Positions 1 through 64,000 of a stretch of 64,000 bases of DNA are shown here, in pieces. The position numbers and the translations under genes were made by a program. The DNA is from a virus. Within the stretch, counting starts at the first letter, position 1. Each line of letters starts with the position of its first letter. The DNA is taken from IMG/VR virus record IMGVR_UViG_3300015262_000001, positions 124,001 to 188,000 of that record; one strand, written 5' to 3'. The notes beneath the pieces are model-generated. The model was not told the origin of the DNA, did not search any database, and was given only the letters and a program-made list of their open reading frames with translations.

Positions 1-1
1 T

Positions 2-466
2 GATGTGCCGACAGACGCCAACCTGTATCTCCGTAAGGGTGATCATACCTGGTCGGTGTACACCGGGGTTAACGCTCCGGCTAACGACGGTCACCAGTGG
101 ATCTACAAAGGAGGCGTTTGGGTTTCGTTTGATCGTTATGATCTTGCGATTCAGGCAATTTCTGCAACAGCCACTATCGACCCAGCAGTCAACCTGTTTG
201 CGAAGGTCGATAACTCGGCAGCCACTGCCAAAACCATCACACTGGCTGATGGGCCGAAAGTTGGCGGTGCTATCGGTGCTCGTGCGCTGACAGTAGTCGT
301 GAAGATCAACGGTGCTGCTGGTACCATTACCTTTGCCGCTACCGGTGCAACTGTTCTGGTTTGGAACGGCGGTTCGCCTCCAGGCCTGACCGGTAGCCGT
401 ACTGTCCTTACCTTCCTTTGGGACGGTGTGGAATGGACTGGTGCTTCTGGTGCTGTAGTACCTTAA
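2..466 (+). CDS. Fibre-like virion protein, C-terminal part (cut by left edge)
   Basis: The reading frame is open to the first base, so this is the 3' end of a gene that begins outside the window. A GTG at 5 is in frame but has no visible ribosome site and is unlikely to be the start. The visible 150 or so residues hold a small domain (YLRKGDHTW ... WIYKGGVWV) followed by a Gly/Ala/Thr-rich beta-type region ending in LWDGVEWTGASGAVVP, a composition typical of phage fibre tips. A hairpin follows the stop. It sits upstream of a DUF4376-type gene and the fibre-like array, which supports a structural role. The exact family is not recognised. Confidence 0.8.
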   Translation, partial: DVPTDANLYLRKGDHTWSVYTGVNAPANDGHQWIYKGGVWVSFDRYDLAIQAISATATIDPAVNLFAKVDNSAATAKTITLADGPKVGGAIGARALTVVVKINGAAGTITFAATGATVLVWNGGSPPGLTGSRTVLTFLWDGVEWTGASGAVVP

Positions 467-479
467 CAGCTAACTCATG

Positions 480-503
480 GAAGCCTCCAAGGATGGAGGC
501 TTC
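480..503 (+). terminator. Hairpin terminator after the left-edge gene
   Basis: A perfect 10-bp inverted repeat (GAAGCCTCCA / TGGAGGCTTC) with a 4-base AGGA loop lies 14 bases after the stop codon. The downstream T-run is poor, so termination efficiency is uncertain. Confidence 0.6.
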
Positions 504-607
504 TGTGACTACCATGGCTGGTATGACATATGGTGTCAAGAGGTCTGTGCTGGAATTGGTACTTTGATATAGGCATACCTTTTTAATTTAATACGCAAGG
601 AATCATC

Positions 608-1264
608 ATGACTGAAGTTACCCGCTTGACGCGACTGATTCACTCTGAATCGGATACTTACCCTGTATACTTGTCTAACATGGCAATGTATGCACCAAAC
701 ACCATGTACGGTGCTACTGTAGACTCCGATCTCCTGATCGAGTTTGGTCTGGAAGTAGTTCACGATACTGAAATTCCCACCGGTGACGTGGTTACTGAAG
801 GGCGCCCTGAACTGATCAGTGGTGAATGGTACCAGACCTGGGTGGTCCGTTCCTACTCTGAAGTTGAAGCCGCTACACGTCTGGCTACTGCTAAGACCAC
901 TCTACAAGCACAAGCTGAAACCATGCGTGTTACTCAATTCGACCGTGGCTTCCCACACACCTTTGGCGAGAACGTCTACCACGTACAGATCCGGAATGCC
1001 GATCGTTCCAACCTCCTGGGTCTGCGCACCGTGGCCAAAGAAGTAGTAGCCGCGGGTGGTGACATGACATTCGAATTCCGCGTGTATGAAAACGTGGTAG
1101 TCGAGATCAGTGCCGCTGAAATGGTAGCCGTAGCTGACGCAGCGTTTACCGCTGCTACTCTTGGCTACCGCAAAACTTGGGCAGTAAAGGATGGCGCTGA
1201 TCTTGCTACCACCATCGAAGAGTTGCCACCATTGACTACTGAGGAGGACTTCTTCGTGGCATAA
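608..1264 (+). CDS. Putative tail-fibre-associated protein, DUF4376-like C-terminus
   Basis: 218 residues. AAGGA lies 7 bases before the ATG. The C-terminal half, from about residue 115 on (QFDRGFPHTFGENVYHVQ ... YRKTWAVKDGADLATTIEEL), has the look of the phage DUF4376 domain: a Phe/Gly-rich start, then a helix with a conserved W and K before a D/A-rich end. DUF4376 proteins are usually found beside tail fibre genes, which fits this position. The N-terminal 110 residues are not recognised. It is flanked by hairpins on both sides, so it is probably transcribed as its own unit. Fibre assembly or chaperone function is inferred from context only. Confidence 0.75.
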   Translation: MTEVTRLTRLIHSESDTYPVYLSNMAMYAPNTMYGATVDSDLLIEFGLEVVHDTEIPTGDVVTEGRPELISGEWYQTWVVRSYSEVEAATRLATAKTTLQAQAETMRVTQFDRGFPHTFGENVYHVQIRNADRSNLLGLRTVAKEVVAAGGDMTFEFRVYENVVVEISAAEMVAVADAAFTAATLGYRKTWAVKDGADLATTIEELPPLTTEEDFFVA

Positions 1265-1270
1265 GCAAGT

Positions 1271-1300
1271 AACCTCCCTCTCTGGAGAGGGAGGTTTATT
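1271..1300 (+). terminator. Hairpin terminator
   Basis: Eleven paired bases (AACCTCCCTCT / AGAGGGAGGTT) enclose a 4-base CTGG loop and are followed by TTATTA. It lies 6 bases after the stop codon at 1264. Confidence 0.75.
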
Positions 1301-1365
1301 ACTGGCGGAACTTTTGCGCACTACTTAGGTAACCATACTCCCGCCCTTTTTTAAAGGAATCACTC

Positions 1366-1824
1366 ATGAGCACATTTACGCGATTCAGTGCAATCGAACA
1401 GTTGCAGTACGACAAAGCTGCAAGTGTGTTGAATAACAAGGACCTCTGGGCGGTTATCCCTGGATTCCGCTACTACATTGGTAGTGAAGGGTCTGATAAA
1501 TACGTAGATGTGGAAACAGGGTTCAGAACCGATGGGGCGACCATCCCTCGATTACTGTGGTGGATACTCCCTCCAATGGGGGAATACAGCCAAGCGTGCA
1601 CGTTACATGATAAATTGTGTCAAACGTACCGCATCACGCAAATCATTAACGGTGTCCCTACACAGGTTCCTGTCACTCGTAAAGAGATCGACGAGATTCT
1701 TAAAGAAGCCATGGATGTCCTCGAAGTGATTGCGTGGAAAAAGTTTCTCATTAATTGCGGAGTCGATGGGTATCGCATCGCTACCAATCCGACTAAACCA
1801 AAAGCCGGATACCTCGTAGCGTAA
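1366..1824 (+). CDS. DUF1353 family protein
   Basis: 152 residues. AAAGGA precedes the ATG with good spacing. The core GFRTDGATIPRLLWWILPP, then SQACTLHDKLC, is the hallmark of DUF1353, a small family common in phages, often near tail or lysis genes and of unknown biochemical role. The conserved Asp (TDGA), the His-Asp pair (LHD) and the WW cluster are all present. About 20 bases separate it from the fibre-like array, so it may be co-transcribed with that array. Family assignment is confident; function is unknown. Confidence 0.85.
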   Translation: MSTFTRFSAIEQLQYDKAASVLNNKDLWAVIPGFRYYIGSEGSDKYVDVETGFRTDGATIPRLLWWILPPMGEYSQACTLHDKLCQTYRITQIINGVPTQVPVTRKEIDEILKEAMDVLEVIAWKKFLINCGVDGYRIATNPTKPKAGYLVA

Positions 1825-1845
1825 CTATTACGATGGAGATTCGTC

Positions 1846-2895
1846 ATGTTTGAAATGCTGCTGAGTGGGATGCAGGTTGCTCAAAACTACTTCCCCCTTT
1901 CAGGGCCTGGCACTAAGACTCTGACAAAAGGTAACCAAACACTAGGTTACTTTGGGGAAGTTTCTGGAGCTGAACTGTTTTACGGTTCAGAGTTGGTGTT
2001 TAAGTTTAACATCGCTGTAGGGACACTTAGTTCATGGGCTGGTTCACAATGGTTTAAATTCTTCCGTAATGGGAAGGTTATCTACATTGCCCGTCAACAA
2101 GTAGTTGCCTCGATCGGCTGGAATGACCTGTACAACGCAGGCTTGGTATACGGCGTTAAAGGTAACGGGCTTTATCCAGTGGGTGCAGGGGTTGAACAAT
2201 TTAACCCCGTTATGAAAAACGATGGAACCCGTAACTGGTACCTGAAACCCCGGATGATGACGGGTGTCGGCGTCGATCCAGCCACAGGTGCTGTTTCTGA
2301 TGGCGGTGAGTGGAACCAGTTGTTGGGGCGGATTGTAACAGGCACTAACACAGGGGTAGCCGAGAAATGGGCGACTCTTGCGACGACCTACGTAGGGTAC
2401 GCCGGTGGTACACAGCTCTCATCCTTGGTAATGGAAACCAACACCAACGATGTAACGCAGAGTTGGAACCGTGGTGGAGCGAACGACCTCACTGGGATAT
2501 CCGCTTTATCGAAGGCATCGTCGTCGTTCCAATGGCGTCCTGTTCTGGAACTAATCCCAGATAGCACGTTGTTGGATCCTTTTGCTGTTATAGCCGCTCC
2601 CGTGGGTCTTCAGCCTCCTGCTATCGTTGACGTCAGAACGGCATCGTCGGTCAGTGGTGTCCAGAGCCCTATCAACGTGGTTACACTCTGGCCTACTAAG
2701 CAACCGGTAGTCACGGGTGCTACATTCCCGGGTGCTGCGCTTAACCCACTTAACGTTCAATCAAGTAACAACCCTGGACTGAATCCCTTTACTATAAGCG
2801 CTACGGGCACTCAGCTAGCAAGCGACCCTGCCAACCTCACGTGGAACCAGGCAGACTTGAATCCTTTCACTATTAGTGGCGTTAACGCTGCTTAG
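1846..2895 (+). CDS. Virion-type protein, array type A, copy 1
   Basis: 349 residues. GGAG lies upstream of an ATG in the context ATGTTTGA that is shared with 5821 and 9666. It starts directly with the array's common domain: GYFG at 34-37, then FFRNGKVIYIA, DLYNAGLVYG, GEWNQLLGR and WRPVLEL at 230-236. Unlike its three downstream neighbours it lacks the Fn3-like N-terminal domain, but it carries a C-terminal extension of about 110 residues with two LNPFTIS-type repeats. Its partner is 5821. The array position suggests a fibre or decoration protein; no enzymatic motif is visible. Confidence 0.85.
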   Translation: MFEMLLSGMQVAQNYFPLSGPGTKTLTKGNQTLGYFGEVSGAELFYGSELVFKFNIAVGTLSSWAGSQWFKFFRNGKVIYIARQQVVASIGWNDLYNAGLVYGVKGNGLYPVGAGVEQFNPVMKNDGTRNWYLKPRMMTGVGVDPATGAVSDGGEWNQLLGRIVTGTNTGVAEKWATLATTYVGYAGGTQLSSLVMETNTNDVTQSWNRGGANDLTGISALSKASSSFQWRPVLELIPDSTLLDPFAVIAAPVGLQPPAIVDVRTASSVSGVQSPINVVTLWPTKQPVVTGATFPGAALNPLNVQSSNNPGLNPFTISATGTQLASDPANLTWNQADLNPFTISGVNAA

Positions 2896-2903
2896 GAATC
2901 TTC

Positions 2904-3869
2904 ATGTATAACAAACTTTCTTGGACCAACCCTAACGGCGCAACCCCAATCACGGTAAACATCTACCGCGGTACGGCTCCTCTTGATCGTGCCAACCTAT
3001 CGGGTGCTTTGGTTTCCCTGGTTGCTGGGGAAACCACCTGGACCGATAACACCGCTTTGCGCGGGACTACCTACTACTACGTGTTTGAGACCATTTCGGC
3101 CACTGACCGTACGGTATCCCCGAACTACCAGATCGTCACTGTCCCTCGTCGAGGAGCCGGACCGAACACACTGAAGGCTGGCGATTACAATTACGGTTAC
3201 TTCGGTAGCATTGCATCGTCATCTTTCATCAACATCAACGCCTTGCGTACTGCGTTGAACTTCCTCTCCGGCACTGTCCAGAACATTTCACCTAAGTGGC
3301 ACAAATTTGCACGGAATGGGAAAGTCATCTACGTTCCTGAGCTGTTGCCGGTAACCGGTGTTAGCTGGACGCAGTTGTACAACGCAGGCCTAGTGTTCGG
3401 GTCTAACGATAACGGTCCGTATAACGCTGGTTCTAACGTCAACCAGAACGTTCAGGTTACCATCGGCGCGGATACGTACCGTGTACGGTTAATGCGTGGC
3501 TACAACGACGACTACAACGTTTTCCCTCCAACCACTAACGTGGCAGAGCCGGTAGAGACGTTTACCTGTGAATGGGATGACTTCATGTATCCTCTTTCAG
3601 TATGGGTTCCGGCGGTACAACGCATGGCTAACCAAGCCAGCCTCACCTTGACAGCTCAGGGGTATGGTGCATCCATTTCCAACTACGGGGTATTGATGCA
3701 AGAGAAATGCACCAACGCCGCTTCGGCTACACCGTTAGTGCGTGGTTCAGGTATCACCGCCACCAGGGACGGATTAACTCGCCGCATGATTACTGGAAAC
3801 ACACTCACAAGCACTGTGAACCCAGTGTGGTGGCCTGTTCTCGAACTCGTTGAACCAGCTGCCGTCTAA
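2904..3869 (+). CDS. Virion-type protein, array type B, copy 1, Fn3-like domain
   Basis: 321 residues, 8 bases after the previous gene. Residues 1-80 resemble a fibronectin type III-like beta sandwich (IYRGTAPLD ... ETTWTD ... TTYYYVFETI). Then comes the array's common domain: GAGPNTL, GYFG at 98-101, WHKFARNGKVIYVP, QLYNAGLVFG, EWDDFMYP and WWPVLEL near the C-terminus. Closest relative in the window is 6829. Fn3-like domains occur widely in phage tail proteins and often aid surface contact; that role here is inferred. Confidence 0.85.
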   Translation: MYNKLSWTNPNGATPITVNIYRGTAPLDRANLSGALVSLVAGETTWTDNTALRGTTYYYVFETISATDRTVSPNYQIVTVPRRGAGPNTLKAGDYNYGYFGSIASSSFININALRTALNFLSGTVQNISPKWHKFARNGKVIYVPELLPVTGVSWTQLYNAGLVFGSNDNGPYNAGSNVNQNVQVTIGADTYRVRLMRGYNDDYNVFPPTTNVAEPVETFTCEWDDFMYPLSVWVPAVQRMANQASLTLTAQGYGASISNYGVLMQEKCTNAASATPLVRGSGITATRDGLTRRMITGNTLTSTVNPVWWPVLELVEPAAV

Positions 3870-3879
3870 GAGGTGACCC

Positions 3880-4806
3880 ATGTCTGTAACTCTGAACTGG
3901 GGTGCCGCTAACGCAGCACTCGCTGACAGCATCAAGGTCTATCGGGCTACAACGCCGCTAGACGTGAATAACCTACCGGCAGCATTGGCAACCCTCGCAG
4001 GTTCGGCAACGTCGTACGCCGACACAACTGCTGTACGTAATACCGTGTATTACTATGCCGTTGGTCATGTGAGAGCGGGTAATGAGTTGTTAAGTCCAGT
4101 ACTCCTCATGGGACACTACCCTGACACCGGTCCAGGTCCTCAGACCCTCTTACGAGGAGATTGGAACCTGGGGTATTTCGGGACATGCACCCCCGTGCAA
4201 ATGTTTACCCCGTCAACACTTAATGCGCAGGTCCCTATTCCAGGGACGCTGACAACTGATGTCACGATAACAGCATGGCACAAGTTTATCCGTAAGGGTA
4301 AGGTGCTCTTTATCCCGAACTACTATTTCACCACTACGGTTCAACCATATCAGTTGTACAACGCTGGTTTGTTGATGGGGACGAACGATAACGGCACCTT
4401 CCCGTTTACTTTGAACAGCGGCGCCATGAACGGTTACACGGCACCTGCAAACCAATACAAATTGGCTACGGTTGGTGCGTATCAGTTTATCGTCCGCGCC
4501 ATTAGAGCCAGTGATAAACCCCTAACGTCTTACATCACCGGGATCACCGACATCTTCCCAAGTGAGTATAACGATCTAATCGGTCGTATGGGTAGCACGA
4601 GTCTGGCTGGCTCACCGCAAGACAAGTGGAGTGATCTCGTAGGTGCTGCCGGCTTCAGTGGGTGGACCCAAAACTTTACGGCCAACGGTGTAATGGCATC
4701 AATGACCAGTTCGGCAAACCTTGACGTCATTGCAGCGCTAACGATGGGTAACGGTTTTGCTCAAACCCAACCATGGTTACCTGTTCTTGAACTCATTCTG
4801 ACATAA
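3880..4806 (+). CDS. Virion-type protein, array type C, copy 1, Fn3-like domain
   Basis: 308 residues, 10 bases after the previous gene, with AGGTGA before the ATG. Same plan as type B: an Fn3-like domain of about 80 residues (IKVYRATTPLD ... NTVYYYAVGH), then GPGPQTLLRGDWNLGYFG, WHKFIRKGKVLFIP, QLYNAGLLMGTNDNG, EYNDLIGR and WLPVLEL at the C-terminus. Its partner is 7778. No signal peptide or enzymatic motif is present. Translational coupling through the whole array suggests similar stoichiometry. Confidence 0.85.
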   Translation: MSVTLNWGAANAALADSIKVYRATTPLDVNNLPAALATLAGSATSYADTTAVRNTVYYYAVGHVRAGNELLSPVLLMGHYPDTGPGPQTLLRGDWNLGYFGTCTPVQMFTPSTLNAQVPIPGTLTTDVTITAWHKFIRKGKVLFIPNYYFTTTVQPYQLYNAGLLMGTNDNGTFPFTLNSGAMNGYTAPANQYKLATVGAYQFIVRAIRASDKPLTSYITGITDIFPSEYNDLIGRMGSTSLAGSPQDKWSDLVGAAGFSGWTQNFTANGVMASMTSSANLDVIAALTMGNGFAQTQPWLPVLELILT

Positions 4807-4816
4807 GGGTCCGACC

Positions 4817-5749
4817 ATGTCTTTAACTCTTAACTGGATCGATCGCAACATTACTGTTGATAAGTTTCGGGTGTACCGAGCCAACAGCGTGATCCTTGAC
4901 GGTGCACTGCCGGCCTTTTTGGCAGAAGTACCAGCAGGAACCTTCACCTACGTCGACACCACTGCTGTGCGTAATCAGGTTTACCATTATCGGGTAAGCG
5001 CGGTGGTAGGGACAGAAGAAACCTTGTCTTCGGACATGGCGTTGGCGTACATGCCATATACAGGCCCTGGTCCTCAGAAGCTCCTCCGTGGAGATTGGAG
5101 CCTCGGTACCTTCGGGCGAATTAATGCGGAAGATCTATTTAACCCAAATGAAATACTCAATGCGGTAAATTATCCAGCACTAACTTTAACAACTGGTGCG
5201 TTGTTAATGACTTGTTGGGTAAAGATGGTCTATAACGGTAAGATCGTCTTTGTTCCTGATCAAGCAATCTCTTCGTCCTATGGCGCCTGGAGTTGGGCCG
5301 ACCTGTATAAAGCCGGCGTGGTTTACGGAGCTGATGATCCCAGCACTTGGAGTGCTTTGGCAAAATCAACTTACGGAACAATTCCTCAGAATTTTACCAT
5401 TGCTAAAGGCGCCGACAATTTTGTTATGCGGCTTCCAGGTACTCGGGTTGGTACGCTGAGTGCAGGCGCCGTACCTGCAAACCAGGTAGGAGGTGAGTTC
5501 GATTTCATAATGGCCCCTAACTACCAAGCCCGAGTGCAAAACTTTGGCGTGGCTGCACTAGACGACCTGGTCATCAGTGGTGTGAACGAGAACATCTACA
5601 CCAAAGACGTGACAACCACCGCTGGTGATACATGTATTTTGCGAGGTACGAATGGAGTTGCTGTGCCTGATGGTTTGTTGACTACAACCCTCGCCAGCAC
5701 AACCTCGGTATTCGGGTATTGGCGGCCTGTTCTGGAGCTAGTGCTTTAA
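4817..5749 (+). CDS. Virion-type protein, array type D, copy 1, Fn3-like domain
   Basis: 310 residues, ATG 10 bases after the previous stop. Fn3-like N-terminus (FRVYRANSVILD ... NQVYHYRVSAV), then GPGPQKLLRGDWSLGTFG (Y to T change in the GYFG motif), VYNGKIVFVPD, DLYKAGVVYG, GGEFDFIM and WRPVLELVL at the end. Its partner is 8712; both share a short insertion ending in a TIPQ/TIEQ segment that types B and C lack. It closes the first block and is followed by a terminator-like hairpin. Confidence 0.85.
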   Translation: MSLTLNWIDRNITVDKFRVYRANSVILDGALPAFLAEVPAGTFTYVDTTAVRNQVYHYRVSAVVGTEETLSSDMALAYMPYTGPGPQKLLRGDWSLGTFGRINAEDLFNPNEILNAVNYPALTLTTGALLMTCWVKMVYNGKIVFVPDQAISSSYGAWSWADLYKAGVVYGADDPSTWSALAKSTYGTIPQNFTIAKGADNFVMRLPGTRVGTLSAGAVPANQVGGEFDFIMAPNYQARVQNFGVAALDDLVISGVNENIYTKDVTTTAGDTCILRGTNGVAVPDGLLTTTLASTTSVFGYWRPVLELVL

Positions 5750-5761
5750 CACCTATGTTTA

Positions 5762-5797
5762 TCCCTCCTTGTCTCCAGTAGGCCGGGAGGGTTTTTA
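5762..5797 (+). terminator. Terminator between the two array blocks
   Basis: CCCTCC at 5763-5768 pairs with GGAGGG at 5786-5791 across a 17-base loop, followed immediately by five T residues. It divides block 1 from block 2. Confidence 0.65.
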
Positions 5798-5820
5798 ATA
5801 GGTATAACAAGGAGATTGAT

Positions 5821-6816
5821 ATGTTTGAAATGCTCCTAGGAACAGGCAATACGGGACAGACATACTTTCCTAACTCCGGACCTGGTAGGAAGACCCTGCT
5901 GAAGGGGACTGCGGACATTGGTTACTTCGGTACCCTGAGTTCTGCTGAACTATTTGCCGGGTGGGAAATTTCGTCGTTCCTTGGACTGACCGCAGGTATT
6001 GTCAACAAAGAAACTGACAATACCTGGATGAAATACATTTACCGAGGAAAGTTTCTTTTCGTCGCTAAAGAACTACTTCGCACCAGTGTGACGTGGAATG
6101 ACTTGTACAAAGTCGGTGCAGTCTACGGCACTAAAGATAACGGTCTTTACCCTGTGGCTGGGTCCGCCACCAATCAGTTCCAAGTAATGCTAAAAGAAGA
6201 GGCTGGTCAGTCAATCCCTTGGAAATTAGCAGTGCGGTGTCTGAAAGGTGCTCTGGCAGATCCATACGTTGGCACTGACTATACCGCTATGGGTCTGGTG
6301 GCCGATGGTGTTGAATACAACGACCTGATTTATAGGTTGTTGCCTTTGAACGCCAACAGTCGTCCTAACACGGCTATATTCGAGCAGTTCCCTACCGTAG
6401 ACCTGGGTAGCGGCGCGGCCGGAGGTGGGTACACTGTTCTACAAGAAACGTCTCAGGCTAACGTCGCTAACACTCACGTGCGTGGTGTAACTGGCTCTAG
6501 CCTCTCTTCGATTAAGGCGACAGTTTCTGCTGGACGTGAAGCCTGGCGACCTGTGTTCGAACTGATTGATGATGGCAGTGTCTTCAACCCGTATCGGCTC
6601 TTTTCACAGTACACTGGTAACGCAGGACCTCTGAGTGTAACGGGTGCTTTTGTTGACGTTGTCCAGAACCCGTTCCAGCTCTTGTCAGACGACGGCGGTG
6701 GCGCCAAGACGCTCGCCATTCAATCTGTAACTTTCGTGGATGTCGTACGTCGACCAAAGGACCTTACGGTGGTTAACCCGCTTGTCCCGGTATCAATGTC
6801 CTTCACCCGCGTATAA
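5821..6816 (+). CDS. Virion-type protein, array type A, copy 2
   Basis: 331 residues. The start region AAGGAGATTGATATGTTTGA almost repeats that of 9666 and is close to 1846. Common domain without an Fn3 module: SGPGRKTLLKG, GYFG near 37, YRGKFLFVAKE, DLYKVGAVYGTKDNG, EYNDLIYR and WRPVFELIDDG, followed by a C-terminal extension of about 85 residues with two FVDVV repeats. It is the counterpart of 1846 and opens the second block. The C-terminal tails of the two copies have diverged most. Confidence 0.85.
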   Translation: MFEMLLGTGNTGQTYFPNSGPGRKTLLKGTADIGYFGTLSSAELFAGWEISSFLGLTAGIVNKETDNTWMKYIYRGKFLFVAKELLRTSVTWNDLYKVGAVYGTKDNGLYPVAGSATNQFQVMLKEEAGQSIPWKLAVRCLKGALADPYVGTDYTAMGLVADGVEYNDLIYRLLPLNANSRPNTAIFEQFPTVDLGSGAAGGGYTVLQETSQANVANTHVRGVTGSSLSSIKATVSAGREAWRPVFELIDDGSVFNPYRLFSQYTGNAGPLSVTGAFVDVVQNPFQLLSDDGGGAKTLAIQSVTFVDVVRRPKDLTVVNPLVPVSMSFTRV

Positions 6817-6828
6817 GGAACACACCTC

Positions 6829-7767
6829 ATGAACCTGAAACATCTTTGGACTAACATCAACACTGTCCCTGTAACAATCAAGATCTATCGTGCTGATACC
6901 CCAATCGACCCGCTTGCTTTACCAAGCCCGTTGGTGACGTTGTCCGCAGGGGAAGTAACCTGGACGGACCCTGATGCTGTTCGTGGACGTTACTACTACT
7001 ACATGTTCGAAACCACCAGTGCGAACGACCGTGTGCTAACCCCGAACTATCGCATCCAGGCTGTTCCTCGTTTGGGCCCAGGCCCTTCTGAGTTGAAGTA
7101 CGGAGATTACAACTACGGATACTTCGGAACCATTCCTTCCAGTGAGCTTATTAACACCGCTAACTTGAGGACTGCGGTAAACTTCTCTGCGGGTGCTGGC
7201 ACTAACGTATCGCCTGTCTGGCACAAGTATGCTCGTAACGGCAAAATCTTCTTCGTGCCTAACACTTGCTTAGGTCAGTCGGTCCAATGGTCGCAGATCT
7301 ACAATGCTGGCTTGGTATTTGGTGTGGCCGGCCCTGGTGATCACCGTAACGGTCTTAGCCCCATCGACCAGTACAAAACCGTAACGATTGGCCCTGATAC
7401 CTTCATCGTGCGCTTGATGAAAGGTTACAGTGATGACGTGACACGCATTGTTCCGACCGGCGCAGTGGACGAACCAGCTGAATACTCTAACGAGTGGAAC
7501 GACTTCATTTATCCGCTGGGTAAATTTGTTCCTCCTGCACAACGGTTAGTAAACGTTGCGTCCCAAGGGGTTCAAGAAATACTGCCTGGTCCTTGGAACG
7601 GTTATACGGGCGCCGGTGTGCAAGAAGCCAGCGCTACGGCCAACCATATTGTTCGTCGCGGAGCAGCGTTTGAAAGCCGAATCGGTATGGGACAACGTTC
7701 TAACAACACCGACTCCTACCTGTGCTCTTGGTACCCAATCCTGGAACTTGTAGCACCAGCCATCTAA
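6829..7767 (+). CDS. Virion-type protein, array type B, copy 2, Fn3-like domain
   Basis: 312 residues, 12 bases after 5821's stop, AAGGA before the ATG. The Fn3-like domain (IKIYRADTPID ... GEVTWTD ... YYYYMFETTSANDR) is visibly the sister of the one in 2904. Then GPGPSELKYGDYNYGYFG, WHKYARNGKIFFVP, QIYNAGLVFG, EWNDFIYPLGKFVPPAQR and WYPILEL. The pair with 2904 is the most similar in the array; for example YPL..(W/F)VP..QR is kept in both. Confidence 0.85.
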   Translation: MNLKHLWTNINTVPVTIKIYRADTPIDPLALPSPLVTLSAGEVTWTDPDAVRGRYYYYMFETTSANDRVLTPNYRIQAVPRLGPGPSELKYGDYNYGYFGTIPSSELINTANLRTAVNFSAGAGTNVSPVWHKYARNGKIFFVPNTCLGQSVQWSQIYNAGLVFGVAGPGDHRNGLSPIDQYKTVTIGPDTFIVRLMKGYSDDVTRIVPTGAVDEPAEYSNEWNDFIYPLGKFVPPAQRLVNVASQGVQEILPGPWNGYTGAGVQEASATANHIVRRGAAFESRIGMGQRSNNTDSYLCSWYPILELVAPAI

Positions 7768-7777
7768 GTGAGGATTT

Positions 7778-8701
7778 ATGTCTATCACGATTACATGGCC
7801 TGCCTCTAATGCGGGGGTCGCTACGGCGATCCGCATTTATGCAGCCACTGCAAAGATTGCGGACGATGCGTTACCAGCACCAATTGCAACACTGGCGGGT
7901 GATGCGACGTCGTTCTCCTGGGATCCACCAACCGACAATACGGTGTATTACTTCCGTATTGCAACTGACCGCGGATTGGATACAGATCTAGGTCCTAACC
8001 AGCCGTTTGGTTATTTCACTAGCACGGGACCAGGGCCACAGCAACCTGTTCGCGGTGATTGGGCGTTAGGCTATTTTGGGCGAGTTCCTGTGGCCCAGAT
8101 GATTTCAGGAACTGCACTCCGTACAGCCTTGGGTGTTGATGGGATCGGGTCTGTCATTTCTGATACCCAAATCCAATACTACTACAAGTTTGTACGTGAG
8201 GGTAAGATTCTGTTCTATCCCGCCGGTGCAATCATGACCAACGTAAGGTGGGACCAGTTGTACGGTCTTGGCTTGGTTTACGGAACTGATGACAACGGCG
8301 CTTATCCATCTGGCGCTGCACTCACTCCATTCAACCAAAAGAAAATAATCACCTTTGCTGGGTTCAACTTCCTGGCTCGGTGCTTTAAAGGTTCGACTTT
8401 ACCGACCACCACTTTGGTGACAACGGCAACAGCTGATAAAGAAGGGTCCGAGTGGGACCAAACCATGGGACGTGTAAATACGAACGCGGCTTTGTCTTGG
8501 AACTCCGGTTCTCTACTGGACGATAACACCTCCGTACCAGTTACCACGCAAGGTACCTTCACCCAGCACTTGTTCGTGGCCACAACCACTCCAAAGACAG
8601 CGCTCCATCGGGGAGCTTCGTCGGTCATTGATTCGATTAACCAAGCGAGCGCTGCATCGGCCACATATGGCTACTCTCCGTTACTCGAACTACAATTCTG
8701 A
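7778..8701 (+). CDS. Virion-type protein, array type C, copy 2, Fn3-like domain
   Basis: 307 residues, GAGG upstream of the ATG. Fn3-like domain (IRIYAATAKI ... NTVYYFRIAT), then GPGPQQPVRGDWALGYFG, YYKFVREGKILFYP, QLYGLGLVYGTDDNG, EWDQTMGR and YSPLLELQF. Counterpart of 3880. The final aromatic-PVLEL motif has drifted to SPLLEL. No other domain is recognised. Confidence 0.85.
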   Translation: MSITITWPASNAGVATAIRIYAATAKIADDALPAPIATLAGDATSFSWDPPTDNTVYYFRIATDRGLDTDLGPNQPFGYFTSTGPGPQQPVRGDWALGYFGRVPVAQMISGTALRTALGVDGIGSVISDTQIQYYYKFVREGKILFYPAGAIMTNVRWDQLYGLGLVYGTDDNGAYPSGAALTPFNQKKIITFAGFNFLARCFKGSTLPTTTLVTTATADKEGSEWDQTMGRVNTNAALSWNSGSLLDDNTSVPVTTQGTFTQHLFVATTTPKTALHRGASSVIDSINQASAASATYGYSPLLELQF

Positions 8702-8711
8702 GGAATGAACC

Positions 8712-9647
8712 ATGCCAATTAAATTGGATTGGATCGATCACAACGTCGCAGCGGATAGCCGTAATGTTTACCGTTCGACGACAAAGATCGACGTGGGTAA
8801 CTTACCCGCACCGTTGGCTGTACTCCCAGGTAATGCCCTGACGTATACCGACAACACAGTACAGCGCAACATCACGTATCACTACGTGGTTACAAGCGTC
8901 CAGGGAGCCGATGAAGCCCCCTCCGCCGAATACGTCATCGCGTATATCCCCAACACCGGCCCAGGTCCTCAGACGCTTCTCAGAGGCACCTGGGACTACG
9001 GTTACTTTGGGCGTGTTCCGCTGGAAGATATCTTTTCTGCTACAGAGTTCCTTACTGCCTGTGACATGTCAGCTTTGTCTACTGTCAACGCCACGTCTGG
9101 TAACTACTGGCACAAAGTTGTCTATAAAGGAAAGATCCTGTTCTTCCCTAACCTGATGATTGCGAGCACACTGTCGTTCCAATCGCTTTATCAGAAAGGA
9201 CTGGTGTACGGGTTGGAACCTTCCGCCAACTGGCCCTCTGCAATTAAAACGTTGTTAGGAACCATTGAGCAAGGAAAGATCGTTACATCTCAGGGTAATA
9301 GGTTTGTTGTTCGACTCCCTACGTCCAGAGAAACACTGGCCACCACCGGTACTACTAGCGCGCAGCTGCGCGGCGGGGAGATCGATAAGGTCTTTGCTGG
9401 GCTTTACTTGAACCGCGAGTTCAACGTGGATAACATCCCGGCTATGGATGAATCGTCTTCTACCATCGGTGTTTCTGTCCACCGACTGACGGCGGATTAC
9501 CACAGCACGACGGCCCAGGTTAACGTGGTGACACGAACCTGTATTTCCACCAACGGTAATATCGACTCTGTACAGGCAACTCCACTGCAATACAGCAACG
9601 CTTCCTCGTACGTCCAGTGGACTCCGGTACTGGAGTTGCAGATTTAA
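8712..9647 (+). CDS. Virion-type protein, array type D, copy 2, Fn3-like domain
   Basis: 311 residues, AGGAA upstream of the ATG. N-terminus LDWIDHN parallels LNWIDRN of 4817. Fn3-like domain (NVYRSTTKID ... NITYHYVVTSV), then GPGPQTLLRGTWDYGYFG, WHKVVYKGKILFFP, SLYQKGLVYG, GGEIDKVFAGL and WTPVLELQI. It is the last of the eight paralogues and lies 18 bases before the Kelch gene. Confidence 0.85.
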   Translation: MPIKLDWIDHNVAADSRNVYRSTTKIDVGNLPAPLAVLPGNALTYTDNTVQRNITYHYVVTSVQGADEAPSAEYVIAYIPNTGPGPQTLLRGTWDYGYFGRVPLEDIFSATEFLTACDMSALSTVNATSGNYWHKVVYKGKILFFPNLMIASTLSFQSLYQKGLVYGLEPSANWPSAIKTLLGTIEQGKIVTSQGNRFVVRLPTSRETLATTGTTSAQLRGGEIDKVFAGLYLNREFNVDNIPAMDESSSTIGVSVHRLTADYHSTTAQVNVVTRTCISTNGNIDSVQATPLQYSNASSYVQWTPVLELQI

Positions 9648-9665
9648 CCACTCCTGGAGATTGAT

Positions 9666-10598
9666 ATGTTTGAACAAATGCACTCCTGGGCCATAGGGAG
9701 TAAAGGTCCACCGCTGGACTTTACAACACTGACCTGGAAACAAGTGGGTGGTGCTCGTTATGGTTTCCACCATGACATTGTTAAATGGAACGGACAGCTT
9801 TACTGGGTGGGTGGTTTCTCCGGATCACCTCAGGTTACCTTTGGTAGATGGGATGGTGCCGCTTGGACTGCATTAGCCAATCTACCTACCGCACGAGCTG
9901 GACACACGTCGGTGGTAGTTGGCGACAAGATGTATGTGTGTGGTGGATTAAACGCAGGTGGCGGTGCGGCTACTACCTTAGTGGAATGCTACGACTTTAT
10001 TGCCGGGACTTGGTCTACTAAAGCAGTGATGCCTGGGCCAATGACCTTTGGTGACGGTTGTGCTGTAGGTACCGATATTTACATGTTCGGTGGTATGACT
10101 TCGTCGACCGCTTCCCCTGAAATACCGACTAAGTTTAACCAGTACAAATACAACACACTAACCGACACCTGGACCGAGTTAACCACCACTGGACAAGTGC
10201 CTCGTCTGGATCTTGGCGTAGCAGCAATAGGAACAAAGATTTATCTCATCGGTGGACGTAACAACAGTGTCTACACCAACAAATTATTTTGTTACGACAC
10301 TGTAGCTGGTACCATGACCGAGCTGGCTACAATGTTAGCGTCTTATGGATGCCGTCGTAGTTTCCTGTTCTTTGAGGATCGTTTGATCTCCTTGTGGGGT
10401 AACGCCAGTACAACGGCTCCCTATGGTGGGACAAACTACTACAACCCTGAAGACGACACTTGGCATGCACTACCGGCTAACGCTAGTGCTGCTCGTGGCT
10501 TTGGTGGCGCGGGGTTCATGGGTCGTAAACTTTGGTATTTCGCTGGTATCAAAGGAGGCACTGGTCAAACAGATACATGGGAATACAGTCCGCCGTAA
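9666..10598 (+). CDS. Kelch-repeat beta-propeller protein
   Basis: 310 residues, GGAG before the ATG. About six Kelch-type blades can be read, each with an aromatic-GG pair and a later Trp: YWVGGFSG ... AAWTAL; MYVCGGLNA ... GTWST; IYMFGGMTS ... DTWTEL; IYLIGGRNN ... GTMTEL; ISLWGNAST ... DTWHAL; WYFAGIKGG ... DTWEY. Kelch propellers bind proteins or sugars. The start context and the first residues (MFEQM) copy those of the type A array genes, and the gene is last in the operon, so a tail-fibre or receptor-binding role is plausible. No catalytic motif is apparent. Confidence 0.85.
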   Translation: MFEQMHSWAIGSKGPPLDFTTLTWKQVGGARYGFHHDIVKWNGQLYWVGGFSGSPQVTFGRWDGAAWTALANLPTARAGHTSVVVGDKMYVCGGLNAGGGAATTLVECYDFIAGTWSTKAVMPGPMTFGDGCAVGTDIYMFGGMTSSTASPEIPTKFNQYKYNTLTDTWTELTTTGQVPRLDLGVAAIGTKIYLIGGRNNSVYTNKLFCYDTVAGTMTELATMLASYGCRRSFLFFEDRLISLWGNASTTAPYGGTNYYNPEDDTWHALPANASAARGFGGAGFMGRKLWYFAGIKGGTGQTDTWEYSPP

Positions 10599-10621
10599 AG
10601 CAAAAAATAAAGCGATAGACC

Positions 10622-10655
10622 AACCCTACCCTCCCTTTTCGGGGAGGGTAGGGTT
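10622..10655. terminator. Bidirectional terminator between convergent Kelch and phaZ genes
   Basis: A perfect 14-bp stem (AACCCTACCCTCCC with its complement) with a 6-base loop lies between two convergent genes. On the leftward strand it is followed after about 10 bases by CTTTATTTTTTG, the same tail seen after other leftward hairpins in the window. Confidence 0.9.
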
Positions 10656-10664
10656 ATGGTTGGT

Positions 10665-11483
10665 TTACGCAGTCGCTAGGAACTCGGCGATAATAGGGAC
10701 AACCTTAGGCAAGTCGGTAAGCAGAAACAAGTGACCGTCATCGAATACATGTAGTTCCGAATTAGGGATCAGTGCTGCCAACACTTTCATGTTAGCCAAA
10801 GGAATCAACGGATCGTCATTACCGGCTAATACCAATGTCGGTTGTCTGATGTTCCACAACCAATGAAGACTGGTCCACCACCACACTGACATAACCTGAT
10901 AATAGTACCCTTGTTTACCGCTCGCTTTGGTTGTGGATTTATCCGCCGACATTTTAGCAGCATGAGCAGCAGCCAACTCTTTATCGTGTCGGAACTTACC
11001 GCCGTAAATATCGCCTGCAATGCTAGCAGCATACTCAGGGTCGGTGTAACGCCGAGGACTAGCCATTAGTGCCAGTACTGAGGACTTCGGCATGATAGAC
11101 ATGATACCGGAAGAAGTAGCCGCCAGAATAAGTCTGCGACACCGGACTGGATAATCGTGGGCAAACTGCTGAGCAAGGAATCCGCCCCAAGAAAGACCGA
11201 GTACATCTACTTGGCCGTAATTCAAATGATCAAGCATTTGAGAAACAATCTTCGCCAACCCAGAGAAACGGTAAGGCAGTACTGTAGACGGTGATCCACC
11301 AACCCCTGGAACATCAAAGGCGATTATTCCCAGATCAGGATTTAACGCCTCAACGAACGGTATAACAAGTTCAAGATTAGCCCCGATACCGTTGAATATT
11401 AGAAGAGGTGTTGTATTTGCAAGCCCTTCTCTTACAGCTACACGGATAATGCGCCCATTGATATCTATTGTTTTAATTTTCAT
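10665..11483 (-). CDS. phaZ: PhaZ-like intracellular poly(3-hydroxyalkanoate) depolymerase
   Basis: 272 residues, an alpha/beta hydrolase. Segments LLIFNGIGANLELV (27-40), AFDVPGVGGS, SWGG, YDYP-like HDYP, MASPRRY, LVLAGNDDPLIPL and DDGHLFL are characteristic of the medium-chain-length PHA depolymerase of Pseudomonas, which hydrolyses intracellular polyester granules. Likely triad: Ser98 in the lipase box GLSWG, Asp224, His251. Full length for the family and no signal peptide, so cytoplasmic. It is a single-gene unit enclosed by hairpins at 10622 and 11587, facing the Kelch gene. No phaC, phasin or other PHA gene is nearby. A host-derived auxiliary metabolic gene is the natural reading; another ester substrate cannot be excluded. 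Confidence 0.9.
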   Translation of the reverse strand: MKIKTIDINGRIIRVAVREGLANTTPLLIFNGIGANLELVIPFVEALNPDLGIIAFDVPGVGGSPSTVLPYRFSGLAKIVSQMLDHLNYGQVDVLGLSWGGFLAQQFAHDYPVRCRRLILAATSSGIMSIMPKSSVLALMASPRRYTDPEYAASIAGDIYGGKFRHDKELAAAHAAKMSADKSTTKASGKQGYYYQVMSVWWWTSLHWLWNIRQPTLVLAGNDDPLIPLANMKVLAALIPNSELHVFDDGHLFLLTDLPKVVPIIAEFLATA

Positions 11484-11511
11484 GTGCGTCCCCAGATGGT
11501 AATGACCAGTC

Positions 11512-11549
11512 TAGCTCTATTAGACCGGTGTCCTTTCCTTACTGTACAA
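11512..11549 (-). promoter_or_regulatory. Possible sigma70-like promoter for phaZ
   Basis: On the leftward strand TTGTAC (11549-11544) and TCTAAT (11524-11519) are separated by 19 bases, about 36 bases before the phaZ start codon. The spacing is longer than ideal. The conserved phage motif found upstream of other leftward genes is absent here. Confidence 0.3.
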
Positions 11550-11586
11550 TGATAAATCAGGAGACAAAAAATAAAGTAACAGGCTA

Positions 11587-11622
11587 GCTACCTCCTACCC
11601 CGCAAAGGGTAGGAGGTAGCTA
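11587..11622 (-). terminator. Terminator ending the 11.6-17.7 kb leftward operon
   Basis: A perfect 15-bp stem (AGCTACCTCCTACCC and complement) with a 6-base loop lies 8 bases after the stop of the 11630 gene. About 12 bases later the transcript reads CTTTATTTTTTG. Confidence 0.88.
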
Positions 11623-11629
11623 TAACTGC

Positions 11630-11824
11630 TTAGAGATTCAACTCAGATTCGAGACCATCGATAACTTCATCAAGGGTACCCTTTACTTCTGGACTGTCAT
11701 CGAAATAACCAGTCCACAGTTCCTCTACAGGGTCGTACTCCATCACCAGTCCTAGCCCCTGCTTGGTACATTCACGGGTGATATCGTTAATGCGTTCTTC
11801 AATGGTCATCTCTACTACTGGCAT
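11630..11824 (-). CDS. Small acidic protein, unknown
   Basis: 64 residues, acidic, with AAGGGG upstream of the ATG. The sequence (MTIEERINDITREC ... DEVIDGLESEL) is probably mostly helical with one central strand pair. No family recognised. It is the last gene of a leftward operon that starts near 17.7 kb, directly before the terminator. Confidence 0.7.
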   Translation of the reverse strand: MPVVEMTIEERINDITRECTKQGLGLVMEYDPVEELWTGYFDDSPEVKGTLDEVIDGLESELNL

Positions 11825-11878
11825 GCTTTGTCCCCTTACATAGCTGCTGGCGGTTTTGTTTCAAGCGTAAGATCGTGG

Positions 11879-12331
11879 TTACGCCTTGGATGCGAGAATG
11901 TGAACGATTGGATGTGTGTACAGCGGAACGAGAAATTCTTTATCGTGAACATGGAAGAACATCAGTGAACCACTGAGCCCTTCGGTGCGATCCAGTTCCA
12001 CGTGTAAAAACAGGTTGTGCCAACGACCGGTCAGAGTTGCTTTGAACTCTTTAGCGTCATTGTCGAAATACCGGATGAAGAAAGCATTAACCAGGTTGTA
12101 ATAGTTAATAGAGTGCTCACGGTCATCCATTATCAGTTTCTTAAACAACATTTCAATGGCCTCCTTCTCAGAGTGAGAAGGTTTTTCAATCAGGTACATA
12201 GTACCGCCGCCGTTTGGTTTGTCTGACACGATGTAAGTGGTCTGGAGTCCTTGGGAGGACATGTACAGTTGTTGACCATTGTCGAGACGGATCAGGGCAG
12301 TCATGTGGTACTTGCGTTGTGCGTTTGTCAT
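11879..12331 (-). CDS. Unknown protein, paralogue of the 12349 gene
   Basis: 150 residues, GAGG upstream of the ATG. It aligns with its upstream neighbour: SINYYNLVNAFFIRYFDN here against SIGLYNRISFLFIWYFNQ there, and the C-terminal VPLYTHPIVHIL against VPLADHPLVGLL. No motif of known function. The tandem pair points to local duplication; both may act as subunits of one complex. Confidence 0.75.
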   Translation of the reverse strand: MTNAQRKYHMTALIRLDNGQQLYMSSQGLQTTYIVSDKPNGGGTMYLIEKPSHSEKEAIEMLFKKLIMDDREHSINYYNLVNAFFIRYFDNDAKEFKATLTGRWHNLFLHVELDRTEGLSGSLMFFHVHDKEFLVPLYTHPIVHILASKA

Positions 12332-12348
12332 TTCATTTGCCTCTTTGT

Positions 12349-12939
12349 TTATTTGCGCAATAAGCCTACCAGCGGGTGATCCGCCAGGGGTACTGCAACG
12401 GGTTGGGAACCAGCGATAGTTACTTTAACGGCACACTTGCCGATCTCGGGTAACCATTCGAATAATACTTCTTTCTTTACACCACGCCACAAACCTTCAG
12501 TGGCACGACGAACCGGTTGCTCTTCGATCTGATTGAAGTACCAGATAAAGAGGAAACTGATTCGGTTATACAGCCCGATAGAAGGAGCCCGTCCATCGAG
12601 TACCAGTGCTTCAAACAGATGTTCCCACGCTTCCTCAAAAGTAGACGAAGAACCTTGAAGCAAGTACGTGTCACGACGCCCCATGGAGCTGAGCCAATAG
12701 TAACGAGTATAACGACCGTCACTCAGGGCAATCAGATTCCCATGTGCGGTTTCCGTAACGCTGTAGAACTTGATAGGATCACGAAAGCCGTGACGTATCA
12801 GGATGGTGCTCTGACGCCGCATCCAGGGGACCGAGCGAGTAATGACCTCACCCGTTGGACGCGAAACTCTAAACTGAGCCTCCCCTGCATTGCGCAATGG
12901 GAAATCATCAGTGAAGCAAATCCCTTTGTTAATCATCAT
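12349..12939 (-). CDS. Unknown protein, paralogue of the 11879 gene
   Basis: 196 residues. The start overlaps the previous stop (ATGA), with AGGGG upstream; a second ATG follows immediately. The C-terminal two thirds match the 11879 protein, including the aromatic helix FLFIWYFN and the terminal HPLVGLL. The N-terminal 50 residues are extra and basic. Function unknown. Confidence 0.75.
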   Translation of the reverse strand: MMINKGICFTDDFPLRNAGEAQFRVSRPTGEVITRSVPWMRRQSTILIRHGFRDPIKFYSVTETAHGNLIALSDGRYTRYYWLSSMGRRDTYLLQGSSSTFEEAWEHLFEALVLDGRAPSIGLYNRISFLFIWYFNQIEEQPVRRATEGLWRGVKKEVLFEWLPEIGKCAVKVTIAGSQPVAVPLADHPLVGLLRK

Positions 12940-13469
12940 TTACCCCTTGTAATTTGATACGGCTTCCTTAGCTCTACAACCTTGGGATCGTAAGCCGTAT
13001 AAGAGCCCATACCTACGGTTGTGTAGGTGTAGCCTTCAGGAAGGTCTTTACGCAGCGCTGAGATGTGCTTGTCAGACAAACCAGAGCCAACCTTTGGCGC
13101 TACCTTAACAGCAAGCTTACTCAGCTCAGAACGCCCCACAACCTCGTAAGCGATGTAGAACGTAACACCTTCTTCGAGACCACGCGGCGCAGGCGATTTA
13201 GATTTAACCCAAACAATCTGACCGATGTGATTAACAACCAGGTCGATTACCTCGCTGCGCAGTCGACGGTATTCAGCCGCGTCCTTTACAACTTCGACTT
13301 GACGTTCTTCGTGAAGGTGCTTGTTGTACTTCTGTGCATGACGTCTAACGGTGCGTACAACACCATTATGCCCATCACGTTCATGAGCACCGATATCGGC
13401 CAGGCGGATCAGGTCGTCATACATCTCACGAGCAATTACAATCTGGTGTCGATCTTTGTTCTCTTTCAT
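12936..13469 (-). CDS. Unknown protein
   Basis: 177 residues from the ATG at 13469, chosen because GGAGGAA lies 8 bases before it and it overlaps the preceding stop as TAATG; the longer in-frame extension to 13508 lies inside the upstream gene. The N-terminal part is rich in His, Arg and Lys (MKENKDRHQ ... RRHAQKYNKHLHEER), which could favour nucleic acid contact. The C-terminal part is mixed alpha/beta. No family recognised. Confidence 0.7.
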   Translation of the reverse strand: MKENKDRHQIVIAREMYDDLIRLADIGAHERDGHNGVVRTVRRHAQKYNKHLHEERQVEVVKDAAEYRRLRSEVIDLVVNHIGQIVWVKSKSPAPRGLEEGVTFYIAYEVVGRSELSKLAVKVAPKVGSGLSDKHISALRKDLPEGYTYTTVGMGSYTAYDPKVVELRKPYQITRGK

Positions 13470-14176
13470 TACTGAATTTCCTCCATAGTGAGAACTTCCC
13501 GTTTGCACAGCTCCAGTGCACCAGTTATCATGCCTTCCAGATCAACATGCATGAAGTTGTAGAAGCCAACAGGTGTGTTTGGATAGAACGCTAGCGAAAG
13601 AACCTCGTTGCGATCAACCATCTGTTGACCCAAACCTGGACCGATTTCAGCCTCATCCTCTTCATCGGATTGGAAGCGATCTGGGCACGTGATCTCGAGA
13701 TCACGTAGATATTCCTTGGCGTTCATATCGAAAACGTAATCCTGCTTTTCGATATCCCAGTGCTTGGCTTTGAACTCGTTGATAGTCAAAGAGACCGAAC
13801 ATTTTGCGGTAGCAATAAGTTCACCAAACACAGCGGTAAGGTTAATCGAGTCCGCTGGCCATGCGACGCAACCCTTACCGCGCAGTTCAACTGCGACAAT
13901 ATAAGCTGCTTCCAGAACCTTTTCCAGAGACGCTCCCAAGAAGCTAAACTCCTCTTCCGGTTTCTCTGGTGCGATGTCGACGCAGATCAGCGTGTTAGTG
14001 GCGATCATCTCCGCGCGAACCTCTGGAGTAATCGCCGCCACAGCAGCAGGGTCGAACTTAGCGATATGCTTCAATCGCTCTTCCACCGTTTCGTAAACAT
14101 CACGATGGTCATTCGCGGAAATCTCGATCTTGCCTTTGCAAATAGCATACAGCAAGCGCGCGTAATCAGTTATCAT
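13469..14176 (-). CDS. Unknown acidic protein
   Basis: 235 residues. The stop overlaps the next start (TAATG). A helical N-terminal region is followed by an acidic stretch (SDEEDEAEIGPG) near residue 170 and a C-terminal region with NFMHVDLEGMI. No known domain is visible. It is an interior gene of the long leftward operon. Confidence 0.7.
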   Translation of the reverse strand: MITDYARLLYAICKGKIEISANDHRDVYETVEERLKHIAKFDPAAVAAITPEVRAEMIATNTLICVDIAPEKPEEEFSFLGASLEKVLEAAYIVAVELRGKGCVAWPADSINLTAVFGELIATAKCSVSLTINEFKAKHWDIEKQDYVFDMNAKEYLRDLEITCPDRFQSDEEDEAEIGPGLGQQMVDRNEVLSLAFYPNTPVGFYNFMHVDLEGMITGALELCKREVLTMEEIQ

Positions 14177-14189
14177 TGTTAACTCCTTG

Positions 14190-14741
14190 CTAAGACATGT
14201 AGCCGTTAGTGAAGACCCATTTGTAACGAATCGTCGTAGGTCCCATTTCCTCTTTTGGATTCTTGGGATCGTTAAACGGATGGGCTTTCATTACGGGCGA
14301 TGAGTTTGTGGTCATGATCTGCACTTCGCCGACCAAGTTCATCTGTAGAGGGTCCAGGCAACGATACTCCTGGGTTGCGTAAGCGTCCCATACCCATTTA
14401 TCCCGTACAAGGATATCCGGTGGTACTATCCGTTCGTCGCCCTCAAACAACGGACGATAAACGAAGAAGTTCATGTGAGGGAGTTTATCCTTCTCAAAGA
14501 ACCTCGCTACGTTGGGGTAGATACCGCGAAAGCAACGTTCGATATCAGGACCCAGCGAGATTGCCTTCATAGACGGCTCTGGATAGGCCCAGGAGCTGTC
14601 TTCGTGCTCTCCCGGTACATCTGAGCCAGCTTGTGTTCCTGGCTCCCACACACCCTCCAGATCGCCTTTAAAGCTGATATGAAAAAGAGGGAAGTCTATC
14701 AGCTTCCTACTCTTAATTGACTTAGGTTCTTTAACCCCCAT
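14190..14741 (-). CDS. Unknown phage protein
   Basis: 183 residues from the ATG at 14741, which has AAGGAG 6 bases upstream. The in-frame extension to 14945 is a shadow of the upstream gene. Conserved-looking core: FHISFKGDLEGVWEPG, SMKAISLGPDIERCFRGIYPN, FFVYRP, VWDAYATQEYRCLDP, FNDPKNPKE. The layout (a substrate-pocket-like N-terminal FHISF, then SLGPDIERC) recalls small phage proteins of unknown function with an ADP-ribosyltransferase-like look, but no catalytic residues can be assigned. The start overlaps the previous gene by 11 bases. Confidence 0.7.
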   Translation of the reverse strand: MGVKEPKSIKSRKLIDFPLFHISFKGDLEGVWEPGTQAGSDVPGEHEDSSWAYPEPSMKAISLGPDIERCFRGIYPNVARFFEKDKLPHMNFFVYRPLFEGDERIVPPDILVRDKWVWDAYATQEYRCLDPLQMNLVGEVQIMTTNSSPVMKAHPFNDPKNPKEEMGPTTIRYKWVFTNGYMS

Positions 14742-15336
14742 GATCCGCTCCTTCTTTAACGTGTAGTCGAGCCAACGCATATTCCCTTGGCAACATAAGT
14801 GCATCACAAGCGGTGAGCAATGCATCCTCACCACGGCTACCGTATTCATCAATGATGAAATTCCAGATAGCAGTACGCTGAGACCGCTGTTCGCGTAAAG
14901 ACTTTTCCAGGTGACGAGACAGCCAGCGGATACGTTCTTTACCACCCGTGACCGCAGCTATCTTCGAGTAGTAATCTTTCCCGGCTTCCATATGGGCCAG
15001 CATCAGCCGCATATCGTCTTCTTTACTGATATCACCTTGCATGAAGACCAGAGTAGCCATTTCGTCATCAGTCAGCTTACCCAGGCACAGGCTTGCGCGG
15101 TCCTGATTGACTAACTCAGGGAAGTCGTCATCGCCACCGGTGGCTAGGCAGTTGGATGACGGTGTACTGGTAGGACTGTTGAGTTCGGTAATACCCAGCT
15201 CTTTCAGGAGGTTACCTCGAGCATTACGCTTGGCAAACTCCATCGTCCGGAGCATGTCTTCTTCGGTGTACTTCAGAGCATGGTTAGCTGGTACCATGCT
15301 GCGACCCTTGTTAGGACTAGGACGATCACCCATCAT
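14731..15336 (-). CDS. Unknown helical protein
   Basis: 201 residues from the ATG at 15336, with GGAGA 5 bases upstream inside the end of the preceding gene. Mostly alpha-helical, with a low-complexity Ser/Thr/Pro linker (LNSPTSTPSSN) near residue 55 and a charged C-terminal half (RHLEKSLREQRSQR). No family recognised. Confidence 0.7.
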   Translation of the reverse strand: MMGDRPSPNKGRSMVPANHALKYTEEDMLRTMEFAKRNARGNLLKELGITELNSPTSTPSSNCLATGGDDDFPELVNQDRASLCLGKLTDDEMATLVFMQGDISKEDDMRLMLAHMEAGKDYYSKIAAVTGGKERIRWLSRHLEKSLREQRSQRTAIWNFIIDEYGSRGEDALLTACDALMLPREYALARLHVKEGADHGG

Positions 15337-15508
15337 GTTTCTCCATATTTTCAAAAGGTTCAATGATCAAGCCCGAGGGCAGTGTTTTGGATTTCACTAC
15401 AACTAACCCTACACCTGCTAATTTAGCAAAGGTATCGCCAGGGTTAGGACCATTCTCCTTGTACTGAGCGATAATGGTTTCAATCTCATCCTTGAATTGT
15501 TCAGTCAT
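15326..15508 (-). CDS. Small unknown protein
   Basis: 60 residues, starting 2 bases after the 15511 gene's stop, with GGAA upstream. It overlaps the next gene by 11 bases. An N-terminal helix is followed by a short beta segment (GVGLVVVKSKTL). Function unknown. Confidence 0.65.
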   Translation of the reverse strand: MTEQFKDEIETIIAQYKENGPNPGDTFAKLAGVGLVVVKSKTLPSGLIIEPFENMEKHDG

Positions 15509-15510
15509 CT

Positions 15511-16098
15511 TTACTTGATTCCTTTAAGGTCGTTATCAGTCATACCAGCTATCTTCATGATAGCTGACTCGTCCCACTGGGTCATTGCGATAGCCCAGCG
15601 AATCACACCGCGGGAAGGAATAACAGTGCGGCGATCGCGTTCGAGTTCCCGGATGATTAACATCGGTTTGATCTTCATTGGCGTTGGCCGCATGAAGTCT
15701 TCAATCGACTCGACGACCTCACTGGGCATCATCTTCCCGCTAACGGCCCCCTTGTTCATCCGGTATGCCAGCATTTGCTTTAACCGGTGGTAGTCTTTCG
15801 AATGGGTCTCTGTAATGGAATCACACGCAGGGAACATCTTACCAACCTCTGCGCGCGGGGTTTCAACTTCCTCGTAAATGCGAAGGTTGTGAATAACCCG
15901 GCCACCCACGTAGATCAACCCGTTCCACCAGTAAATCCATTCGGGTGTAAATGGATTTCTGTAGCGTGTGATGGATGGTGCGTTCGACGGGTAATCGGCA
16001 AGCATACTTTCGTACCCTTTATGACCCGTATATTGCAACACACGACCGTGGTCAACATGACCCACAGTTCCCACATTTACGTGCTTGATGCTTTTCAT
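15511..16098 (-). CDS. Unknown protein with an EF-Tu-like N-terminal tag
   Basis: 195 residues, ATGA overlap with the upstream gene. Residues 6-18 read HVNVGTVGHVDHG, nearly identical to the start of elongation factor Tu, but the P-loop is broken: R replaces the GK lysine position and the following TTL is missing. None of the later GTPase motifs (DxxG, NKxD) is present. The rest is an unrelated 175-residue domain (WIYWWNGLIYVGGRV, RMNKGAVSGKMMPSE, a basic C-terminus). It is therefore not a GTPase. The tag may be mimicry or a captured fragment. Confidence 0.75.
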   Translation of the reverse strand: MKSIKHVNVGTVGHVDHGRVLQYTGHKGYESMLADYPSNAPSITRYRNPFTPEWIYWWNGLIYVGGRVIHNLRIYEEVETPRAEVGKMFPACDSITETHSKDYHRLKQMLAYRMNKGAVSGKMMPSEVVESIEDFMRPTPMKIKPMLIIRELERDRRTVIPSRGVIRWAIAMTQWDESAIMKIAGMTDNDLKGIK

Positions 16099-17747
16099 TT
16101 GCAGAAGTCCTTGTAAGCGACCATAGTTGTGAACTTCTCAGACGCGAACAAATACAACTCGGCTGGCTTCATCCAGTGACTACCTTTGTCGCTAGTCCAA
16201 ATGTTTATACGCCACCATTTACCTTTAGGTGGTTTAGGCTCAGTTTCCACTTCTACTTCGGCAGTCTTCAATACCTTGTCTGCTAAAGCCATTTCTTCTT
16301 CGGTGGCGGCCTCATTGCGAGGAGACAAACCAAAGATAGTGAACTCCTGACCGTTCCTGGTAACGTCGGTGTTTTCCCGTACGGTACTTTCCAACGTCAT
16401 GTGTACACCGAATAACGACTTGTAGCCGTAGTCGTAGTAACGCATGCCGGTGATCGTACCGTTACCGAAAGGCACAGAGCAGATCTTTGTCACGGTGTAA
16501 CGGCCGCTGACTACTTGCGTCGGTATCCACTTGTACAGCCCGTAGACAACACCGCCCAGGATGGCCCAGAAGAGCATCCAACGCAGCCAAGTGTTACGAC
16601 GCTTACGACGCAAATCAACCTTTACCTTCTTCAAGGCATCAAGCGCTTTGAAAGCAGCATCACTTTCTTCGCCTTCTAGTTTGGTCAAAGCACCTTCTAG
16701 CAACGAGGCCACATCATCCAGAGAAGGATGTTCCTTGCTATCTACCAGCAGTTCCCGCTGGTGTATACGCACCCGTTGCTCTTCTAACGCCGCAACTGAA
16801 CCAGGACGAGGTGGAGGTTGGATGGTATCCGACTTGAAGATTATGTCTACCCCAGCAGCGCCCACTGGGTCTTTACAAACACCAGCAGCTTTACGCAGCA
16901 AAGAGTTGAGGTCTCCATTCTGACTTCGCCATTCATTCATGGTGCCATTATAACCGGCCTTACAATCTTCCTGGTAGAGATTTTGCAGCAAGGTGGCAGT
17001 AGTATCCCGTCCGTCGCTATCCAGGAAGAACAATGGTTGTTTGGAGATTCTCAGCAGGTCGTCAACACCAGCGGCACCAGACGTTGGTATTGGCTGATTG
17101 TTACAGTCATTCAGGAACTCAAACTGAACGCTGGCCATGTGAGTTAAGTCACCGTAGTCCTTCCATTCATGCAGGGATGTTCTCGCCCAGCAATGATTTT
17201 CCCAGATGTAGCAGTCGCCAGGTTCAGCTCCTTCCTCCGGCAGAGGCTTGCCGTCTTCCCAATTACCCTTCATGGTAAAACTTAGAGTTTTCGGCCACTC
17301 TGGGGCGTAGTTACTTCCCAGCAGGTCGGAGGCTTTACCAATGTTCTCGTAAACCCCACCAGTTGAGTTCCAAATATAGATGTGCCCACCCATGAGGTTG
17401 CTAGCTTCTTTGCTGGCATTTGGGCTAGCCTTGAGCATGGCTTCTTCGGAAAGAGTCGGCGCATTAAAGGTATCAAATGGTTGATAAGGAACAGGCTCCC
17501 AAATATCACCAACAATACCTTCTGCGACCCAGACACCTCGTTGTATGTCCCAAAGAAAAACCAGGTTTTCTGAGACATAGGCTTCGCCAATCTTTCCTTC
17601 TTTAGGCGCATGTAAGTCAGCTATCTCGCGGTTGACAAAATCGCCAATGATGGTGATCGTTACATCTGGACGAGTGACTTTACGGAAAACCACAGGCGTT
17701 GGTCTGCCTTGCATGTAAGTGGCCTCTTTATTGATTGGTGTATTCAT
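16095..17747 (-). CDS. Membrane-anchored protein with repeated carbohydrate-type modules
   Basis: 550 residues, AAGGAG upstream of the ATG. The N-terminal 200 residues hold three short modules of the form G-x-Y-x-W/F-x-G-x-W (KIGEAYVSENLVFLWD; MGGHIYIWNSTGGVYENIG; EPGDCYIWENHCW), similar to modules seen in phage fibre proteins. A helical, charged region with coiled-coil tendency (330-380) leads into one transmembrane segment near 386-408 (WMLFWAILGGVVYGLYKWI), followed by a 140-residue C-terminal domain. No signal peptide at the N-terminus. It is first in the operon that ends at 11630. Function unknown. Confidence 0.75.
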   Translation of the reverse strand: MNTPINKEATYMQGRPTPVVFRKVTRPDVTITIIGDFVNREIADLHAPKEGKIGEAYVSENLVFLWDIQRGVWVAEGIVGDIWEPVPYQPFDTFNAPTLSEEAMLKASPNASKEASNLMGGHIYIWNSTGGVYENIGKASDLLGSNYAPEWPKTLSFTMKGNWEDGKPLPEEGAEPGDCYIWENHCWARTSLHEWKDYGDLTHMASVQFEFLNDCNNQPIPTSGAAGVDDLLRISKQPLFFLDSDGRDTTATLLQNLYQEDCKAGYNGTMNEWRSQNGDLNSLLRKAAGVCKDPVGAAGVDIIFKSDTIQPPPRPGSVAALEEQRVRIHQRELLVDSKEHPSLDDVASLLEGALTKLEGEESDAAFKALDALKKVKVDLRRKRRNTWLRWMLFWAILGGVVYGLYKWIPTQVVSGRYTVTKICSVPFGNGTITGMRYYDYGYKSLFGVHMTLESTVRENTDVTRNGQEFTIFGLSPRNEAATEEEMALADKVLKTAEVEVETEPKPPKGKWWRINIWTSDKGSHWMKPAELYLFASEKFTTMVAYKDFCK

Positions 17748-17791
17748 TTGGAACTCCTTGTTAATTGGTCTTTACAAAGTTACAGCGGGTA

Positions 17792-17841
17792 CAAATAAAA
17801 AAGGAACCATAATCCCCCAGGCATTACAGCCCAGGGGATTA
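17792..17841 (-). terminator. Terminator after the 17854 gene
   Basis: TAATCCCC at 17810-17817 pairs with GGGGATTA at 17834-17841, with partial inner pairing. On the leftward transcript it is followed by TGGTTCCTTTTTTATTTG, a strong U-run. Confidence 0.85.
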
Positions 17842-17853
17842 CGGCCGGCTTGC

Positions 17854-18417
17854 TTAAACCCCAGCTCGAGTCCTGAGGAAAGGTAAATAGACTTCTCTGC
17901 TTCTATCCGCGCTAGTCAACTTGATCGCAGAGTGCGTTCTCAGTTTGTTGAAGCTGCGGTTAAAGGTCAGGTGGTACCAAACACCGTCGAGTGCGAATGT
18001 CGCGAATGGCAGTCGCGACTTATCGAACAACTCGCCGAATAACTTTGCATACTCGTAGCTGAAGAACTCTGTGATCAGCTCTGTAGTTTCAATACCTACT
18101 TGGCAGCCCAGAAAAGATTGGTCGCGAGTCAACCAACGAAGCTCGTTGAACTTGCCAGCGGCTTTTTCGTTGATATCAATGTTGTTTAACAATCGACCGG
18201 AAGGAAATGAACTGCTACTGCTAATTTCTGTCAGGCAATCAATCCCGTAGACGAACTCTTGCAGCTTCCTGACATCCGGGATGTACTTCAGGAAGGTGTC
18301 GACGAACTCTACGTTCAAGATATACTTGAAGTAACCCAAGCGTTTGCTTTCAGACACTGGGGCGAGATTAGTTATCAGTCCATCGTTAACCTCCAACTTT
18401 CTTAATGCTTCACTCAT
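17854..18417 (-). CDS. Unknown protein, paralogue of the 18678 gene
   Basis: 187 residues. The N-terminal third aligns with the 18678 protein: FVDTFLKYIPDVRKLQEFVYGID here, FVDHFHSLGVMKTVLREVVYGID there. Both end in a basic, proline-containing tail (YLPFLRTRAGV / NLPFARRRTQ). No known family. The conserved promoter-like motif lies about 60 bases upstream, so this gene is transcribed alone or from its own start. Confidence 0.75.
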   Translation of the reverse strand: MSEALRKLEVNDGLITNLAPVSESKRLGYFKYILNVEFVDTFLKYIPDVRKLQEFVYGIDCLTEISSSSSFPSGRLLNNIDINEKAAGKFNELRWLTRDQSFLGCQVGIETTELITEFFSYEYAKLFGELFDKSRLPFATFALDGVWYHLTFNRSFNKLRTHSAIKLTSADRSREVYLPFLRTRAGV

Positions 18418-18474
18418 AAATTTTTCCCTATTAACTTAACGTGGAAGACCACAATTAATGATCGTCTTTGATAC

Positions 18475-18495
18475 ACGGTAGTAATGTAGGCCTGA
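18475..18495 (-). promoter_or_regulatory. Conserved leftward promoter-like motif (site 1)
   Basis: On the leftward strand the sequence reads ACTTCAGGCCTACATTACTA, then CCGTGTA. It matches the shared consensus TTTCAnnCCTACATTAYTA found at eight leftward intergenic sites and lies about 60 bases before the 17854 gene's start. Confidence 0.6.
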
Positions 18496-18514
18496 AGTCC
18501 TCCTTAACTTAAAA

Positions 18515-18685
18515 CTACATCCTCCAGCCGATCACAGCGCCCACTACAAGGGCAATAATGCACAGTATACCGATCAGACGGAAGGTTTTACGACGACGTT
18601 TGCGTTGCTGCCTACGGATGGGATCTTCCACCATACGGGAGACCCATTCATCGTCTTTGTCGCGCAAGTCTCTTGGATCAATCAT
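18515..18685 (-). CDS. Small single-pass membrane protein
   Basis: 56 residues, found by reading the strand directly. Start ATG at 18685 overlaps the end of the 18678 gene by 8 bases; AAAGG lies upstream. The N-terminal 33 residues are highly charged and end in a basic cluster (RRQQRKRRRK). One hydrophobic helix follows (GILCIIALVVGAVIGW), then the C-terminus. The positive-inside rule predicts a cytoplasmic N-terminus. Function unknown. Confidence 0.7.
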   Translation of the reverse strand: MIDPRDLRDKDDEWVSRMVEDPIRRQQRKRRRKTFRLIGILCIIALVVGAVIGWRM

Positions 18686-19250
18686 TTCGTTTGACCTTTA
18701 TGGAGTGTTGCGTACGACGGCGGGCAAACGGCAGGTTGATGCCCTGACGAGTGTCCAGGTTGTTGAAGTGGAAGATAAACAACTTGCTATCAGGAATGAT
18801 CTCATTGAACTCGATCGAGAACCTGATGTGGTCTACCTTGAATGCCAGCTCCTGCAACCCCATGCGTTCCATAATGAAATGGAACGTTTCGATGTAATTC
18901 CGGTTAAAGAATCCATCGAGTTCTTTCTTGACCCCTGGAGTGGGTAACGATATCTTCCAGCAGTCATTATTCGTGGCACGGAACAACTGATCAAACAGGA
19001 AAAATGATTCCAGCTTGTAGTGGTCCAGGTCCATAGTTACCAGTGTCTTGCCAACCGGACACTCAGGCATCTCGATCAGGGTACGCAAATGATCAATGCC
19101 GTATACGACTTCACGCAGTACGGTCTTCATAACCCCCAGGCTATGGAAATGGTCTACAAAGGACGGTTCCAGTGCGCGACATACCAACGCGTACTCTTCT
19201 TCGTCCATCACAGCGGGTGCTGCGATTGCTGCTTTTAATTGTGCGGTCAT
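18678..19250 (-). CDS. Unknown protein, paralogue of the 17854 gene
   Basis: 190 residues, AAGGAG 8 bases before the ATG. Shares VVYGIDHLRTLIEMP with VYGIDCLTEISS of the 17854 protein and the same general length and C-terminal NLPFARRR. An N-terminal Ala-rich helix precedes the shared part. The pair is separated only by the small membrane gene at 18515, so an insertion between duplicated genes, or duplication around it, is likely. Confidence 0.75.
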   Translation of the reverse strand: MTAQLKAAIAAPAVMDEEEYALVCRALEPSFVDHFHSLGVMKTVLREVVYGIDHLRTLIEMPECPVGKTLVTMDLDHYKLESFFLFDQLFRATNNDCWKISLPTPGVKKELDGFFNRNYIETFHFIMERMGLQELAFKVDHIRFSIEFNEIIPDSKLFIFHFNNLDTRQGINLPFARRRTQHSIKVKRND

Positions 19251-19341
19251 GGATGAAACTCCTTAATACAAATGACCTTTTATCGGGTGTAGATAATAGT
19301 CGTTAGTGTAAGATTAAATTTTAACTGGCATCAAGCAGCCA

Positions 19342-19380
19342 TAAAGCCTACCGTGGGAATAACCCCAGCGGTAGGCTTTA
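19342..19380 (-). terminator. Hairpin terminator after the 19404 gene
   Basis: A perfect 12-bp stem (TAAAGCCTACCG / CGGTAGGCTTTA) encloses a loop with further short pairing. It lies 23 bases after the stop. The leftward sequence after it is not U-rich at once, but turns A/T-rich about 20 bases on. Confidence 0.7.
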
Positions 19381-19403
19381 CTAGAGCAGCTCAACCCAGC
19401 GGG

Positions 19404-20000
19404 TTAAACGATAGGTGCATCCTCGTCAACGGTCAGAAGACCGTAGTCGGTCGGTGGGATCACCTTGACAGCTACAGCGCCTTTAACCCACTCCAGGTTA
19501 CCCTTGAAGGTAAAGCCGATGAGTTGGGTAAAGGTGTCACCGTCGACAGTGGTAATCGTCGGGACGGCGTATTTCAGGCCAGCATTGACGATAGCGGCAA
19601 TTGCGACAGCTTCTGCACCATCAGCGATGTCAGAGGCAATCACCACACCAACGAGGGTGTTAGCGCCATCAACGTAGGAATACAGGCCGGCTTCGGTCTG
19701 CGCTTCCAGTTCATTGATGTCGGTCAGTGGAGTAACGTTCTTCAGGGTATAGAGCCCCAAAGTCTTCGAAGCGTCTGCCGGGCTCCACGATTGCAGTGGG
19801 TCACAGCGGAAGTTGCGACCTGCCGAAGCAATGGTCATGTTCCAGGTGCCGTCACCAGCATCAACAGGAACGCCGAGTTGAAGATCGGTTTCGAGTAGAC
19901 CTTCGAACAGAGCAAGATAGTCTGCGTCGCCGGCGTAGCGAGTCTTGTTGAACTTAACAAACCGTTCAACAAACAACGCCATGTGCGTCTTAGCTGCCAT
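19404..20000 (-). CDS. Unknown, possibly virion-associated protein
   Basis: 198 residues from ATG 20000 (GGAGA 5 bases upstream); the in-frame extension to 20060 has no ribosome site. An Ala/Gly/Val/Thr-rich beta-type composition, with segments such as YVDGANTLVGVVIASD, FTFKGNLEWVKGA and a terminal LLTVDEDAPIV, would fit a virion or head protein. No family is recognised. It is the last gene before a hairpin terminator. Confidence 0.7.
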   Translation of the reverse strand: MAAKTHMALFVERFVKFNKTRYAGDADYLALFEGLLETDLQLGVPVDAGDGTWNMTIASAGRNFRCDPLQSWSPADASKTLGLYTLKNVTPLTDINELEAQTEAGLYSYVDGANTLVGVVIASDIADGAEAVAIAAIVNAGLKYAVPTITTVDGDTFTQLIGFTFKGNLEWVKGAVAVKVIPPTDYGLLTVDEDAPIV

Positions 20001-20065
20001 GATGTTTCTCCAGGGAAGGGATAAAACCAAACGTAAAAACGTTCGGCATAGTATCCCCACTGGAT

Positions 20066-20275
20066 TCAGCTAAACGCGTACCCCAGAACAGCCGACCCCA
20101 GTATCGCCAACACGCACGATAGGGTGGTGGTAGATTGCATAACCAAGATAAAGAACGCCAACAATATTGAGCTGACTATCAAGCTACGACTGCCCAGGTA
20201 AAGCCCCATAATGATCCAACCAATAAAACAAACTCCATTGGCTCGGCTGAACAGTTCTTTCATTTGTTCTGTCAT
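20066..20275 (-). CDS. Small two-helix membrane protein
   Basis: 69 residues, GAGGAG upstream of the ATG. Hydrophobic segments lie at about 15-29 (GVCFIGWIIMGLYLG) and 32-68 (two close stretches, LIVSSILLAFFILVM and LSCVLAILGSAVLGYAF), so two or three membrane passes. No lysis motif or pore signature. Function unknown. Confidence 0.7.
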   Translation of the reverse strand: MTEQMKELFSRANGVCFIGWIIMGLYLGSRSLIVSSILLAFFILVMQSTTTLSCVLAILGSAVLGYAFS

Positions 20276-20290
20276 TACTACTCCTCAAGA

Positions 20291-20317
20291 CAAAATAAAA
20301 GGGAACCGAAGTTCCCC
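20291..20317 (-). terminator. Terminator after the GroEL gene
   Basis: GGGAAC-TTCG-GTTCCC followed by TTTTATTTTG on the leftward strand: a stable UUCG-type tetraloop hairpin with a U-run. Confidence 0.92.
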
Positions 20318-20332
20318 CTTATCTGTTACCCG

Positions 20333-21973
20333 TTAAGACTGGATATGCACCGCTGCCAGCTTGTCCCCGATCAAGACGCTATCGAGACTGGCGAGGATCT
20401 TGGCTGTTTGCATACCACCACGCAATGCAGTGATCGACGCATAGGCCGTGTCAAAGATCCCCAACTCACGAGGAGTACCGACGGTGTTATCACGCATGTT
20501 GGTTACAACGAATGGACGTGGCTCATCCATGTCGATGACAGCGGCCATGATGGCGTCCTTCTCTTCCTTGGTGCCCAGAAGATTCATCATTGGACCCATC
20601 AGAAGAATGTACTGGGAGAAGATCACCTCAACAAAAGCATTGGCGATCTGGCCGTAAACAGGATCACTGGAGATCTCATCGGACAGATCACCCATAGCGA
20701 ACACACCAGCGGTGATCAGCGCGGTACCAACCCCTGGCAGAACGCCGTTAATCAAGGCCGACTTAACAGCTTTCGACACGTCCTCGAAACGGTCGATACG
20801 TTCCTTGATCTCGGACTGAGTTTCGCCACCGACAAACACGGTGATCAGCTCACCCTTCAGATCACGAATACGTTTCTCATTGAAACGGGCCCGCATGCTG
20901 AAACGCTCACCCCGCTCGTAACTGTTCAGCTCTTCTTCAATTGAAGCAACCTGCGCCGAAATCCGACCGCGTACAGCATCGCTGGTAGGTTCGAACACAG
21001 ACCGACTAGAACCGATGGTCAGCTTGTCATCGCAAGTGTTGAGGTCAACACTCATGACATCCGAGAATACCTTGACCATGCCAGCATTCAGCATGATTGA
21101 GATATCTTGCATCAACAAGGTACCGACCGAACCGCCAAAATTAGTTTGTGCACAGACGAATGCCTGGCGTTTAACCTGGTTGTTGACTTGCAGGATCACG
21201 CTGTTAATCGAGTTGTCAAAAGAACGAGCAATCAACAGGAAGCAAACTTCACCTTCCACTCGTTTGTCCAGCGCGCTCAGCATCTGGATTAGAACCTGCG
21301 CGTCCACGTTACGGACGTTGTCGTCAATAACGATCGGGATGAAATGCGTGAACTCAGATGCAGTGCCGTTTCCGTTTTTGCTGAACGACGGGTTACTGTA
21401 GATCAGGTTAACGGCCAGACCATTACTGCGAACAATCTGGTCATCACCACCCAAGCCTTCCTTGAGCTCGATTTCAGGGTACTTATCACCGGCAGCATGA
21501 TAGATGTCGGTAATAACCTTAGCGAGCTTCTCATCGCCGTTAGAGGACGTCAGAGCCAGACTGTACAACTCTGGACTGTCGTTGTTTACGGCAATGGACA
21601 TGCGACTGAGTTCGTCGATTGTTTTGTTGCACAACTTGTCAATGAACTTGCGCTCACGGTAGTTGGGGAACTGCGAGTACAGGCTGTACAGTTCAGCGGT
21701 TAGCAGAATGGTGGTGGTAGTACCGTCACCGCATTCCGTGTCGGTCTTGATTGCCGGCTCCAGAATAATGCGGTTGACAGCTTCGTGAAAGGGGTTCGGG
21801 AACTTCAGGGACTTTGCAACCGTTACACCGTCTTTGGTTACCTTGACGCTGGTACCGACAGTGATAGCCGAAAGTTTGCCATTAGGACCCATGGTGGAGA
21901 CAACAGCCTGACGGACGTTGGTCATTACATCTTCGACCAAGTCTTGAGTGTTGTTCAGGTGAGAATAAGACAT
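20333..21973 (-). CDS. groEL: GroEL-like chaperonin
   Basis: 546 residues, about the bacterial GroEL length. Equatorial and ATP-site motifs are visible: MGPNGKLSAI, VTKDGVTVAKSL (Asp48), ECGDGTTTTILL (Asp83), FVGGETQSEIKERIDRFEDV (catalytic Asp398) and GVLPGVGTALI. The apical domain is strongly diverged and the usual Gly-Gly-Met tail is absent. No GroES is seen in the window. Jumbo phages EL and OBP carry such chaperonins, and the EL protein is known to fold proteins without a co-chaperonin. Here the gene has its own promoter-like motif and a strong terminator, so it is probably expressed as one gene. Likely role: folding phage proteins in the infected cell. Confidence 0.93.
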   Translation of the reverse strand: MSYSHLNNTQDLVEDVMTNVRQAVVSTMGPNGKLSAITVGTSVKVTKDGVTVAKSLKFPNPFHEAVNRIILEPAIKTDTECGDGTTTTILLTAELYSLYSQFPNYRERKFIDKLCNKTIDELSRMSIAVNNDSPELYSLALTSSNGDEKLAKVITDIYHAAGDKYPEIELKEGLGGDDQIVRSNGLAVNLIYSNPSFSKNGNGTASEFTHFIPIVIDDNVRNVDAQVLIQMLSALDKRVEGEVCFLLIARSFDNSINSVILQVNNQVKRQAFVCAQTNFGGSVGTLLMQDISIMLNAGMVKVFSDVMSVDLNTCDDKLTIGSSRSVFEPTSDAVRGRISAQVASIEEELNSYERGERFSMRARFNEKRIRDLKGELITVFVGGETQSEIKERIDRFEDVSKAVKSALINGVLPGVGTALITAGVFAMGDLSDEISSDPVYGQIANAFVEVIFSQYILLMGPMMNLLGTKEEKDAIMAAVIDMDEPRPFVVTNMRDNTVGTPRELGIFDTAYASITALRGGMQTAKILASLDSVLIGDKLAAVHIQS

Positions 21974-22014
21974 CAGAAATCTCCATAGCTGGGTTTATAT
22001 AAACAATGTAATCC

Positions 22015-22036
22015 ACAGTAATAATGTAGGTTTGAA
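22015..22036 (-). promoter_or_regulatory. Conserved leftward promoter-like motif (site 2, groEL)
   Basis: Leftward strand: TTTCAAACCTACATTATTAC, then TGTGGATTACA. It lies about 45 bases before the GroEL start and is the site closest to the consensus. Confidence 0.65.
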
Positions 22037-22042
22037 ACTCTT

Positions 22043-22684
22043 TTAACCTTGATCGGCTTCGAGCTCTCGTGCAAAGAACTTACGCAATTCTTGGATTGCT
22101 TTGATTGCTCTAGTAAATCCTTTGCCCATACTTTCCAGGCACTTGATGCTATCCGTTCTGATAGGGTCGTTACCAAGCACTTTACCGTTTTGATCCATAC
22201 AGACTTCAAACCAAATAACTATTGTTCGGTGACAGTCAGCTATTGAGAAAGCTCCACCACCTTCTTTGTCAGCGTTGAATGCCAGATAGCCAGTGTAATT
22301 AGTTTCTGGTTTATTCAACCAATGGCGTTCTGAGTGATGCTCTTTAGCGTTGGTCTTAAGACGTGTCTTGATCTCTTTAAGGAAGAAATCGATCTTCTCC
22401 TTAATCATGGTCAGCTTTGCTTCAAACTCCACTAACCCGTTATCAGAGTGCCAGTTGTGCAGACGGATTCTGGACGCTCCAACTGTCAAGTTGAAATGAC
22501 CCTCCCACTCGTACTCATACTTGACTGGAGTACCCTTCTTAGTCTTCGCCTTACTCATATGAGGCTTTACGCTAAACGCAAAGTCAAACGCACAGAGCTG
22601 GTCTCGATGCGGTGGGTGTACAAAATCCCGTCCCAATACCGTGATGCGATCAAACAACACGGTTCCGTCTTTATAGTTTTCCAT
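22043..22684 (-). CDS. Unknown protein
   Basis: 213 residues, GGGGAG upstream of the ATG. Segments include HFNLTVGASRIRLHNWHSDNG, a charged helix (KIDFFLKEIKTRLKT), TGYLAFNADKEGGGAFSIADC and a C-terminal helical region rich in Lys/Arg/Glu. No family recognised. It precedes the groEL promoter motif, so groEL may also receive readthrough from it. Confidence 0.7.
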   Translation of the reverse strand: MENYKDGTVLFDRITVLGRDFVHPPHRDQLCAFDFAFSVKPHMSKAKTKKGTPVKYEYEWEGHFNLTVGASRIRLHNWHSDNGLVEFEAKLTMIKEKIDFFLKEIKTRLKTNAKEHHSERHWLNKPETNYTGYLAFNADKEGGGAFSIADCHRTIVIWFEVCMDQNGKVLGNDPIRTDSIKCLESMGKGFTRAIKAIQELRKFFARELEADQG

Positions 22685-22707
22685 TACAAACTCCCCAATT
22701 AAACAAA

Positions 22708-22760
22708 AAATAAAAACCTCCCCAGCAAGCCTGTTGGCCCGACTTACTAGGGAGGGTGTT
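22708..22760 (-). terminator. Terminator after the 22771 gene
   Basis: CCTCCC (22718-22723) pairs with GGGAGG (22751-22756) across a long loop. The leftward transcript then reads GGTTTTTATTTTTTG, a strong U-rich tail. Confidence 0.75.
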
Positions 22761-22770
22761 GCACGTATAA

Positions 22771-23049
22771 TCAGATGCCTTTACGCACCAGATAGAACAC
22801 GTTGTCGAACTGCTGGATGCGCAGCTCATAACCAGTAAGCGCCAGATCACCGTCCAGGACTGCCTCCATCTTCTTGCCGAGGTGGAATACCTGCTTGACT
22901 TTACAGATCACATTCTCTTGCGTGATCTTGCGGTCGGGCTTGTCTTCACCGTCGCTGCGTACAAAGTGCAGACCGGTTTCTTTCAGTTGGGTGTTCATCT
23001 TTTTGAACACGTCCATACCGAGCTTTTGTTGGATCTTTACCGTTGCCAT
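22771..23049 (-). CDS. Small unknown protein
   Basis: 92 residues, AAAGGAAG upstream. A helical, basic N-terminus (MATVKIQQKLGMDVFKKM) precedes a beta-rich C-terminal half with a KVKQVFHLGKKMEAVLDG segment. Possibly nucleic acid binding by its charge, but no family is recognised. It is the last gene of the operon running from 26978. Confidence 0.7.
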   Translation of the reverse strand: MATVKIQQKLGMDVFKKMNTQLKETGLHFVRSDGEDKPDRKITQENVICKVKQVFHLGKKMEAVLDGDLALTGYELRIQQFDNVFYLVRKGI

Positions 23050-23090
23050 TTACTTGGCTTCCTTTGTTTGTTTTAGGTAAGGCGGGGATA

Positions 23091-23498
23091 TTAGCCGTGG
23101 AAGTCCACTTGTGGATTTAAGTGGAATGCTGGGGTGTTGTCTTTGGAATCCAGAGCCAGTTGAATGGCGTCTAGAACTTCTTCGAGATCTACTACGTGCC
23201 CCAGCAAATCGCCGAGAAACTCTTTATAAACAACGGTTCCGCAGGAGCAGGTCTTGATGTAAGCGATCGGCGTACCAGAGATGATCGGGAACGTAAACAC
23301 GTAGAGTGCCTTATCGTCGAAGTGGACAATAGCAGTCCACTGAGTGTTGCCGAACGAACGCAGATCGCTATTCTCGTAAAGACCGTTGTCCACCAGCTCT
23401 TTATATTTGGCCATGATACGATCGTCGCGATGGAGATCTATTTTGAAGTCGGACGGAGGCGGTAAACCAGGAACACATTCGAAAGGCTTGGTGCTCAT
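23091..23498 (-). CDS. Unknown protein
   Basis: 135 residues from ATG 23498 (GAAGGAAG upstream, ATGA overlap with the 23495 gene); the extension to 23588 lies within the upstream gene. Contains KTCSCGTVVYKEF with a CxC pair and an acidic helical C-terminus (LEEVLDAIQLALDSKD). No family recognised. Confidence 0.7.
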   Translation of the reverse strand: MSTKPFECVPGLPPPSDFKIDLHRDDRIMAKYKELVDNGLYENSDLRSFGNTQWTAIVHFDDKALYVFTFPIISGTPIAYIKTCSCGTVVYKEFLGDLLGHVVDLEEVLDAIQLALDSKDNTPAFHLNPQVDFHG

Positions 23499-23695
23499 CG
23501 CAGTGCTTCCTTCATGGAGTAAAAGTAATTGACACCAGCAATGCCGAAACCAATCAGCACCAACCAGCTCAAGATATAAACAGCACATACTGCTTTACGA
23601 GGAAAGGCAGACATCCCCTGGATTTTACTCCAAGGGATGTAGGTCCCCGCTACTGCAATAAGAATTGCTACTACCAGCAGGAGGTTAAGAAGCAT
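23495..23695 (-). CDS. Small two-pass membrane protein
   Basis: 66 residues, joined to the previous gene by TAATG and to the next by ATGA. Two hydrophobic helices (LLNLLLVVAILIAVAGTYI and AVCAVYILSWLVLIGFGIAGV) flank a short basic loop (KIQGMSAFPRK), giving both ends on the same side of the membrane. Function unknown. Confidence 0.75.
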   Translation of the reverse strand: MLLNLLLVVAILIAVAGTYIPWSKIQGMSAFPRKAVCAVYILSWLVLIGFGIAGVNYFYSMKEALR

Positions 23696-24282
23696 TAATG
23701 ATCGTCCTCGTCGGTGAACGGAATGTCGAGTTCCTCTTCATCGGCTTCCAGTTCAGGTTCTTCGCCCTCTTCTGGTTCCTGTGGATTGAAGATCGGGTCT
23801 GGATACACGTCGATATCGTCATCGTCGAGTTCCTGATCGATACCGTCGTCTTCACGAGTCATATGTGCTTTGTCGTCGTTCATTTCAGCCTCCAGTTTAT
23901 CGGCTTCCATGTCACGTTTGTCTCGCTCCAATCGATACTTGTGCGAAGGGAGCTCTTTACAGGTATTGCACACGAAAATACGGTTGCGTTCTCGTGGCAA
24001 CTCTTCACAGAAATAAGGGGTATAACTGATCCCTTCATTTCTGGGCATATCCATCCCGCAGTCTTCACAGTCCACGGGTTCCGTCTGACGGTCGATCAGG
24101 AACTGCTCGTAGCACGGTTTACACATTAAATAAAGTTCACTGCCGAAGGAATCAGCTTCGCCCGAGTAACCGTGAGCCTGGTCCCCATCTTCCAGGTGTT
24201 CGCAGTTACCGCCTTCGCTAATATTCCCGTCTTGGATAAAACCCACGCACTGAGTGGTGGTGCTGTGTACATACCAGTTCAT
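23695..24282 (-). CDS. Zinc-ribbon-like protein with acidic tail
   Basis: 195 residues, AAAGGAA upstream. Paired cysteines C54/C57, C72/C75, C105/C108 with a lone C92 suggest one or two zinc ribbons. The segment CEDCGMDMPRNEG ... TPYFCEELP ... VCNTC resembles the ribbon of the 46250 protein. From about residue 120 the chain becomes charged, then extremely acidic (many Asp/Glu) to the end. Acidic tails of this kind occur in proteins that mimic DNA or bind basic partners; that is inference. No catalytic motif. Confidence 0.75.
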   Translation of the reverse strand: MNWYVHSTTTQCVGFIQDGNISEGGNCEHLEDGDQAHGYSGEADSFGSELYLMCKPCYEQFLIDRQTEPVDCEDCGMDMPRNEGISYTPYFCEELPRERNRIFVCNTCKELPSHKYRLERDKRDMEADKLEAEMNDDKAHMTREDDGIDQELDDDDIDVYPDPIFNPQEPEEGEEPELEADEEELDIPFTDEDDH

Positions 24283-24284
24283 GC

Positions 24285-24560
24285 TTATTTCCTTTGTAAG
24301 ACGTCTACCAGTTCACACAGTCCTGCATGGCCAACAGCATTAAGGACCTTATGCAAACTTCGATTAACGGCTGCGCCAGCTTTATAAGACTGGATGATTT
24401 CAACCCATTTGGCCCTGGAGGTATTTTCTACCGCCTTAATGCCTTCATACCGATCAACGTAACACTTACCGTCCACCAGCATTTTGTGGCCTTCGAGGAG
24501 CGCAGCCGCATACTTAACTTCTGGCAAATATTGCTCGATCACATGTTGGGGAAGGCTCAT
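24285..24560 (-). CDS. Small helical protein, unknown
   Basis: 91 residues, ATGA overlap with the upstream gene and AAGGATG upstream. Predicted mostly helical (SLPQHVIEQYLPEVKYAAALLEG ... AVNRSLHKVLNAVGHAG). No family recognised. Confidence 0.65.
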   Translation of the reverse strand: MSLPQHVIEQYLPEVKYAAALLEGHKMLVDGKCYVDRYEGIKAVENTSRAKWVEIIQSYKAGAAVNRSLHKVLNAVGHAGLCELVDVLQRK

Positions 24561-25216
24561 GTTTCATCCTTATTAAAAAGAGGCACCTGTGGAAAACTAA
24601 TAGCATCAACCGGATTGTCTTCCAAGAATTGCTTGACCTCAGAAGTTCTAGGATCAAGTGGTTGCATGTTGGACATCAGCTGGAGATAATGATCCATCCA
24701 ACTACGAGGAACTCTATCTACCACCGGGCGCTTCAACAGCTCTTCATGTTCACGTATCACAGGAAGGAATAGCAACTGTTGATTGGTACTGCCAGGGTGG
24801 TCAATCCAGAATTGGATCAATGCAGGAAACTTGTGAGGGTCTCTTGCAATCAATACAAACGGGATGCCACCACCCCATACCCATTGGCGAGACGCTTCCC
24901 GGACTTTCACCGGGTCAACCTCACTCAGGAGATTAACGTGCAGAAGAGCGTCAGCGATACCTTTACCTAGCCGTGTTTCCAGCTCACCTTCGAGATACTC
25001 AGGAAAGTGATGAGTGAAGACGTCAGCCGCACTATAAGTAACGTGACGACGAATACGTACTTCACCCAGAGTCTTCCACGAATAGTCATCCGAGTTGATG
25101 GGAGACACCGACACTTCGAGTTGTTCTTCGAAAGGCCCTCCCATACGTTGCAGTACCCGACTAACGTTACGCCAGTAGCTGGACTGAACAAACCAATCTT
25201 TATTCCGACTGATCAT
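24557..25216 (-). CDS. Unknown protein
   Basis: 219 residues, GGAG upstream; the start overlaps the preceding gene by 17 bases. Contains a VRIRRHVTYSAADVFTHHFPEYLEGELETRLG segment, split here across a beta part and a helix, and a central GGGIPFVLIARDPHKFP stretch. No known motif. It appears to be a soluble alpha/beta protein. Confidence 0.7.
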   Translation of the reverse strand: MISRNKDWFVQSSYWRNVSRVLQRMGGPFEEQLEVSVSPINSDDYSWKTLGEVRIRRHVTYSAADVFTHHFPEYLEGELETRLGKGIADALLHVNLLSEVDPVKVREASRQWVWGGGIPFVLIARDPHKFPALIQFWIDHPGSTNQQLLFLPVIREHEELLKRPVVDRVPRSWMDHYLQLMSNMQPLDPRTSEVKQFLEDNPVDAISFPQVPLFNKDET

Positions 25217-25724
25217 CGTCTACTCCTCTTGCAAGATGAGGAGTACTCAGGATGTGCTGACGGAGAGGTTCCGGATAGTTAAGCGGATTGATTTTTACAA
25301 CAACAGCATCTTCCGCTACACGTTCGACGAGTCGACGCGCAGTATCTGGGCTTTCCAGAAACTTCGTTACACCGTCCTTAACAACCTCGTCCCAATCTGC
25401 TGGTCTGAGTTCACCGTTCTTAGCAAGGACCTCCGCCCAGTGTTCACGTCCCAACTGCTCAATCTGTTCATGGATCGACTGACTGATGTACCCAATACTG
25501 TCTACCGAGCCCTCAGAGATAACCCCGGTGTCCTTCAGATGTCGACGAAGAGGAGACTCATAGATCCCTGGTTTGAACCGATCACGGTCAATTGGGACCA
25601 AATCCCCCGCTGACGGTTTGTACAGATCCACCTGAACAACCGGGTCACCGTGCTTACAAGTAAACTTTACCAAGCTCAGACGGTCGCCGATCAGCATACT
25701 GACAAGGAAAGTACCGTTAGCCAT
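25200..25724 (-). CDS. Unknown protein
   Basis: 174 residues from ATG 25724, which has GAGGAAC 6 bases upstream; the TTG at 25739 is less likely. The N-terminal 60 residues look beta-rich (NGTFLVSMLIGDRLSLVKFTCKHG), the rest helical (SIHEQIEQLGREHWAEVLAK, ARRLVERVAEDA). No family recognised. Confidence 0.7.
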   Translation of the reverse strand: MANGTFLVSMLIGDRLSLVKFTCKHGDPVVQVDLYKPSAGDLVPIDRDRFKPGIYESPLRRHLKDTGVISEGSVDSIGYISQSIHEQIEQLGREHWAEVLAKNGELRPADWDEVVKDGVTKFLESPDTARRLVERVAEDAVVVKINPLNYPEPLRQHILSTPHLARGVDDDQSE

Positions 25725-25941
25725 TGTTACGTTCCTCAATTAGTTTATCCGCTTCTTTATTCCAGCTATCCAGAAGAGCCTGATGACAAGCGCGAGTGTT
25801 ATATTTGCCAGTACATTCCTTGGCACTTTGTACTTCATCCAAATACCAGGCTCCTGGGATGATAACCAGTACACAGAACACAGCAAAGCCAATAAACCAC
25901 TTCAGCACCGCACCGTTATCATCATCGTCAAAACTTTCCAT
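25717..25941 (-). CDS. Small single-pass membrane protein
   Basis: 74 residues, AGGGGAG upstream. A short acidic N-terminus (ESFDDDDN) precedes one transmembrane helix (WFIGFAVFCVLVIIPGAWYL) and a charged tail with two cysteines (C43, C52). The tail may be periplasmic with a disulfide. The size and layout would suit an accessory envelope protein; there is no evidence for holin or spanin function. Confidence 0.7.
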   Translation of the reverse strand: MESFDDDDNGAVLKWFIGFAVFCVLVIIPGAWYLDEVQSAKECTGKYNTRACHQALLDSWNKEADKLIEERNNG

Positions 25942-25953
25942 TTCTACGCTCCC

Positions 25954-26409
25954 CTAAAAAGTAAAAAGAGGTTGGGTTGGGTCAACCGAGCGGCGAAGAG
26001 AGGCCTTAGTAGCCACTACCTCTTCGCGCTTGGTCATTTTTGCTTCGCAGCCAGTGAAAACAGACTTATCAGCAAACAGATCGTCGGTATCCTCCTTTAA
26101 TAGGCTAATACCGATTTCACGTTTACCCTGCTCATTTACGTACACATAGAGCAGCTTGTTACTCTCCGGCTGGAAATAGGTTTTAGCAAGGCCTTCCATG
26201 TCCACACGCTTGGCGTCGAACTTCTTGAAGACTTCGTCACCAAACTGAACCTGATCCTTACTGATCTCGAAGACACTGATCAGGGGAAGCATGTTAATCT
26301 GGTGGAAGTCTTCGCTCTTGTCTGTGTAGCCGTATTGACCACACATCAGAGTTTCTTCTGCCTGAACAGATCCTGCCAACAACAGCAACGCTAAAAGTAC
26401 TGAACGCAT
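25954..26409 (-). CDS. Exported protein with signal peptide
   Basis: 151 residues. A clear type I signal peptide, MRSVLLALLLLAGSVQA, with a cleavage site AxA before EE. The start overlaps the upstream stop (TAATG). The mature part of about 134 residues has two cysteines (near 23 and 120), fitting a periplasmic disulfide, and a basic C-terminal region. An exported phage protein could act in superinfection exclusion or envelope change; this is inference. Confidence 0.8.
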   Translation of the reverse strand: MRSVLLALLLLAGSVQAEETLMCGQYGYTDKSEDFHQINMLPLISVFEISKDQVQFGDEVFKKFDAKRVDMEGLAKTYFQPESNKLLYVYVNEQGKREIGISLLKEDTDDLFADKSVFTGCEAKMTKREEVVATKASLRRSVDPTQPLFTF

Positions 26410-26978
26410 TAGTTGGCCGCCTTCTTCAACAGTTGGTCTACTGGCAGTTTCTCGATGTCGCGCAGATGATCACGCAGCACATCGGTAATCGACATGATCT
26501 TCAGATGGAACATACGGTAATTATGCTCACCGCCAGCAGGGATACGGATCTCCATGTCGTACAAGCCTTTACCGAAAATCATGCAGCTAATGCTTTTGTT
26601 CACCCAGGCGGCGTGAACCATCAGTGGGTTTTCCTCACACAGCACGCGGTTGAATACCAGAGCACCGCGATGGCGAATAGGCGCAACTTGACCCGGAACA
26701 AAATCAAGTTCCAACACCCAACGGTGCATTTCTTCCAGGATATCAATGATCTCCAGGATAGAACTTTCATAATCACGGATAGCCTTGGTAACACCAATCA
26801 GGTCATTACCCAGGGACTTAACAGTCAAATAACGTGCGAGTTTACCTTGAGTGCCGAAGTCAACACACACGCGAAAAACAAGATCACCATCTTTGGTGTG
26901 GATACCAGTGGATTCACCTACCACGTTACGGTTAGGGAAGGTGTCCAACAGTTTACGATTACGGAAAAGACTAGCCAT
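26409..26978 (-). CDS. Unknown protein
   Basis: 189 residues, GGAG upstream of the ATG. Alpha/beta layout with a long helix (ESSILEIIDILEEMHRWVLEL) in the middle and a C-terminal helix (SITDVLRDHLRDIEKLPVDQLL). No recognised family. First gene of the operon that ends at 22771. Confidence 0.7.
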   Translation of the reverse strand: MASLFRNRKLLDTFPNRNVVGESTGIHTKDGDLVFRVCVDFGTQGKLARYLTVKSLGNDLIGVTKAIRDYESSILEIIDILEEMHRWVLELDFVPGQVAPIRHRGALVFNRVLCEENPLMVHAAWVNKSISCMIFGKGLYDMEIRIPAGGEHNYRMFHLKIMSITDVLRDHLRDIEKLPVDQLLKKAAN

Positions 26979-27035
26979 GGTTATTGCTCCAATAGTTTCA
27001 GAGACCAGAGTGGTCGCTGTTAAGTGGGTGTAACG

Positions 27036-27063
27036 TTAATAAAGGGTGGAGAGTTCTCCACCC
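27036..27063 (-). terminator. Terminator after the 27080 gene
   Basis: GGGTGGAG / CTCCACCC with a 4-base loop (27044-27063), followed on the leftward strand by TTTATTAACG. Confidence 0.85.
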
Positions 27064-27079
27064 AGTTGTGTTGTCGGTG

Positions 27080-28570
27080 TTACTCGCCACGCTCCGCTTT
27101 AATGGCGACTACAGCTGCTTTCACCTTTTCAAATGAGATGTTGTTGAACACCTCCAAGAAACTAGCAATGCCACTATAGCTAACGAGGCCTGGGGCGTGC
27201 TCGAAGAAGACAATTTGCCCAGGTGGGTTGGAGAACTCCGCCACCTTAAACGAGAACAGTCTGGTTTTATTACCTCCCTTGTCAAGCATGATGGAGAAGT
27301 ACCCGTCCTCTTTAGTGAAGTAAACATCCCCACCGCGTGTCCACGGAGCGTCGATTTTAGACCTGACGTCGCTAAGACTTAACCCGTCAAAATCTTGTTC
27401 GAAGTTACCCAGCTTTTTGAGCAGACTAGCCAGCATCGGGAAATCGTCATCACCCTCTTCGAAAGAGTGAGTAACAGTCCCGCCAACCATGGTCGTGCGG
27501 TTGATTGCAGTACGCGCAGAAACTTCACCCGGCCATTCACCACGACGCAGACCGCCGCCTTCAGTAATCATGCGGTTGAGCACCGCATTACCCGTAGGCA
27601 AAATAGCCTGTTCACCGGAAGTATCCGAGAACTGCGCAAGTTTGCCAGCCATCATGCGCTGCTCGGTAATCCCCACGGCACCATCCGCGTAACCTGCGTA
27701 AGCACTTTCCGGAAGATCGGAAACCATTGAAGCCGGCTTGTCTTTCGGCAAACCGTTAGCATCCTTGACAGGGAATACCATCGGGTCGTTGTTGCGGTAC
27801 AGGTACAGTATCGCTTCCAGATCTTTAGGGGTGAAATACCCTTCCAGCACCAGAGTACCAGTCGCCGACCGGGTGAGGTTCTGACGCAGAATACCTGACT
27901 CTTCCAGCGCGGCCTTGGCGTCGACAACAGAGTTGAAGATCTCAGCCATCGGCGAAGCTTTCGGAAACATGTATGCGCGATTTGGCGACTCAGCTTTCCA
28001 CGGAGTATCGAAGATGGTCGAGTCAATGTCGGTCACTTCAACACTAGGGCGCAACACCTGCATCAGCTGGTTGACATCAACATGCTCCAACCCGCCGTTG
28101 GCTGCTGCGGTCCCGATGAATGGACCGAACTTCTTTTTGGCCATTTCGACCAACGCTTCGGCACGACGAATGAACAGGATGGCTTCCATGTCCTTAACGC
28201 TGAAGTAGCCGTCAAACGTGAACACTTCTTCCTCGTTGTTGAAGTCCATTGCAAACTTGCCCTCGGTGGACATGGACTTCTTGGCTCCAGCGATCGTGCT
28301 GAAACGTTCGCTAGGGCAATTTGGATCCTGCTCCATCATCGAGTGGATTGCGCTCTTCACAGCTTCCGAACGCCGAGTGAAGAACTCCGAGAAAGTGCCG
28401 TCGATCTGTTGCATGATCTCACGGCCTTTGATATAGCCAGCACCGGCTGGTTGGTTAAACACTTGCTCGTACCAATCACACCAATTAGGATTGACTGTTA
28501 CGACACCGCCGTTGTCGCCCAGCATTGCAAGTGCAGGCATTGCGGGTACGATATGATCTGCTTGAGACAT
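27080..28570 (-). CDS. Unknown protein with internal repeats
   Basis: 496 residues, GGGAG upstream. Two clear internal repeats: FDGYFSVKDMEAILFIRR (119-136) and LEGYFTPKDLEAILYLYR (242-259), with a third weaker EDGYFSIMLDKGG near residue 425, so the protein may have three similar domains. A conserved promoter-like motif lies 38 bases upstream and a terminator follows, so it is a single-gene transcript, as for groEL. That isolation suggests a product needed in quantity. No catalytic motif recognised. Confidence 0.75.
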   Translation of the reverse strand: MSQADHIVPAMPALAMLGDNGGVVTVNPNWCDWYEQVFNQPAGAGYIKGREIMQQIDGTFSEFFTRRSEAVKSAIHSMMEQDPNCPSERFSTIAGAKKSMSTEGKFAMDFNNEEEVFTFDGYFSVKDMEAILFIRRAEALVEMAKKKFGPFIGTAAANGGLEHVDVNQLMQVLRPSVEVTDIDSTIFDTPWKAESPNRAYMFPKASPMAEIFNSVVDAKAALEESGILRQNLTRSATGTLVLEGYFTPKDLEAILYLYRNNDPMVFPVKDANGLPKDKPASMVSDLPESAYAGYADGAVGITEQRMMAGKLAQFSDTSGEQAILPTGNAVLNRMITEGGGLRRGEWPGEVSARTAINRTTMVGGTVTHSFEEGDDDFPMLASLLKKLGNFEQDFDGLSLSDVRSKIDAPWTRGGDVYFTKEDGYFSIMLDKGGNKTRLFSFKVAEFSNPPGQIVFFEHAPGLVSYSGIASFLEVFNNISFEKVKAAVVAIKAERGE

Positions 28571-28604
28571 GTTTGTTCTCCCATTAAGAACAGTTTGTAT
28601 TAGT

Positions 28605-28627
28605 CATGCTAATAATGTAGATCTGAA
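28605..28627 (-). promoter_or_regulatory. Conserved leftward promoter-like motif (site 3)
   Basis: Leftward strand: TTTTTCAGATCTACATTATTAG, 38 bases before the start of the 27080 gene. Confidence 0.6.
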
Positions 28628-28639
28628 AAACCCTGTAAA

Positions 28640-29107
28640 TCAAAAGCTATTTCGGGTGCCTTTCATGATCAACTCGGTCTCTGTGAATTCGAAACCAAGG
28701 CGACGATAAAAGCTTAACGCGCGGGTGTTTCCTTTATAGCAACTAACGGTGAGTTGTTGGGTAGGGTGATATGACTGCAAGTAACCTACCAGTAATTCAC
28801 CGATGCCCTGACTGCGATGTTTATCGACCACGTACAACGAACCAATGGCATAAGGTTCGCCTTTGTCAATCAGCATCATAGCGACTGGTTCTTCATCAAT
28901 GTAGCCCAGAACACAGTAATCGACCATAAGCAAAATCTCATCCATGGTCTGAACCATAGTGGGATAATCTTTGGGTGTGTTTACATTTGCAACCGTTGCT
29001 TCGAAAAGGATCAACCCTTCGAACAGTCCGAGGAGGTCTTCCATCGTATCGGCTTGCATAACCTCTATCGGGTATTCACGAATAATCAATTGACCGGTGT
29101 TTAACAT
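28640..29107 (-). CDS. GNAT-family N-acetyltransferase
   Basis: 155 residues from ATG 29107 (GGGGG upstream); the extension to 29197 lacks a ribosome site. The acetyl-CoA loop is RSQGIG, following IGSLYVVDKH, and the C-terminal NTRALSFYRRLGFEFTETEL is a typical GNAT end. The acceptor cannot be told. Phage GNATs may modify host proteins, antibiotics or toxins. No toxin partner is adjacent. Confidence 0.87.
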   Translation of the reverse strand: MLNTGQLIIREYPIEVMQADTMEDLLGLFEGLILFEATVANVNTPKDYPTMVQTMDEILLMVDYCVLGYIDEEPVAMMLIDKGEPYAIGSLYVVDKHRSQGIGELLVGYLQSYHPTQQLTVSCYKGNTRALSFYRRLGFEFTETELIMKGTRNSF

Positions 29108-29171
29108 TATTAATCCCCCAAGCGGTGTATTAGATTGGTCATGCAGTGGTATTAAAACGATATTAAAATCA

Positions 29172-29218
29172 AAAAGAAATACATAACCCACAGACACCCT
29201 AAGGCATCTGTGGGTTAT
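29172..29218 (-). terminator. Terminator after the 29227 gene
   Basis: A perfect 12-bp stem (ATAACCCACAGA / TCTGTGGGTTAT, 29183-29218) with a 12-base loop. On the leftward strand it is followed by GTATTTCTTTTTG. Confidence 0.85.
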
Positions 29219-29226
29219 TTTGAAGG

Positions 29227-29712
29227 TTATTGCTTACGCTTGCATTGGCCCAAGACTACCAGATCTTTGATCGGGGAATCAGTAGGGTCAATACGTGCTT
29301 TTGGATCTTTGTCGTTGACGAAGGTGTAGATCATGAAGTAAAGAGCACCGGGTACTTCCGAACGTTTCATCAGAATAGTCCGGCTGTCGCTACCCATGTT
29401 GCTACCAGGCCCCATCAACCCGTTACCCAGCTCCAGTTTATCCTTGAAGGCATCACCAGCTTTGATAACGAAACCCTTCTGGTTTTCCAGGACGGTGGTA
29501 TTGACGTACTTCGGATCATTGTCCGTCAGCTTACCATCAGCATCGATGGTGTTGCGAGTGAACGCTTCGCAGACGAACTTCTTTTCCTTGTCGTTAACGT
29601 TGTAGGTAGGGCTGGTGGTGTTGGAGTTGGCCAACGCGAACAGTGGAGCGAAAACAAACAGCGTTACGACTACAGTAATCAAAGCAAACCCGATACGTTT
29701 TATTGCTTTCAT
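29227..29712 (-). CDS. Exported or membrane-anchored protein
   Basis: 161 residues, AGGAG upstream. N-terminal positive charges, then a long hydrophobic segment (IGFALITVVVTLFVFAPLFALA) with an ALA site before NS, so a cleavable signal or an anchor. The mature part has two cysteines (near 48 and 157) and a region GNGLMGPGSNMGSDSRT. A periplasmic location is likely; function unknown. It is the second exported product in the leftward region, beside 25954. Confidence 0.75.
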   Translation of the reverse strand: MKAIKRIGFALITVVVTLFVFAPLFALANSNTTSPTYNVNDKEKKFVCEAFTRNTIDADGKLTDNDPKYVNTTVLENQKGFVIKAGDAFKDKLELGNGLMGPGSNMGSDSRTILMKRSEVPGALYFMIYTFVNDKDPKARIDPTDSPIKDLVVLGQCKRKQ

Positions 29713-29758
29713 GCAGTGTATCTCCTAGTTATCTTTGGGTGTGGTCCAAGGTGGTCGG

Positions 29759-30355
29759 TTACAACATATAGTGTTTAGTAAGCGGTTGGTCAGACGCATG
29801 GTTGGTGTGCTGGTACTCGTGTTCCGAAGCCAGCTGTATAAGTGCGTTCTTCAGATCGCCGCACGTGAACACACGATTCTTGTGTGGCTTATTGCCAATC
29901 TTCAGCTTCTTGGCCTTACGATTGAAACTGTCCAGCGAATTGCTAAAAGTGACGCGAGGATGGGTCACCTTATTACAACCGTACATTACCCGCTCAAACA
30001 TATAACGGCCGTTTTCAGTAATAGCCGGAGGAGTTGGAGTTCCGATGATACGAGTTCCCGGTTCAAACAGCTTGCCAAGAATTTCCTGACGCGCCTGTTT
30101 TCTTATCAGAACATTGCCGTTGATGAACTCGCGCATTTGCGGGGTGGACTGTTGCATATATTCCAACCCACTCAACGGTTTATGATCTGGGCCGTGGATC
30201 ATTAGATCCCGACGCATTTGCTCCATTTTCAAATCATGTGCAACTCTATCATTGAAGAACGTCTTCAGCCCATGCAACTCAGCGAGTGCATCGAGAGAAG
30301 GGGCTTTCAGTACAACACTGCGACCAGAAGGTAGCGAGAAAATTCGGTTTGTCAT
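29759..30355 (-). CDS. Unknown basic protein
   Basis: 198 residues from ATG 30355, with AAGGAT 6 bases upstream; the extension to 30445 overlaps the upstream gene and is discarded. Basic throughout, especially the C-terminal half (FNRKAKKLKIGNKPHKNR). A structural or nucleic acid contact role is possible. No family recognised. Confidence 0.7.
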   Translation of the reverse strand: MTNRIFSLPSGRSVVLKAPSLDALAELHGLKTFFNDRVAHDLKMEQMRRDLMIHGPDHKPLSGLEYMQQSTPQMREFINGNVLIRKQARQEILGKLFEPGTRIIGTPTPPAITENGRYMFERVMYGCNKVTHPRVTFSNSLDSFNRKAKKLKIGNKPHKNRVFTCGDLKNALIQLASEHEYQHTNHASDQPLTKHYML

Positions 30356-30368
30356 ATCGATATCCTTA

Positions 30369-30626
30369 TTAAAATAAACGCAGAAGTTTGCCGTAAGGGT
30401 TGCGGGGAGTGTGTTCTTTAGGAGGTTGTTCGACCTTAGGTTCAAGGCCTTCCTGTATTATCCGCTTAGCCTTATTGCGTGCAACATTACCGGATACTCC
30501 GCGCTTAGCACGATACCAGAGTATCCAGTCAGGGTTTATCTTGCCCTTTACTTCAACCGCAGGTTCCCCACGACTCAAGATGCCTTGAATGTGAGCAATG
30601 TGATTCTTTTTAGCTTCGCTCAGCAT
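30369..30626 (-). CDS. Small basic protein, unknown
   Basis: 85 residues, AGGAGG upstream. Highly basic (SEAKKNHIAHIQ, RAKRGVSGNVARNKAKR), with a proline-rich C-terminal section. A DNA- or RNA-binding role is possible by charge only. Confidence 0.65.
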   Translation of the reverse strand: MLSEAKKNHIAHIQGILSRGEPAVEVKGKINPDWILWYRAKRGVSGNVARNKAKRIIQEGLEPKVEQPPKEHTPRNPYGKLLRLF

Positions 30627-30641
30627 GGGGTGCCTCCTGGC

Positions 30642-31409
30642 TTAAACGCAGAAGTGGTATGTGCTGTTTGTTTTCTTGTTGGTGGCCTTCACGATACGAC
30701 CTCGGTCACCGTAGGTGGAGAACTTTGGGTCTTCGTGATACGACAGCACGAAGTCAGACGTCGGTTCGCTGATGCGTGCACGACCCCACAGGTTCTTGTT
30801 GTTGAACAGGCCGTCAACGATGATAGACCCCAGCAGGCTTTCTTGCCAACGCCCTTGGAGAGTACCGGTAACCGCTTTCTGCAATGCTGCCGGTAACACA
30901 TAACCCAGGTAGCGAGTTTGCTTCTTGTCGCCGTCCCACTCAGCCCGCAATGCATGGACGTTGGTCCACGGGGTGTAGATGTAGGTATCGACACCTTGTG
31001 GCAATTGTTCCAGCAGTGCAAGGAACTCAACCAGCGTTGCAGCCTTGCTTTGGAGCGCTTCGAAAGGATGGTTCGAGTAGTGCAGACGTTCGAAGACGTT
31101 GAGAGCGTCTGGGCCGTTCTTGATGGCGTCGTGGAACTCAACGTGAGGATAGACCTCAATAAGCGACTTCATCGCCACAGGATCGTTCACAGCCGCTTTC
31201 AGCTTGTCTGCCAGACGTTCACCACCGGTGGTTTCGAGCATCAGCTTGCAAAGATCCTTGAGTTCCTCGATGTCGTACTTCGGTTTCTTCGACAGCTCGA
31301 TACCGGCCAGCAGGATCTTTTCAGCGTGATTCAGTTCACGCGGGCGGTTATGCTTGATTGCGTTAACGCGACGAGCTTCTTGTAAGGTTACGAAATGTTG
31401 TTGAGACAT
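30642..31409 (-). CDS. Unknown protein
   Basis: 255 residues from ATG 31409, which has AAGGAAG 6 bases upstream; the extension to 31442 runs into the promoter motif. A mostly helical N-terminal half (ELNHAEKILLAGIELSKK, DIEELKDLCKLMLETTGGERL) is followed by a beta-rich part (VDTYIYTPWTNVHALRAEW). No family recognised. Confidence 0.7.
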   Translation of the reverse strand: MSQQHFVTLQEARRVNAIKHNRPRELNHAEKILLAGIELSKKPKYDIEELKDLCKLMLETTGGERLADKLKAAVNDPVAMKSLIEVYPHVEFHDAIKNGPDALNVFERLHYSNHPFEALQSKAATLVEFLALLEQLPQGVDTYIYTPWTNVHALRAEWDGDKKQTRYLGYVLPAALQKAVTGTLQGRWQESLLGSIIVDGLFNNKNLWGRARISEPTSDFVLSYHEDPKFSTYGDRGRIVKATNKKTNSTYHFCV

Positions 31410-31439
31410 GGAAACTTCCTTATCAAAATAAAGTATTTG

Positions 31440-31463
31440 CACATTAATGATGTAGAGGTGAAA
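31440..31463 (-). promoter_or_regulatory. Conserved leftward promoter-like motif (site 4)
   Basis: Leftward strand: TGTTTCACCTCTACATCATTA, then ATGTGCA, 33 bases before the start of the 30642 gene. Confidence 0.6.
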
Positions 31464-31474
31464 CAGACTACAAC

Positions 31475-32038
31475 TTAAGCGTGGATGAAACCGTTAGGTG
31501 TTGGAGCCTTGTAGAACGGATCAATCAGTTCACCGGAACGTTCCAGATAGTTCTTGCGAGCAATAGTGAGACCATACCCGCCAGGCTCATCTTCATTGAT
31601 CGGCGTATCAGCCGTCAACGTTGCACGGTACAGATTCAGGGCGCTGTCCGTACTCAGCCATTGTTCCGGCGTAAGCGTGTGATAGAGACCGCCCTTGTCG
31701 CAGTCGTTCCATTCTACCTTGATGTTGTTAACCACCCACGAACCAACATCTTCGTAGGAAAGATCCAGATATTTCAACTGGCCGTTCTCGAAGAACAGAG
31801 TACCCATGTTGGTATCCAGATAACCCGTCCAGTTGATCAGCTCCTTCTGGTAGGTTTCTTTCTGCTTACCACAAAGAGGGTGGCTATGCCAGGCGTCGGC
31901 CATAATCTTACCATCAGCACCGATGCGCATATCACCGATGCCGATATCCCAACGCACCTGAGTACTCATGCCAGGACGAATCTTAGTGCCGTCCTGTTCC
32001 AGACCTTCAGGGAAACTGATGTTAGTAATCCAACCCAT
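31475..32038 (-). CDS. Unknown protein
   Basis: 187 residues, GAGGAG upstream. Trp/Gly-rich, beta-type composition (MGWITNISFPEG, LINWTGYLDTNMGTLFF). No family recognised. Last gene of the operon running from 38117, just before the site 4 motif. Confidence 0.7.
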   Translation of the reverse strand: MGWITNISFPEGLEQDGTKIRPGMSTQVRWDIGIGDMRIGADGKIMADAWHSHPLCGKQKETYQKELINWTGYLDTNMGTLFFENGQLKYLDLSYEDVGSWVVNNIKVEWNDCDKGGLYHTLTPEQWLSTDSALNLYRATLTADTPINEDEPGGYGLTIARKNYLERSGELIDPFYKAPTPNGFIHA

Positions 32039-32048
32039 GTTCTACTCC

Positions 32049-32276
32049 TCAATTAAAACGTTTACGACCTTTCTTAGGACGTTGCGGATAAGAACGCTGT
32101 GGCCGTGCAGTGAGCTTAGCCATTACTTCCTTAACGCTATCCTTAAAGTCTTTTACCAGATTACCCATCACCATACTGGCACCTTGATGAGTGCCAACCA
32201 TGAGAATCTTTTTGCTCATGTCTTCGTGTTCCTGAGACCCGATCGATTTAACTATTTCACTGATTTCTTTGTTCAT
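32049..32276 (-). CDS. Small protein, paralogue of the 32287 gene
   Basis: 75 residues from ATG 32276 (GGGGAA upstream); the extension to 32432 is a shadow. It starts MNKEISEIV and ends PKKGRKRFN, against MNKEVEEAL and AKKGRKST in its neighbour. Helical body, basic tail. Tandem duplicate of unknown function. Confidence 0.72.
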   Translation of the reverse strand: MNKEISEIVKSIGSQEHEDMSKKILMVGTHQGASMVMGNLVKDFKDSVKEVMAKLTARPQRSYPQRPKKGRKRFN

Positions 32277-32286
32277 TATTATTCCC

Positions 32287-32499
32287 CTAAGTGCTTTTAC
32301 GCCCTTTCTTGGCCTTTCTTGCGTAAGAGGAGTGCCGACGGACGGTAGTGGCTTTAGCCTCGATAGCCATAGCACGAAGCTTAACGTCGTTAACCATTCC
32401 CCTGATAGCGCCAGCCACGATACCAACACCAAGGACGAGCACTTGTTTAGCTTTCTCCTCGGTAACGGTCTGTAGCGCTTCTTCTACTTCTTTGTTCAT
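32287..32499 (-). CDS. Small protein, paralogue of the 32049 gene
   Basis: 70 residues, AGGAG upstream. A helical N-terminal half with a short hydrophobic Gly-rich section (VLVLGVGIVAGAI) that could touch a membrane, then a basic C-terminus (RRHSSYARKAKKGRK). Paired with 32049. Confidence 0.72.
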   Translation of the reverse strand: MNKEVEEALQTVTEEKAKQVLVLGVGIVAGAIRGMVNDVKLRAMAIEAKATTVRRHSSYARKAKKGRKST

Positions 32500-32508
32500 G
32501 ACTATCTC

Positions 32509-32667
32509 CTAGAGGTAAAGACCTTTGTCTTCCTGAGCCTTAGCAGGATCAGCCAAAGGAACCTGGTGACGCGGACGGACCTGTTTGCGGATACCCGGAG
32601 GCTTACGCGCCAGACACCACATCGGATCGGTTGGCATTGGGATTGTTTCTTTCTCGGCTGCACTCAT
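32509..32667 (-). CDS. Small proline/basic-rich protein
   Basis: 52 residues, read directly from the sequence. AGGAGAAG lies 5 bases before ATG 32667. Composition is rich in Pro, Arg and Lys (MPTDPMWCLARKPPG, then VRPRHQVPLADPAKA). No fold or family can be proposed. It fills the gap between the 32287 and 32678 genes with normal operon spacing. Confidence 0.65.
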   Translation of the reverse strand: MSAAEKETIPMPTDPMWCLARKPPGIRKQVRPRHQVPLADPAKAQEDKGLYL

Positions 32668-32677
32668 TTTACTTCTC

Positions 32678-33181
32678 CTATAATTCCATTGTCAGTTTAC
32701 GGAAGAAACCACTGAACCCGAATACCGGGAACAGCAGCATCTTTCCATCAATACGAACCTTGTTGTAGGCTTTCATCCATTCCTTGGCCATGGCTTCCAT
32801 GATATCCAATTCCTGACCGAAGTCCCACTTATCGCCTTTACGCATCCAGTTCTTATTGGCTTTCACCGTAACTGGATACAGCACGCGATTAACAAACAAA
32901 ATGCCATGGTAACCCTCTTCAATAAACTGAGGGATCAGGACACAGTAATCGTCATGCTGTTTGAAACATTCTTTCAGGTATTCATCAGGCCGAGAGGAGC
33001 GTTGGATAGAAGCCAACACACCCTGGATCAAGTGACGCTTCTGCCCAGGTTCTTTAGACAGCCGAACAGCCATCGGTTTCAACTTCTTCAGACTCTTCGG
33101 CCAGTTGTCCTTGAAGTACTGGAGAATAACAGCTTCGTCAGCAAAGGGGTCTTGATAGGCCCCCTCTGGTACTTGTTGCAT
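32678..33181 (-). CDS. Unknown protein, three-member family, copy 1
   Basis: 167 residues. Matches the 36029 and 37623 proteins along its length: ILQYFKDNWPKSLKKLKPMAVR, FIEEGYHGILFVN, VKANKNWMRKGDKW and the C-terminal LLFPVFGFSGFFR. The closing GFSG motif preceded by an LF pair is kept in all three. Function unknown. The three copies are spread over 5.5 kb in one operon. Confidence 0.75.
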   Translation of the reverse strand: MQQVPEGAYQDPFADEAVILQYFKDNWPKSLKKLKPMAVRLSKEPGQKRHLIQGVLASIQRSSRPDEYLKECFKQHDDYCVLIPQFIEEGYHGILFVNRVLYPVTVKANKNWMRKGDKWDFGQELDIMEAMAKEWMKAYNKVRIDGKMLLFPVFGFSGFFRKLTMEL

Positions 33182-33187
33182 AATGAC

Positions 33188-34339
33188 CTACCCGTAATAC
33201 GAAATGTCTTCACGAACGCCCTTGTCCAGGCAGTACACAACAATGTCCAGGAACTGCGACAGTTGATCACGGCCGAACACGTTGAAGTCGCTGAAGAACG
33301 TATTGAACGTCCACGAAATATCGTGCTCGCTGTCGTTACGCGCTTTCAGTGTACCAGGATCTTTGAAGAACCTGACAAACCCCATCGACCGCATGTTCGG
33401 TACGGTAGTCACAACTTCCAACAACAGCATTGCCTGCTCATGGTAGAAGACTTCCGTAACCATCAGTTTGTAGCGGTTATCGACTTCAAAGCCGAGGTTG
33501 ATGTCAAGCCCACTTAGGCGTACACCGAGACGTTCTTTGAATTCGCTGAAATACTTCGTCAGTTTCTCCATGTGGTCGCAAATCTTTACTTCGGAAGTAT
33601 AAAGCCGACGCTCTACAGGTTCCGTGTCCCTGGTGTACCACGAAGTGATCGTATCGTGGAAGTCCCGGTAGTTGTTATCGCCAGGGCCTACCTCAGTCCG
33701 TGCGTTGGCTCTCCTCATCTTGTATCGATGTGTATGTGGTTCTGATTCAGGTTTGATTACGAATGGCAGAGCGTATTCCGGCCACCAGGACTCTAGCCAG
33801 TTTCTGATCGGCTGATTATCGCTCTCCACCAGGTTAAAGGTGGGTTTATCGTTCTTCGAACCCTCCCGACCGCGAATACCGACGTCGAAATACTTCAACG
33901 TTTTATCATGACCCTCCGGTGGGTTTACACAGGTGGCACCCCAAGTTGGATCGAAGACCGTTAAGGGAGAGATCAGATGGTCGGTGACTTTCTTCAAGAG
34001 ATCCTCACCGCCAGCAGGGTGGGTGATGATCTGGTTAAAAGTGAATGATCTGTTCCACGGCAGCTTATTGCGAGTAACCCCACCACCGCCACCAGTTACA
34101 ACCAGATGTGCGTGGTCCAATGCCGCTTGTGTACCTGGATCGATTATCAGGTCAATATCGATAGGAGGCAGCATCGGAAACTCTGCCATCAGTTTGAGCA
34201 ACGGGTTCTCTTCAACACGCTTTAACGCACCGTCGCGGATGACTTCCACCCGAGGGAGATTGCGACGACGTTGTTCCTCGCGTTCACGAAGAATGAGCGC
34301 ACCCTTAGGGCTTACTCCGAACGTTCTTTTCTTTTTCAT
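33188..34339 (-). CDS. Unknown protein
   Basis: 383 residues, AGGAG upstream. A basic N-terminus (REREEQRRRNLPR), a Gly-rich loop (VVTGGGGGVTRN) near residue 85, and a C-terminal part with aromatic-rich segments (WTFNTFFSDFNVFGRDQLSQF). The Gly-rich loop does not fit a Walker A motif. No family recognised. Confidence 0.7.
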   Translation of the reverse strand: MKKKRTFGVSPKGALILREREEQRRRNLPRVEVIRDGALKRVEENPLLKLMAEFPMLPPIDIDLIIDPGTQAALDHAHLVVTGGGGGVTRNKLPWNRSFTFNQIITHPAGGEDLLKKVTDHLISPLTVFDPTWGATCVNPPEGHDKTLKYFDVGIRGREGSKNDKPTFNLVESDNQPIRNWLESWWPEYALPFVIKPESEPHTHRYKMRRANARTEVGPGDNNYRDFHDTITSWYTRDTEPVERRLYTSEVKICDHMEKLTKYFSEFKERLGVRLSGLDINLGFEVDNRYKLMVTEVFYHEQAMLLLEVVTTVPNMRSMGFVRFFKDPGTLKARNDSEHDISWTFNTFFSDFNVFGRDQLSQFLDIVVYCLDKGVREDISYYG

Positions 34340-34351
34340 GACAACTCCTAA

Positions 34352-35110
34352 TTAAAAGCCGGCCCAGAAACCTTTGAGAAGCTGGTTCAACATCTCTCGA
34401 TCAAACCCTTCGTACCCAGTGAAGTCCCCAACAACTTCACCACCCTTCTGACTGATGGTAACCAGCTTGTAGGTAATGTTTGGATTCTTCTCGTGGACCC
34501 GAACGATAACGATCGATTCACTGGATGGTCCAGGCATCAACAGGTAAGGGATCGCCACTCTTTCATAACCAGCCACGTAACGCCAGATAGGGTAAGCGAT
34601 ACCCGGCAGTTCCATGATTGTCTTCCACCAACTTTCTTGCCATATCTCCTGTGCATCCAGAGTCAGGCTAGATTGGTCACGTTCGTGTTCGGCAACAAGC
34701 ACCGCAGACTCAGGAGACATGTTGTTATCCCGAGCGTATTGCAACACCCAGCGCAAACTGATCTGCCTGGTATCACCAATAAACATGGTGGCCGATTCGA
34801 ATGTAGGGTAATCTGGCGCCTTCAGTTCTTCACGCAATAGCATGATCAGACCGATGCCCACAGAAGCCGGATCAGGGCGCATCGGATTACAGAAACCAAA
34901 CGGTGGACAGTGACTTGTCGGCTTATCTGGGTTCTTCGCTTTCCACATCTCGTGGTATTCACGACTAGACTTCTTTTTAAACCAACGTGGCCATCCCCAT
35001 TGATCATCGTTGTAACTTGCAATACCGTACTCACGAACGGTGACAGAAGAGCTGAACACGCTTGGTTCATCTTCATCTGGAATATAGAACGGCCCTTGAT
35101 CAAGCTTCAT
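34352..35110 (-). CDS. Unknown protein
   Basis: 252 residues from ATG 35110, with AAGGAAG 6 bases upstream; the longer frame to 35179 is inside the upstream gene. Trp-rich (DDQWGWPRWFKKK, WQESWWKTIMEL). C-terminal helix EGFDREMLNQLLKGFW. No known domain. Overlaps the preceding gene by 11 bases. Confidence 0.7.
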   Translation of the reverse strand: MKLDQGPFYIPDEDEPSVFSSSVTVREYGIASYNDDQWGWPRWFKKKSSREYHEMWKAKNPDKPTSHCPPFGFCNPMRPDPASVGIGLIMLLREELKAPDYPTFESATMFIGDTRQISLRWVLQYARDNNMSPESAVLVAEHERDQSSLTLDAQEIWQESWWKTIMELPGIAYPIWRYVAGYERVAIPYLLMPGPSSESIVIVRVHEKNPNITYKLVTISQKGGEVVGDFTGYEGFDREMLNQLLKGFWAGF

Positions 35111-35453
35111 CAGTGTCTTCCTTATTAATGGTATCGGCCAGTTTGCCCAGGAGTTCTTTACGGACTTTGCTGACGGCAAATGGATTTACCCAATGAACAA
35201 AACGGTTCTGTTGGATGTTGTATTTAACATCGGATGGTTCAAAGTTACCCATGACCATCTCCAGGCCACCTTCTTCCACCCGCACCACCACAGTGGTGAG
35301 TGTGCTGTGGTTGATATCTTCCGGATCCTTGACACTCAGAAACACAGTCCCATCAGGAGACGCTACTGGTACGGGCGTTACGGAATACACTTTGCCCGAA
35401 TCAAGCTGAAGGGAGATTTCATTGCTCAGGAGTTCTTCAAGAGATTTGTTCAT
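35100..35453 (-). CDS. Small unknown protein
   Basis: 117 residues, GAGG upstream. Helical start (MNKSLEELLSNEI), then beta-type (VYSVTPVPVASPDGTVFLSV) and a helical end. It shares the MNK start pattern with other small genes of the operon but no deeper similarity. Function unknown. Confidence 0.68.
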   Translation of the reverse strand: MNKSLEELLSNEISLQLDSGKVYSVTPVPVASPDGTVFLSVKDPEDINHSTLTTVVVRVEEGGLEMVMGNFEPSDVKYNIQQNRFVHWVNPFAVSKVRKELLGKLADTINKEDTDEA

Positions 35454-35473
35454 TGGACACCTCGGTTGTTTGT

Positions 35474-35674
35474 TTAGTCCTTATCGGGCTCTTCTTGACT
35501 GGAGAAGTCTATCGGGGTACCAGGAACCACGCGACGAACGATCTTGGGATCTTCGCGGACATTACCAAACTTATCACGTTCACCGTGTGTATCACCGGCA
35601 GCCGTGGGCTTGCTACGACCGTATTCCGCTTTGCGGATTTCTGCAATAAGTTTTTCTTTGTCATAATAGGACAT
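35474..35674 (-). CDS. Small charged protein, unknown
   Basis: 66 residues, GGGG upstream. Hydrophilic, probably partly disordered (TAAGDTHGERDKFGNVRED). No family recognised. Confidence 0.62.
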   Translation of the reverse strand: MSYYDKEKLIAEIRKAEYGRSKPTAAGDTHGERDKFGNVREDPKIVRRVVPGTPIDFSSQEEPDKD

Positions 35675-35679
35675 GGTTG

Positions 35680-36036
35680 TTACCCCATACTTTCCATTTC
35701 TTTATTACGGTCTTCTCGGGTCATTTCATCAAGAACAATGAAAGCCCGACCACATTTGCAGTTGGTATCAGTCTTGACATTAAAACCATAAGCCGACACC
35801 AATACAGCACGACCACCAGCCAACGGCTGAATGCTTTGCGAACGACCTTGCTCAGGCAAACTAACCTTACGCAGAGCGTCGATAACACCAATGCCGAACA
35901 CACCGTGGGTGTAGTCGTCGATAAACTCTTCGATAGCCGCCATGGCATGTTCTTTGTCGAGACCTTCAAAGAGCTTACCCAGTCGCTCGCCTACAATCTC
36001 TGCGGCGTCGTAGTTGAACCGTGGCTTATCAGTCAT
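35680..36036 (-). CDS. Small unknown protein
   Basis: 118 residues, GGGAG upstream; starts within the last bases of the 36029 gene. Helical N-terminal half; the C-terminal part has a CKC pair (TDTNCKCGRAFIV). Function unknown. Confidence 0.68.
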   Translation of the reverse strand: MTDKPRFNYDAAEIVGERLGKLFEGLDKEHAMAAIEEFIDDYTHGVFGIGVIDALRKVSLPEQGRSQSIQPLAGGRAVLVSAYGFNVKTDTNCKCGRAFIVLDEMTREDRNKEMESMG

Positions 36037-36643
36037 TGCTTTGCTCCCGTAATTCAGGATTCAGCAGATACTGAAGTTCCAGGTTGGCGATGTCGTCATC
36101 TTCCTTCTTCCAGTGTGGGAGCAGTTCATTCCACAGACGGTCACTGAGACGGTGTGTGGTTTGGAACGGAATACCTGAGAAACCAAACTCGGCGAACAAA
36201 GTAATGCGGCACGTTACCTTACGGCGACGTTCTTTGATCATCCAGTGTTGCAGGGCCTTGTCGATGATGTCACTTTCATCATCCTTATGCCACTTACCGG
36301 TCTTGTCTGCGTTCAGCCATTTCTCGTTGGTATCGAGACTGAAACCGAACACTTCAGGACCCATCATGATCATGCCATGATTACCCTCTTCGATCAGGCG
36401 GGCCATGATAGCTGGGTAGGCGGCGAGATCACGGAAGGCGTGACGCATGAACCCAACCGGGTCGCTAGAACGCGCCAGGGTGTCGCACAGGCTCTTCTGG
36501 ATCCATACTGGCAACTGAGGACGAATGCGTTCATTCATCTTCTTCAGTTTCTTTGGATTGGTCGTGAAATTACGCTGGAACCAATCCAGTACATGCAGCT
36601 CCTGTCGAAACGGTGACAGGCTTTCGTCGAATACGTAGTCCAT
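36029..36643 (-). CDS. Unknown protein, three-member family, copy 2
   Basis: 204 residues. Related to 32678 and more closely to 37623 (NFTTNPKKLKKM here, NFTTNPKKLCKM there; LIEEGNHGMI against LIADGAHGMI; NEKWLNADKTGKW against NEKWLRSNDLW; LFAEFGFSG against LFDNFGFSG). About 40 extra C-terminal residues are unique. An HNH endonuclease gene separates it from its closest relative. Confidence 0.77.
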   Translation of the reverse strand: MDYVFDESLSPFRQELHVLDWFQRNFTTNPKKLKKMNERIRPQLPVWIQKSLCDTLARSSDPVGFMRHAFRDLAAYPAIMARLIEEGNHGMIMMGPEVFGFSLDTNEKWLNADKTGKWHKDDESDIIDKALQHWMIKERRRKVTCRITLFAEFGFSGIPFQTTHRLSDRLWNELLPHWKKEDDDIANLELQYLLNPELREQSND

Positions 36644-36653
36644 GTCACTCGCC

Positions 36654-37610
36654 TCAGAGGAAACCTTTTTCTAAAATTCTGGAGAAAGAATATCCACGGT
36701 GGTGTGGTCTTTTTCCATTAATGACCGAGTACACGTGCTGGGGCATAAACCCTAACTCAAGCAATTTCGGCTTACCGCCTTTAATAATCTTTTCCAATCC
36801 TGTTTCCTTATGGACAGCCAAAATATCTGGCGTACCCAAATATTCTAGTTCATTCCGTATGCGGTCGGTGATACCCCTTGGGAGGGTTTCAAGCTCCGCT
36901 TCTGTAGCCACGGTAAACGCACAGCTAAAATGAGTCTTTCTTTTGCCATTAACGCAGTCGCTTATACGACCTTGCTGGAAACCATGTTTTACAACTTCGG
37001 TTTCGCCAGCCAAGATAAACTCATAGCCCTTGTACTTACCCTCGATTACCCGCCCTTTAACAGGAATGGTGCACGATTTATCCAGACCGGACACTCTCGT
37101 GATGAGCCCGTTAGCGTAAGCATGTGTGATATTACCGGAATTTGTTGTCCATTCCAGGTTGGAAAGCTCGAGGTTTACTTTAATCCCGTCCATGTGATTG
37201 ACTTGTAGGTCCTTAGGGTGCTCAGACTTGAAGTCATCGGGTACTGGAACAAAAGCACAAGCCAACGCCCTGTGCACCTTTAAATAACAAGGGCGTTTAT
37301 TTAGAGTAAATCTAACCGTCGGATACTCGCCCGATATATGCGGGGCCAAAACTTCTGGTTCGCCAGTTCGCTTAGACAGCACAGTTCCTTTATTGCTTAT
37401 AAACGCATTGTAAACTTTTAACTCAACCTGGTTATCCTTTACATACGAAGAATGCCTGTAGTAAACAAGCGGGACGAACACCTCGTAATCTGGATCCTCT
37501 TTGAGTTTCTCGTCCAGCTTACTTCTCAGCAGTGAAATGTTGAATGGATAGAGAGTTAACTGGTATTTCTTGAGTTCTTCGACTGAGAACAGATCCTTGA
37601 CGGTGTTCAT
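36654..37610 (-). CDS. HNH homing endonuclease (free-standing)
   Basis: 318 residues, AAGGAG upstream. The central HNH core is VHRALACAFVP ... LQVNHMDGIKVNLELSNLEW, the usual phage HNH layout (His of VNHMDG, then N...N, with SNLEW). Around residues 185-300 lie two NUMOD-type helix repeats (TEVVKHGFQQGRISDCVNGKRK and PKLLELGFMPQHVYSVINGKRP, split here), which bind DNA in such enzymes. It sits between two paralogous genes and is more A/T-rich by eye than its neighbours, so it is probably a mobile insertion. Confidence 0.9.
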   Translation of the reverse strand: MNTVKDLFSVEELKKYQLTLYPFNISLLRSKLDEKLKEDPDYEVFVPLVYYRHSSYVKDNQVELKVYNAFISNKGTVLSKRTGEPEVLAPHISGEYPTVRFTLNKRPCYLKVHRALACAFVPVPDDFKSEHPKDLQVNHMDGIKVNLELSNLEWTTNSGNITHAYANGLITRVSGLDKSCTIPVKGRVIEGKYKGYEFILAGETEVVKHGFQQGRISDCVNGKRKTHFSCAFTVATEAELETLPRGITDRIRNELEYLGTPDILAVHKETGLEKIIKGGKPKLLELGFMPQHVYSVINGKRPHHRGYSFSRILEKGFL

Positions 37611-37622
37611 CCTTATCTCCTT

Positions 37623-38117
37623 TTAAGTGTTCCACTCACGGCACATACCGCTAAAGCCAAAGTTGTCAAAAAGAACGATCTTTCCATGGAAATGTTTCAA
37701 CCCTTGATCAGCCATCCATTGTTTCATAACCTCGTCCTGGATATCAGCCTCCTGGTCGGGGTTCCAGAGGTCATTCGAACGCAGCCACTTTTCGTTAGCT
37801 TTGACCTCAACGCCATAAATGACGTTCTTCTTGTCTACGATCATGCCGTGGGCACCATCGGCAATCAGCGACGGAACAATCTGTTTCCACTCATCCATCA
37901 TGTGGAAAAAGTCCCGCAGCATATTAACCGGATCGGCTGCGTCGAGGATGTTCTGCAACAAACCCTTCTGAATAAAGGCCGGCTGATCATTCCAGATACG
38001 CACTGCCATTTTGCAGAGCTTCTTAGGATTGGTGGTGAAGTTAATTTTGAAATACTCCAACACCTGGTTCTCTTGCTCGATTGGAGACAAAGCTGCTTCA
38101 ATTTCATCAGGATCCAT
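37623..38117 (-). CDS. Unknown protein, three-member family, copy 3
   Basis: 164 residues from ATG 38117, where AAGGA has 6-base spacing; the ATG at 38123 is too close to it. Sister of 36029 and 32678 (motifs NFTTNPKKLCKMAVR, DGAHGMIVDKKNVIYGVEVKANEKWL, NFGFSG). First gene after the terminator at 38133, so a promoter should lie nearby, but none of the conserved motif is seen. Confidence 0.77.
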   Translation of the reverse strand: MDPDEIEAALSPIEQENQVLEYFKINFTTNPKKLCKMAVRIWNDQPAFIQKGLLQNILDAADPVNMLRDFFHMMDEWKQIVPSLIADGAHGMIVDKKNVIYGVEVKANEKWLRSNDLWNPDQEADIQDEVMKQWMADQGLKHFHGKIVLFDNFGFSGMCREWNT

Positions 38118-38132
38118 GATCATTCCTTAAAT

Positions 38133-38169
38133 AGATAAAAAGAGGGTTGCAGGAGTTACCCCACAACCC
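38133..38169 (-). terminator. Terminator after the 38179 gene
   Basis: GGGTTG (38144-38149) pairs with CAACCC (38164-38169); the leftward transcript continues TCTTTTTATC. Confidence 0.8.
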
Positions 38170-38178
38170 GTACATCAG

Positions 38179-39678
38179 TTAATACATGTTCGGGCGATCG
38201 ACAGACGGGTAGTCCATGTAACCTGCGATGTATTTGGCGATACCCCCAATGGTGTTAATCACCTTGGTTGGGTTACCATTTACTTGTAAGTCCCACCCAC
38301 CAGGAATAATTGCCCAGTTAGTGAAGTCGCTATTAACATGATCACTCACAGTCTGAGGGATCTGTCCGCGATGGCCAACAAACAGAGTAACCTGATCGTT
38401 TAGGAGTAACTCCACCCCATCAGAGCCATGCTCGAGTGTGACGTCGATTTCATTCAGCAGACGCCTGATGGGGCCGAAGTCGCCACGCAAGTGACCGTCC
38501 ATGTTTTTAGCAATATTCCTGATAAGCGCATCCAGGGTTTCTCGAAGGGTATCGCTTGTACGCTCTACGTTAATCTCCACGAAGAAAGGGGTAGTCGGGT
38601 ACCACACCCAGGTACCTGTAAAGGGCTGCTTGGCGTAGCGCCCGTTGCTGGCCTGAGGAGCCAAGTCATCCGTAAAGAACGCGTTGCCGCTACCCCGGGT
38701 AGCCGAGTTGCGGAACGTGGGTTGATTGAACACCTGCTGGCCGTACGAGTGACCACCGTTCTGCATCTGGTTGAAACCAGGCATGCCCGGCATACCACGA
38801 TGCATCCGGTCGGCACCCAAGCGAAGCTGTACCAACTTCAACAAGTCCATCCCCTGAGGCAGACTATTACGTGGTGCAATATCAGGGAACATCGCAACCT
38901 GGGTCAACGCGTAATGATTCAGCAGCTCGATCAATATGTCGTTACTGACATGACCCCACTGATCTTGAGGATGACGTGACTGGTCCATCCCCGGAGTGAA
39001 CTGATCAAACGGATGGTGCTGGTAGGTGTTCTCAACAACCTTGCTACCCAAAAGTCTCCAACCCGGGCCGCCAAACTTTTGGTTGGTGAAGAGACTGGAA
39101 CGTTTACTTTCCAGGAAAGCGTCGGTATCACCAATAACAAGCGCGATCCACTGCCCTTCTTTGGCCATGCGAACGTAATCTGTGCCCAGTGCCATTTCCT
39201 GGAATTGGTAGTAGACCTGTTCGGGTGTGATCTTGACGTTTTCCGGCCAGCCTGTAGCACCCAGCTTGATCAGTTCATCTCGCAGCAGGCTTGGGACGTA
39301 AATCTTGTCCGCAAACAAAACGTTCATGTCAATTGCCGCAAACAAGGTTGGTTGGTTGATAGGTTCACGGAATGCGATAGTGAAACCTCTATCCGCCCAA
39401 AGACTGGTGTATCCGGTCAATGTACTGATTTCTGGATCCACACCTTCACGGTGACCGAGGATCAACTCGACATCGTAGCCCTTCCAGAGACGACTAACAA
39501 CCGTAGCGAGGCCGCCTTCATAGTTGGTAGAATCGGCGAGGGTTTTCTTGAGCGATGCCATGTCATCTACTAATGCACCAAGTGGATGACCTGCGGCAGC
39601 GGCGGCGTTCCGGATACTGTCCAGATCGAGTTTACCATTTTTACTATCAAAGAAGTCGCGTAGATTAAGCTTGATCAT
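38179..39678 (-). CDS. Unknown protein, paralogue of the 39705 gene
   Basis: 499 residues, AAGGAA upstream. The N-terminal half aligns with the 39705 protein: YDVELILGHREGVDPE ... SLWADRGFTIAFREP here, YDVDLILDYDSRVDGD ... SCWAGDGYQIAFKHR there. The middle is Gly/Asn/Met/Gln-rich (HRGMPGMPGFNQMQNGGHSY), which looks flexible. The C-terminus ends in IAKYIAGYMDYPSVDRP. Function unknown; possibly a virion-packaged or enzyme-associated protein. Confidence 0.73.
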   Translation of the reverse strand: MIKLNLRDFFDSKNGKLDLDSIRNAAAAAGHPLGALVDDMASLKKTLADSTNYEGGLATVVSRLWKGYDVELILGHREGVDPEISTLTGYTSLWADRGFTIAFREPINQPTLFAAIDMNVLFADKIYVPSLLRDELIKLGATGWPENVKITPEQVYYQFQEMALGTDYVRMAKEGQWIALVIGDTDAFLESKRSSLFTNQKFGGPGWRLLGSKVVENTYQHHPFDQFTPGMDQSRHPQDQWGHVSNDILIELLNHYALTQVAMFPDIAPRNSLPQGMDLLKLVQLRLGADRMHRGMPGMPGFNQMQNGGHSYGQQVFNQPTFRNSATRGSGNAFFTDDLAPQASNGRYAKQPFTGTWVWYPTTPFFVEINVERTSDTLRETLDALIRNIAKNMDGHLRGDFGPIRRLLNEIDVTLEHGSDGVELLLNDQVTLFVGHRGQIPQTVSDHVNSDFTNWAIIPGGWDLQVNGNPTKVINTIGGIAKYIAGYMDYPSVDRPNMY

Positions 39679-39704
39679 ATTCTTTTTCCTTGTACTTTAA
39701 TTGA

Positions 39705-40916
39705 TTAGCGGGGCTTGTATGCTTTTACTTGTTCAGCGATGGTAAGCCCCATGCGCGTAATTTGACCGAAGTTGAGGTCATTTGGCTGATGAGTGTTCTT
39801 GAAGTAAACCACCCAGGCCATAGACACGTGCCCGAATTTGGTGAGCACGTTAGGGATACCACGAGGACCCAACTCACGGAGCCGTTCAGGTGAACACTGC
39901 TGGAGTTGAACGAGTAAGTTGTTGCCCACGTTTTCTACTTGATCCTTGGTCAGCAGACCGCGGTGGTAGTTAGTGGTGTACAACACCCACAGTGGGTTAA
40001 GACGTTCGTCATCCCCTTCTACAAACAACGACGGTTCATCCGGTTCATCGAACTGTGCCTTGCTGCGGTTACCGGTGCCATTATCACTAACCGGTTGATT
40101 GTTGTGACGATTCAGAATTTCTTCCACCGTCATGTCTTCACAACCAAATGCTTTCTCGTATGCATCCAAACGAACACTCAGCCAACTGATACGTTGACTG
40201 GAGCCGGTCAGGGCTTGCAGATAACGCACGGTCAGCACATCCAGTTTAAACGTCGGAAGGGTTTTATCAAGCTGATACGTAACAAAGCTGTTCAGCCAGT
40301 CAGCGTAGTGCCCATCCAGTCGATCGAGGTCATGTAGATCTTTACGAGGAAGTTTCTGCTCATCCAGGTCGCGCTGTACCTTGTGGTTGATCCATTCGGT
40401 CAGTTTATAACGTGGCAGCGTAGGGTCTAGCCAAGGTAGCATTTCGTACAACGCACCCAATCCCAATTCGGTGTCGACAACCTCGCGTAGACCATCAACG
40501 TCGATAACTGGTGTTTCTTGCGAGTCGTTGATGTTTGGCGCTGGGTTGTAGTACTTCTCGAAGGGGCTACCATCAACTGGCGGATAGCGATGCTTGAAAG
40601 CAATTTGATAACCGTCACCAGCCCAGCAAGAATGGTAGCCATGTTCACGACCACCAAGATCACCGTCGACTCTCGAATCGTAATCAAGGATCAGGTCCAC
40701 GTCATAGTTATTACTACGCAGACGTTCCAGAACGCAGTCGGTACCCAGATCCAGGCCGCTAGGTGTGCCAACCGACAACATGTGTTTACCCAGCGCGTTG
40801 ATAACGTGAACGGATTTATCCTCACGATAGGTTGTCCGTATCGAGGTTAAAAGACCTCGCTGGTTCCAGGTACCGGCATACAGATCAAAGAACGGGAGCA
40901 GTGGTATCTTTTTCAT
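39705..40916 (-). CDS. Unknown protein, paralogue of the 38179 gene
   Basis: 403 residues, AAGGAA upstream. Shares the N-terminal region LPFFDLYAG ... YDVDLILDYDSRVDG ... GYQIAFKHR with 38179. The C-terminal half is different: helices with charged residues and a segment LFVEGDDERLNPLWVLYTTNY. No known catalytic motif. Confidence 0.73.
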   Translation of the reverse strand: MKKIPLLPFFDLYAGTWNQRGLLTSIRTTYREDKSVHVINALGKHMLSVGTPSGLDLGTDCVLERLRSNNYDVDLILDYDSRVDGDLGGREHGYHSCWAGDGYQIAFKHRYPPVDGSPFEKYYNPAPNINDSQETPVIDVDGLREVVDTELGLGALYEMLPWLDPTLPRYKLTEWINHKVQRDLDEQKLPRKDLHDLDRLDGHYADWLNSFVTYQLDKTLPTFKLDVLTVRYLQALTGSSQRISWLSVRLDAYEKAFGCEDMTVEEILNRHNNQPVSDNGTGNRSKAQFDEPDEPSLFVEGDDERLNPLWVLYTTNYHRGLLTKDQVENVGNNLLVQLQQCSPERLRELGPRGIPNVLTKFGHVSMAWVVYFKNTHQPNDLNFGQITRMGLTIAEQVKAYKPR

Positions 40917-40921
40917 GTTGT

Positions 40922-41611
40922 TTATTCCTTGATCTCGTGAAGGTACTGCGCAGTTTTACCAGTGTTGTACCTGTGCATGTTGTAGGTGATCACGTTCGAA
41001 ACGGTGTCGATGGTTATGTCACGGTAAACATCGTTGTAACTCCAGAACAGGAAATCTTCCTGGGTGAGCTGACGTGGTTCGCCATCGAAACGAATGTAGA
41101 TCGGATAGAAATCACCCCGGTTGATCATCAGCGCGTTGATAATGCCGCGATTAACCTTGCTGAAACACAGGATACGAAAGTCACTGAAATCCGGCTTGTA
41201 CTGGACGATCACATTCTGGATGAGGATGCCAAAATTAGTACAGTACGGTGTACTGCGATCGAAATAAGCAGCAGGGAGTCGATCCACCAGATTGAGGATC
41301 TTGTTGATGAAATTACCTTGACCGAATTCACTGCGGTCTCGCCCGAGGGCTTCTTCCAGATGGTAGCGAAGTGCATCCATAAAGGGCCGGTTCGCTGCTG
41401 GCTCGAAATAGATGGCCACGTTCTCAGCACGATCAGCCTGAGGAAACAAAGGAGCCGTGTGGTTGGCGAACTCCATACGAGCACTTACCTCTATCAACAG
41501 CTCTTTGGCATTCTGCGACAGGTCCACCCAATCCAAGAGCTGGTTCAGTTGTTGCGACAATTCGTAATCAGAAAGCATGTCAGGTTTCTTACTGCGCTTG
41601 AAGTTTTGCAT
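40922..41611 (-). CDS. Unknown protein
   Basis: 229 residues from ATG 41611; AGGAG touches the ATG at 41617, so the second is favoured. Mostly helical N-terminus (LSQQLNQLLDWVDLSQNAKELLIEV), then beta-rich. The end (YNMHRYNTGKTAQYLHEI) contains a Thr/Lys cluster but no nucleotide-binding motif. Function unknown. Confidence 0.7.
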   Translation of the reverse strand: MQNFKRSKKPDMLSDYELSQQLNQLLDWVDLSQNAKELLIEVSARMEFANHTAPLFPQADRAENVAIYFEPAANRPFMDALRYHLEEALGRDRSEFGQGNFINKILNLVDRLPAAYFDRSTPYCTNFGILIQNVIVQYKPDFSDFRILCFSKVNRGIINALMINRGDFYPIYIRFDGEPRQLTQEDFLFWSYNDVYRDITIDTVSNVITYNMHRYNTGKTAQYLHEIKE

Positions 41612-41620
41612 GTCCATCTC

Positions 41621-41857
41621 CTAGATAGTTAATTGCCGACGTTCTGCTTCGTCGCGTACAAGGGGTAGATCGTCTTTGCTAAAAGTTACCATTACAGCAG
41701 TGCGCGTGAAATTGAACGTATAGTCACCGGCCAATGCACGGGCCATACTTACAATCTCATGATCCTTGACGTAGCGTTGCAAGTAGCCAAGGAGAAACAA
41801 ATCACGTGTAATCCTTTCTTTTTCTTTCTTACTGATAAAAGGTAATACCTGTCCCAT
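41621..41857 (-). CDS. Small unknown protein
   Basis: 78 residues from ATG 41857; the extension to 41959 reads through the conserved promoter-like motif and a palindrome and is discarded. AGGGTG provides a weak ribosome site. The conserved motif ends about 8 bases before the start codon, much closer than at other sites, so the leader is very short. Helical, basic N-terminus (FISKKEKERITRDLF). Confidence 0.68.
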   Translation of the reverse strand: MGQVLPFISKKEKERITRDLFLLGYLQRYVKDHEIVSMARALAGDYTFNFTRTAVMVTFSKDDLPLVRDEAERRQLTI

Positions 41858-41859
41858 GA

Positions 41860-41884
41860 TACACCCTAGTAATGTAGGTTTGTA
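41860..41884 (-). promoter_or_regulatory. Conserved leftward promoter-like motif (site 5)
   Basis: Leftward strand: TTTACAAACCTACATTACTA, then GGGTGTATC and the ATG of the 41621 gene. It shows how close the motif can lie to a coding region. Confidence 0.58.
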
Positions 41885-41907
41885 AAAAATTAAAGCAGTG
41901 TGAACAG

Positions 41908-41939
41908 TACTACTTCTCTGGCATGCCAGAGAAGTAGTA
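41908..41939. terminator. Perfect 32-base palindrome, probable terminator
   Basis: TACTACTTCTCTGGCA is followed at once by its exact reverse complement, giving a 16-bp stem. It lies just after the stop of the small 41944 gene; the leftward strand continues through CTGCTTTAATTTTTTAC. A terminator is most likely; a binding site for a dimeric regulator is possible. Confidence 0.75.
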
Positions 41940-41943
41940 ACCG

Positions 41944-42093
41944 CTACCCCCAGATCCAATTAAAGATCATCTTCAGTAGACCCTGCTTAGAGTGCTGCGC
42001 ATTCCCCTTAATGTAACGTTGATAGTCCGCACGCCCATTACAGGAGTACATTCTAGCAGGAAGGGGAATGGCATGACGACGTTTTCCGACCAC
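41944..42093 (-). CDS. Small basic protein (GTG start)
   Basis: 49 residues, read directly. GTG start at 42093 with AAAAGGA 7 bases upstream. Sequence is basic and aromatic (VGKRRHAIPLPARMYSCNG ... LLKMIFNWIWG) with a hydrophobic Trp-rich C-terminus. It fills the otherwise empty stretch between 42150 and the palindrome. Function unknown. Confidence 0.6.
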   Translation of the reverse strand: MVGKRRHAIPLPARMYSCNGRADYQRYIKGNAQHSKQGLLKMIFNWIWG

Positions 42094-42149
42094 GGGTAAA
42101 TCCTTTTATTGCGGGCTAGGGATAAGATAACCACAGCAGTAAAACAATG

Positions 42150-42467
42150 TTAGGCTGCTGCCATGTAGCGGTTGTTCACTTTAGGCTTTGGGAGGAAGAC
42201 TAACTCCTCGTCACCCAATTCACGGATGTCAGACACCTTTACCAACGCAAAGTCGCTGATGATTTCACCACGGAAGTTGGTCTTGTGGACCAGGTCTTGC
42301 GCAGTTACAATCCAGCCACCTTCATTGCCAGCGGTGAAATAAGCGTCGTAGTGGAACACGGTGTTGCCAGGTTGTACATACGCTACCAGCTCAACCAGAC
42401 GGTTGGCGTTAACGCTTTCTTCGTTTGCCACAATTACTTTGTCGTGGACTTTAAAGTCAGTGCTCAT
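42150..42467 (-). CDS. Small unknown protein
   Basis: 105 residues, GAGGGAA upstream. Beta-rich, with KVHDKVIVANEESVNANRLVEL and a C-terminal ELVFLPKPKVNNRYM. No recognised family. Confidence 0.68.
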   Translation of the reverse strand: MSTDFKVHDKVIVANEESVNANRLVELVAYVQPGNTVFHYDAYFTAGNEGGWIVTAQDLVHKTNFRGEIISDFALVKVSDIRELGDEELVFLPKPKVNNRYMAAA

Positions 42468-42523
42468 TTTGTTCCCTCAAAATAGGTTAGATTAGGTTTG
42501 CGTTACAAAAGGGTTTGGTGCAA

Positions 42524-42555
42524 ATAAGAAATAAGGGGACCCGAAGATCCCCCTT
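42524..42555 (-). terminator. Terminator after the 42571 gene
   Basis: GGGGATC-TTCG-GGTCCCC on the leftward strand (42535-42552) followed by TTATTTCTTATTTG; same UUCG design as after groEL. Confidence 0.88.
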
Positions 42556-42570
42556 ACAACTATGGCTGTG

Positions 42571-43704
42571 TTACGCCAGGCCAAACAAACCGGCCGGTAC
42601 GTGATGTACAGGTGCAGGCAGTGCTTCAACTGGAGCCTGGTCAGAAGCACCCAGGGATACCAGGTTGCTGCCAGGCATCACACTGCGACCCAGAGCAGAA
42701 CCGCCAGCGCCGAGTGCCAGACCAACCATGCCGCCAACAACGTAACGACCGAATTGACCATCGACGTACTGGTCAACTTGCTCACCGGCGAAGAACGCGC
42801 CGATGCCGCCGACCACAGTGCCGATTGCCGAACCAGCAGTCAGACCGCCACGAGCCATCATTTCCATGCCGCCACCGACCACGGCGCTACCGGCTGCGAT
42901 CCAGCTGGTACGGATGCCTTCGTCACGTTCACCCATCAGGCTGAAGCGCGACTTGTCGGAGTAATGACCGTCATCTTTAGGCTGGTTCACTGCACACCAG
43001 CGCATGAAACCGTGTACAGCTTGGCTGCCTTCTTCGTCACCCAGGCCTTCACTGAAGGTCACGAAGTTCTCGTCGAAGCCCTTGGACTGATCAGCGGTCA
43101 GCGAGAACGCGTCCCACTTGGCAGTCAGTTCAGGAGCAGTGGAGAGGAAAGCAACCCAGGCAGTGGCGCGCTGCTCTGGGGTGGTACGGCCGACGGCGAT
43201 CATGGCGATTTCGAAACCGGCGATGGCTTTTTGCAGATCAGCAGCTTTGGTAGTTTGTGCGTTCATGGTGTTGGTGTCCTGTTCGTTTGCGTTAAAGGAG
43301 GTTTGACCGTTGTGGTCTGGGGCAGTGGTGGTCGAATTATTGACCGGTTGTTGATGAACGTGTTCGCCAGCCAAATCCTTCTCGATGAAGGTTGCTTCAT
43401 TTGGCTGGCCTGCAACGGCGACCTGGGCGGTACCAGACAGTTCAGTAACCCTGACTGGAGCTGGCTCAGGATTGAATTCACCGGCCTTCTTGATATGGTT
43501 GAAGGACCAGTTAACTCCGAGCTGGTTATTCACCATTTGCAGCACAGGTTGACGATCCCGAGTAGCTACCTGGGATTGGTCCACCATCACCGTTTTAACA
43601 TAGGCCAGTTGAACGGCCTCCGGTGCACCTTCAGTACGAAGTTTGGAAACTACCGCCACCAGCATGGAAGCGATGTTTGCAACTTGGTCGTTCTTGGTGT
43701 TCAT
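42571..43704 (-). CDS. Unknown protein with glycine-zipper-like C-terminus
   Basis: 377 residues, AGGAG upstream. The N-terminal 145 residues are helical and then low in complexity (HVHQQPVNNSTTTAPDHNG). After an internal ATG a helical domain follows (KAADLQKAIAGFEIAMIAVG). The last third alternates Gly and Ala with hydrophobic residues (SAIGTVVGGIGAFFAG, YVVGGMVGLALGAGGSALG), a glycine-zipper pattern that can insert in or coat membranes. The conserved motif upstream and the terminator downstream make it a single-gene unit. Function unknown. Confidence 0.75.
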   Translation of the reverse strand: MNTKNDQVANIASMLVAVVSKLRTEGAPEAVQLAYVKTVMVDQSQVATRDRQPVLQMVNNQLGVNWSFNHIKKAGEFNPEPAPVRVTELSGTAQVAVAGQPNEATFIEKDLAGEHVHQQPVNNSTTTAPDHNGQTSFNANEQDTNTMNAQTTKAADLQKAIAGFEIAMIAVGRTTPEQRATAWVAFLSTAPELTAKWDAFSLTADQSKGFDENFVTFSEGLGDEEGSQAVHGFMRWCAVNQPKDDGHYSDKSRFSLMGERDEGIRTSWIAAGSAVVGGGMEMMARGGLTAGSAIGTVVGGIGAFFAGEQVDQYVDGQFGRYVVGGMVGLALGAGGSALGRSVMPGSNLVSLGASDQAPVEALPAPVHHVPAGLFGLA

Positions 43705-43767
43705 AGCGGTACTCTCCTACAAGTAAGGTTAGATTACTCGTCATGGCGAATAATCTTTATTGAATAA

Positions 43768-43792
43768 TCACACAAGTAATATAGACACAAAA
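43768..43792 (-). promoter_or_regulatory. Conserved leftward promoter-like motif (site 6)
   Basis: Leftward strand: TTTTTGTGTCTATATTACTT, then GTGTGATTATT, about 69 bases before the start of the 42571 gene. Confidence 0.55.
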
Positions 43793-43816
43793 ACATCTGT
43801 ATCTTAAATTTACTTG

Positions 43817-43957
43817 TTACTGTTTAGTGGCGCTCATAATGCCCCGAGTAATGTACTGGGCGCTAGTACCTCCATCAGAAGGTTCCATGTAAGCCACTGT
43901 CATACAGCAGGACGCAATAACGCTAAACAGGCCCACCAGTACTAAGGTAGCTTTCAT
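43817..43957 (-). CDS. Small putative lipoprotein
   Basis: 46 residues, read directly. AGGAGAAAC precedes ATG 43957. A short hydrophobic signal ends in a lipobox-like VIASC at residues 13-17, so Cys17 could be lipidated; a second Cys follows. The remaining tail is small and polar. It has its own conserved promoter-like motif 38 bases upstream. A cell-surface role such as superinfection exclusion would be a reasonable guess only. Confidence 0.65.
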   Translation of the reverse strand: MKATLVLVGLFSVIASCCMTVAYMEPSDGGTSAQYITRGIMSATKQ

Positions 43958-43989
43958 TTTGTTTCTCCTGAAAGAAGTATGTTGTTTAT

Positions 43990-44015
43990 ACACACGGATG
44001 ATGTAGTCTTGAAAT
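43990..44015 (-). promoter_or_regulatory. Conserved leftward promoter-like motif (site 7)
   Basis: Leftward strand: TTATTTCAAGACTACATCAT, then CCGTGTGTATAAAC, 38 bases before the small lipoprotein gene. Confidence 0.58.
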
Positions 44016-44031
44016 AAGCTGTAAGTTAAAA

Positions 44032-44089
44032 TGCAAAAAATAAAGGTACTCTACTCCTACTCCCCGATAAAGGGAGTAGGAGTAGTACC
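44032..44089 (-). terminator. Terminator after the 44093 gene
   Basis: A perfect 14-bp stem (CTACTCCTACTCCC / complement, 44051-44085) with a 7-base loop and outer GGTA/TACC pairing. The leftward strand continues ACCTTTATTTTTTGC. Confidence 0.9.
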
Positions 44090-44092
44090 AGG

Positions 44093-44539
44093 TTACTTCT
44101 TCGGTTTCTTAATGCCGTACTGCTCGTTGTTGAAGATCAGCGTGCGTCCAGCCCAATCTGCGAACAGGTTGTTCAGAGCAAGGATCTCATACTTGTCGAA
44201 GTCATACTTCACCGACATATGGAACAAAGGTGTACCGTAAGCGTGCTGATACCCCTCATCCTTCAAACGGCGAAACTCTTCCAACATGTCAGTGCTGGTC
44301 AGCATGAACACCAGACCGTCACCCAAAGTTTTCAGGGCAATGATATTCGCCGTGAACTCCTTGGATGCAGGCATCAGGTTACACAACGGCGTAGGAATAT
44401 CACGCTCGTCGAACACCATGGTAGCATGCAGTTCGTGTTTTGATTCTGGAGAAATACCTGCCAGCACCAACTTCGAAATGATTTCTTCCTGCATCTCTGA
44501 CTTGAGTTGCACACTGACGTAACTATAGTCCAATTCCAT
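44093..44539 (-). CDS. 2H phosphoesterase, Acb1-like candidate
   Basis: 148 residues. Two HxT/S motifs, H38-A-T40 (ELHATMVFDER) and H107-M-S109 (PLFHMSVKYDFD), define the 2H phosphoesterase family. Length, the N-terminal YVSVQL strand, the motif spacing of 69 residues and the C-terminal NNEQYGIKK resemble the phage anti-CBASS protein Acb1, which hydrolyses cyclic oligonucleotide messengers. LigT or CPDase-type RNA enzymes share the motifs but are usually longer. It is the last gene of the operon with RNase HI and a DHH phosphoesterase. Family confidence is high; the anti-CBASS role is inferred. Confidence 0.85.
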   Translation of the reverse strand: MELDYSYVSVQLKSEMQEEIISKLVLAGISPESKHELHATMVFDERDIPTPLCNLMPASKEFTANIIALKTLGDGLVFMLTSTDMLEEFRRLKDEGYQHAYGTPLFHMSVKYDFDKYEILALNNLFADWAGRTLIFNNEQYGIKKPKK

Positions 44540-44544
44540 TACGG

Positions 44545-44715
44545 TTAGTCCTGGATACGTTTGACTTCCACACGCACCAGGGTGTTACCCGATTTAATGC
44601 GTGCCCTCAAACGATGGCAGGCGGCCTCCTGAAGGTCAAAAGCCTCCATGGTAGTATAAGGGGTACCGTAACCGCAGCTGTTGCCTTCAACGTAGAACAG
44701 GTACTTGCTTTCCAT
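44545..44715 (-). CDS. Small unknown protein
   Basis: 56 residues, read directly; an in-frame ATG at 44724, 3 bases after the preceding stop, would add three residues. Sequence features: YLFYVEGNSCGYGTPYTTMEAFDLQEAACHRL in two parts (strand, then helix), ending in VRVEVKRIQD. A small alpha/beta fold is likely. Placed directly upstream of the 2H phosphoesterase gene with operon spacing. Confidence 0.68.
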   Translation of the reverse strand: MESKYLFYVEGNSCGYGTPYTTMEAFDLQEAACHRLRARIKSGNTLVRVEVKRIQD

Positions 44716-44727
44716 GAGAGTCATCTC

Positions 44728-45015
44728 TTAATTCATTAAAGGGCGGACGAAGAATTCTTCCAGCTCTTTACCTTCAGCAAAAGGAACGTCATCACTCTCG
44801 GCTACAGACGCGCGAATGATAAACCCGTTACGCACTTCAATGCGCAGTTTGGTAAGTTCTGGCTTACCGCTATCACGGCAGACATAAACCAACGGACCAC
44901 CCATGACTCCCAGGATGTTTTCCAGGGCACGAGTATCAACCTTATCCGCTACGTCCTTGCCGATCTCTTTGTAGCGCCATACGTTTGCATGGCGAAAGAA
45001 TTTGACTGCCCGCAT
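44728..45015 (-). CDS. Small unknown protein
   Basis: 95 residues. The ATG follows the DHH gene's stop directly, with AGGGAAG upstream. Basic N-terminus (RAVKFFRHANVWRYKEIG), acidic C-terminus. No family recognised. Confidence 0.68.
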   Translation of the reverse strand: MRAVKFFRHANVWRYKEIGKDVADKVDTRALENILGVMGGPLVYVCRDSGKPELTKLRIEVRNGFIIRASVAESDDVPFAEGKELEEFFVRPLMN

Positions 45016-45939
45016 TTACTTCTTCCCTAGTAATAGTTTCCACGCCATAACCGGATGCATTGCGAAAGCCATGATTTTGTCATACAGTGAATAGTCAAGC
45101 ACCTCATGGCTGCGAGCGAAGCGTTTGTCGTTGTAACTGATCGTGAAACCGGCGGCATCTGAATGCCCGCCACCACCAAAGTATTCAGCGATTGCAGATA
45201 CGTCAATACGGCCCTTCTGACAACGGATGGAATACTTACGGCCTTTAGGCAAATCCATGTAGACCAGTGCGAACGGATAATCCTTGGAAAGAACATCACC
45301 CAGGTCAGACGCAAAGAATATGTTGGCGTTGACCACAGGTACTTCGTAGCCCAAGCATTTCATCGTGCGAGCGTTCATTGACACACGCGTGGTGTCCTGC
45401 TCGTGCTTACGTAACAGAATGCGCCCCTCAGCAATCAGGTCCAGCGGATCGGTATTGATCAACGCATCAAACTGTTCAACGTTAAACGGGTAGGAAAAGG
45501 CCGCGGTTACCCAATTGTTGGTATTCGGGTATTTGAACTTCCACAGATCGCGGTCTTCAACATACAACAACCCTTCTGGCGGAGGAGAGCTATTGAAGTA
45601 CTTCCAGGCCAGCATGGCACCCGAATGGCTCTCGTCTACAACAAAGAGCCCTTCGAGATTTTTCTTTGCAGTGGCGTGATGATCCAGAACAACTACGTCA
45701 TGCGCACGCTTCAGCATTTCCACCATGACTTCACGTGGATAACTAAAGTCCACCACGTAAACCATCTTGCCGTCTACGTCAGGCAGCTTGTTGTTGTAAG
45801 CAGCGGCCACCAACTCGATGTCGATACCGAGTCGCTTGAAGTGGCGCCATACCACCCATGCAGCGCCAACACCATCCAGACAGTCTTTGTGATAGATGCA
45901 CAAGACTGGTTTCATTTCCATATCCGTACTTGATTCCAT
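45016..45939 (-). CDS. DHH-family phosphoesterase
   Basis: 307 residues. DHH motifs in order: HKDCLDG (H17, D19, D22), DFSYP (D64), LDHHAT (D86-H87-H88), EDRDLW (D129/D131), and the DHHA1 nucleic acid or nucleotide binding loop GGGGHSDAAGF near 262-272. These residues bind two metals, normally Mn. The short two-domain form resembles NrnA-type oligoribonuclease or phosphodiesterase more than RecJ. Substrates may be short RNA or linear dinucleotides. In an operon with RNase HI and the 2H phosphoesterase. Confidence 0.9.
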   Translation of the reverse strand: MESSTDMEMKPVLCIYHKDCLDGVGAAWVVWRHFKRLGIDIELVAAAYNNKLPDVDGKMVYVVDFSYPREVMVEMLKRAHDVVVLDHHATAKKNLEGLFVVDESHSGAMLAWKYFNSSPPPEGLLYVEDRDLWKFKYPNTNNWVTAAFSYPFNVEQFDALINTDPLDLIAEGRILLRKHEQDTTRVSMNARTMKCLGYEVPVVNANIFFASDLGDVLSKDYPFALVYMDLPKGRKYSIRCQKGRIDVSAIAEYFGGGGHSDAAGFTISYNDKRFARSHEVLDYSLYDKIMAFAMHPVMAWKLLLGKK

Positions 45940-45962
45940 TACCCCAGGCCCCCTAACGATTG

Positions 45963-46253
45963 TTATGCGCGTTTGATTTGGTATTTTTGGAAGAGCTTTT
46001 GGGCACTGCCATCGGCAATAGCCTCATCGACAGCAAGATCGAGAGCCAGATCGTAAAGTGCTTCCTGTGTCAACGGAGGAGGAGCCGGCACTCGCTTTGT
46101 CACAATGATGCGTTGAATGCAACGGGAGAAACGATGCTCGGCAACTTGCATCATGCTGTCGTGATTACCACGACCGATAGTACATGAACGGAAGTGTGTT
46201 ACGATCCCGTTAAGGAAAACAACATACTTAAACGCACATTTAGAGACAGTCAT
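45963..46253 (-). CDS. Small unknown protein
   Basis: 96 residues, joined to the upstream gene by an ATGA overlap. Basic N-terminal half with Cys and His (KCAFKYVV, RSCTIGRGNHDSMMQVAEHRFSRC in parts), helical C-terminus. The spaced Cys/His could bind a metal but do not fit a known zinc motif. Confidence 0.65.
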   Translation of the reverse strand: MTVSKCAFKYVVFLNGIVTHFRSCTIGRGNHDSMMQVAEHRFSRCIQRIIVTKRVPAPPPLTQEALYDLALDLAVDEAIADGSAQKLFQKYQIKRA

Positions 46254-46486
46254 TGCGTTACCCCCTCTTCTTCTTCGTGAAGTTGCGCCATGTATTCTTG
46301 ATAGCTGTCTTCGGCACGGTGGTTGACGTCAGTCGTTTCCACGTTGTCCTGGTGCTCTTTAGACTGCTCGCAAGTATCACAGACCATGACGGGATAGTCA
46401 CCCAGTTCTGGGATCTGGTAGGGGATAAACTCCGTCCCCGCATTATCTTCCATTACGCATTTACAAATGTAGCATTCGTTGCTCAT
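46250..46486 (-). CDS. Small zinc-ribbon protein
   Basis: 78 residues from ATG 46486 (GGGGTAA upstream). Four cysteines form a ribbon: C5-x2-C8 and C36-x2-C39 (NECYICKC ... VMVCDTCEQSKEH), with an extra C10. The pattern FIPYQIPELGDYPVMVCDTC resembles part of the 23695 protein. Acidic C-terminus. Possibly a transcription or replication accessory protein. Confidence 0.75.
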   Translation of the reverse strand: MSNECYICKCVMEDNAGTEFIPYQIPELGDYPVMVCDTCEQSKEHQDNVETTDVNHRAEDSYQEYMAQLHEEEEGVTQ

Positions 46487-46490
46487 TTGA

Positions 46491-46973
46491 TTACCCCAAG
46501 AAACCTTCATCGGTTTCAGTTGGATTGTTAGCAGCGGCTACAGCCAGCTTGTCCGCCAGTTCGTTATCAGGAACACCGGTATGACCCCGTACCCAAAAGA
46601 ATTTAACCTTGTTGGCTTTAAGCAACGGCTGAATACGCTGCCAGAGGTCTTTGTTCTTAATAGGTTCCTGGGTCTTCCAGGCGATCCAGTTACTGCGGGC
46701 CCAGCCATTCAACCACTTGGTTGCAGAGTTGATCACGTACATGGAGTCGGTGGTAACTTCAAAGACCGTACCGGGCTTGCCAAACTCCTCCAGTGCAACG
46801 ATGACCGCCAGCAACTCCATGCGATTATTGGTGGTTCGGAAAAAGCCTTTCGAGAGTGTGACAACCTCGTCTCCGCATCTCGCTACAATCCCGTAACCTC
46901 CAGGGCCTGGGTTACCCAGAGCACTGCCGTCCGTGTGCACCTTGTAGGTAATAGGGGGTTCTTTTTTGCTCAT
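46491..46973 (-). CDS. rnhA: Ribonuclease HI
   Basis: 160 residues, typical RNase HI length. Catalytic residues: Asp15 (HTDGSALGNPGPGGYG), Glu53 (NNRMEL), Asp76 (VTTDSMYV) and Asp141 (NELAD), with His131 (VRGHTG) in the flexible loop. It hydrolyses RNA in RNA-DNA hybrids, so it likely removes replication primers, working with the LigA encoded upstream. It starts just after the terminator hairpin at 46987 and leads the operon that ends at 44093. Confidence 0.96.
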   Translation of the reverse strand: MSKKEPPITYKVHTDGSALGNPGPGGYGIVARCGDEVVTLSKGFFRTTNNRMELLAVIVALEEFGKPGTVFEVTTDSMYVINSATKWLNGWARSNWIAWKTQEPIKNKDLWQRIQPLLKANKVKFFWVRGHTGVPDNELADKLAVAAANNPTETDEGFLG

Positions 46974-46982
46974 GGCATTCTC

Positions 46983-47015
46983 TTTAAATCCACCCCAGGG
47001 TAAGTGGGGTGGATT
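46983..47015 (-). terminator. Terminator after the 47028 gene
   Basis: An 11-bp perfect stem (AATCCACCCCA / TGGGGTGGATT) with a 7-base loop, followed on the leftward strand by TAAAGAGAATGCC, which includes the ribosome site of rnhA. The U-run is short, so partial readthrough into rnhA is likely. Confidence 0.7.
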
Positions 47016-47027
47016 ACTAGCTAAGGG

Positions 47028-48473
47028 TTAGAAAGGACGCGGGTAGTACGGGTAGTCCACGTCCCCATTATCTTCCCGGTAAGCTTCACCGGTAACAACA
47101 CGAGCGGTACGGATGGCACTGTCCAGCATCTTGATCACACGCAGACGCGAACGGATCGACTGCACTACATAATGGATCAAGTTAGCAACCACTGGGTCCT
47201 TCATGTCCGGATCGAGCGGGTTGTGATAACTGGAGTCACGCAGTACTTCGCGCACCTTGGCATCAATCACATCCATAGGCGCATCGATTTCCAGATCAAC
47301 CGGTACGCGGTAACCGATGGTAATACCGACCTTCGTAACAGTTTCACGGCGCATGGACAGATGATCATGCGGCAGGTCAACTTTCAGCGTGCAGAACTTG
47401 TTGGGGATGTACAACGACTTGTCGCCCAACGATTCGTCCTTCATGGTGGTATTCACGATGAGGACAGACCCGGTCGAAGGAATGTAGGTCTTTTCCAGTT
47501 GCGCAAACTTCAGACGTGCACGATGACCCTTGATGGTAACTTCCTTCAACCGCGAGTTGGTCGCAGCGAAGCCTTCGTTGGTTTTGATATTGCTGTCGTC
47601 GATCGTGGTATCCAGCAACTGGATAGAATCACTGATCACGCTATTGAACACCGACGAACGGCTGAGCGACGAGTACTTCAGTTCGCGACGAGGTTCTTCG
47701 CGGTTATGTTGTACCAGCCAAGGCGATTTGTACCGCTCTTCTTGACGAGGCATCGAACTGACTGTCGAACTGTTGAACACGCAGCTGTTGGTCGACTGGT
47801 TTTCCAGAATCACTTCACCCAGGAAGGTATCGTGGGTACTGTCGGTGTTGATCAGGATCGCCTGGTTTACCAAATGACGGTTGATATCCATCGCCTGGTA
47901 GCCGCCACGATAGATGTCGAAGCTATTGATCTGCACAGATGACTTCTCATCGAGGAGCAACTGCACAGTAATGCCGTCCGACTCGACCACGAAATGCGAG
48001 AAGGTACGTGGTACGTCTTTCTCACGCCAGGCCATACGGGTGTTCAGCCAGAAGGTATGACCGCTGTCGGTGGTAATACGACCGGCTTCCTTGATGTCTA
48101 CCTGGCGCGGTTCAATCATTACACCCTTGACCATCACCCAAGGAGTTTTCAGAGCGGCCAGCTCTTCCTTGGAGTAATACTTGAGCTCAGCCGCGCCCCA
48201 TGGAGTGAACGTAGAAGACTTCTTGGGAAGGTCCATCTTGATGCGACCGATCGCTTCTTCAACGGTTTCCGAGTGCGGCTTGGCACCACGTGGTTTTGCA
48301 TGATTGGACATCGGCAATAACTTTACCGATTTAGGCTGATCAACAGAAACTGCTTTATCTTGAGCGGTAACTGCTTCAAGCGCTTTAACCGCTTTGGCCA
48401 CTTGTTTGGTTTCAGTTGCTGGTGCCGCTTTGTGATCGTTTGCATTTGCTTTCTTTTCAGTTACGGTGGTCAT
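47028..48473 (-). CDS. Unknown protein, possible beta-helix
   Basis: 481 residues, AGGGA upstream. N-terminal 80 residues are Lys/Ala/Thr-rich and probably disordered. The middle (about 200-350) is a run of Asn/Ser/Thr/Val-rich short strands (SCVFNSSTVSSMP, SSVFNSVISDSIQLLDTTIDDSNI in parts) that suggests a right-handed beta-helix or pentapeptide-like coil. The C-terminal 100 residues are helical (IHYVVQSIRSRLRVIKMLDSAI). Not recognised; perhaps a virion protein despite the replication-gene neighbours. Confidence 0.72.
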   Translation of the reverse strand: MTTVTEKKANANDHKAAPATETKQVAKAVKALEAVTAQDKAVSVDQPKSVKLLPMSNHAKPRGAKPHSETVEEAIGRIKMDLPKKSSTFTPWGAAELKYYSKEELAALKTPWVMVKGVMIEPRQVDIKEAGRITTDSGHTFWLNTRMAWREKDVPRTFSHFVVESDGITVQLLLDEKSSVQINSFDIYRGGYQAMDINRHLVNQAILINTDSTHDTFLGEVILENQSTNSCVFNSSTVSSMPRQEERYKSPWLVQHNREEPRRELKYSSLSRSSVFNSVISDSIQLLDTTIDDSNIKTNEGFAATNSRLKEVTIKGHRARLKFAQLEKTYIPSTGSVLIVNTTMKDESLGDKSLYIPNKFCTLKVDLPHDHLSMRRETVTKVGITIGYRVPVDLEIDAPMDVIDAKVREVLRDSSYHNPLDPDMKDPVVANLIHYVVQSIRSRLRVIKMLDSAIRTARVVTGEAYREDNGDVDYPYYPRPF

Positions 48474-48486
48474 GAGTTTGCGTCCC

Positions 48487-50433
48487 TTAGCTATGGTTAT
48501 TGATCTGAGCGATCAAATCTTCAACACTGGAAACCCTGGCGATAGTTACCATAGGTATGTCCAGCGCGGTTGCTTTTAACAGTTTCTTTTCACCTGGCTT
48601 CTCCCCCACTAGGAGTAACTGGCAGTCCTTAGTAAGGTTGCTCACCAATTCGATACCCGCCAGCGCCAGGAGATCAATCAAGCCTTCACGTGGAAGACCT
48701 ACTTCACCTGTAATGCATATTTTCCTTTCAGTTGCATCCTCCTTGTAGAACGGGATAAGTTGCTTGAACAACCGATCAGCGTTAAGCTGGATCATGTCAG
48801 TCTCAAGCGCGCTGGCGATAGGATCGGCGATCTTCTCACCGAAACGATGGATCTTTACGAGGTTGTCCTTATTACCCAGCCAGTGTGTCAGCTCAGGCGG
48901 ATACATTTTGATACCGGCCACGTTAACTGCTCTGGCCAGATTCTTCGCTCGGATCACATCAACACCCGGCAACCCCATGGCAAGGATGGCTTTATGCAAA
49001 GGTACGGTTTGCACCTTCATAATGTTAGCCCATACCGTCGAATTGATGTCAGCAGGACTCAGACGCAGAATATCAGCCGGATACTCAACCTTGCCTTCAT
49101 CAATAAGTTTGCTCAATATAACAGGACCCAGCCCGTCAATATCCAAGCATCCACGGCTAACCAACGCCAAACAGCGGTTCAACAACTGGCTTTTGCATCC
49201 AGTGACGTTATCACAGTAAAGAAACGCACTGTTGTCACTTGTCTTCAGCCGCAGTTTACTGCCGCAACTTGGACAGGTGTCAGGTGCCTTAACTCGCTTA
49301 CCCACGCCAGAATCAATTACACGGCGCACGCGAGGAATAACATCCCCGTTGCGAGTAACAGCCAGCAAGGTGTCATCACGTAATCCCAAAGCCATGAATT
49401 GATGATAGTTGTCGATACTGGCACGCTGACAGGTAACGCCACCCACAATAGCCGGATGGAAATACAGTGTAGGGTTCACCCGCCCAGTCTTACCCGTCGC
49501 CCAAACGGTATGTGAATAAGCGACTTCCACTTCAACGTCTGGAAACTTGTAAGCAATCGCCCACAGAGGGTGTTTATTATTCGATCCTAACTTGTCCTGA
49601 TCATCGAACCAGTCAAGTTTAAACACAACACCGTCTACCGGATATTTGTCGCTCTTCTTATCAGCGCGTACATCTTCCATCGAAACCCACGGGCTAGGTT
49701 CGAAACCTTTCTCTTCCAAGGCGAGCATCATTGCCTCGTAAGTAGGTTTCTCCAACCGGTCACTGGCGCCATAAACGAAGAAGTCCAGCATACCGAAGGT
49801 ATTAGGATCCTGATTACGCTCCAGGCGTCTTACCCAACCACTGACACCGTTACGCGGAGTAACCAACGGCTTCTCTGCAACAGCGTTGTAGGCTTCGAAG
49901 GTCGCAAAGCTCATAACCCCTTCACCACGCACAGAAAACGTCGCTGGGAAGGACTTGGGGAGCTTCAAGGGTATGTTGCGGAACAGGGGAATGGAGTGAG
50001 TAACATCCTCGCCCACATTACCATCACCGCGTGTCGCCATCTGGACCAGCTTACGGTCTATGTAAAGAAGTTCCAGTGCTAGGCCGTCTAGCTTGTATTC
50101 CCTGATCCAGTACGTACCGGGAGGAAAACTGTTGAGCCACTCATCCAGATCTTTCTGATTAAGTTTCTTTTTGAGGGACAACATGGGTTCGTCAAATTCA
50201 ACGAGTCCTAACCCCTCATTGGTTACTTCTATCAGAGGTACCGCTTTCTGGTGGTGGACGAAAGCCTTGGCCACATCAGGGTAGAGTTCACACAATTCAT
50301 CGAAGCGTTCTTGCTTCTTGTCGAACTCACTATTGGGGATAGGTTCTTCGTTGTGATTATGGAAACGATCGTTGAGATAAAGAATCTCATCATTCAACGC
50401 TTTCATTTCATCGTAGATCGAGGGGTTGCTCAT
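48487..50433 (-). CDS. ligA: NAD-dependent DNA ligase (LigA)
   Basis: 648 residues, close to bacterial LigA. Adenylation motif YKLDGLAL with Lys114 as the AMP-lysine; TRGDGNVGEDVT; VDGVVFKLD; an OB-fold region; a four-Cys zinc finger (CPSCGS ... YCDNVTGC); helix-hairpin-helix segments (CLDIDGLG, GLPGVDVIRA); and a C-terminal BRCT-like domain from about residue 570 (KICITGEV). It seals nicks using NAD+, joining Okazaki fragments after RNase HI. The start overlaps the preceding gene by ATGA. Jumbo phages often carry a ligase of this type. Confidence 0.96.
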   Translation of the reverse strand: MSNPSIYDEMKALNDEILYLNDRFHNHNEEPIPNSEFDKKQERFDELCELYPDVAKAFVHHQKAVPLIEVTNEGLGLVEFDEPMLSLKKKLNQKDLDEWLNSFPPGTYWIREYKLDGLALELLYIDRKLVQMATRGDGNVGEDVTHSIPLFRNIPLKLPKSFPATFSVRGEGVMSFATFEAYNAVAEKPLVTPRNGVSGWVRRLERNQDPNTFGMLDFFVYGASDRLEKPTYEAMMLALEEKGFEPSPWVSMEDVRADKKSDKYPVDGVVFKLDWFDDQDKLGSNNKHPLWAIAYKFPDVEVEVAYSHTVWATGKTGRVNPTLYFHPAIVGGVTCQRASIDNYHQFMALGLRDDTLLAVTRNGDVIPRVRRVIDSGVGKRVKAPDTCPSCGSKLRLKTSDNSAFLYCDNVTGCKSQLLNRCLALVSRGCLDIDGLGPVILSKLIDEGKVEYPADILRLSPADINSTVWANIMKVQTVPLHKAILAMGLPGVDVIRAKNLARAVNVAGIKMYPPELTHWLGNKDNLVKIHRFGEKIADPIASALETDMIQLNADRLFKQLIPFYKEDATERKICITGEVGLPREGLIDLLALAGIELVSNLTKDCQLLLVGEKPGEKKLLKATALDIPMVTIARVSSVEDLIAQINNHS

Positions 50434-50720
50434 AGTTCATTCCTCTTATCCAGCAGTTCTTGAGCCTGGTGAATAACACGGCCATTGTTACAGAAGCCGC
50501 AACTCTCCCGCTGGCATTCGTTACAGATCACTCTGTCGTTCTTAACGCTGAGGTCTTCTTGCTCCAGCAATATATTTAACTGGATCTGAGTGATCTCTTT
50601 TTCACTGGGATGATCGTCAATCCCTCTTAACCGATCCCACCACTTCCATGGACCGGTCGTCATTTCGAGCAAAAACAAAAAACAGAAGACACTCAATAAC
50701 GTCGGAATAATAGCGGTCAT
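50430..50720 (-). CDS. Membrane-anchored small protein with Cys cluster
   Basis: 96 residues. N-terminal transmembrane segment (TAIIPTLLSVFCFLFLLEM) followed by TTGPWKWWDRLRG, and a C-terminal CNECQRESCGFC cluster (four Cys) that probably binds zinc. The TGPW..W..LR sequence after the helix recalls phage DUF1360-like membrane proteins, with low confidence. Ribosome site weak. Overlaps ligA by ATGA. Confidence 0.7.
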   Translation of the reverse strand: MTAIIPTLLSVFCFLFLLEMTTGPWKWWDRLRGIDDHPSEKEITQIQLNILLEQEDLSVKNDRVICNECQRESCGFCNNGRVIHQAQELLDKRNEL

Positions 50721-50734
50721 TGTTATTACCTAAA

Positions 50735-50791
50735 AACCAAAACGCGCTATAGGAGATTAGGCACTGGGGAGTTACCCACCAATGCCTAATC
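50735..50791 (-). terminator. Terminator after the 50794 gene
   Basis: GATTAGGCA (50755-50763) pairs with TGCCTAATC (50783-50791), with inner GGGTAACTCCC pairing; the leftward strand reaches GTTTTGGTTTTTAGG about 20 bases on. Confidence 0.72.
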
Positions 50792-50793
50792 AG

Positions 50794-51258
50794 TCAGGAT
50801 GCAACTTGGTTACGGGTAGCCAGGATTTCGTTCAGGGTACGGATGTCGCGGAAGTCTTTCTGCTTCTGTTCTTCAGAACGACTGGGTTCGATGTAGCTGG
50901 AGCGTTTCTGTATCAACAAGGCCAGTTCGTCGAAAACTTCGATACCGTTTTCCAGAGTGTGACTTTTGAAATAATGGTTACGGCAACGGATACGGAGATC
51001 AGTGTCTTTGATGGCCACAACTGAATCACGCAGTGGGTGGATCAGTACCTTGTTATCTTCCGCCAAACGTTCGAAGTAAGGCGAACTGACCCACACGTTG
51101 ATGTCACCCGCATCGTCGCGGAGTTCCATCATTACCATTGCCGCACTTCCACCCAAACACATGTGGTACGCTGGAACACCCAGGTCATTCAGAACAGACA
51201 GTTGTTTTAGGATCCGATTTTTGGACGCCTGCCACAAATCAACTTCAAGTTTAAACAT
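50794..51258 (-). CDS. Nucleotidyltransferase-fold protein, copy 1
   Basis: 154 residues, AGGAAAG upstream. The stretch CLGGSAAMVMMELRDDAGDINVWV resembles the Gly-Ser plus acidic strand of the polymerase-beta-like nucleotidyltransferase fold, but the DxD position reads D-I-N, so catalysis is doubtful. It is a paralogue of 51268 (SAGAAAVMMGIRDETSDLDADV; both later have ELALLIQKR/ELIIQKR). Possibly a regulatory or inactive partner. Confidence 0.7.
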   Translation of the reverse strand: MFKLEVDLWQASKNRILKQLSVLNDLGVPAYHMCLGGSAAMVMMELRDDAGDINVWVSSPYFERLAEDNKVLIHPLRDSVVAIKDTDLRIRCRNHYFKSHTLENGIEVFDELALLIQKRSSYIEPSRSEEQKQKDFRDIRTLNEILATRNQVAS

Positions 51259-51267
51259 GATACTTTC

Positions 51268-51705
51268 CTAAACAGCTTTGGCGGTGAATTTGGTTACATG
51301 GCCCATGGATATCAGCAGCGCGATCTCAACTTCGTCTTGTACCCGCTTACCGATACAACGATTGGGATTATGGGACAGTTGACGTTTTTGAATGATCAAC
51401 TCACGGGGGCTGTAGACCCACACACCTTCGATGCAAACCCTCCCCCGGTCTTCATCAAGTACGTGCAGGCCAATGCTTTCAGCGTAAACAACCCGATCAG
51501 TGATCCCTTCTGCTTTAATAATGCTTTTGGTGGTCGCTGCCCATTTGAATACCCCGGGCAAAACATCAGCGTCGAGGTCGCTCGTTTCATCACGGATGCC
51601 CATCATAACAGCAGCGGCACCTGCACTCAGTACTACGTTGTGTGGGTCCTCTCCAAGCTCACGAACCAACGCCTTGTACTGCACAATCACGTCGTCCTTT
51701 TTCAT
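51268..51705 (-). CDS. Nucleotidyltransferase-fold protein, copy 2
   Basis: 145 residues. Keeps an intact acidic triplet, D-L-D-A-D (residues about 43-47), after SAGAAAVMMGIRDETS, as in metal-binding nucleotidyltransferases of the AbiEii/MNT type. The start overlaps the preceding gene by 47 bases; a GTG at 51690 with AAGGAC upstream is an alternative. The substrate is unknown. Paralogue of 50794, 9 bases away. Confidence 0.72.
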   Translation of the reverse strand: MKKDDVIVQYKALVRELGEDPHNVVLSAGAAAVMMGIRDETSDLDADVLPGVFKWAATTKSIIKAEGITDRVVYAESIGLHVLDEDRGRVCIEGVWVYSPRELIIQKRQLSHNPNRCIGKRVQDEVEIALLISMGHVTKFTAKAV

Positions 51706-52129
51706 GACCTATACCCGATTGAAAGTTGATTAAGTCGGAACTGATGTTCCTTAAGTTGGCAAACAACTGCGTGATATCCAATGGACTCACGTTCTTTCTT
51801 ATAAAGCCAGAGAATGGCGAATGCAAAACAAAGTATTCAAATGCATGGCGAAGGAATTCACTGCCATGCACGTCACCTTCACACCAGAGTTTAGGACTAG
51901 CCTTAAACGTCCGTTGGGACACGAGCGACAGGCGCACTCGGTCTAGAATTAGTAGCGGTCCATCGCTAGCGAATCGCTTTCCTATCGAGAAGTAAAGCTT
52001 ATCGTTATCCTTAACAAGACCCAACTCTACCAGAACCTTTTGCCCAGCCAACGCAAACTGCGTTATTACTGGTTCAAAAGGCCCGGTAAACTGATCAGGG
52101 TCCGCACTGAAGAACCTTAATACATTCAT
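51659..52129 (-). CDS. Unknown protein
   Basis: 156 residues from ATG 52129 (8 bases after the preceding stop, weak GAGA site); the extension to 52186 lies inside the upstream gene. Mixed alpha/beta (FEPVITQFALAGQKVLVELGLV, LLILDRVRLSLVSQR). Its last 15 codons are shared, in another frame, with the start of 51268. Function unknown. Confidence 0.68.
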   Translation of the reverse strand: MNVLRFFSADPDQFTGPFEPVITQFALAGQKVLVELGLVKDNDKLYFSIGKRFASDGPLLILDRVRLSLVSQRTFKASPKLWCEGDVHGSEFLRHAFEYFVLHSPFSGFIRKNVSPLDITQLFANLRNISSDLINFQSGIGHEKGRRDCAVQGVGS

Positions 52130-52136
52130 GAGGGTC

Positions 52137-52418
52137 TCAGTGCAGGGTGGCGGTTGCAGATGCCAGGTAACGGGAGATGTTTTCAACCGTTGCCATGTCA
52201 GAAGCCGACGCCGCCAGGTTCAGCATGTGGTACGACACCACCATACGACCGGTCTCATCGAAGGTAATAACCGCTTGGTTAATGCCCGCGAAGTTGATGA
52301 TCGCTGTTTTACCAGAGATGTCGTAGTTGTAGGTCACAGTCGCCATGCCCATGCCTTGCATGTGCGGCGAGTAAGACCCGTCGAGGTTTTCCATAATTGG
52401 GATCTGTGCGCTTTGCAT
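52137..52418 (-). CDS. Small unknown protein
   Basis: 93 residues from ATG 52418 (GGAAGAG about 8 bases upstream). A longer frame from a GTG at 52514 would add a membrane-like N-terminus but has no ribosome site and starts on the conserved promoter-like motif, so it is less likely. The segment GMGMATVTYN recurs as GMGMATVVFN in the right-edge fibre-like protein. No family recognised. Confidence 0.65.
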   Translation of the reverse strand: MQSAQIPIMENLDGSYSPHMQGMGMATVTYNYDISGKTAIINFAGINQAVITFDETGRMVVSYHMLNLAASASDMATVENISRYLASATATLH

Positions 52419-52486
52419 GATCGTTATCTCTTCCAGAAGTAGTAGGCTGTCATAAACAGGACCTCGCAGTACGAATACAACTAAAA

Positions 52487-52508
52487 GAGATAACGCGATT
52501 ATTATCTC
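52487..52508 (-). promoter_or_regulatory. Leader hairpin upstream of the 52137 gene
   Basis: On the leftward transcript GAGATAA pairs with TTATCTC across 8 bases and is followed by TTTTAG. It lies between the conserved promoter-like motif and the ATG at 52418, so it may act as an attenuator or stabilise the 5' end. Confidence 0.45.
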
Positions 52509-52510
52509 TA

Positions 52511-52532
52511 CCACTTAGTAATATAGGTTTAA
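52511..52532 (-). promoter_or_regulatory. Conserved leftward promoter-like motif (site 8)
   Basis: Leftward strand: TAATTTAAACCTATATTACTAA, then GTGGTAG. It overlaps the last codons of the SbcC-like gene and drives the operon that ends at 50794. Confidence 0.58.
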
Positions 52533-54994
52533 ATTACTATTGAGTGCTGATTGACCTCACCTGGTAAGGTAAGACCTTCGTACCGCAAGGCGATGATGTT
52601 AGGATCTCTAAAGACCCCGAGTTGATTAAAATAATGGGACACCAGGAACAGTTGGCGGGCGTCGTTACTCTGTGTGTATTCCTCCACAAAGTTAAAGAAC
52701 CTGCCGCGTTTGATTTCATCCAGGAATGGACCCACCTCGTCCATGATCAACGGGAGTGGAAACCCGAGGTACCCCAGTAACACAAAGCGAAAAGCCCAAT
52801 CTAAAATATCAGTTTCGCCGCCACTGCAATCTGACACGTCCGGTGTAGGGTCTTTCTCACCCTTGACCACAGGAAAGCGGTACGTCAGATCACCGTTCTC
52901 TTTGCTGCACGGTTTGATGTACAGTGGGGTATTCCAGATTTTGTTAACCACAGCATTCATGTTGCCACAGATAGCGGTAATGAAGTCACTCATTAACTTA
53001 CCGATCAAACCCTTGTTAGGGCAAAGACCGTCCATGTGCACTTCAACAATGGTTAGCCGACGTTTCAAGCGAGCGATGTCAGCCGAGATGGATTGCACCA
53101 CTGCTGTCAGGGACTTGCTCTTGATGATCGAGGTCATGTAGTGTTCTTTGTCAGAGGTCAGTTCACTGATGCGATGATCCACCGCAGAGCGCAGACTTAC
53201 CTTCCCCTCACTCTCCAAACCTTGCAGGATCTCGAACCGCAATTGCTCTAATCGCTTTAAATCTTCCCCATAGGTTTGCATGCCCCGCAATGTGTTACTA
53301 AGGGCGTCAATTTTGGCTCGGTAGAAAAGGATTTTGTTGTTGACATCCACGAGCTCTTTTTCAGTGGTGCTAACGTAGATGGCCGCGTCCAACACCTTGT
53401 TGCGATCCAGGAGCGCTATACGTGCATCCAGGAGCTTTTCTTCTTCTGCCAGCGTGTCACGGTAACCCAGCAGCTCGGCTTTGCGGCTAACAAGCTCCAG
53501 AGCGTTCTGAAGACGGTGTGTAGCCCAGCGTCCTACTTCAAACTGCTTGATCAGTTCCGGCAGGATCCTGACATGACTGTTCTCACGGATAAAGGTAAAC
53601 AACTGGTTCATGGAGATAAACCATTCACTGTCGTTGTCCAACTTATCCTGGAGTTCGTCTCGTTCCTTTTCCAACTTCTCAATCTTCTTGATCGAGTAAT
53701 CAATGTTGGACTTAAGGTTAGCCAGTTTCTGAGGAGTCATCCCCAACTTGAACTCATGTGTACAGTCCGGACACTCAACCGTCTCAGCCTGTTCATAATG
53801 TGCCAACTGATGTTGCATGTTGGCGAGGTCGTTGGTGAAACTCTTCAGTTCAGTTCCAACCACTTCCATGCGGTTCTGGAAAGCTTTGTACTGGTTACCT
53901 GTAAGCTCCTTAGAGCTCGCTGGAGTCACGCGGTTAAGAAACTGCATCAGTGCAGGGGTAACCTGCGCCAAACCATCTAACGGGTTCTCTGGGTCATTAA
54001 AGACAGGGTATTGCTTCAATCCCTGTTCAATGACTTCAAGCTTGATCAACGTCTCAGCGATATCGCCTTTAACGTGCTTGGTCTGTGCTTTAAAGGCATC
54101 AGGATCCTTAAGGAATTCCTCCAGCCCCTCCAACATACCAGCATGTTCGCTGATCACCCCTTGCAACACGTTCGCCTGATCGCGATAACCGTCCAGCATA
54201 CGACGGCTCTGGATAATGGTGTCAGTGTATTCTCGCTTGCTCCACCAAACACCGCTGAGCTTATTAGCCAGCAATTGATCAGTAAGCAGATCGAGTTCCT
54301 GTTTCTTAAGCTGAACAGCTGGATCCAGTTTAACCGACTCCAAACTCCCCCGCAGTAGAAGTGACTGTTTCAGTTCTTCTTCCACATCCCGTACGCGACG
54401 TTCCAACTCTTCCACGCCACACTCGTTGATGTAGGAGAGCTTGCGGTTCTCTTCAGTGTAACGACCCACCTGATTCTTAATGGCGGCTTTCAACTCATTA
54501 CGTGCAGTCTTCAAGCGGCCATACACACCCAACGCATAGTCAGTGTTGTTCGGGTAGATCTGCATCAATACATCTTTACGACGAGACGCAGACATGGCCG
54601 ACAGTCGATCGGCAATACGAATACCGCTAATCACTTTAACCAGACCAGTGTCCAAACCGAAGTGGATCTCACACAACTCTTTCTGCACACTGAACGTGCC
54701 GTTGCTGTTGAGTTCTTCCCCGTCATCGATCTTGAAACTGTGACCATTACCAATGCCGGTGTAAGAATCCATCGTGTAAACTTTACTACCAACCTTCCAC
54801 TTAACAAACTTACGGCCGTTCTTGTAGTTGCCGTTCTCCGGAGGAAGGGGATTCATTTCCTTGAGGATCGAACTCTTACCTACACCGTTCAGGGAGATAA
54901 AGAGGTTGATCATATGTTCGGTATCAAGTTCCACTTTATGAATATTGCTACTCAAGAGCGGAACATAGTTCTCTAGAATCAATTTAAGTAGCAT
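52529..54994 (-). CDS. SbcC/Rad50-like recombination ATPase
   Basis: 821 residues. Walker A NGVGKSS (Lys40), long coiled coils on both sides of a zinc hook CPDC (Cys408, Cys411), ABC signature CSGGETD (Ser724) and Walker B LPLIMDEVG (Asp752, Glu753). This is the Rad50/SbcC/T4 gp46 architecture: a head that binds DNA ends with an SbcD/Mre11 nuclease. No Mre11-type gene is in the window, so it should lie elsewhere in the genome. Divergent from the spike gene at 55049 across 54 bases. Role: recombination-dependent replication and end processing. Confidence 0.93.
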   Translation of the reverse strand: MLLKLILENYVPLLSSNIHKVELDTEHMINLFISLNGVGKSSILKEMNPLPPENGNYKNGRKFVKWKVGSKVYTMDSYTGIGNGHSFKIDDGEELNSNGTFSVQKELCEIHFGLDTGLVKVISGIRIADRLSAMSASRRKDVLMQIYPNNTDYALGVYGRLKTARNELKAAIKNQVGRYTEENRKLSYINECGVEELERRVRDVEEELKQSLLLRGSLESVKLDPAVQLKKQELDLLTDQLLANKLSGVWWSKREYTDTIIQSRRMLDGYRDQANVLQGVISEHAGMLEGLEEFLKDPDAFKAQTKHVKGDIAETLIKLEVIEQGLKQYPVFNDPENPLDGLAQVTPALMQFLNRVTPASSKELTGNQYKAFQNRMEVVGTELKSFTNDLANMQHQLAHYEQAETVECPDCTHEFKLGMTPQKLANLKSNIDYSIKKIEKLEKERDELQDKLDNDSEWFISMNQLFTFIRENSHVRILPELIKQFEVGRWATHRLQNALELVSRKAELLGYRDTLAEEEKLLDARIALLDRNKVLDAAIYVSTTEKELVDVNNKILFYRAKIDALSNTLRGMQTYGEDLKRLEQLRFEILQGLESEGKVSLRSAVDHRISELTSDKEHYMTSIIKSKSLTAVVQSISADIARLKRRLTIVEVHMDGLCPNKGLIGKLMSDFITAICGNMNAVVNKIWNTPLYIKPCSKENGDLTYRFPVVKGEKDPTPDVSDCSGGETDILDWAFRFVLLGYLGFPLPLIMDEVGPFLDEIKRGRFFNFVEEYTQSNDARQLFLVSHYFNQLGVFRDPNIIALRYEGLTLPGEVNQHSIVI

Positions 54995-55048
54995 AACAGA
55001 ATTCTTTTTTAAGAAAATTAGAAGGGTCTACAGAATAGGGCGCCAAGT

Positions 55049-56047
55049 ATGAACATAATGCACTGCATTGGTATCGGTGTGGTGGCAGCCACCAAAGATA
55101 CTAACACCGACCAGATCCTGGTTTATATTCCCAATCTGTTCCCCAACGCCGACGGTCGTATCAGTGCCAACCCTAAACAGGTCGAGCGCACCAGCGTCAA
55201 TGCCCAAGGGGAACAGGTAAAGAGTAATCTGCTACACAGTAACGTGTTGCCAGCTTACTGGAAGAACATGACCGACAGTAACCGTACCAGCTCGCCTGAC
55301 GTACGGGAAGGCTCCAAGGTGGCTGTCTACCAGGTTCCTGGTCAGAACAAGCTGTACTGGACCCTGGACGGTCTTAACACTGAAACTATGCGCCTGGAGA
55401 CAGTGTTCTACAATTGGAGTGCTTCTCCTGAGGTTAGCGAGAACACACCTGGTGATATTAACAACACCTACCAGATGAAGATCTCAACTCGTGATGGGTT
55501 GATGGCACTGCGCACCTCTCAGGCCAACGGTGAGAAGGTGGCCTTCGACATCCAGATCAATGCCATGGATGGGGTGATGCATTTTGGTGGGAGTGAGAAT
55601 GGGTTTATCGTTTGGGATGAACTGAACCACTCGTTTACCTATAGCAACGCTGATGGGGCTATCTTCAAGATTGACAAGAAGAGCCTAACCGCTGTTATGC
55701 CTGAGTTGATCAATCTCTTTGCCACAAAAGGGATTAACATCAAGACCGAACTGTTACAGCTACAAGCTGACCAGATCGATGCCGATGTTAAGTTGACTCG
55801 TTGGAAAGGAGACTGGGAGTACACCGGTAATAAGAAACAAGTTGGCGATTACGAACAGACCGGTGACTTCACCCAAACGGGTAATTATGAGCAAACGGGT
55901 GATACCATGCGAACAGGTAACTCTACCAGCACGGGTATCGTTCAAGGTCTCACCGATGTACAGACTGCAACTGTCAGCCTTAATCTCCATGAACACGGCG
56001 CAGTTCAGAACGGTGAAGGTGTTACCAGCCCTCCAATTCCAGCTTAA
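55049..56047 (+). CDS. Baseplate central spike (gp5/gpV-like puncturing protein)
   Basis: 332 residues. N-terminal OB-fold-like part (GIGVVAATKDTNTDQILVYIPNLFP, in two strands), a middle beta region, then a run of T-G-x-x-x-x-T-G repeats (EYTGNKKQVGDYEQTGDFTQTG and on) typical of a triple-stranded beta-helix needle, and a C-terminal tip with an HxH metal site (LHEHGAVQNGEG). These features match membrane-piercing spikes of contractile-tailed phages. It is the only rightward gene between 10.6 and 64 kb. The ribosome site is weak; the ATG at 55058 is an alternative start. Confidence 0.88.
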   Translation: MNIMHCIGIGVVAATKDTNTDQILVYIPNLFPNADGRISANPKQVERTSVNAQGEQVKSNLLHSNVLPAYWKNMTDSNRTSSPDVREGSKVAVYQVPGQNKLYWTLDGLNTETMRLETVFYNWSASPEVSENTPGDINNTYQMKISTRDGLMALRTSQANGEKVAFDIQINAMDGVMHFGGSENGFIVWDELNHSFTYSNADGAIFKIDKKSLTAVMPELINLFATKGINIKTELLQLQADQIDADVKLTRWKGDWEYTGNKKQVGDYEQTGDFTQTGNYEQTGDTMRTGNSTSTGIVQGLTDVQTATVSLNLHEHGAVQNGEGVTSPPIPA

Positions 56048-56055
56048 CAACCTTA

Positions 56056-56096
56056 CTACCCCAACTGCCCAGCAAGGCAGTTGGGGTAGGGGTTAT
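56056..56096. terminator. Bidirectional terminator between spike and fibre genes
   Basis: A perfect 14-bp stem (CTACCCCAACTGCC / complement, 56056-56089) with a 6-base loop, followed by GGGTTATTTTTA rightward. It lies between convergent genes. Confidence 0.9.
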
Positions 56097-56098
56097 TT

Positions 56099-58981
56099 TT
56101 ACGTCTTCACATCTCGATGAGTAAAGAACTGGTTGACGCCCTGCCCGCCATTATCAGCGAAGTAAGGAATTGCAGAACCATGTCGTGTTGCACTGATGGA
56201 TTTACCGTCCATCACGATGTAATTCTTTTGCAACACCAGGATGCCATTGGTGCAGATACCAAACAAGATCTCGTTGTTAGCCGGTTGACGAATGACCGTA
56301 GAAGCCACCGCAATTAGCGTAGTACCGAGACGTTGCAGGTAGCAGTAGTAAGTACCGGTAGCACCTACTTTAACTGCGTAGTCGCGATCCAGGATCGTGG
56401 TACGACCGTTCAACACCACACGAGCACCAGCGGGTAAACGCACCCAACCGGTTTCGTTAACATTGAAAGGATCGATCTTGCCAGAACCACCACCCACTTC
56501 AGTCATCAGTGTAGCGAAACGAGTGTTGCCCGGCAGATGCTGGTAGACTCCTTTGCCAGCCAGGAGCAGCGGTGGATAGATTTCCTCGACAGTGTCGAAG
56601 GCATCAGTCCGTTGGTACAGCCGTGCTTTGTTGACAGAACCTTTAACAAACGAAGGAGTTGCCGTGGTAAAGCCGTTGACTGTAAAACTCAAGTCACCGT
56701 ACACATTACCAAAAGCCCGGGTTACCGCTACCTGGAAGGTGTTGGTGTTAACCTGTACCGCCAAGAGGTCAGAGTAGGTCAGCCAGACATCATCGCCCGA
56801 CGCAGAAGCACGGTTGCCCGTCATTGCCGGTTGATTGCCGTCGGTAACCTGATACATCTTCAAACCACCCGTAGTGGTATAGTTCAGGCTAGCCGTGGAG
56901 CCAGACACCGTCAAACCCACCACAGCCGCTTCTGCATAGCAGAGACCATCACTGATCACCAACAGTGCGCGACCGGGTGTCAAACTAAACACCTGGATCT
57001 GAGGTACCCGGTAAGACGGATCCTGCAATGGGTTAGCGATAGCGGCACGAGCCATTACACTACCACTCGCAGCCTTGATCGCCATGACACTACCAATAGC
57101 CATTGCTACCGGTTCGCCTACAGTCAGGATGTGGTTAGCGAACTGGAAGGAACTCTTACCGACGAAGTGGTTGTTCTCGTTGAACACCAGAGCTGATGTA
57201 GCTACCCCGACCCCAGACTGGTTTACATACGCTGACATACTGGCTGGCATATCTGCCATGTTTTCGTTGTCGTCAATCGAGTCAGGCAAACGAATCCCGA
57301 AGGTTCCATCTCCACTCTGTGTACTGACGATGCTGTCGGATACCCACCCGAACTCCTGCCAACCGAAGCGACCCGTTTTAGAGTTTACTCCGTATACCAG
57401 GAACGATGATTGCCCACCACCGTTGGTGAAAGGCAGGATACGTTCAGGCAGCAAACCAAAGGCTGCATGGCGGCTAGGAACGTAGATCTCCGGTACGGCC
57501 AGCTTAGGATCAACCGTAGGACGATTCGCCATCAAGAATTCCTTGATGCCTTTGTAGGTTGTAGCGAAACGTTTCACCCGCATACCGTTCTTGGTAGAAC
57601 AGCTTTTAACCATCTCACCAGAGGTCAGCATGGCACCTGGGTATTGCACCAGGTTAAGCAGATCATAACGGTTGCCGTCTTTAAACCAGTTGGACTGGCC
57701 TACTGGCAACAGATCAGTACCCAGGGTATCCTTGGTACGAGTCCCCAGTTGACGGAAGGTGGCAGTACCACCAGCCCCGAGACTGCCAGGAATCACAGAC
57801 TCGATAAAGCTGAACACCAGGTTACGAGAAACCGCACCCAACGTTACCTGCACCGACACTGCCACATGCATGTAGATCTCGGCGTTAGGCACGTTCCAGA
57901 ACAGAGTGGTGACCACGCCATGACTACCACCCGCGATGGTCATGACTGCATCCGCAGGAAGATTTACGTATTGCGCCAGGTCGATGGACTGACTACCGTT
58001 AGCCGGAGCGCTATAAGCAGGGGTATCCATGCGGTCAAACAACGCCAGATAGTTCGCTGGCACCAGCGACACCAGAGTTGGGTCCGTTGTGGAGTTGGCC
58101 ACGTAGAAGAACTTGTGGTTCAACGTAAGCACTGTGCCTGCGTACGAACTCGATACTGCCAGGCCTTTATAGGTCGTAGCCGCAAAGAGGTTGAATACCA
58201 GGTAGTTGAAGTTACCGCCAGCCATAGCCAGCGAATTCTTGTACTGGTAGATCTGTCTGTCAGCCAAAGGCTTAAAGAAGACCGCGGAACCGTCCGACGC
58301 ATTGCACCCTACTGTGTTCCAGGAAGCAGTCAGGTAGTTGGAACTGAGCCCGGTAACCTCACCCAGCTTGGCGCCTTTAGAACCACCCAACGGCATACTG
58401 TTAAAGATCGACTGGTTCTGATACTGAGCAGGATCAGAGTACGGCGAGAAGATCAGTCGGTCAGTGTTCAGCAGCATCCCTGTTTTCTTGCTGGCGCCAA
58501 AGTAGCGCACCGGCTCTACCCGCGTAGGCGTAGGAATAGGGTACTGGTCAGGATAGAAGAACGACGCAAACTGATACAAGTCGTTCAACTGGTAGTCTGT
58601 CAACACAAACGACGCATTGTTAGCCACCAGAGAAGCCTTGGCACCTTCAGGAGTTACAAAAGCCTGTACAGGTGCCAAGGCAATCTGCTCAGCCTTGGTA
58701 GCCGTCCGGAAGTTATCCTTCTTGCTTAGACCAATCGACGCCTTGGTCTCTCCGTGTTGCGCACCCCGAGAAGCCAAGTGTGCATCAATTGGAGCGGCCA
58801 CAGTGTTAACGAAGATTTCTACGTTCTCACCGATGGTTTCCAGTTTCTCTGCGTTGTTACGGTTGAATTCTTCCGTGGCCAGCTGAATGGCGTAGGTGAG
58901 TTTGTTGAACTTCTTGATCACCTCACCAAACCGAGGCGCTGGGTTTTCGATGAATGGCGGTTCCCCACCCAAAATAATCAT
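56099..58981 (-). CDS. Large fibre-like virion protein
   Basis: 960 residues from ATG 58981, with GGAGAG 7 bases upstream; the GTG at 58987 is too close. N-terminal 100 residues are helical (ATEEFNRNNAEKLETIGENVEIF), suited to a trimeric stem. The rest is Gly/Ser/Thr/Val-rich beta structure. The C-terminal region (GWVRLPAGARVVLNGRTTILDRDYAV ... MDGKSISATRHGSAIPYFADNG) has the same layout as the ends of 59030 and 62691. Likely a tail fibre or spike that binds the host surface. Confidence 0.85.
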   Translation of the reverse strand: MIILGGEPPFIENPAPRFGEVIKKFNKLTYAIQLATEEFNRNNAEKLETIGENVEIFVNTVAAPIDAHLASRGAQHGETKASIGLSKKDNFRTATKAEQIALAPVQAFVTPEGAKASLVANNASFVLTDYQLNDLYQFASFFYPDQYPIPTPTRVEPVRYFGASKKTGMLLNTDRLIFSPYSDPAQYQNQSIFNSMPLGGSKGAKLGEVTGLSSNYLTASWNTVGCNASDGSAVFFKPLADRQIYQYKNSLAMAGGNFNYLVFNLFAATTYKGLAVSSSYAGTVLTLNHKFFYVANSTTDPTLVSLVPANYLALFDRMDTPAYSAPANGSQSIDLAQYVNLPADAVMTIAGGSHGVVTTLFWNVPNAEIYMHVAVSVQVTLGAVSRNLVFSFIESVIPGSLGAGGTATFRQLGTRTKDTLGTDLLPVGQSNWFKDGNRYDLLNLVQYPGAMLTSGEMVKSCSTKNGMRVKRFATTYKGIKEFLMANRPTVDPKLAVPEIYVPSRHAAFGLLPERILPFTNGGGQSSFLVYGVNSKTGRFGWQEFGWVSDSIVSTQSGDGTFGIRLPDSIDDNENMADMPASMSAYVNQSGVGVATSALVFNENNHFVGKSSFQFANHILTVGEPVAMAIGSVMAIKAASGSVMARAAIANPLQDPSYRVPQIQVFSLTPGRALLVISDGLCYAEAAVVGLTVSGSTASLNYTTTGGLKMYQVTDGNQPAMTGNRASASGDDVWLTYSDLLAVQVNTNTFQVAVTRAFGNVYGDLSFTVNGFTTATPSFVKGSVNKARLYQRTDAFDTVEEIYPPLLLAGKGVYQHLPGNTRFATLMTEVGGGSGKIDPFNVNETGWVRLPAGARVVLNGRTTILDRDYAVKVGATGTYYCYLQRLGTTLIAVASTVIRQPANNEILFGICTNGILVLQKNYIVMDGKSISATRHGSAIPYFADNGGQGVNQFFTHRDVKT

Positions 58982-59001
58982 AGCCACTCTCCGTTGAAGT
59001 A

Positions 59002-59021
59002 GGGGGCACCGAAGTACCCCC
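59002..59021 (-). terminator. Weak hairpin after the 59030 gene
   Basis: GGGGG/CCCCC with an AC/GT pair and a CGAA (leftward UUCG) loop and one mismatch. No U-run follows, so it may only slow transcription or protect RNA. Confidence 0.5.
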
Positions 59022-59029
59022 CGGATGTG

Positions 59030-62000
59030 TTAAGGCAACAGCTCGCCATTATGAAGGAATACAAACAAGCCTTCATCTTGAGGGTAGCCCGCGGACATAG
59101 GAATGGTCCCACCTTCACGGGTATAGCTCAGCAGCAAATCGCCCACCATAAACGGTTGTTCGCGAGTGATGGTCAAGATCTGTCTGTCGTTGGTAACGAT
59201 GGTCGCTACCCGCAGCATGGAGCCGCTCTTACGAAGAGCCACTGACGACAACAGATACTTAGGTGTTTCATCCTCGATTGTTGCGTACATGTAAAACGTT
59301 TTGTTCTGCGGAGCAGGGTCAATGTCACGGAGGTCGATCGTCCCACCCTGGATCGAGTAAGCCGTTCCGTTTATCATCATCCTGATATTGTCCTGGATAA
59401 ACAACAGCCAGCCAACTTCAGGATACACCGACGTAGGAACAATGTAACCCACCCCAGACTTCGCATGAATTGCAGCACCACCACCTGTGTACTGATACGG
59501 GAACAGTGTTTGGGTGATAGAGGTGTTAGCAGGGTCATTCGCCACAATGGTAACGTCTGTCATCCCTACACCCGGCCACATTACTGCCACATCGCCGTAC
59601 TGTCGCGGAATCGATCCTACCGCCAAGTTCTCGATCTGATTATTACCGAAGTTCAAATCGAAGATCGTGGCAATGCTGTTACGACTCGAGTAAGGTACAT
59701 GGGTGTGTCCTGCCACCATCAACACCTTTAGGTAGTTGCCATCCCGGTAGGCGGTGAATATCGGTTTAGCGATAAAGACATCGATCATGGCGTCAAACTG
59801 AATGTAATCCCTCAACACAGGTTGACGAACAGTTGATACATCAGCCGGCGCACTTAGCCAGTTAAAGCTGGTAATGAGGTACACACCAGGATGATCAGCG
59901 TTAGGCGCTTCCAGGTTTGGTTGACCAATCAGTACTCTGGAGCGGAACTGCTGAGTTGCGTCAATGATCCAGTTAACCATTACCACGCTGTGGTTAAGAC
60001 CGTGGAACATCCCGCCGTTCTCAGCCCCCAGATGGTTAATCGTAAACGCCCAACGAGTGGCTCCTCCGGTAAGCGCCTTGAGTTGATCGAGCACACCCTG
60101 CCGCAGACCAAAGAAGCTAGTACCCGAATAGGTGGCTACCTTGTTAATCGTGTCTAACGACTTGGTGTAAGTCCTTGGGAAGGACATCAAAACGTTTCCG
60201 TTGGCAGGTGCACGCAGAGAGGCAACCGCTGGCAGGTGCTGGCTTGTCGGATAAACCGTTGACCATGCACAGAAGCTCATCGAACCGCTACCCTGATCTA
60301 CACCCGCAGCAGCCAGCTCAGGACCAGACCCTGTGATACCCAACATGCCATCGCCACGCGACAAATTAGTGGAGTAGATCTCAGTAGTCAGTGGACGAGA
60401 GTTGATGTTTATACCCAGTGTCAGGTTGTTCACGCCTTCCCGAACAGCGTAACCACCACTTACCTTTCTGAAATACACTTTACGCTGCAAGTCCGGAGTG
60501 GTCATGTCAGCGGCTGAAAACGATTCACCATCAGCTTCAAACGTCATGCATGAGGGATACACCCCGTTCTTTGTGGCTGGTTGAACTGACGGGGTATGTA
60601 TCACATTACGTTTAACCGAAACGGTATCGCTATCCATCAATCTGGATAGTAGTGCTTCAGCGCTGTTGATATTGTCCATTTGCAGAACGTTCAACCGACA
60701 TGGGAACTCAGAGGCACCTTCAAACACACAAGTGGACACCATCTCACCAGTAGACAAAAGAACTGTTGCAGGTTGTTGGTAGGCCACGAGCAGGTTATAA
60801 AAATGCATATATTGCCGGAGTCCCACACCTGCGTCTCCATTTTGGCTGTGGTCCAGCGTAACAGGCGGGGACTTACCTTGCCGGGACATTACACCGTTCG
60901 CCGGGTTGAAGATGTAATACATCTCGGTAACGCCAGCCAGCGTACGAGTGTAGATTGGGTTAGACGGATTATCCAGGTACGACATGTGGAAAAACTGGAT
61001 TGTGTGGAAATAGTAGTTCCCATTTCCGCCGGTTTGTGGCCAGGACAAGTTCAAGTCACGACGCAGAATTGAAATCCAGGTGACGGGTAGGGTCATGGTG
61101 TAACGACCGAATCGAGTAATCTGGTTGTTGCCGTCTTTGAAAACCTGTTGAGCCTGGAAATCCAACACCCCGTTGTACTGAGTGCCGTCCCAATCTTGGT
61201 AGGTCAAAGGAACGGCTTCCCAGGTTACACCCAAGCCGTTAACAACATCCACAGTCCTAACACGGTAGAAACGGCTCTTAGGAACACCCTCTACTACGTA
61301 GGCCTGAACCAACACCAAGTAAGCACCCATGTGGTGAATAGTCGCCTGGTCGTTGTGGCCAAACGTAGTGGCGTTACCGTAAGGGGAGCCAAAGAACGCA
61401 GTGATGGCACTCATGTTGCAGCGAACGTAAGCGTGAGCACCTGGATCGAAGGAACCATTGGTCAGACAGATAAACCAGTCATTGGTCCCTGCCACGCCCG
61501 TCATGATCACCTTGTTACCACTGCCCGCAATGATGCGGTCAACGTCGATTCCCAACGCTGTCAAAGCCGGTGGACGGTACTTGTAGTTGCTGTAAGTAAC
61601 CCGGATGTTGTCCTTGTTGTAGTTCTCAACCACGGAGAAATACAAGCCTTTGGTACGGCCGTCATAGTGGTTAGACAACAGCATCATCAGACCACTTGGC
61701 TCCAGACAGATACCTGAACATTCAGTCTGCTGGCCCATCCCTTCAAACGAACCACTGATGTTTGGTGGCAAGAAGGATTCACCGCTGTACGAACTGATCG
61801 GGAAGATACCCGCCAGCATCGCCTTATCGGTGTCTGGGACGTAACTCTTCGCCAGAGCTACCACGCCATGGGGTGTACTGAGAACGTCGCTTCTAACGCC
61901 TGCCAGGTCCTCTGGAAGGGTGGCGGTACGGTAGTTGTCATGGTTACCCATGTCAATGTCGAACGCATCAGCTTCATGCGGGTTGTTGTAGTTCTTGTCG

Positions 62001-62623
62001 TGTGCTTGCAGGATAACCAGTTGTTGATCACGTGCGGCATACAACTTCTGGTAGGCGTCTTCTACGGCTGCGGTCAGCTTGTCATCGAAGTCAGGATCCC
62101 GGGTACTGCGGATACCTTCCAGCTGAGCGAAGAAGTAAGTGAAATCATACCAGTCCATGATTTCAGTTTTGATGTTGTGCGTGTGGTATTCAGGCGGTAG
62201 GGTAGGTGGTACGAAGAACACCTTGCTCCAAGGGATTGGTGTCTTGCCCTTGTGCATTTCGTCGAGCCATTCTTGCAGGTTGTTACGGGGCACAAACCAA
62301 GCCCCGATACTCTGATAGTCAACGGTAACAAACTCGTTAGCTGCCAGGATTGCGTCAGAGACACGGATAAAGGTACAAATAGAACGACCAGTGATTTCAC
62401 AGAAGGGAACAAACTCACCTTCTACGTAGTAATCACGGTCACGGGTAAGAATACCACCCGCTTGGTTACGAACCACGAGCAGACCAGGTTCGTTAAAGAA
62501 AGGAGACCCGTTAGGAATCAGCCAGTTCAAGGTTTTATCCTTGAGTGGGATCTTCTCACCAGGAATGGTGTTGACAGGATTGACGCCACGGATGTCAAAC
62601 ACTAAGAGCGGAATGGAATCCAT
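59030..62623 (-). CDS. Giant fibre-like virion protein
   Basis: 1197 residues from ATG 62623 (AAGG upstream); the TTG at 62641 is less likely. The N-terminal 200 residues (RDRDYYVEGEFVPFCEI, EYHTHNIKTEIMDWYDFTYFFAQLEG in parts) probably attach it to the baseplate. A long beta-rich body follows. The C-terminal 180 residues, with VYPEVGWLLFIQDN ... TIDLRDIDPAPQNKTFYMYA, are nearly shared with the 62691 protein. Likely a tail fibre or spike. Confidence 0.87.
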   Translation of the reverse strand: MDSIPLLVFDIRGVNPVNTIPGEKIPLKDKTLNWLIPNGSPFFNEPGLLVVRNQAGGILTRDRDYYVEGEFVPFCEITGRSICTFIRVSDAILAANEFVTVDYQSIGAWFVPRNNLQEWLDEMHKGKTPIPWSKVFFVPPTLPPEYHTHNIKTEIMDWYDFTYFFAQLEGIRSTRDPDFDDKLTAAVEDAYQKLYAARDQQLVILQAHDKNYNNPHEADAFDIDMGNHDNYRTATLPEDLAGVRSDVLSTPHGVVALAKSYVPDTDKAMLAGIFPISSYSGESFLPPNISGSFEGMGQQTECSGICLEPSGLMMLLSNHYDGRTKGLYFSVVENYNKDNIRVTYSNYKYRPPALTALGIDVDRIIAGSGNKVIMTGVAGTNDWFICLTNGSFDPGAHAYVRCNMSAITAFFGSPYGNATTFGHNDQATIHHMGAYLVLVQAYVVEGVPKSRFYRVRTVDVVNGLGVTWEAVPLTYQDWDGTQYNGVLDFQAQQVFKDGNNQITRFGRYTMTLPVTWISILRRDLNLSWPQTGGNGNYYFHTIQFFHMSYLDNPSNPIYTRTLAGVTEMYYIFNPANGVMSRQGKSPPVTLDHSQNGDAGVGLRQYMHFYNLLVAYQQPATVLLSTGEMVSTCVFEGASEFPCRLNVLQMDNINSAEALLSRLMDSDTVSVKRNVIHTPSVQPATKNGVYPSCMTFEADGESFSAADMTTPDLQRKVYFRKVSGGYAVREGVNNLTLGININSRPLTTEIYSTNLSRGDGMLGITGSGPELAAAGVDQGSGSMSFCAWSTVYPTSQHLPAVASLRAPANGNVLMSFPRTYTKSLDTINKVATYSGTSFFGLRQGVLDQLKALTGGATRWAFTINHLGAENGGMFHGLNHSVVMVNWIIDATQQFRSRVLIGQPNLEAPNADHPGVYLITSFNWLSAPADVSTVRQPVLRDYIQFDAMIDVFIAKPIFTAYRDGNYLKVLMVAGHTHVPYSSRNSIATIFDLNFGNNQIENLAVGSIPRQYGDVAVMWPGVGMTDVTIVANDPANTSITQTLFPYQYTGGGAAIHAKSGVGYIVPTSVYPEVGWLLFIQDNIRMMINGTAYSIQGGTIDLRDIDPAPQNKTFYMYATIEDETPKYLLSSVALRKSGSMLRVATIVTNDRQILTITREQPFMVGDLLLSYTREGGTIPMSAGYPQDEGLFVFLHNGELLP
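59289..59329 (+). repeat. 41-bp exact repeat, copy 1 (fibre gene)
   Basis: Identical over 41 bases to 62950-62990. It encodes the conserved RDIDPAPQNKTFYMY segment of the C-terminal domain in the 59030 protein. Confidence 0.9.
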
Positions 62624-62656
62624 CACTTTAACCTTATTCAAAAGAAAGGACGCCAG

Positions 62657-62671
62657 GGAGGAATACTCCCC
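62657..62671 (-). terminator. Possible terminator after the 62691 gene
   Basis: GGGAG / CTCCC with a 5-base loop; the leftward strand continues TGGCGTCCTTTCTTTTG. The stem is short. Confidence 0.5.
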
Positions 62672-62690
62672 GGCTATCCGGACCTAAGTG

Positions 62691-64000
62691 TTAAGGAAGG
62701 ATTTCGCTCTGGTAGAACCAAGGGATTTGTCCTTCCTCATTGACCAGACCAGACGAAGCTGGAATGGAGTTACCGCGTTTGAGCTCACTGATGCGGTGGC
62801 CGTTCATGGCGATCACGTTGTACCGATCAATAGTAAGAATCTGACTGGCATTCGTAACAACCTTACCGACCCACAGCTGGTACTGGCTTTCCAGCCGCTT
62901 GAGAGTAGTGACCTCATACTGCGCCACACCGTCTCTCAAGAACGCATAAATGTAAAACGTTTTGTTCTGCGGAGCAGGGTCAATGTCACGCAAGTCAATG
63001 GAACCTGCCTGGAGCACAAATGGCCGGCCATTGAAGATCACGTTGATGTCAGTTTTGAAGAAAATCACCCAACCCGTTTGTGGATAGACCGAACCAATCA
63101 AAGCATTGTTAACAGGACCCTGTTGAACGGTGGCGGCGCCACCAGTTATAGGACCCCACGCCCAGGCCCGACTGATACCGTTATCAGGAGTTACACAAAC
63201 CGTAGGAGTACCTGTGGTGGTATCTTGTCTGGCTTGAGAACTCCAACGTCGGGTATTGCGGTCGTTGTAAACAAATGACCAATCAAGAGAGTACGCGTCA
63301 CTAGGTACGTACGACATGATCCCAGATCCCATGTACACCGATAGCTGATTACCGTTAAGGTAGTACCTCACACGCATCGGGCCATGGTTAGACGAAGCCG
63401 TCTCATAATCTCCGGTTGACCCGTAGATACGTGCCGTAGGGCTAAGAGGAACAGCTTGGCTGAAACCCACCCCGTGCACAATATCCAGTACGGTGAAACC
63501 AGTTACCTGATAACGCCCGTTGATTGCGGCGTAGGTAGGCTGGATGGTCATGAACGTTGAGTACAACGTGTTGACATCGGATCCCGACGGAGCAGCGTAT
63601 TGAATGCACACACAAACCGGTAACCACCCTGCTCGCGCAGACATCGGTGAATAGGTTGGGTCGCAGATCGTAATGATCTTAAACCGGGTGGCCATCCCAG
63701 GGAACTGGATTTGGCCAAACAACGCATTGACAATGTTCTCTGGATAGAGGATCTCCAGAGTAGGGACAATGGTGACCGACCCATCCACTTCGATGCGGTT
63801 GTTGTGGTTGGCAATCAACAGCACGTCGTTGGGGTTAGCCGTGTAAGCCGGCCAGGCGTTACCCTGCTTAGTCCGATCGAAGTTCTTGGTCTGTGTACCC
63901 ATGCAAAACGCACCATCTCCTACGTCCACGCCATAGGCCGTCAGGGAGTTAGTGTTGAACACTACCGTGGCCATACCCATGCCCGTCAATGCATTAACCG
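62691..64000 (-). CDS. Fibre-like virion protein, C-terminal part (cut by right edge)
   Basis: The frame is open to the window's end, so the N-terminus lies outside. The 430 visible residues are beta-rich, beginning TGMGMATVVFNTNSLTAYGV. The end (SVYPQTGWVIFFKTDINVIF ... SIDLRDIDPAPQNKTFYIYA ... RYNVIAMNGHRISELKRGNSIPAS) is the same domain as in 59030 and resembles 56099's. Probably a tail fibre or spike, third of a tandem set. Confidence 0.85.
   Translation of the reverse strand, partial: VNALTGMGMATVVFNTNSLTAYGVDVGDGAFCMGTQTKNFDRTKQGNAWPAYTANPNDVLLIANHNNRIEVDGSVTIVPTLEILYPENIVNALFGQIQFPGMATRFKIITICDPTYSPMSARAGWLPVCVCIQYAAPSGSDVNTLYSTFMTIQPTYAAINGRYQVTGFTVLDIVHGVGFSQAVPLSPTARIYGSTGDYETASSNHGPMRVRYYLNGNQLSVYMGSGIMSYVPSDAYSLDWSFVYNDRNTRRWSSQARQDTTTGTPTVCVTPDNGISRAWAWGPITGGAATVQQGPVNNALIGSVYPQTGWVIFFKTDINVIFNGRPFVLQAGSIDLRDIDPAPQNKTFYIYAFLRDGVAQYEVTTLKRLESQYQLWVGKVVTNASQILTIDRYNVIAMNGHRISELKRGNSIPASSGLVNEEGQIPWFYQSEILP
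62950..62990 (+). repeat. 41-bp exact repeat, copy 2 (fibre gene)
   Basis: Identical over 41 bases to 59289-59329, within the right-edge fibre gene's conserved C-terminal domain. Flanking sequence diverges within a few bases on both sides. Confidence 0.9.

Follow-up and report, generated by a model that had tools for sequence, protein, structure and literature searches.

A predicted intracellular mcl-PHA depolymerase of the Pseudomonas PhaZ lineage in an EL-like jumbo phage and its recurrence among other phages

In environmental Pseudomonas, much of the carbon reserve can consist of PHA, and the viral handling of storage granules appears to have been little studied. In the intracellular depolymerase of medium-chain-length PHA (mcl-PHA), PhaZ, of P. 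putida KT2440, the catalytic triad is formed by Ser102, Asp221 and His248; the activity is abolished by a change of Asn35 or the loss of the motif FNGIG (34-38), and also when YYWQLF (190-195) or the lid (133-192) is removed, while the substitution S184F in the lid hinge nearly abolishes the depolymerase activity and raises the esterase activity (PMC12504323). The phages of PHA-producing mixed cultures have been described as carrying auxiliary metabolic genes (AMGs) of PHA synthesis, such as phaC, phbB, fadJ, acs and others, with depolymerases being unmentioned in that work (PMC12013262). An earlier note on the DNA considered here, made from the sequence alone, knew of no well-described phage enzyme hydrolysing PHA, and this is borne out by the absence of a phage PHA depolymerase from the open literature searched (subscription papers and preprints lying outside the scope) and by the 50,697 phage records of INPHARED, which gave no match above ~31% identity and none of the PhaZ family.

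The window, i.e., the whole stretch of 64,000 nucleotides analysed, comprises positions 124001-188000 of a virus record of 228,597 bases (IMG/VR) and contains the following gene:

10665..11483, minus strand: PhaZ coding sequence, 272 aa, ATG start, homologue of the intracellular mcl-PHA depolymerase by the TIGR02240 match and the AlphaFold2 model

The product was matched by TIGR02240, the NCBIfam equivalog model of poly(3-hydroxyalkanoate) depolymerase (intracellular mcl-PhaZ), with 379.8 bits (E 7e-114) at a curated cut-off of 250.6, so that the PhaZ homology proposed in the earlier note stands; the alignment spans model positions 4-264 of 276, approximately the last 12 positions of the model being missing from the protein. 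This cut-off was passed by 0 proteins in 14 well-known control genomes and exceeded by all ten representative copies taken from other phage loci (289-435 bits). The assignment to a generic alpha/beta hydrolase (PcaD, RutD, BioH etc.) was rejected, with none of these models reaching 95 bits (cut-offs 200-430) and with the tree separating them, and so was that to a short-chain PHA (PHB) depolymerase, for which the model NF050089 i_nPHAscl gave 56.4 bits against a cut-off of 300. The identity to Pseudomonas PhaZ (P. putida KT2440/GPo1) is ~63-64%. The chromosomal PhaZ of P. aeruginosa PA7 has a class II PHA synthase on either side, and the family is thereby anchored to mcl-PHA; this pha-cluster context, typical of the family and not defining it, was sought around the window gene, which stands alone.

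The catalytic residues and the lid hinge are encoded as follows:

11190..11192, minus strand: codon of the nucleophile Ser98 (GLSWGG), equivalent to Ser102 of KT2440 PhaZ, invariant in 74 homologues
10812..10814, minus strand: codon of Asp224 (NDDP), equivalent to KT2440 Asp221, invariant in 74 homologues
10731..10733, minus strand: codon of His251 (DGHLF), equivalent to KT2440 His248, invariant in 74 homologues
10890..10937, minus strand: lid-hinge stretch, residues 183-198, ending in YYYQVM, which is preceded by an insertion of 7 residues as compared with Pseudomonas PhaZ

The triad Ser98-Asp224-His251, named as likely before any comparison was made, is thus the aligned counterpart of the KT2440 triad, and together with Asn31, the equivalent of KT2440 Asn35, it is invariant in the alignment of 42 homologues from viral contigs (IMG/VR, the window included) and 32 bacterial ones; FNGIG is invariant across the phage copies. 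The hydrophobic hinge reads YYYQVM at 193-198 in the window and YYWQLF in KT2440, with the Y..Q lid motif kept. Besides the insertion, which is common to the copies of the window and of a 283-kb phage, L002, the hinge of the window protein has altered residues, and since S184F of KT2440 maps to this region, the specificity could differ. Accordingly, the substrate specificity is the weakest part of what may be predicted for this protein. In a set of 19 siphophage loci (L030, 8001-8783, and the other 18) the hinge is mostly YKLQ instead of YYWQ, which suggests a shift in the function or specificity of the lid.

In the AlphaFold2 model (pLDDT 90.2, pTM 0.91), the window protein adopts an alpha/beta hydrolase fold with a helical lid, the lid helices lying at ~134-201 between the core strands and the block of the lowest confidence at residues 181-190 (pLDDT 54). 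The solved structures resembling the model include esterases (8v16, TM 0.86) and the PhaZ of Bacillus thuringiensis (8ynv, TM ~0.79), and the esterase 5egn, which degrades acyl-homoserine lactones, also has the same fold; a choice among esterases would not be possible from the fold comparison alone. These data bear on the reading of the phage protein as a PhaZ-derived esterase that kept the fold and the triad, with the substrate shifted in phages, for example to a lipid of the host, an acyl-homoserine lactone or small acyl esters, and PHA granules no longer being the main target. Such a shift would be in line with the hinge insertion of the window and L002, the YKLQ variation, the turn of KT2440 PhaZ from depolymerase towards esterase by lid changes (PMC12504323), and a fold common to many esterases including 5egn. 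However, the equivalog-level score, the invariance of the residues essential to PHA hydrolysis, the strong purifying selection and the retention of the gene in numerous phages with mcl-PHA producers as their nearest known hosts make it unlikely, and a functional mcl-PHA depolymerase is preferred.

The tree, built on 74 sequences, unites the chromosomal PhaZ of Pseudomonas in a single clade (100/99), whose sister group comprises all the phage copies except that of a 280-kb phage, L047, and two bacterial orphans, one in P. lini (L051) and one on the P. silesiensis plasmid pPL1; this sister group is weakly supported as a whole (89/47), the support being 95/93 without the set of the locus L004. 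The window PhaZ clusters with L002, L003, L022/L048 and L051 (98/93). The comparison with Pseudomonas PhaZ suggested by the earlier note thus places the window protein at the sister level to the chromosomal clade, the union of the two as one clade being rejected (p-AU 0.0012). The placement with generic alpha/beta hydrolases, named beforehand as an outcome that would overturn the assignment, was equally rejected (p-AU 0.031), and in the tree including such hydrolases the protein falls within the PhaZ family (split 98/95). A single phage origin of all copies was also rejected (p-AU 5e-5), because the L047 copy branches with those of Paraburkholderia and Cupriavidus (100/94), which points to a separate acquisition by this jumbo phage from the side of Burkholderiaceae. 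In L047 the PhaZ part ends a 422-aa frame (7527-8795) with ~158 extra N-terminal residues, which may stem from a fusion or else from an upstream start.

The closest known relatives of the window PhaZ are phage copies, with 75 and 65% identity, since the top match in the bacterial genome collection, among the best 80 of 375 matches, reaches only 63%. P. lini has a canonical PhaZ (606 bits with TIGR02240) plus the orphan (333 bits). The latter, at 3995-4807 of L051 (P. lini CC269), has genes of the galE/glycosyltransferase type on one side and a histidine kinase on the other; the orphan of P. silesiensis (400 bits) is encoded at 15028-15921 of L138, the megaplasmid pPL1 (1.17 Mb) of an isolate from a plastics landfill. 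Phage surroundings were looked for at both, and the copies were found amid polysaccharide genes and amid plasmid-type genes, respectively; they are, therefore, orphan accessory copies.

The phage PhaZ are retained for their protein function under purifying selection, with dN/dS of ~0.03-0.14 among the close phage copies; between the window and L002 the synonymous sites are saturated (dS 2.7), and dN/dS for the window is only indicative. The GC content of PhaZ follows that of the carrier, with PhaZ/carrier values of 0.47/0.495 in the window and 0.44/0.41 and 0.62/0.58 in two further loci, the chromosomal copies having 0.65-0.67.

The location in a phage, as claimed from the beginning, was confirmed by the genes matching Pseudomonas phage EL in the same record, and the carrier is a 228.6-kb jumbo phage related to EL. 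The features that define the surroundings of PhaZ are the following:

20333..21973, minus strand: GroEL-like chaperonin that marks the EL-like lineage, 42.5% identical to EL GroEL
1366..1824, plus strand: conserved gene of 152 aa, left border of the slot, 68-79% identical in L145-L147
1846..10598, plus strand: nine tail-fibre/kelch-like genes, convergent with PhaZ (phrog_1062/3589/16120, three of the nine scanned)
11630..11824, minus strand: conserved gene of 64 aa, right border of the slot, homologues in L145-L148 84, 73, 31 and 70% identical

The GroEL and a 962-aa protein of the window are 42-45% identical over the full length to those of EL. To the right of PhaZ, from 22771 down to 12349, there are the homologues of EL gp144-gp150 in the kept order, and to the left there are matches to the tail-fibre genes of EL; opposite the convergent kelch gene gp153, EL has gp152 (acetyltransferase), whereas the window has PhaZ. 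A prophage or an artefact of a host contig was ruled out for the window by this synteny with EL and the relatives. The nine consecutive genes on the plus strand encode ~307-349 aa each and are mostly paralogous; this array is a strong candidate for host-range diversification through tandem duplication.

The stretch with the tail-fibre array and PhaZ is absent, nearly empty or otherwise filled in four sister phages, and different in EL. In one of them, L145, only ~90 bases separate the two border genes, and the nine tail-fibre genes with PhaZ are, therefore, the content of an occupied variable slot. PhaZ was sought across these four nearest relatives (L145-L148, 214-227 kb, GroEL 75-82% identical) and found in none, so that the gene is dispensable. 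The variable slot and the absence from the four relatives would also fit a passive passenger without a function in the phage, i.e., recently acquired host DNA or a chimeric assembly. Against it, however, are the phage copies as the nearest relatives, with host genes at no more than 63% among the best 80 of 375 bacterial matches, the base composition matching the phage, the low dN/dS, the hairpins and ribosome site of its own (see below), and the occurrence in many independent metagenome contigs with the position conserved within groups; the passenger reading is already largely refuted and highly improbable.

The signals around the gene are as follows:

11585..11622, minus strand: terminator-like hairpin upstream of PhaZ, which ends the preceding transcription unit (16-bp perfect stem, T-rich tail; -32.6 kcal/mol, z -6.5)
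11484..11495, minus strand: leader with a GGGGA Shine-Dalgarno-like stretch ~6 nt before the ATG, as read from the sequence
10622..10655, minus strand: terminator-like hairpin downstream of PhaZ (14-bp perfect stem, T-rich tail; -31.7 kcal/mol, z -6.2)

With the two flanking hairpins on its strand, PhaZ is most likely transcribed alone, as a one-gene cassette. Similar pairs of hairpins were looked for around the other phage PhaZ copies and are absent at most of them, so that the paired arrangement is particular to the window. The EL-type phages are thought to rely on their own RNA polymerases, and the search for a sigma-70 promoter of the window PhaZ, which gave none above chance, therefore says little.

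The recurrence of the gene in many unrelated phages, a point missing from the earlier note, was revealed by searching IMG/VR with five aligned phage PhaZ copies as the query. The search yielded 42 PhaZ loci with an identity of 46-75%, which sort by the flanking genes into 11 sets without neighbours in common, as defined by the comparison of 8-10 kb flanks, so that some sets could share relatedness elsewhere in the genome. Hallmark or other phage genes adjoin PhaZ in most of the sets, and several of the carriers are phages beyond doubt. L002 is syntenic with Pseudomonas phage Noxifer on both sides (60-88% identity), its PhaZ being flanked by the homologues of gp082 and gp080, in the position of gp081 of Noxifer; among these nearest isolated phages, the host of Noxifer is P. 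fluorescens SBW25, and that of EL is also a Pseudomonas. The genes of tail-tube and baseplate-hub proteins were found in L003, terminase in L008, an integrase in L012, phage RNA polymerase subunits in L047, and phage replication or nucleotide genes in L017, L020, L022 and L038. In the set of 19 siphophage loci, PhaZ stands by itself on the opposite strand, with the tail genes on one side and a head gene on the other, and the portal, tape-measure and head-morphogenesis genes are close by. No phage hallmark was seen near PhaZ (8001-8780) in the 21-kb contig L013, whose viral status comes from the IMG/VR call. The presence of the same gene in many otherwise unrelated phages makes the stored carbon look like a recurrent target of phage metabolism that seems to have gone undescribed.

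The integrase in the group that includes L012 and the moron-like arrangement in the 19 siphophage loci would also suit a fitness gene of lysogeny, by which temperate carriers tune or lower the PHA storage of the host, the lytic jumbo phages having merely borrowed it; this is considered quite unlikely, as both the phage of the window and L002 have lytic jumbo phages as relatives. A search of 25 Pseudomonas genomes at a very strict threshold gave no prophage copy of PhaZ, an uninformative outcome. PhaZ is a host-derived metabolic gene in genuine phage genomes, as seen from the EL-like synteny around the slot and the synteny of L002 with Noxifer, and its exchange or insertion at defined places (the Noxifer-like L002; the EL-like relatives without it) counts for the AMG reading.

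Thus, the window gene probably encodes a functional intracellular mcl-PHA depolymerase of the Pseudomonas PhaZ lineage, carried as an accessory cassette for mobilising the host mcl-PHA in infection. The substrate, the granule targeting, the timing and the benefit are proposed as follows. In infected Pseudomonas with PHA granules, the phage enzyme would attach to the surface of the granules and break the polyester down into (R)-3-hydroxyalkanoic acids, which the acyl-CoA synthetase and beta-oxidation of the host would convert to acetyl-CoA, NADH and FADH2 for phage production. A gain of carbon and reducing power was also proposed in the earlier note, which would place it late in infection. As the host already has a PhaZ, the phage copy would secure the supply of depolymerase after host shut-off or evade the host control of the pha cluster. 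The carriage of a wider PHA pathway was rejected, since the families of phasin (PF05597) and acyl-CoA synthetase (PF00501, AMP-binding) were both absent from 14 phage records, and the host enzymes would, therefore, have to use the products.

The relatives of the EL- and Noxifer-lineage jumbo phages build a large intracellular nucleus. The occurrence of PhaZ in these lineages and the lack of downstream catabolic genes would also fit a degradation of PHA for a physical benefit instead of a supply of carbon and energy, i.e., for clearing granules that crowd the cytoplasm and would hinder the growth of the phage nucleus, virion assembly or lysis, or for freeing granule-bound proteins; the gene is carried, however, by siphophages and other smaller phages without a nucleus too, and clearance as the benefit is regarded as a minor possibility. 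Carbon supply and granule clearing are both possible. On the liquidation of the polyester store, the broader view, held with somewhat less assurance than the prediction for the window gene but still leaned towards, is that phages, mainly of Pseudomonas and spanning roughly a dozen genome types unrelated to one another, use for it a dedicated diverged branch of PhaZ derived from at least two bacterial acquisitions, which would be a class of storage-polymer AMG not yet described.

If the depolymerase is recurrent and selected, the drainage of granules on infection and the dependence of burst size on the nutritional state become testable in laboratory strains. The phage copies would also make up a diverged and so far unexplored collection of mcl-PHA depolymerases, in which lid structure could be related to specificity, and they would serve as a warning that phages may degrade the product during PHA fermentations.

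The phage enzyme resembles the Pseudomonas PhaZ of KT2440/GPo1 in the equivalog score, the triad, the Asn, FNGIG and lid motifs, the length and the predicted fold, and differs from it in being a single-gene phage cassette instead of a part of phaC1-phaZ-phaC2, in the hinge insertion and the lack of the last ~12 positions, and in belonging to a separate, mostly phage group. With the AMGs of PHA synthesis it has in common an action of phage genes on PHA metabolism, whereas those genes make PHA, were found by annotating metagenomic phages and include no depolymerase (PMC12013262). Phage capsule or exopolysaccharide "depolymerases" share only the name, being virion-borne polysaccharide hydrolases or lyases, while the window PhaZ is a predicted intracellular serine hydrolase of polyester. 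The cyanophage pentose-phosphate genes and other such AMGs redirect the carbon or energy of the host; in the same manner, PhaZ is a host-derived metabolic enzyme kept by phages that presumably redirects host carbon, but its target would be a storage polymer, the intracellular polyester granules.
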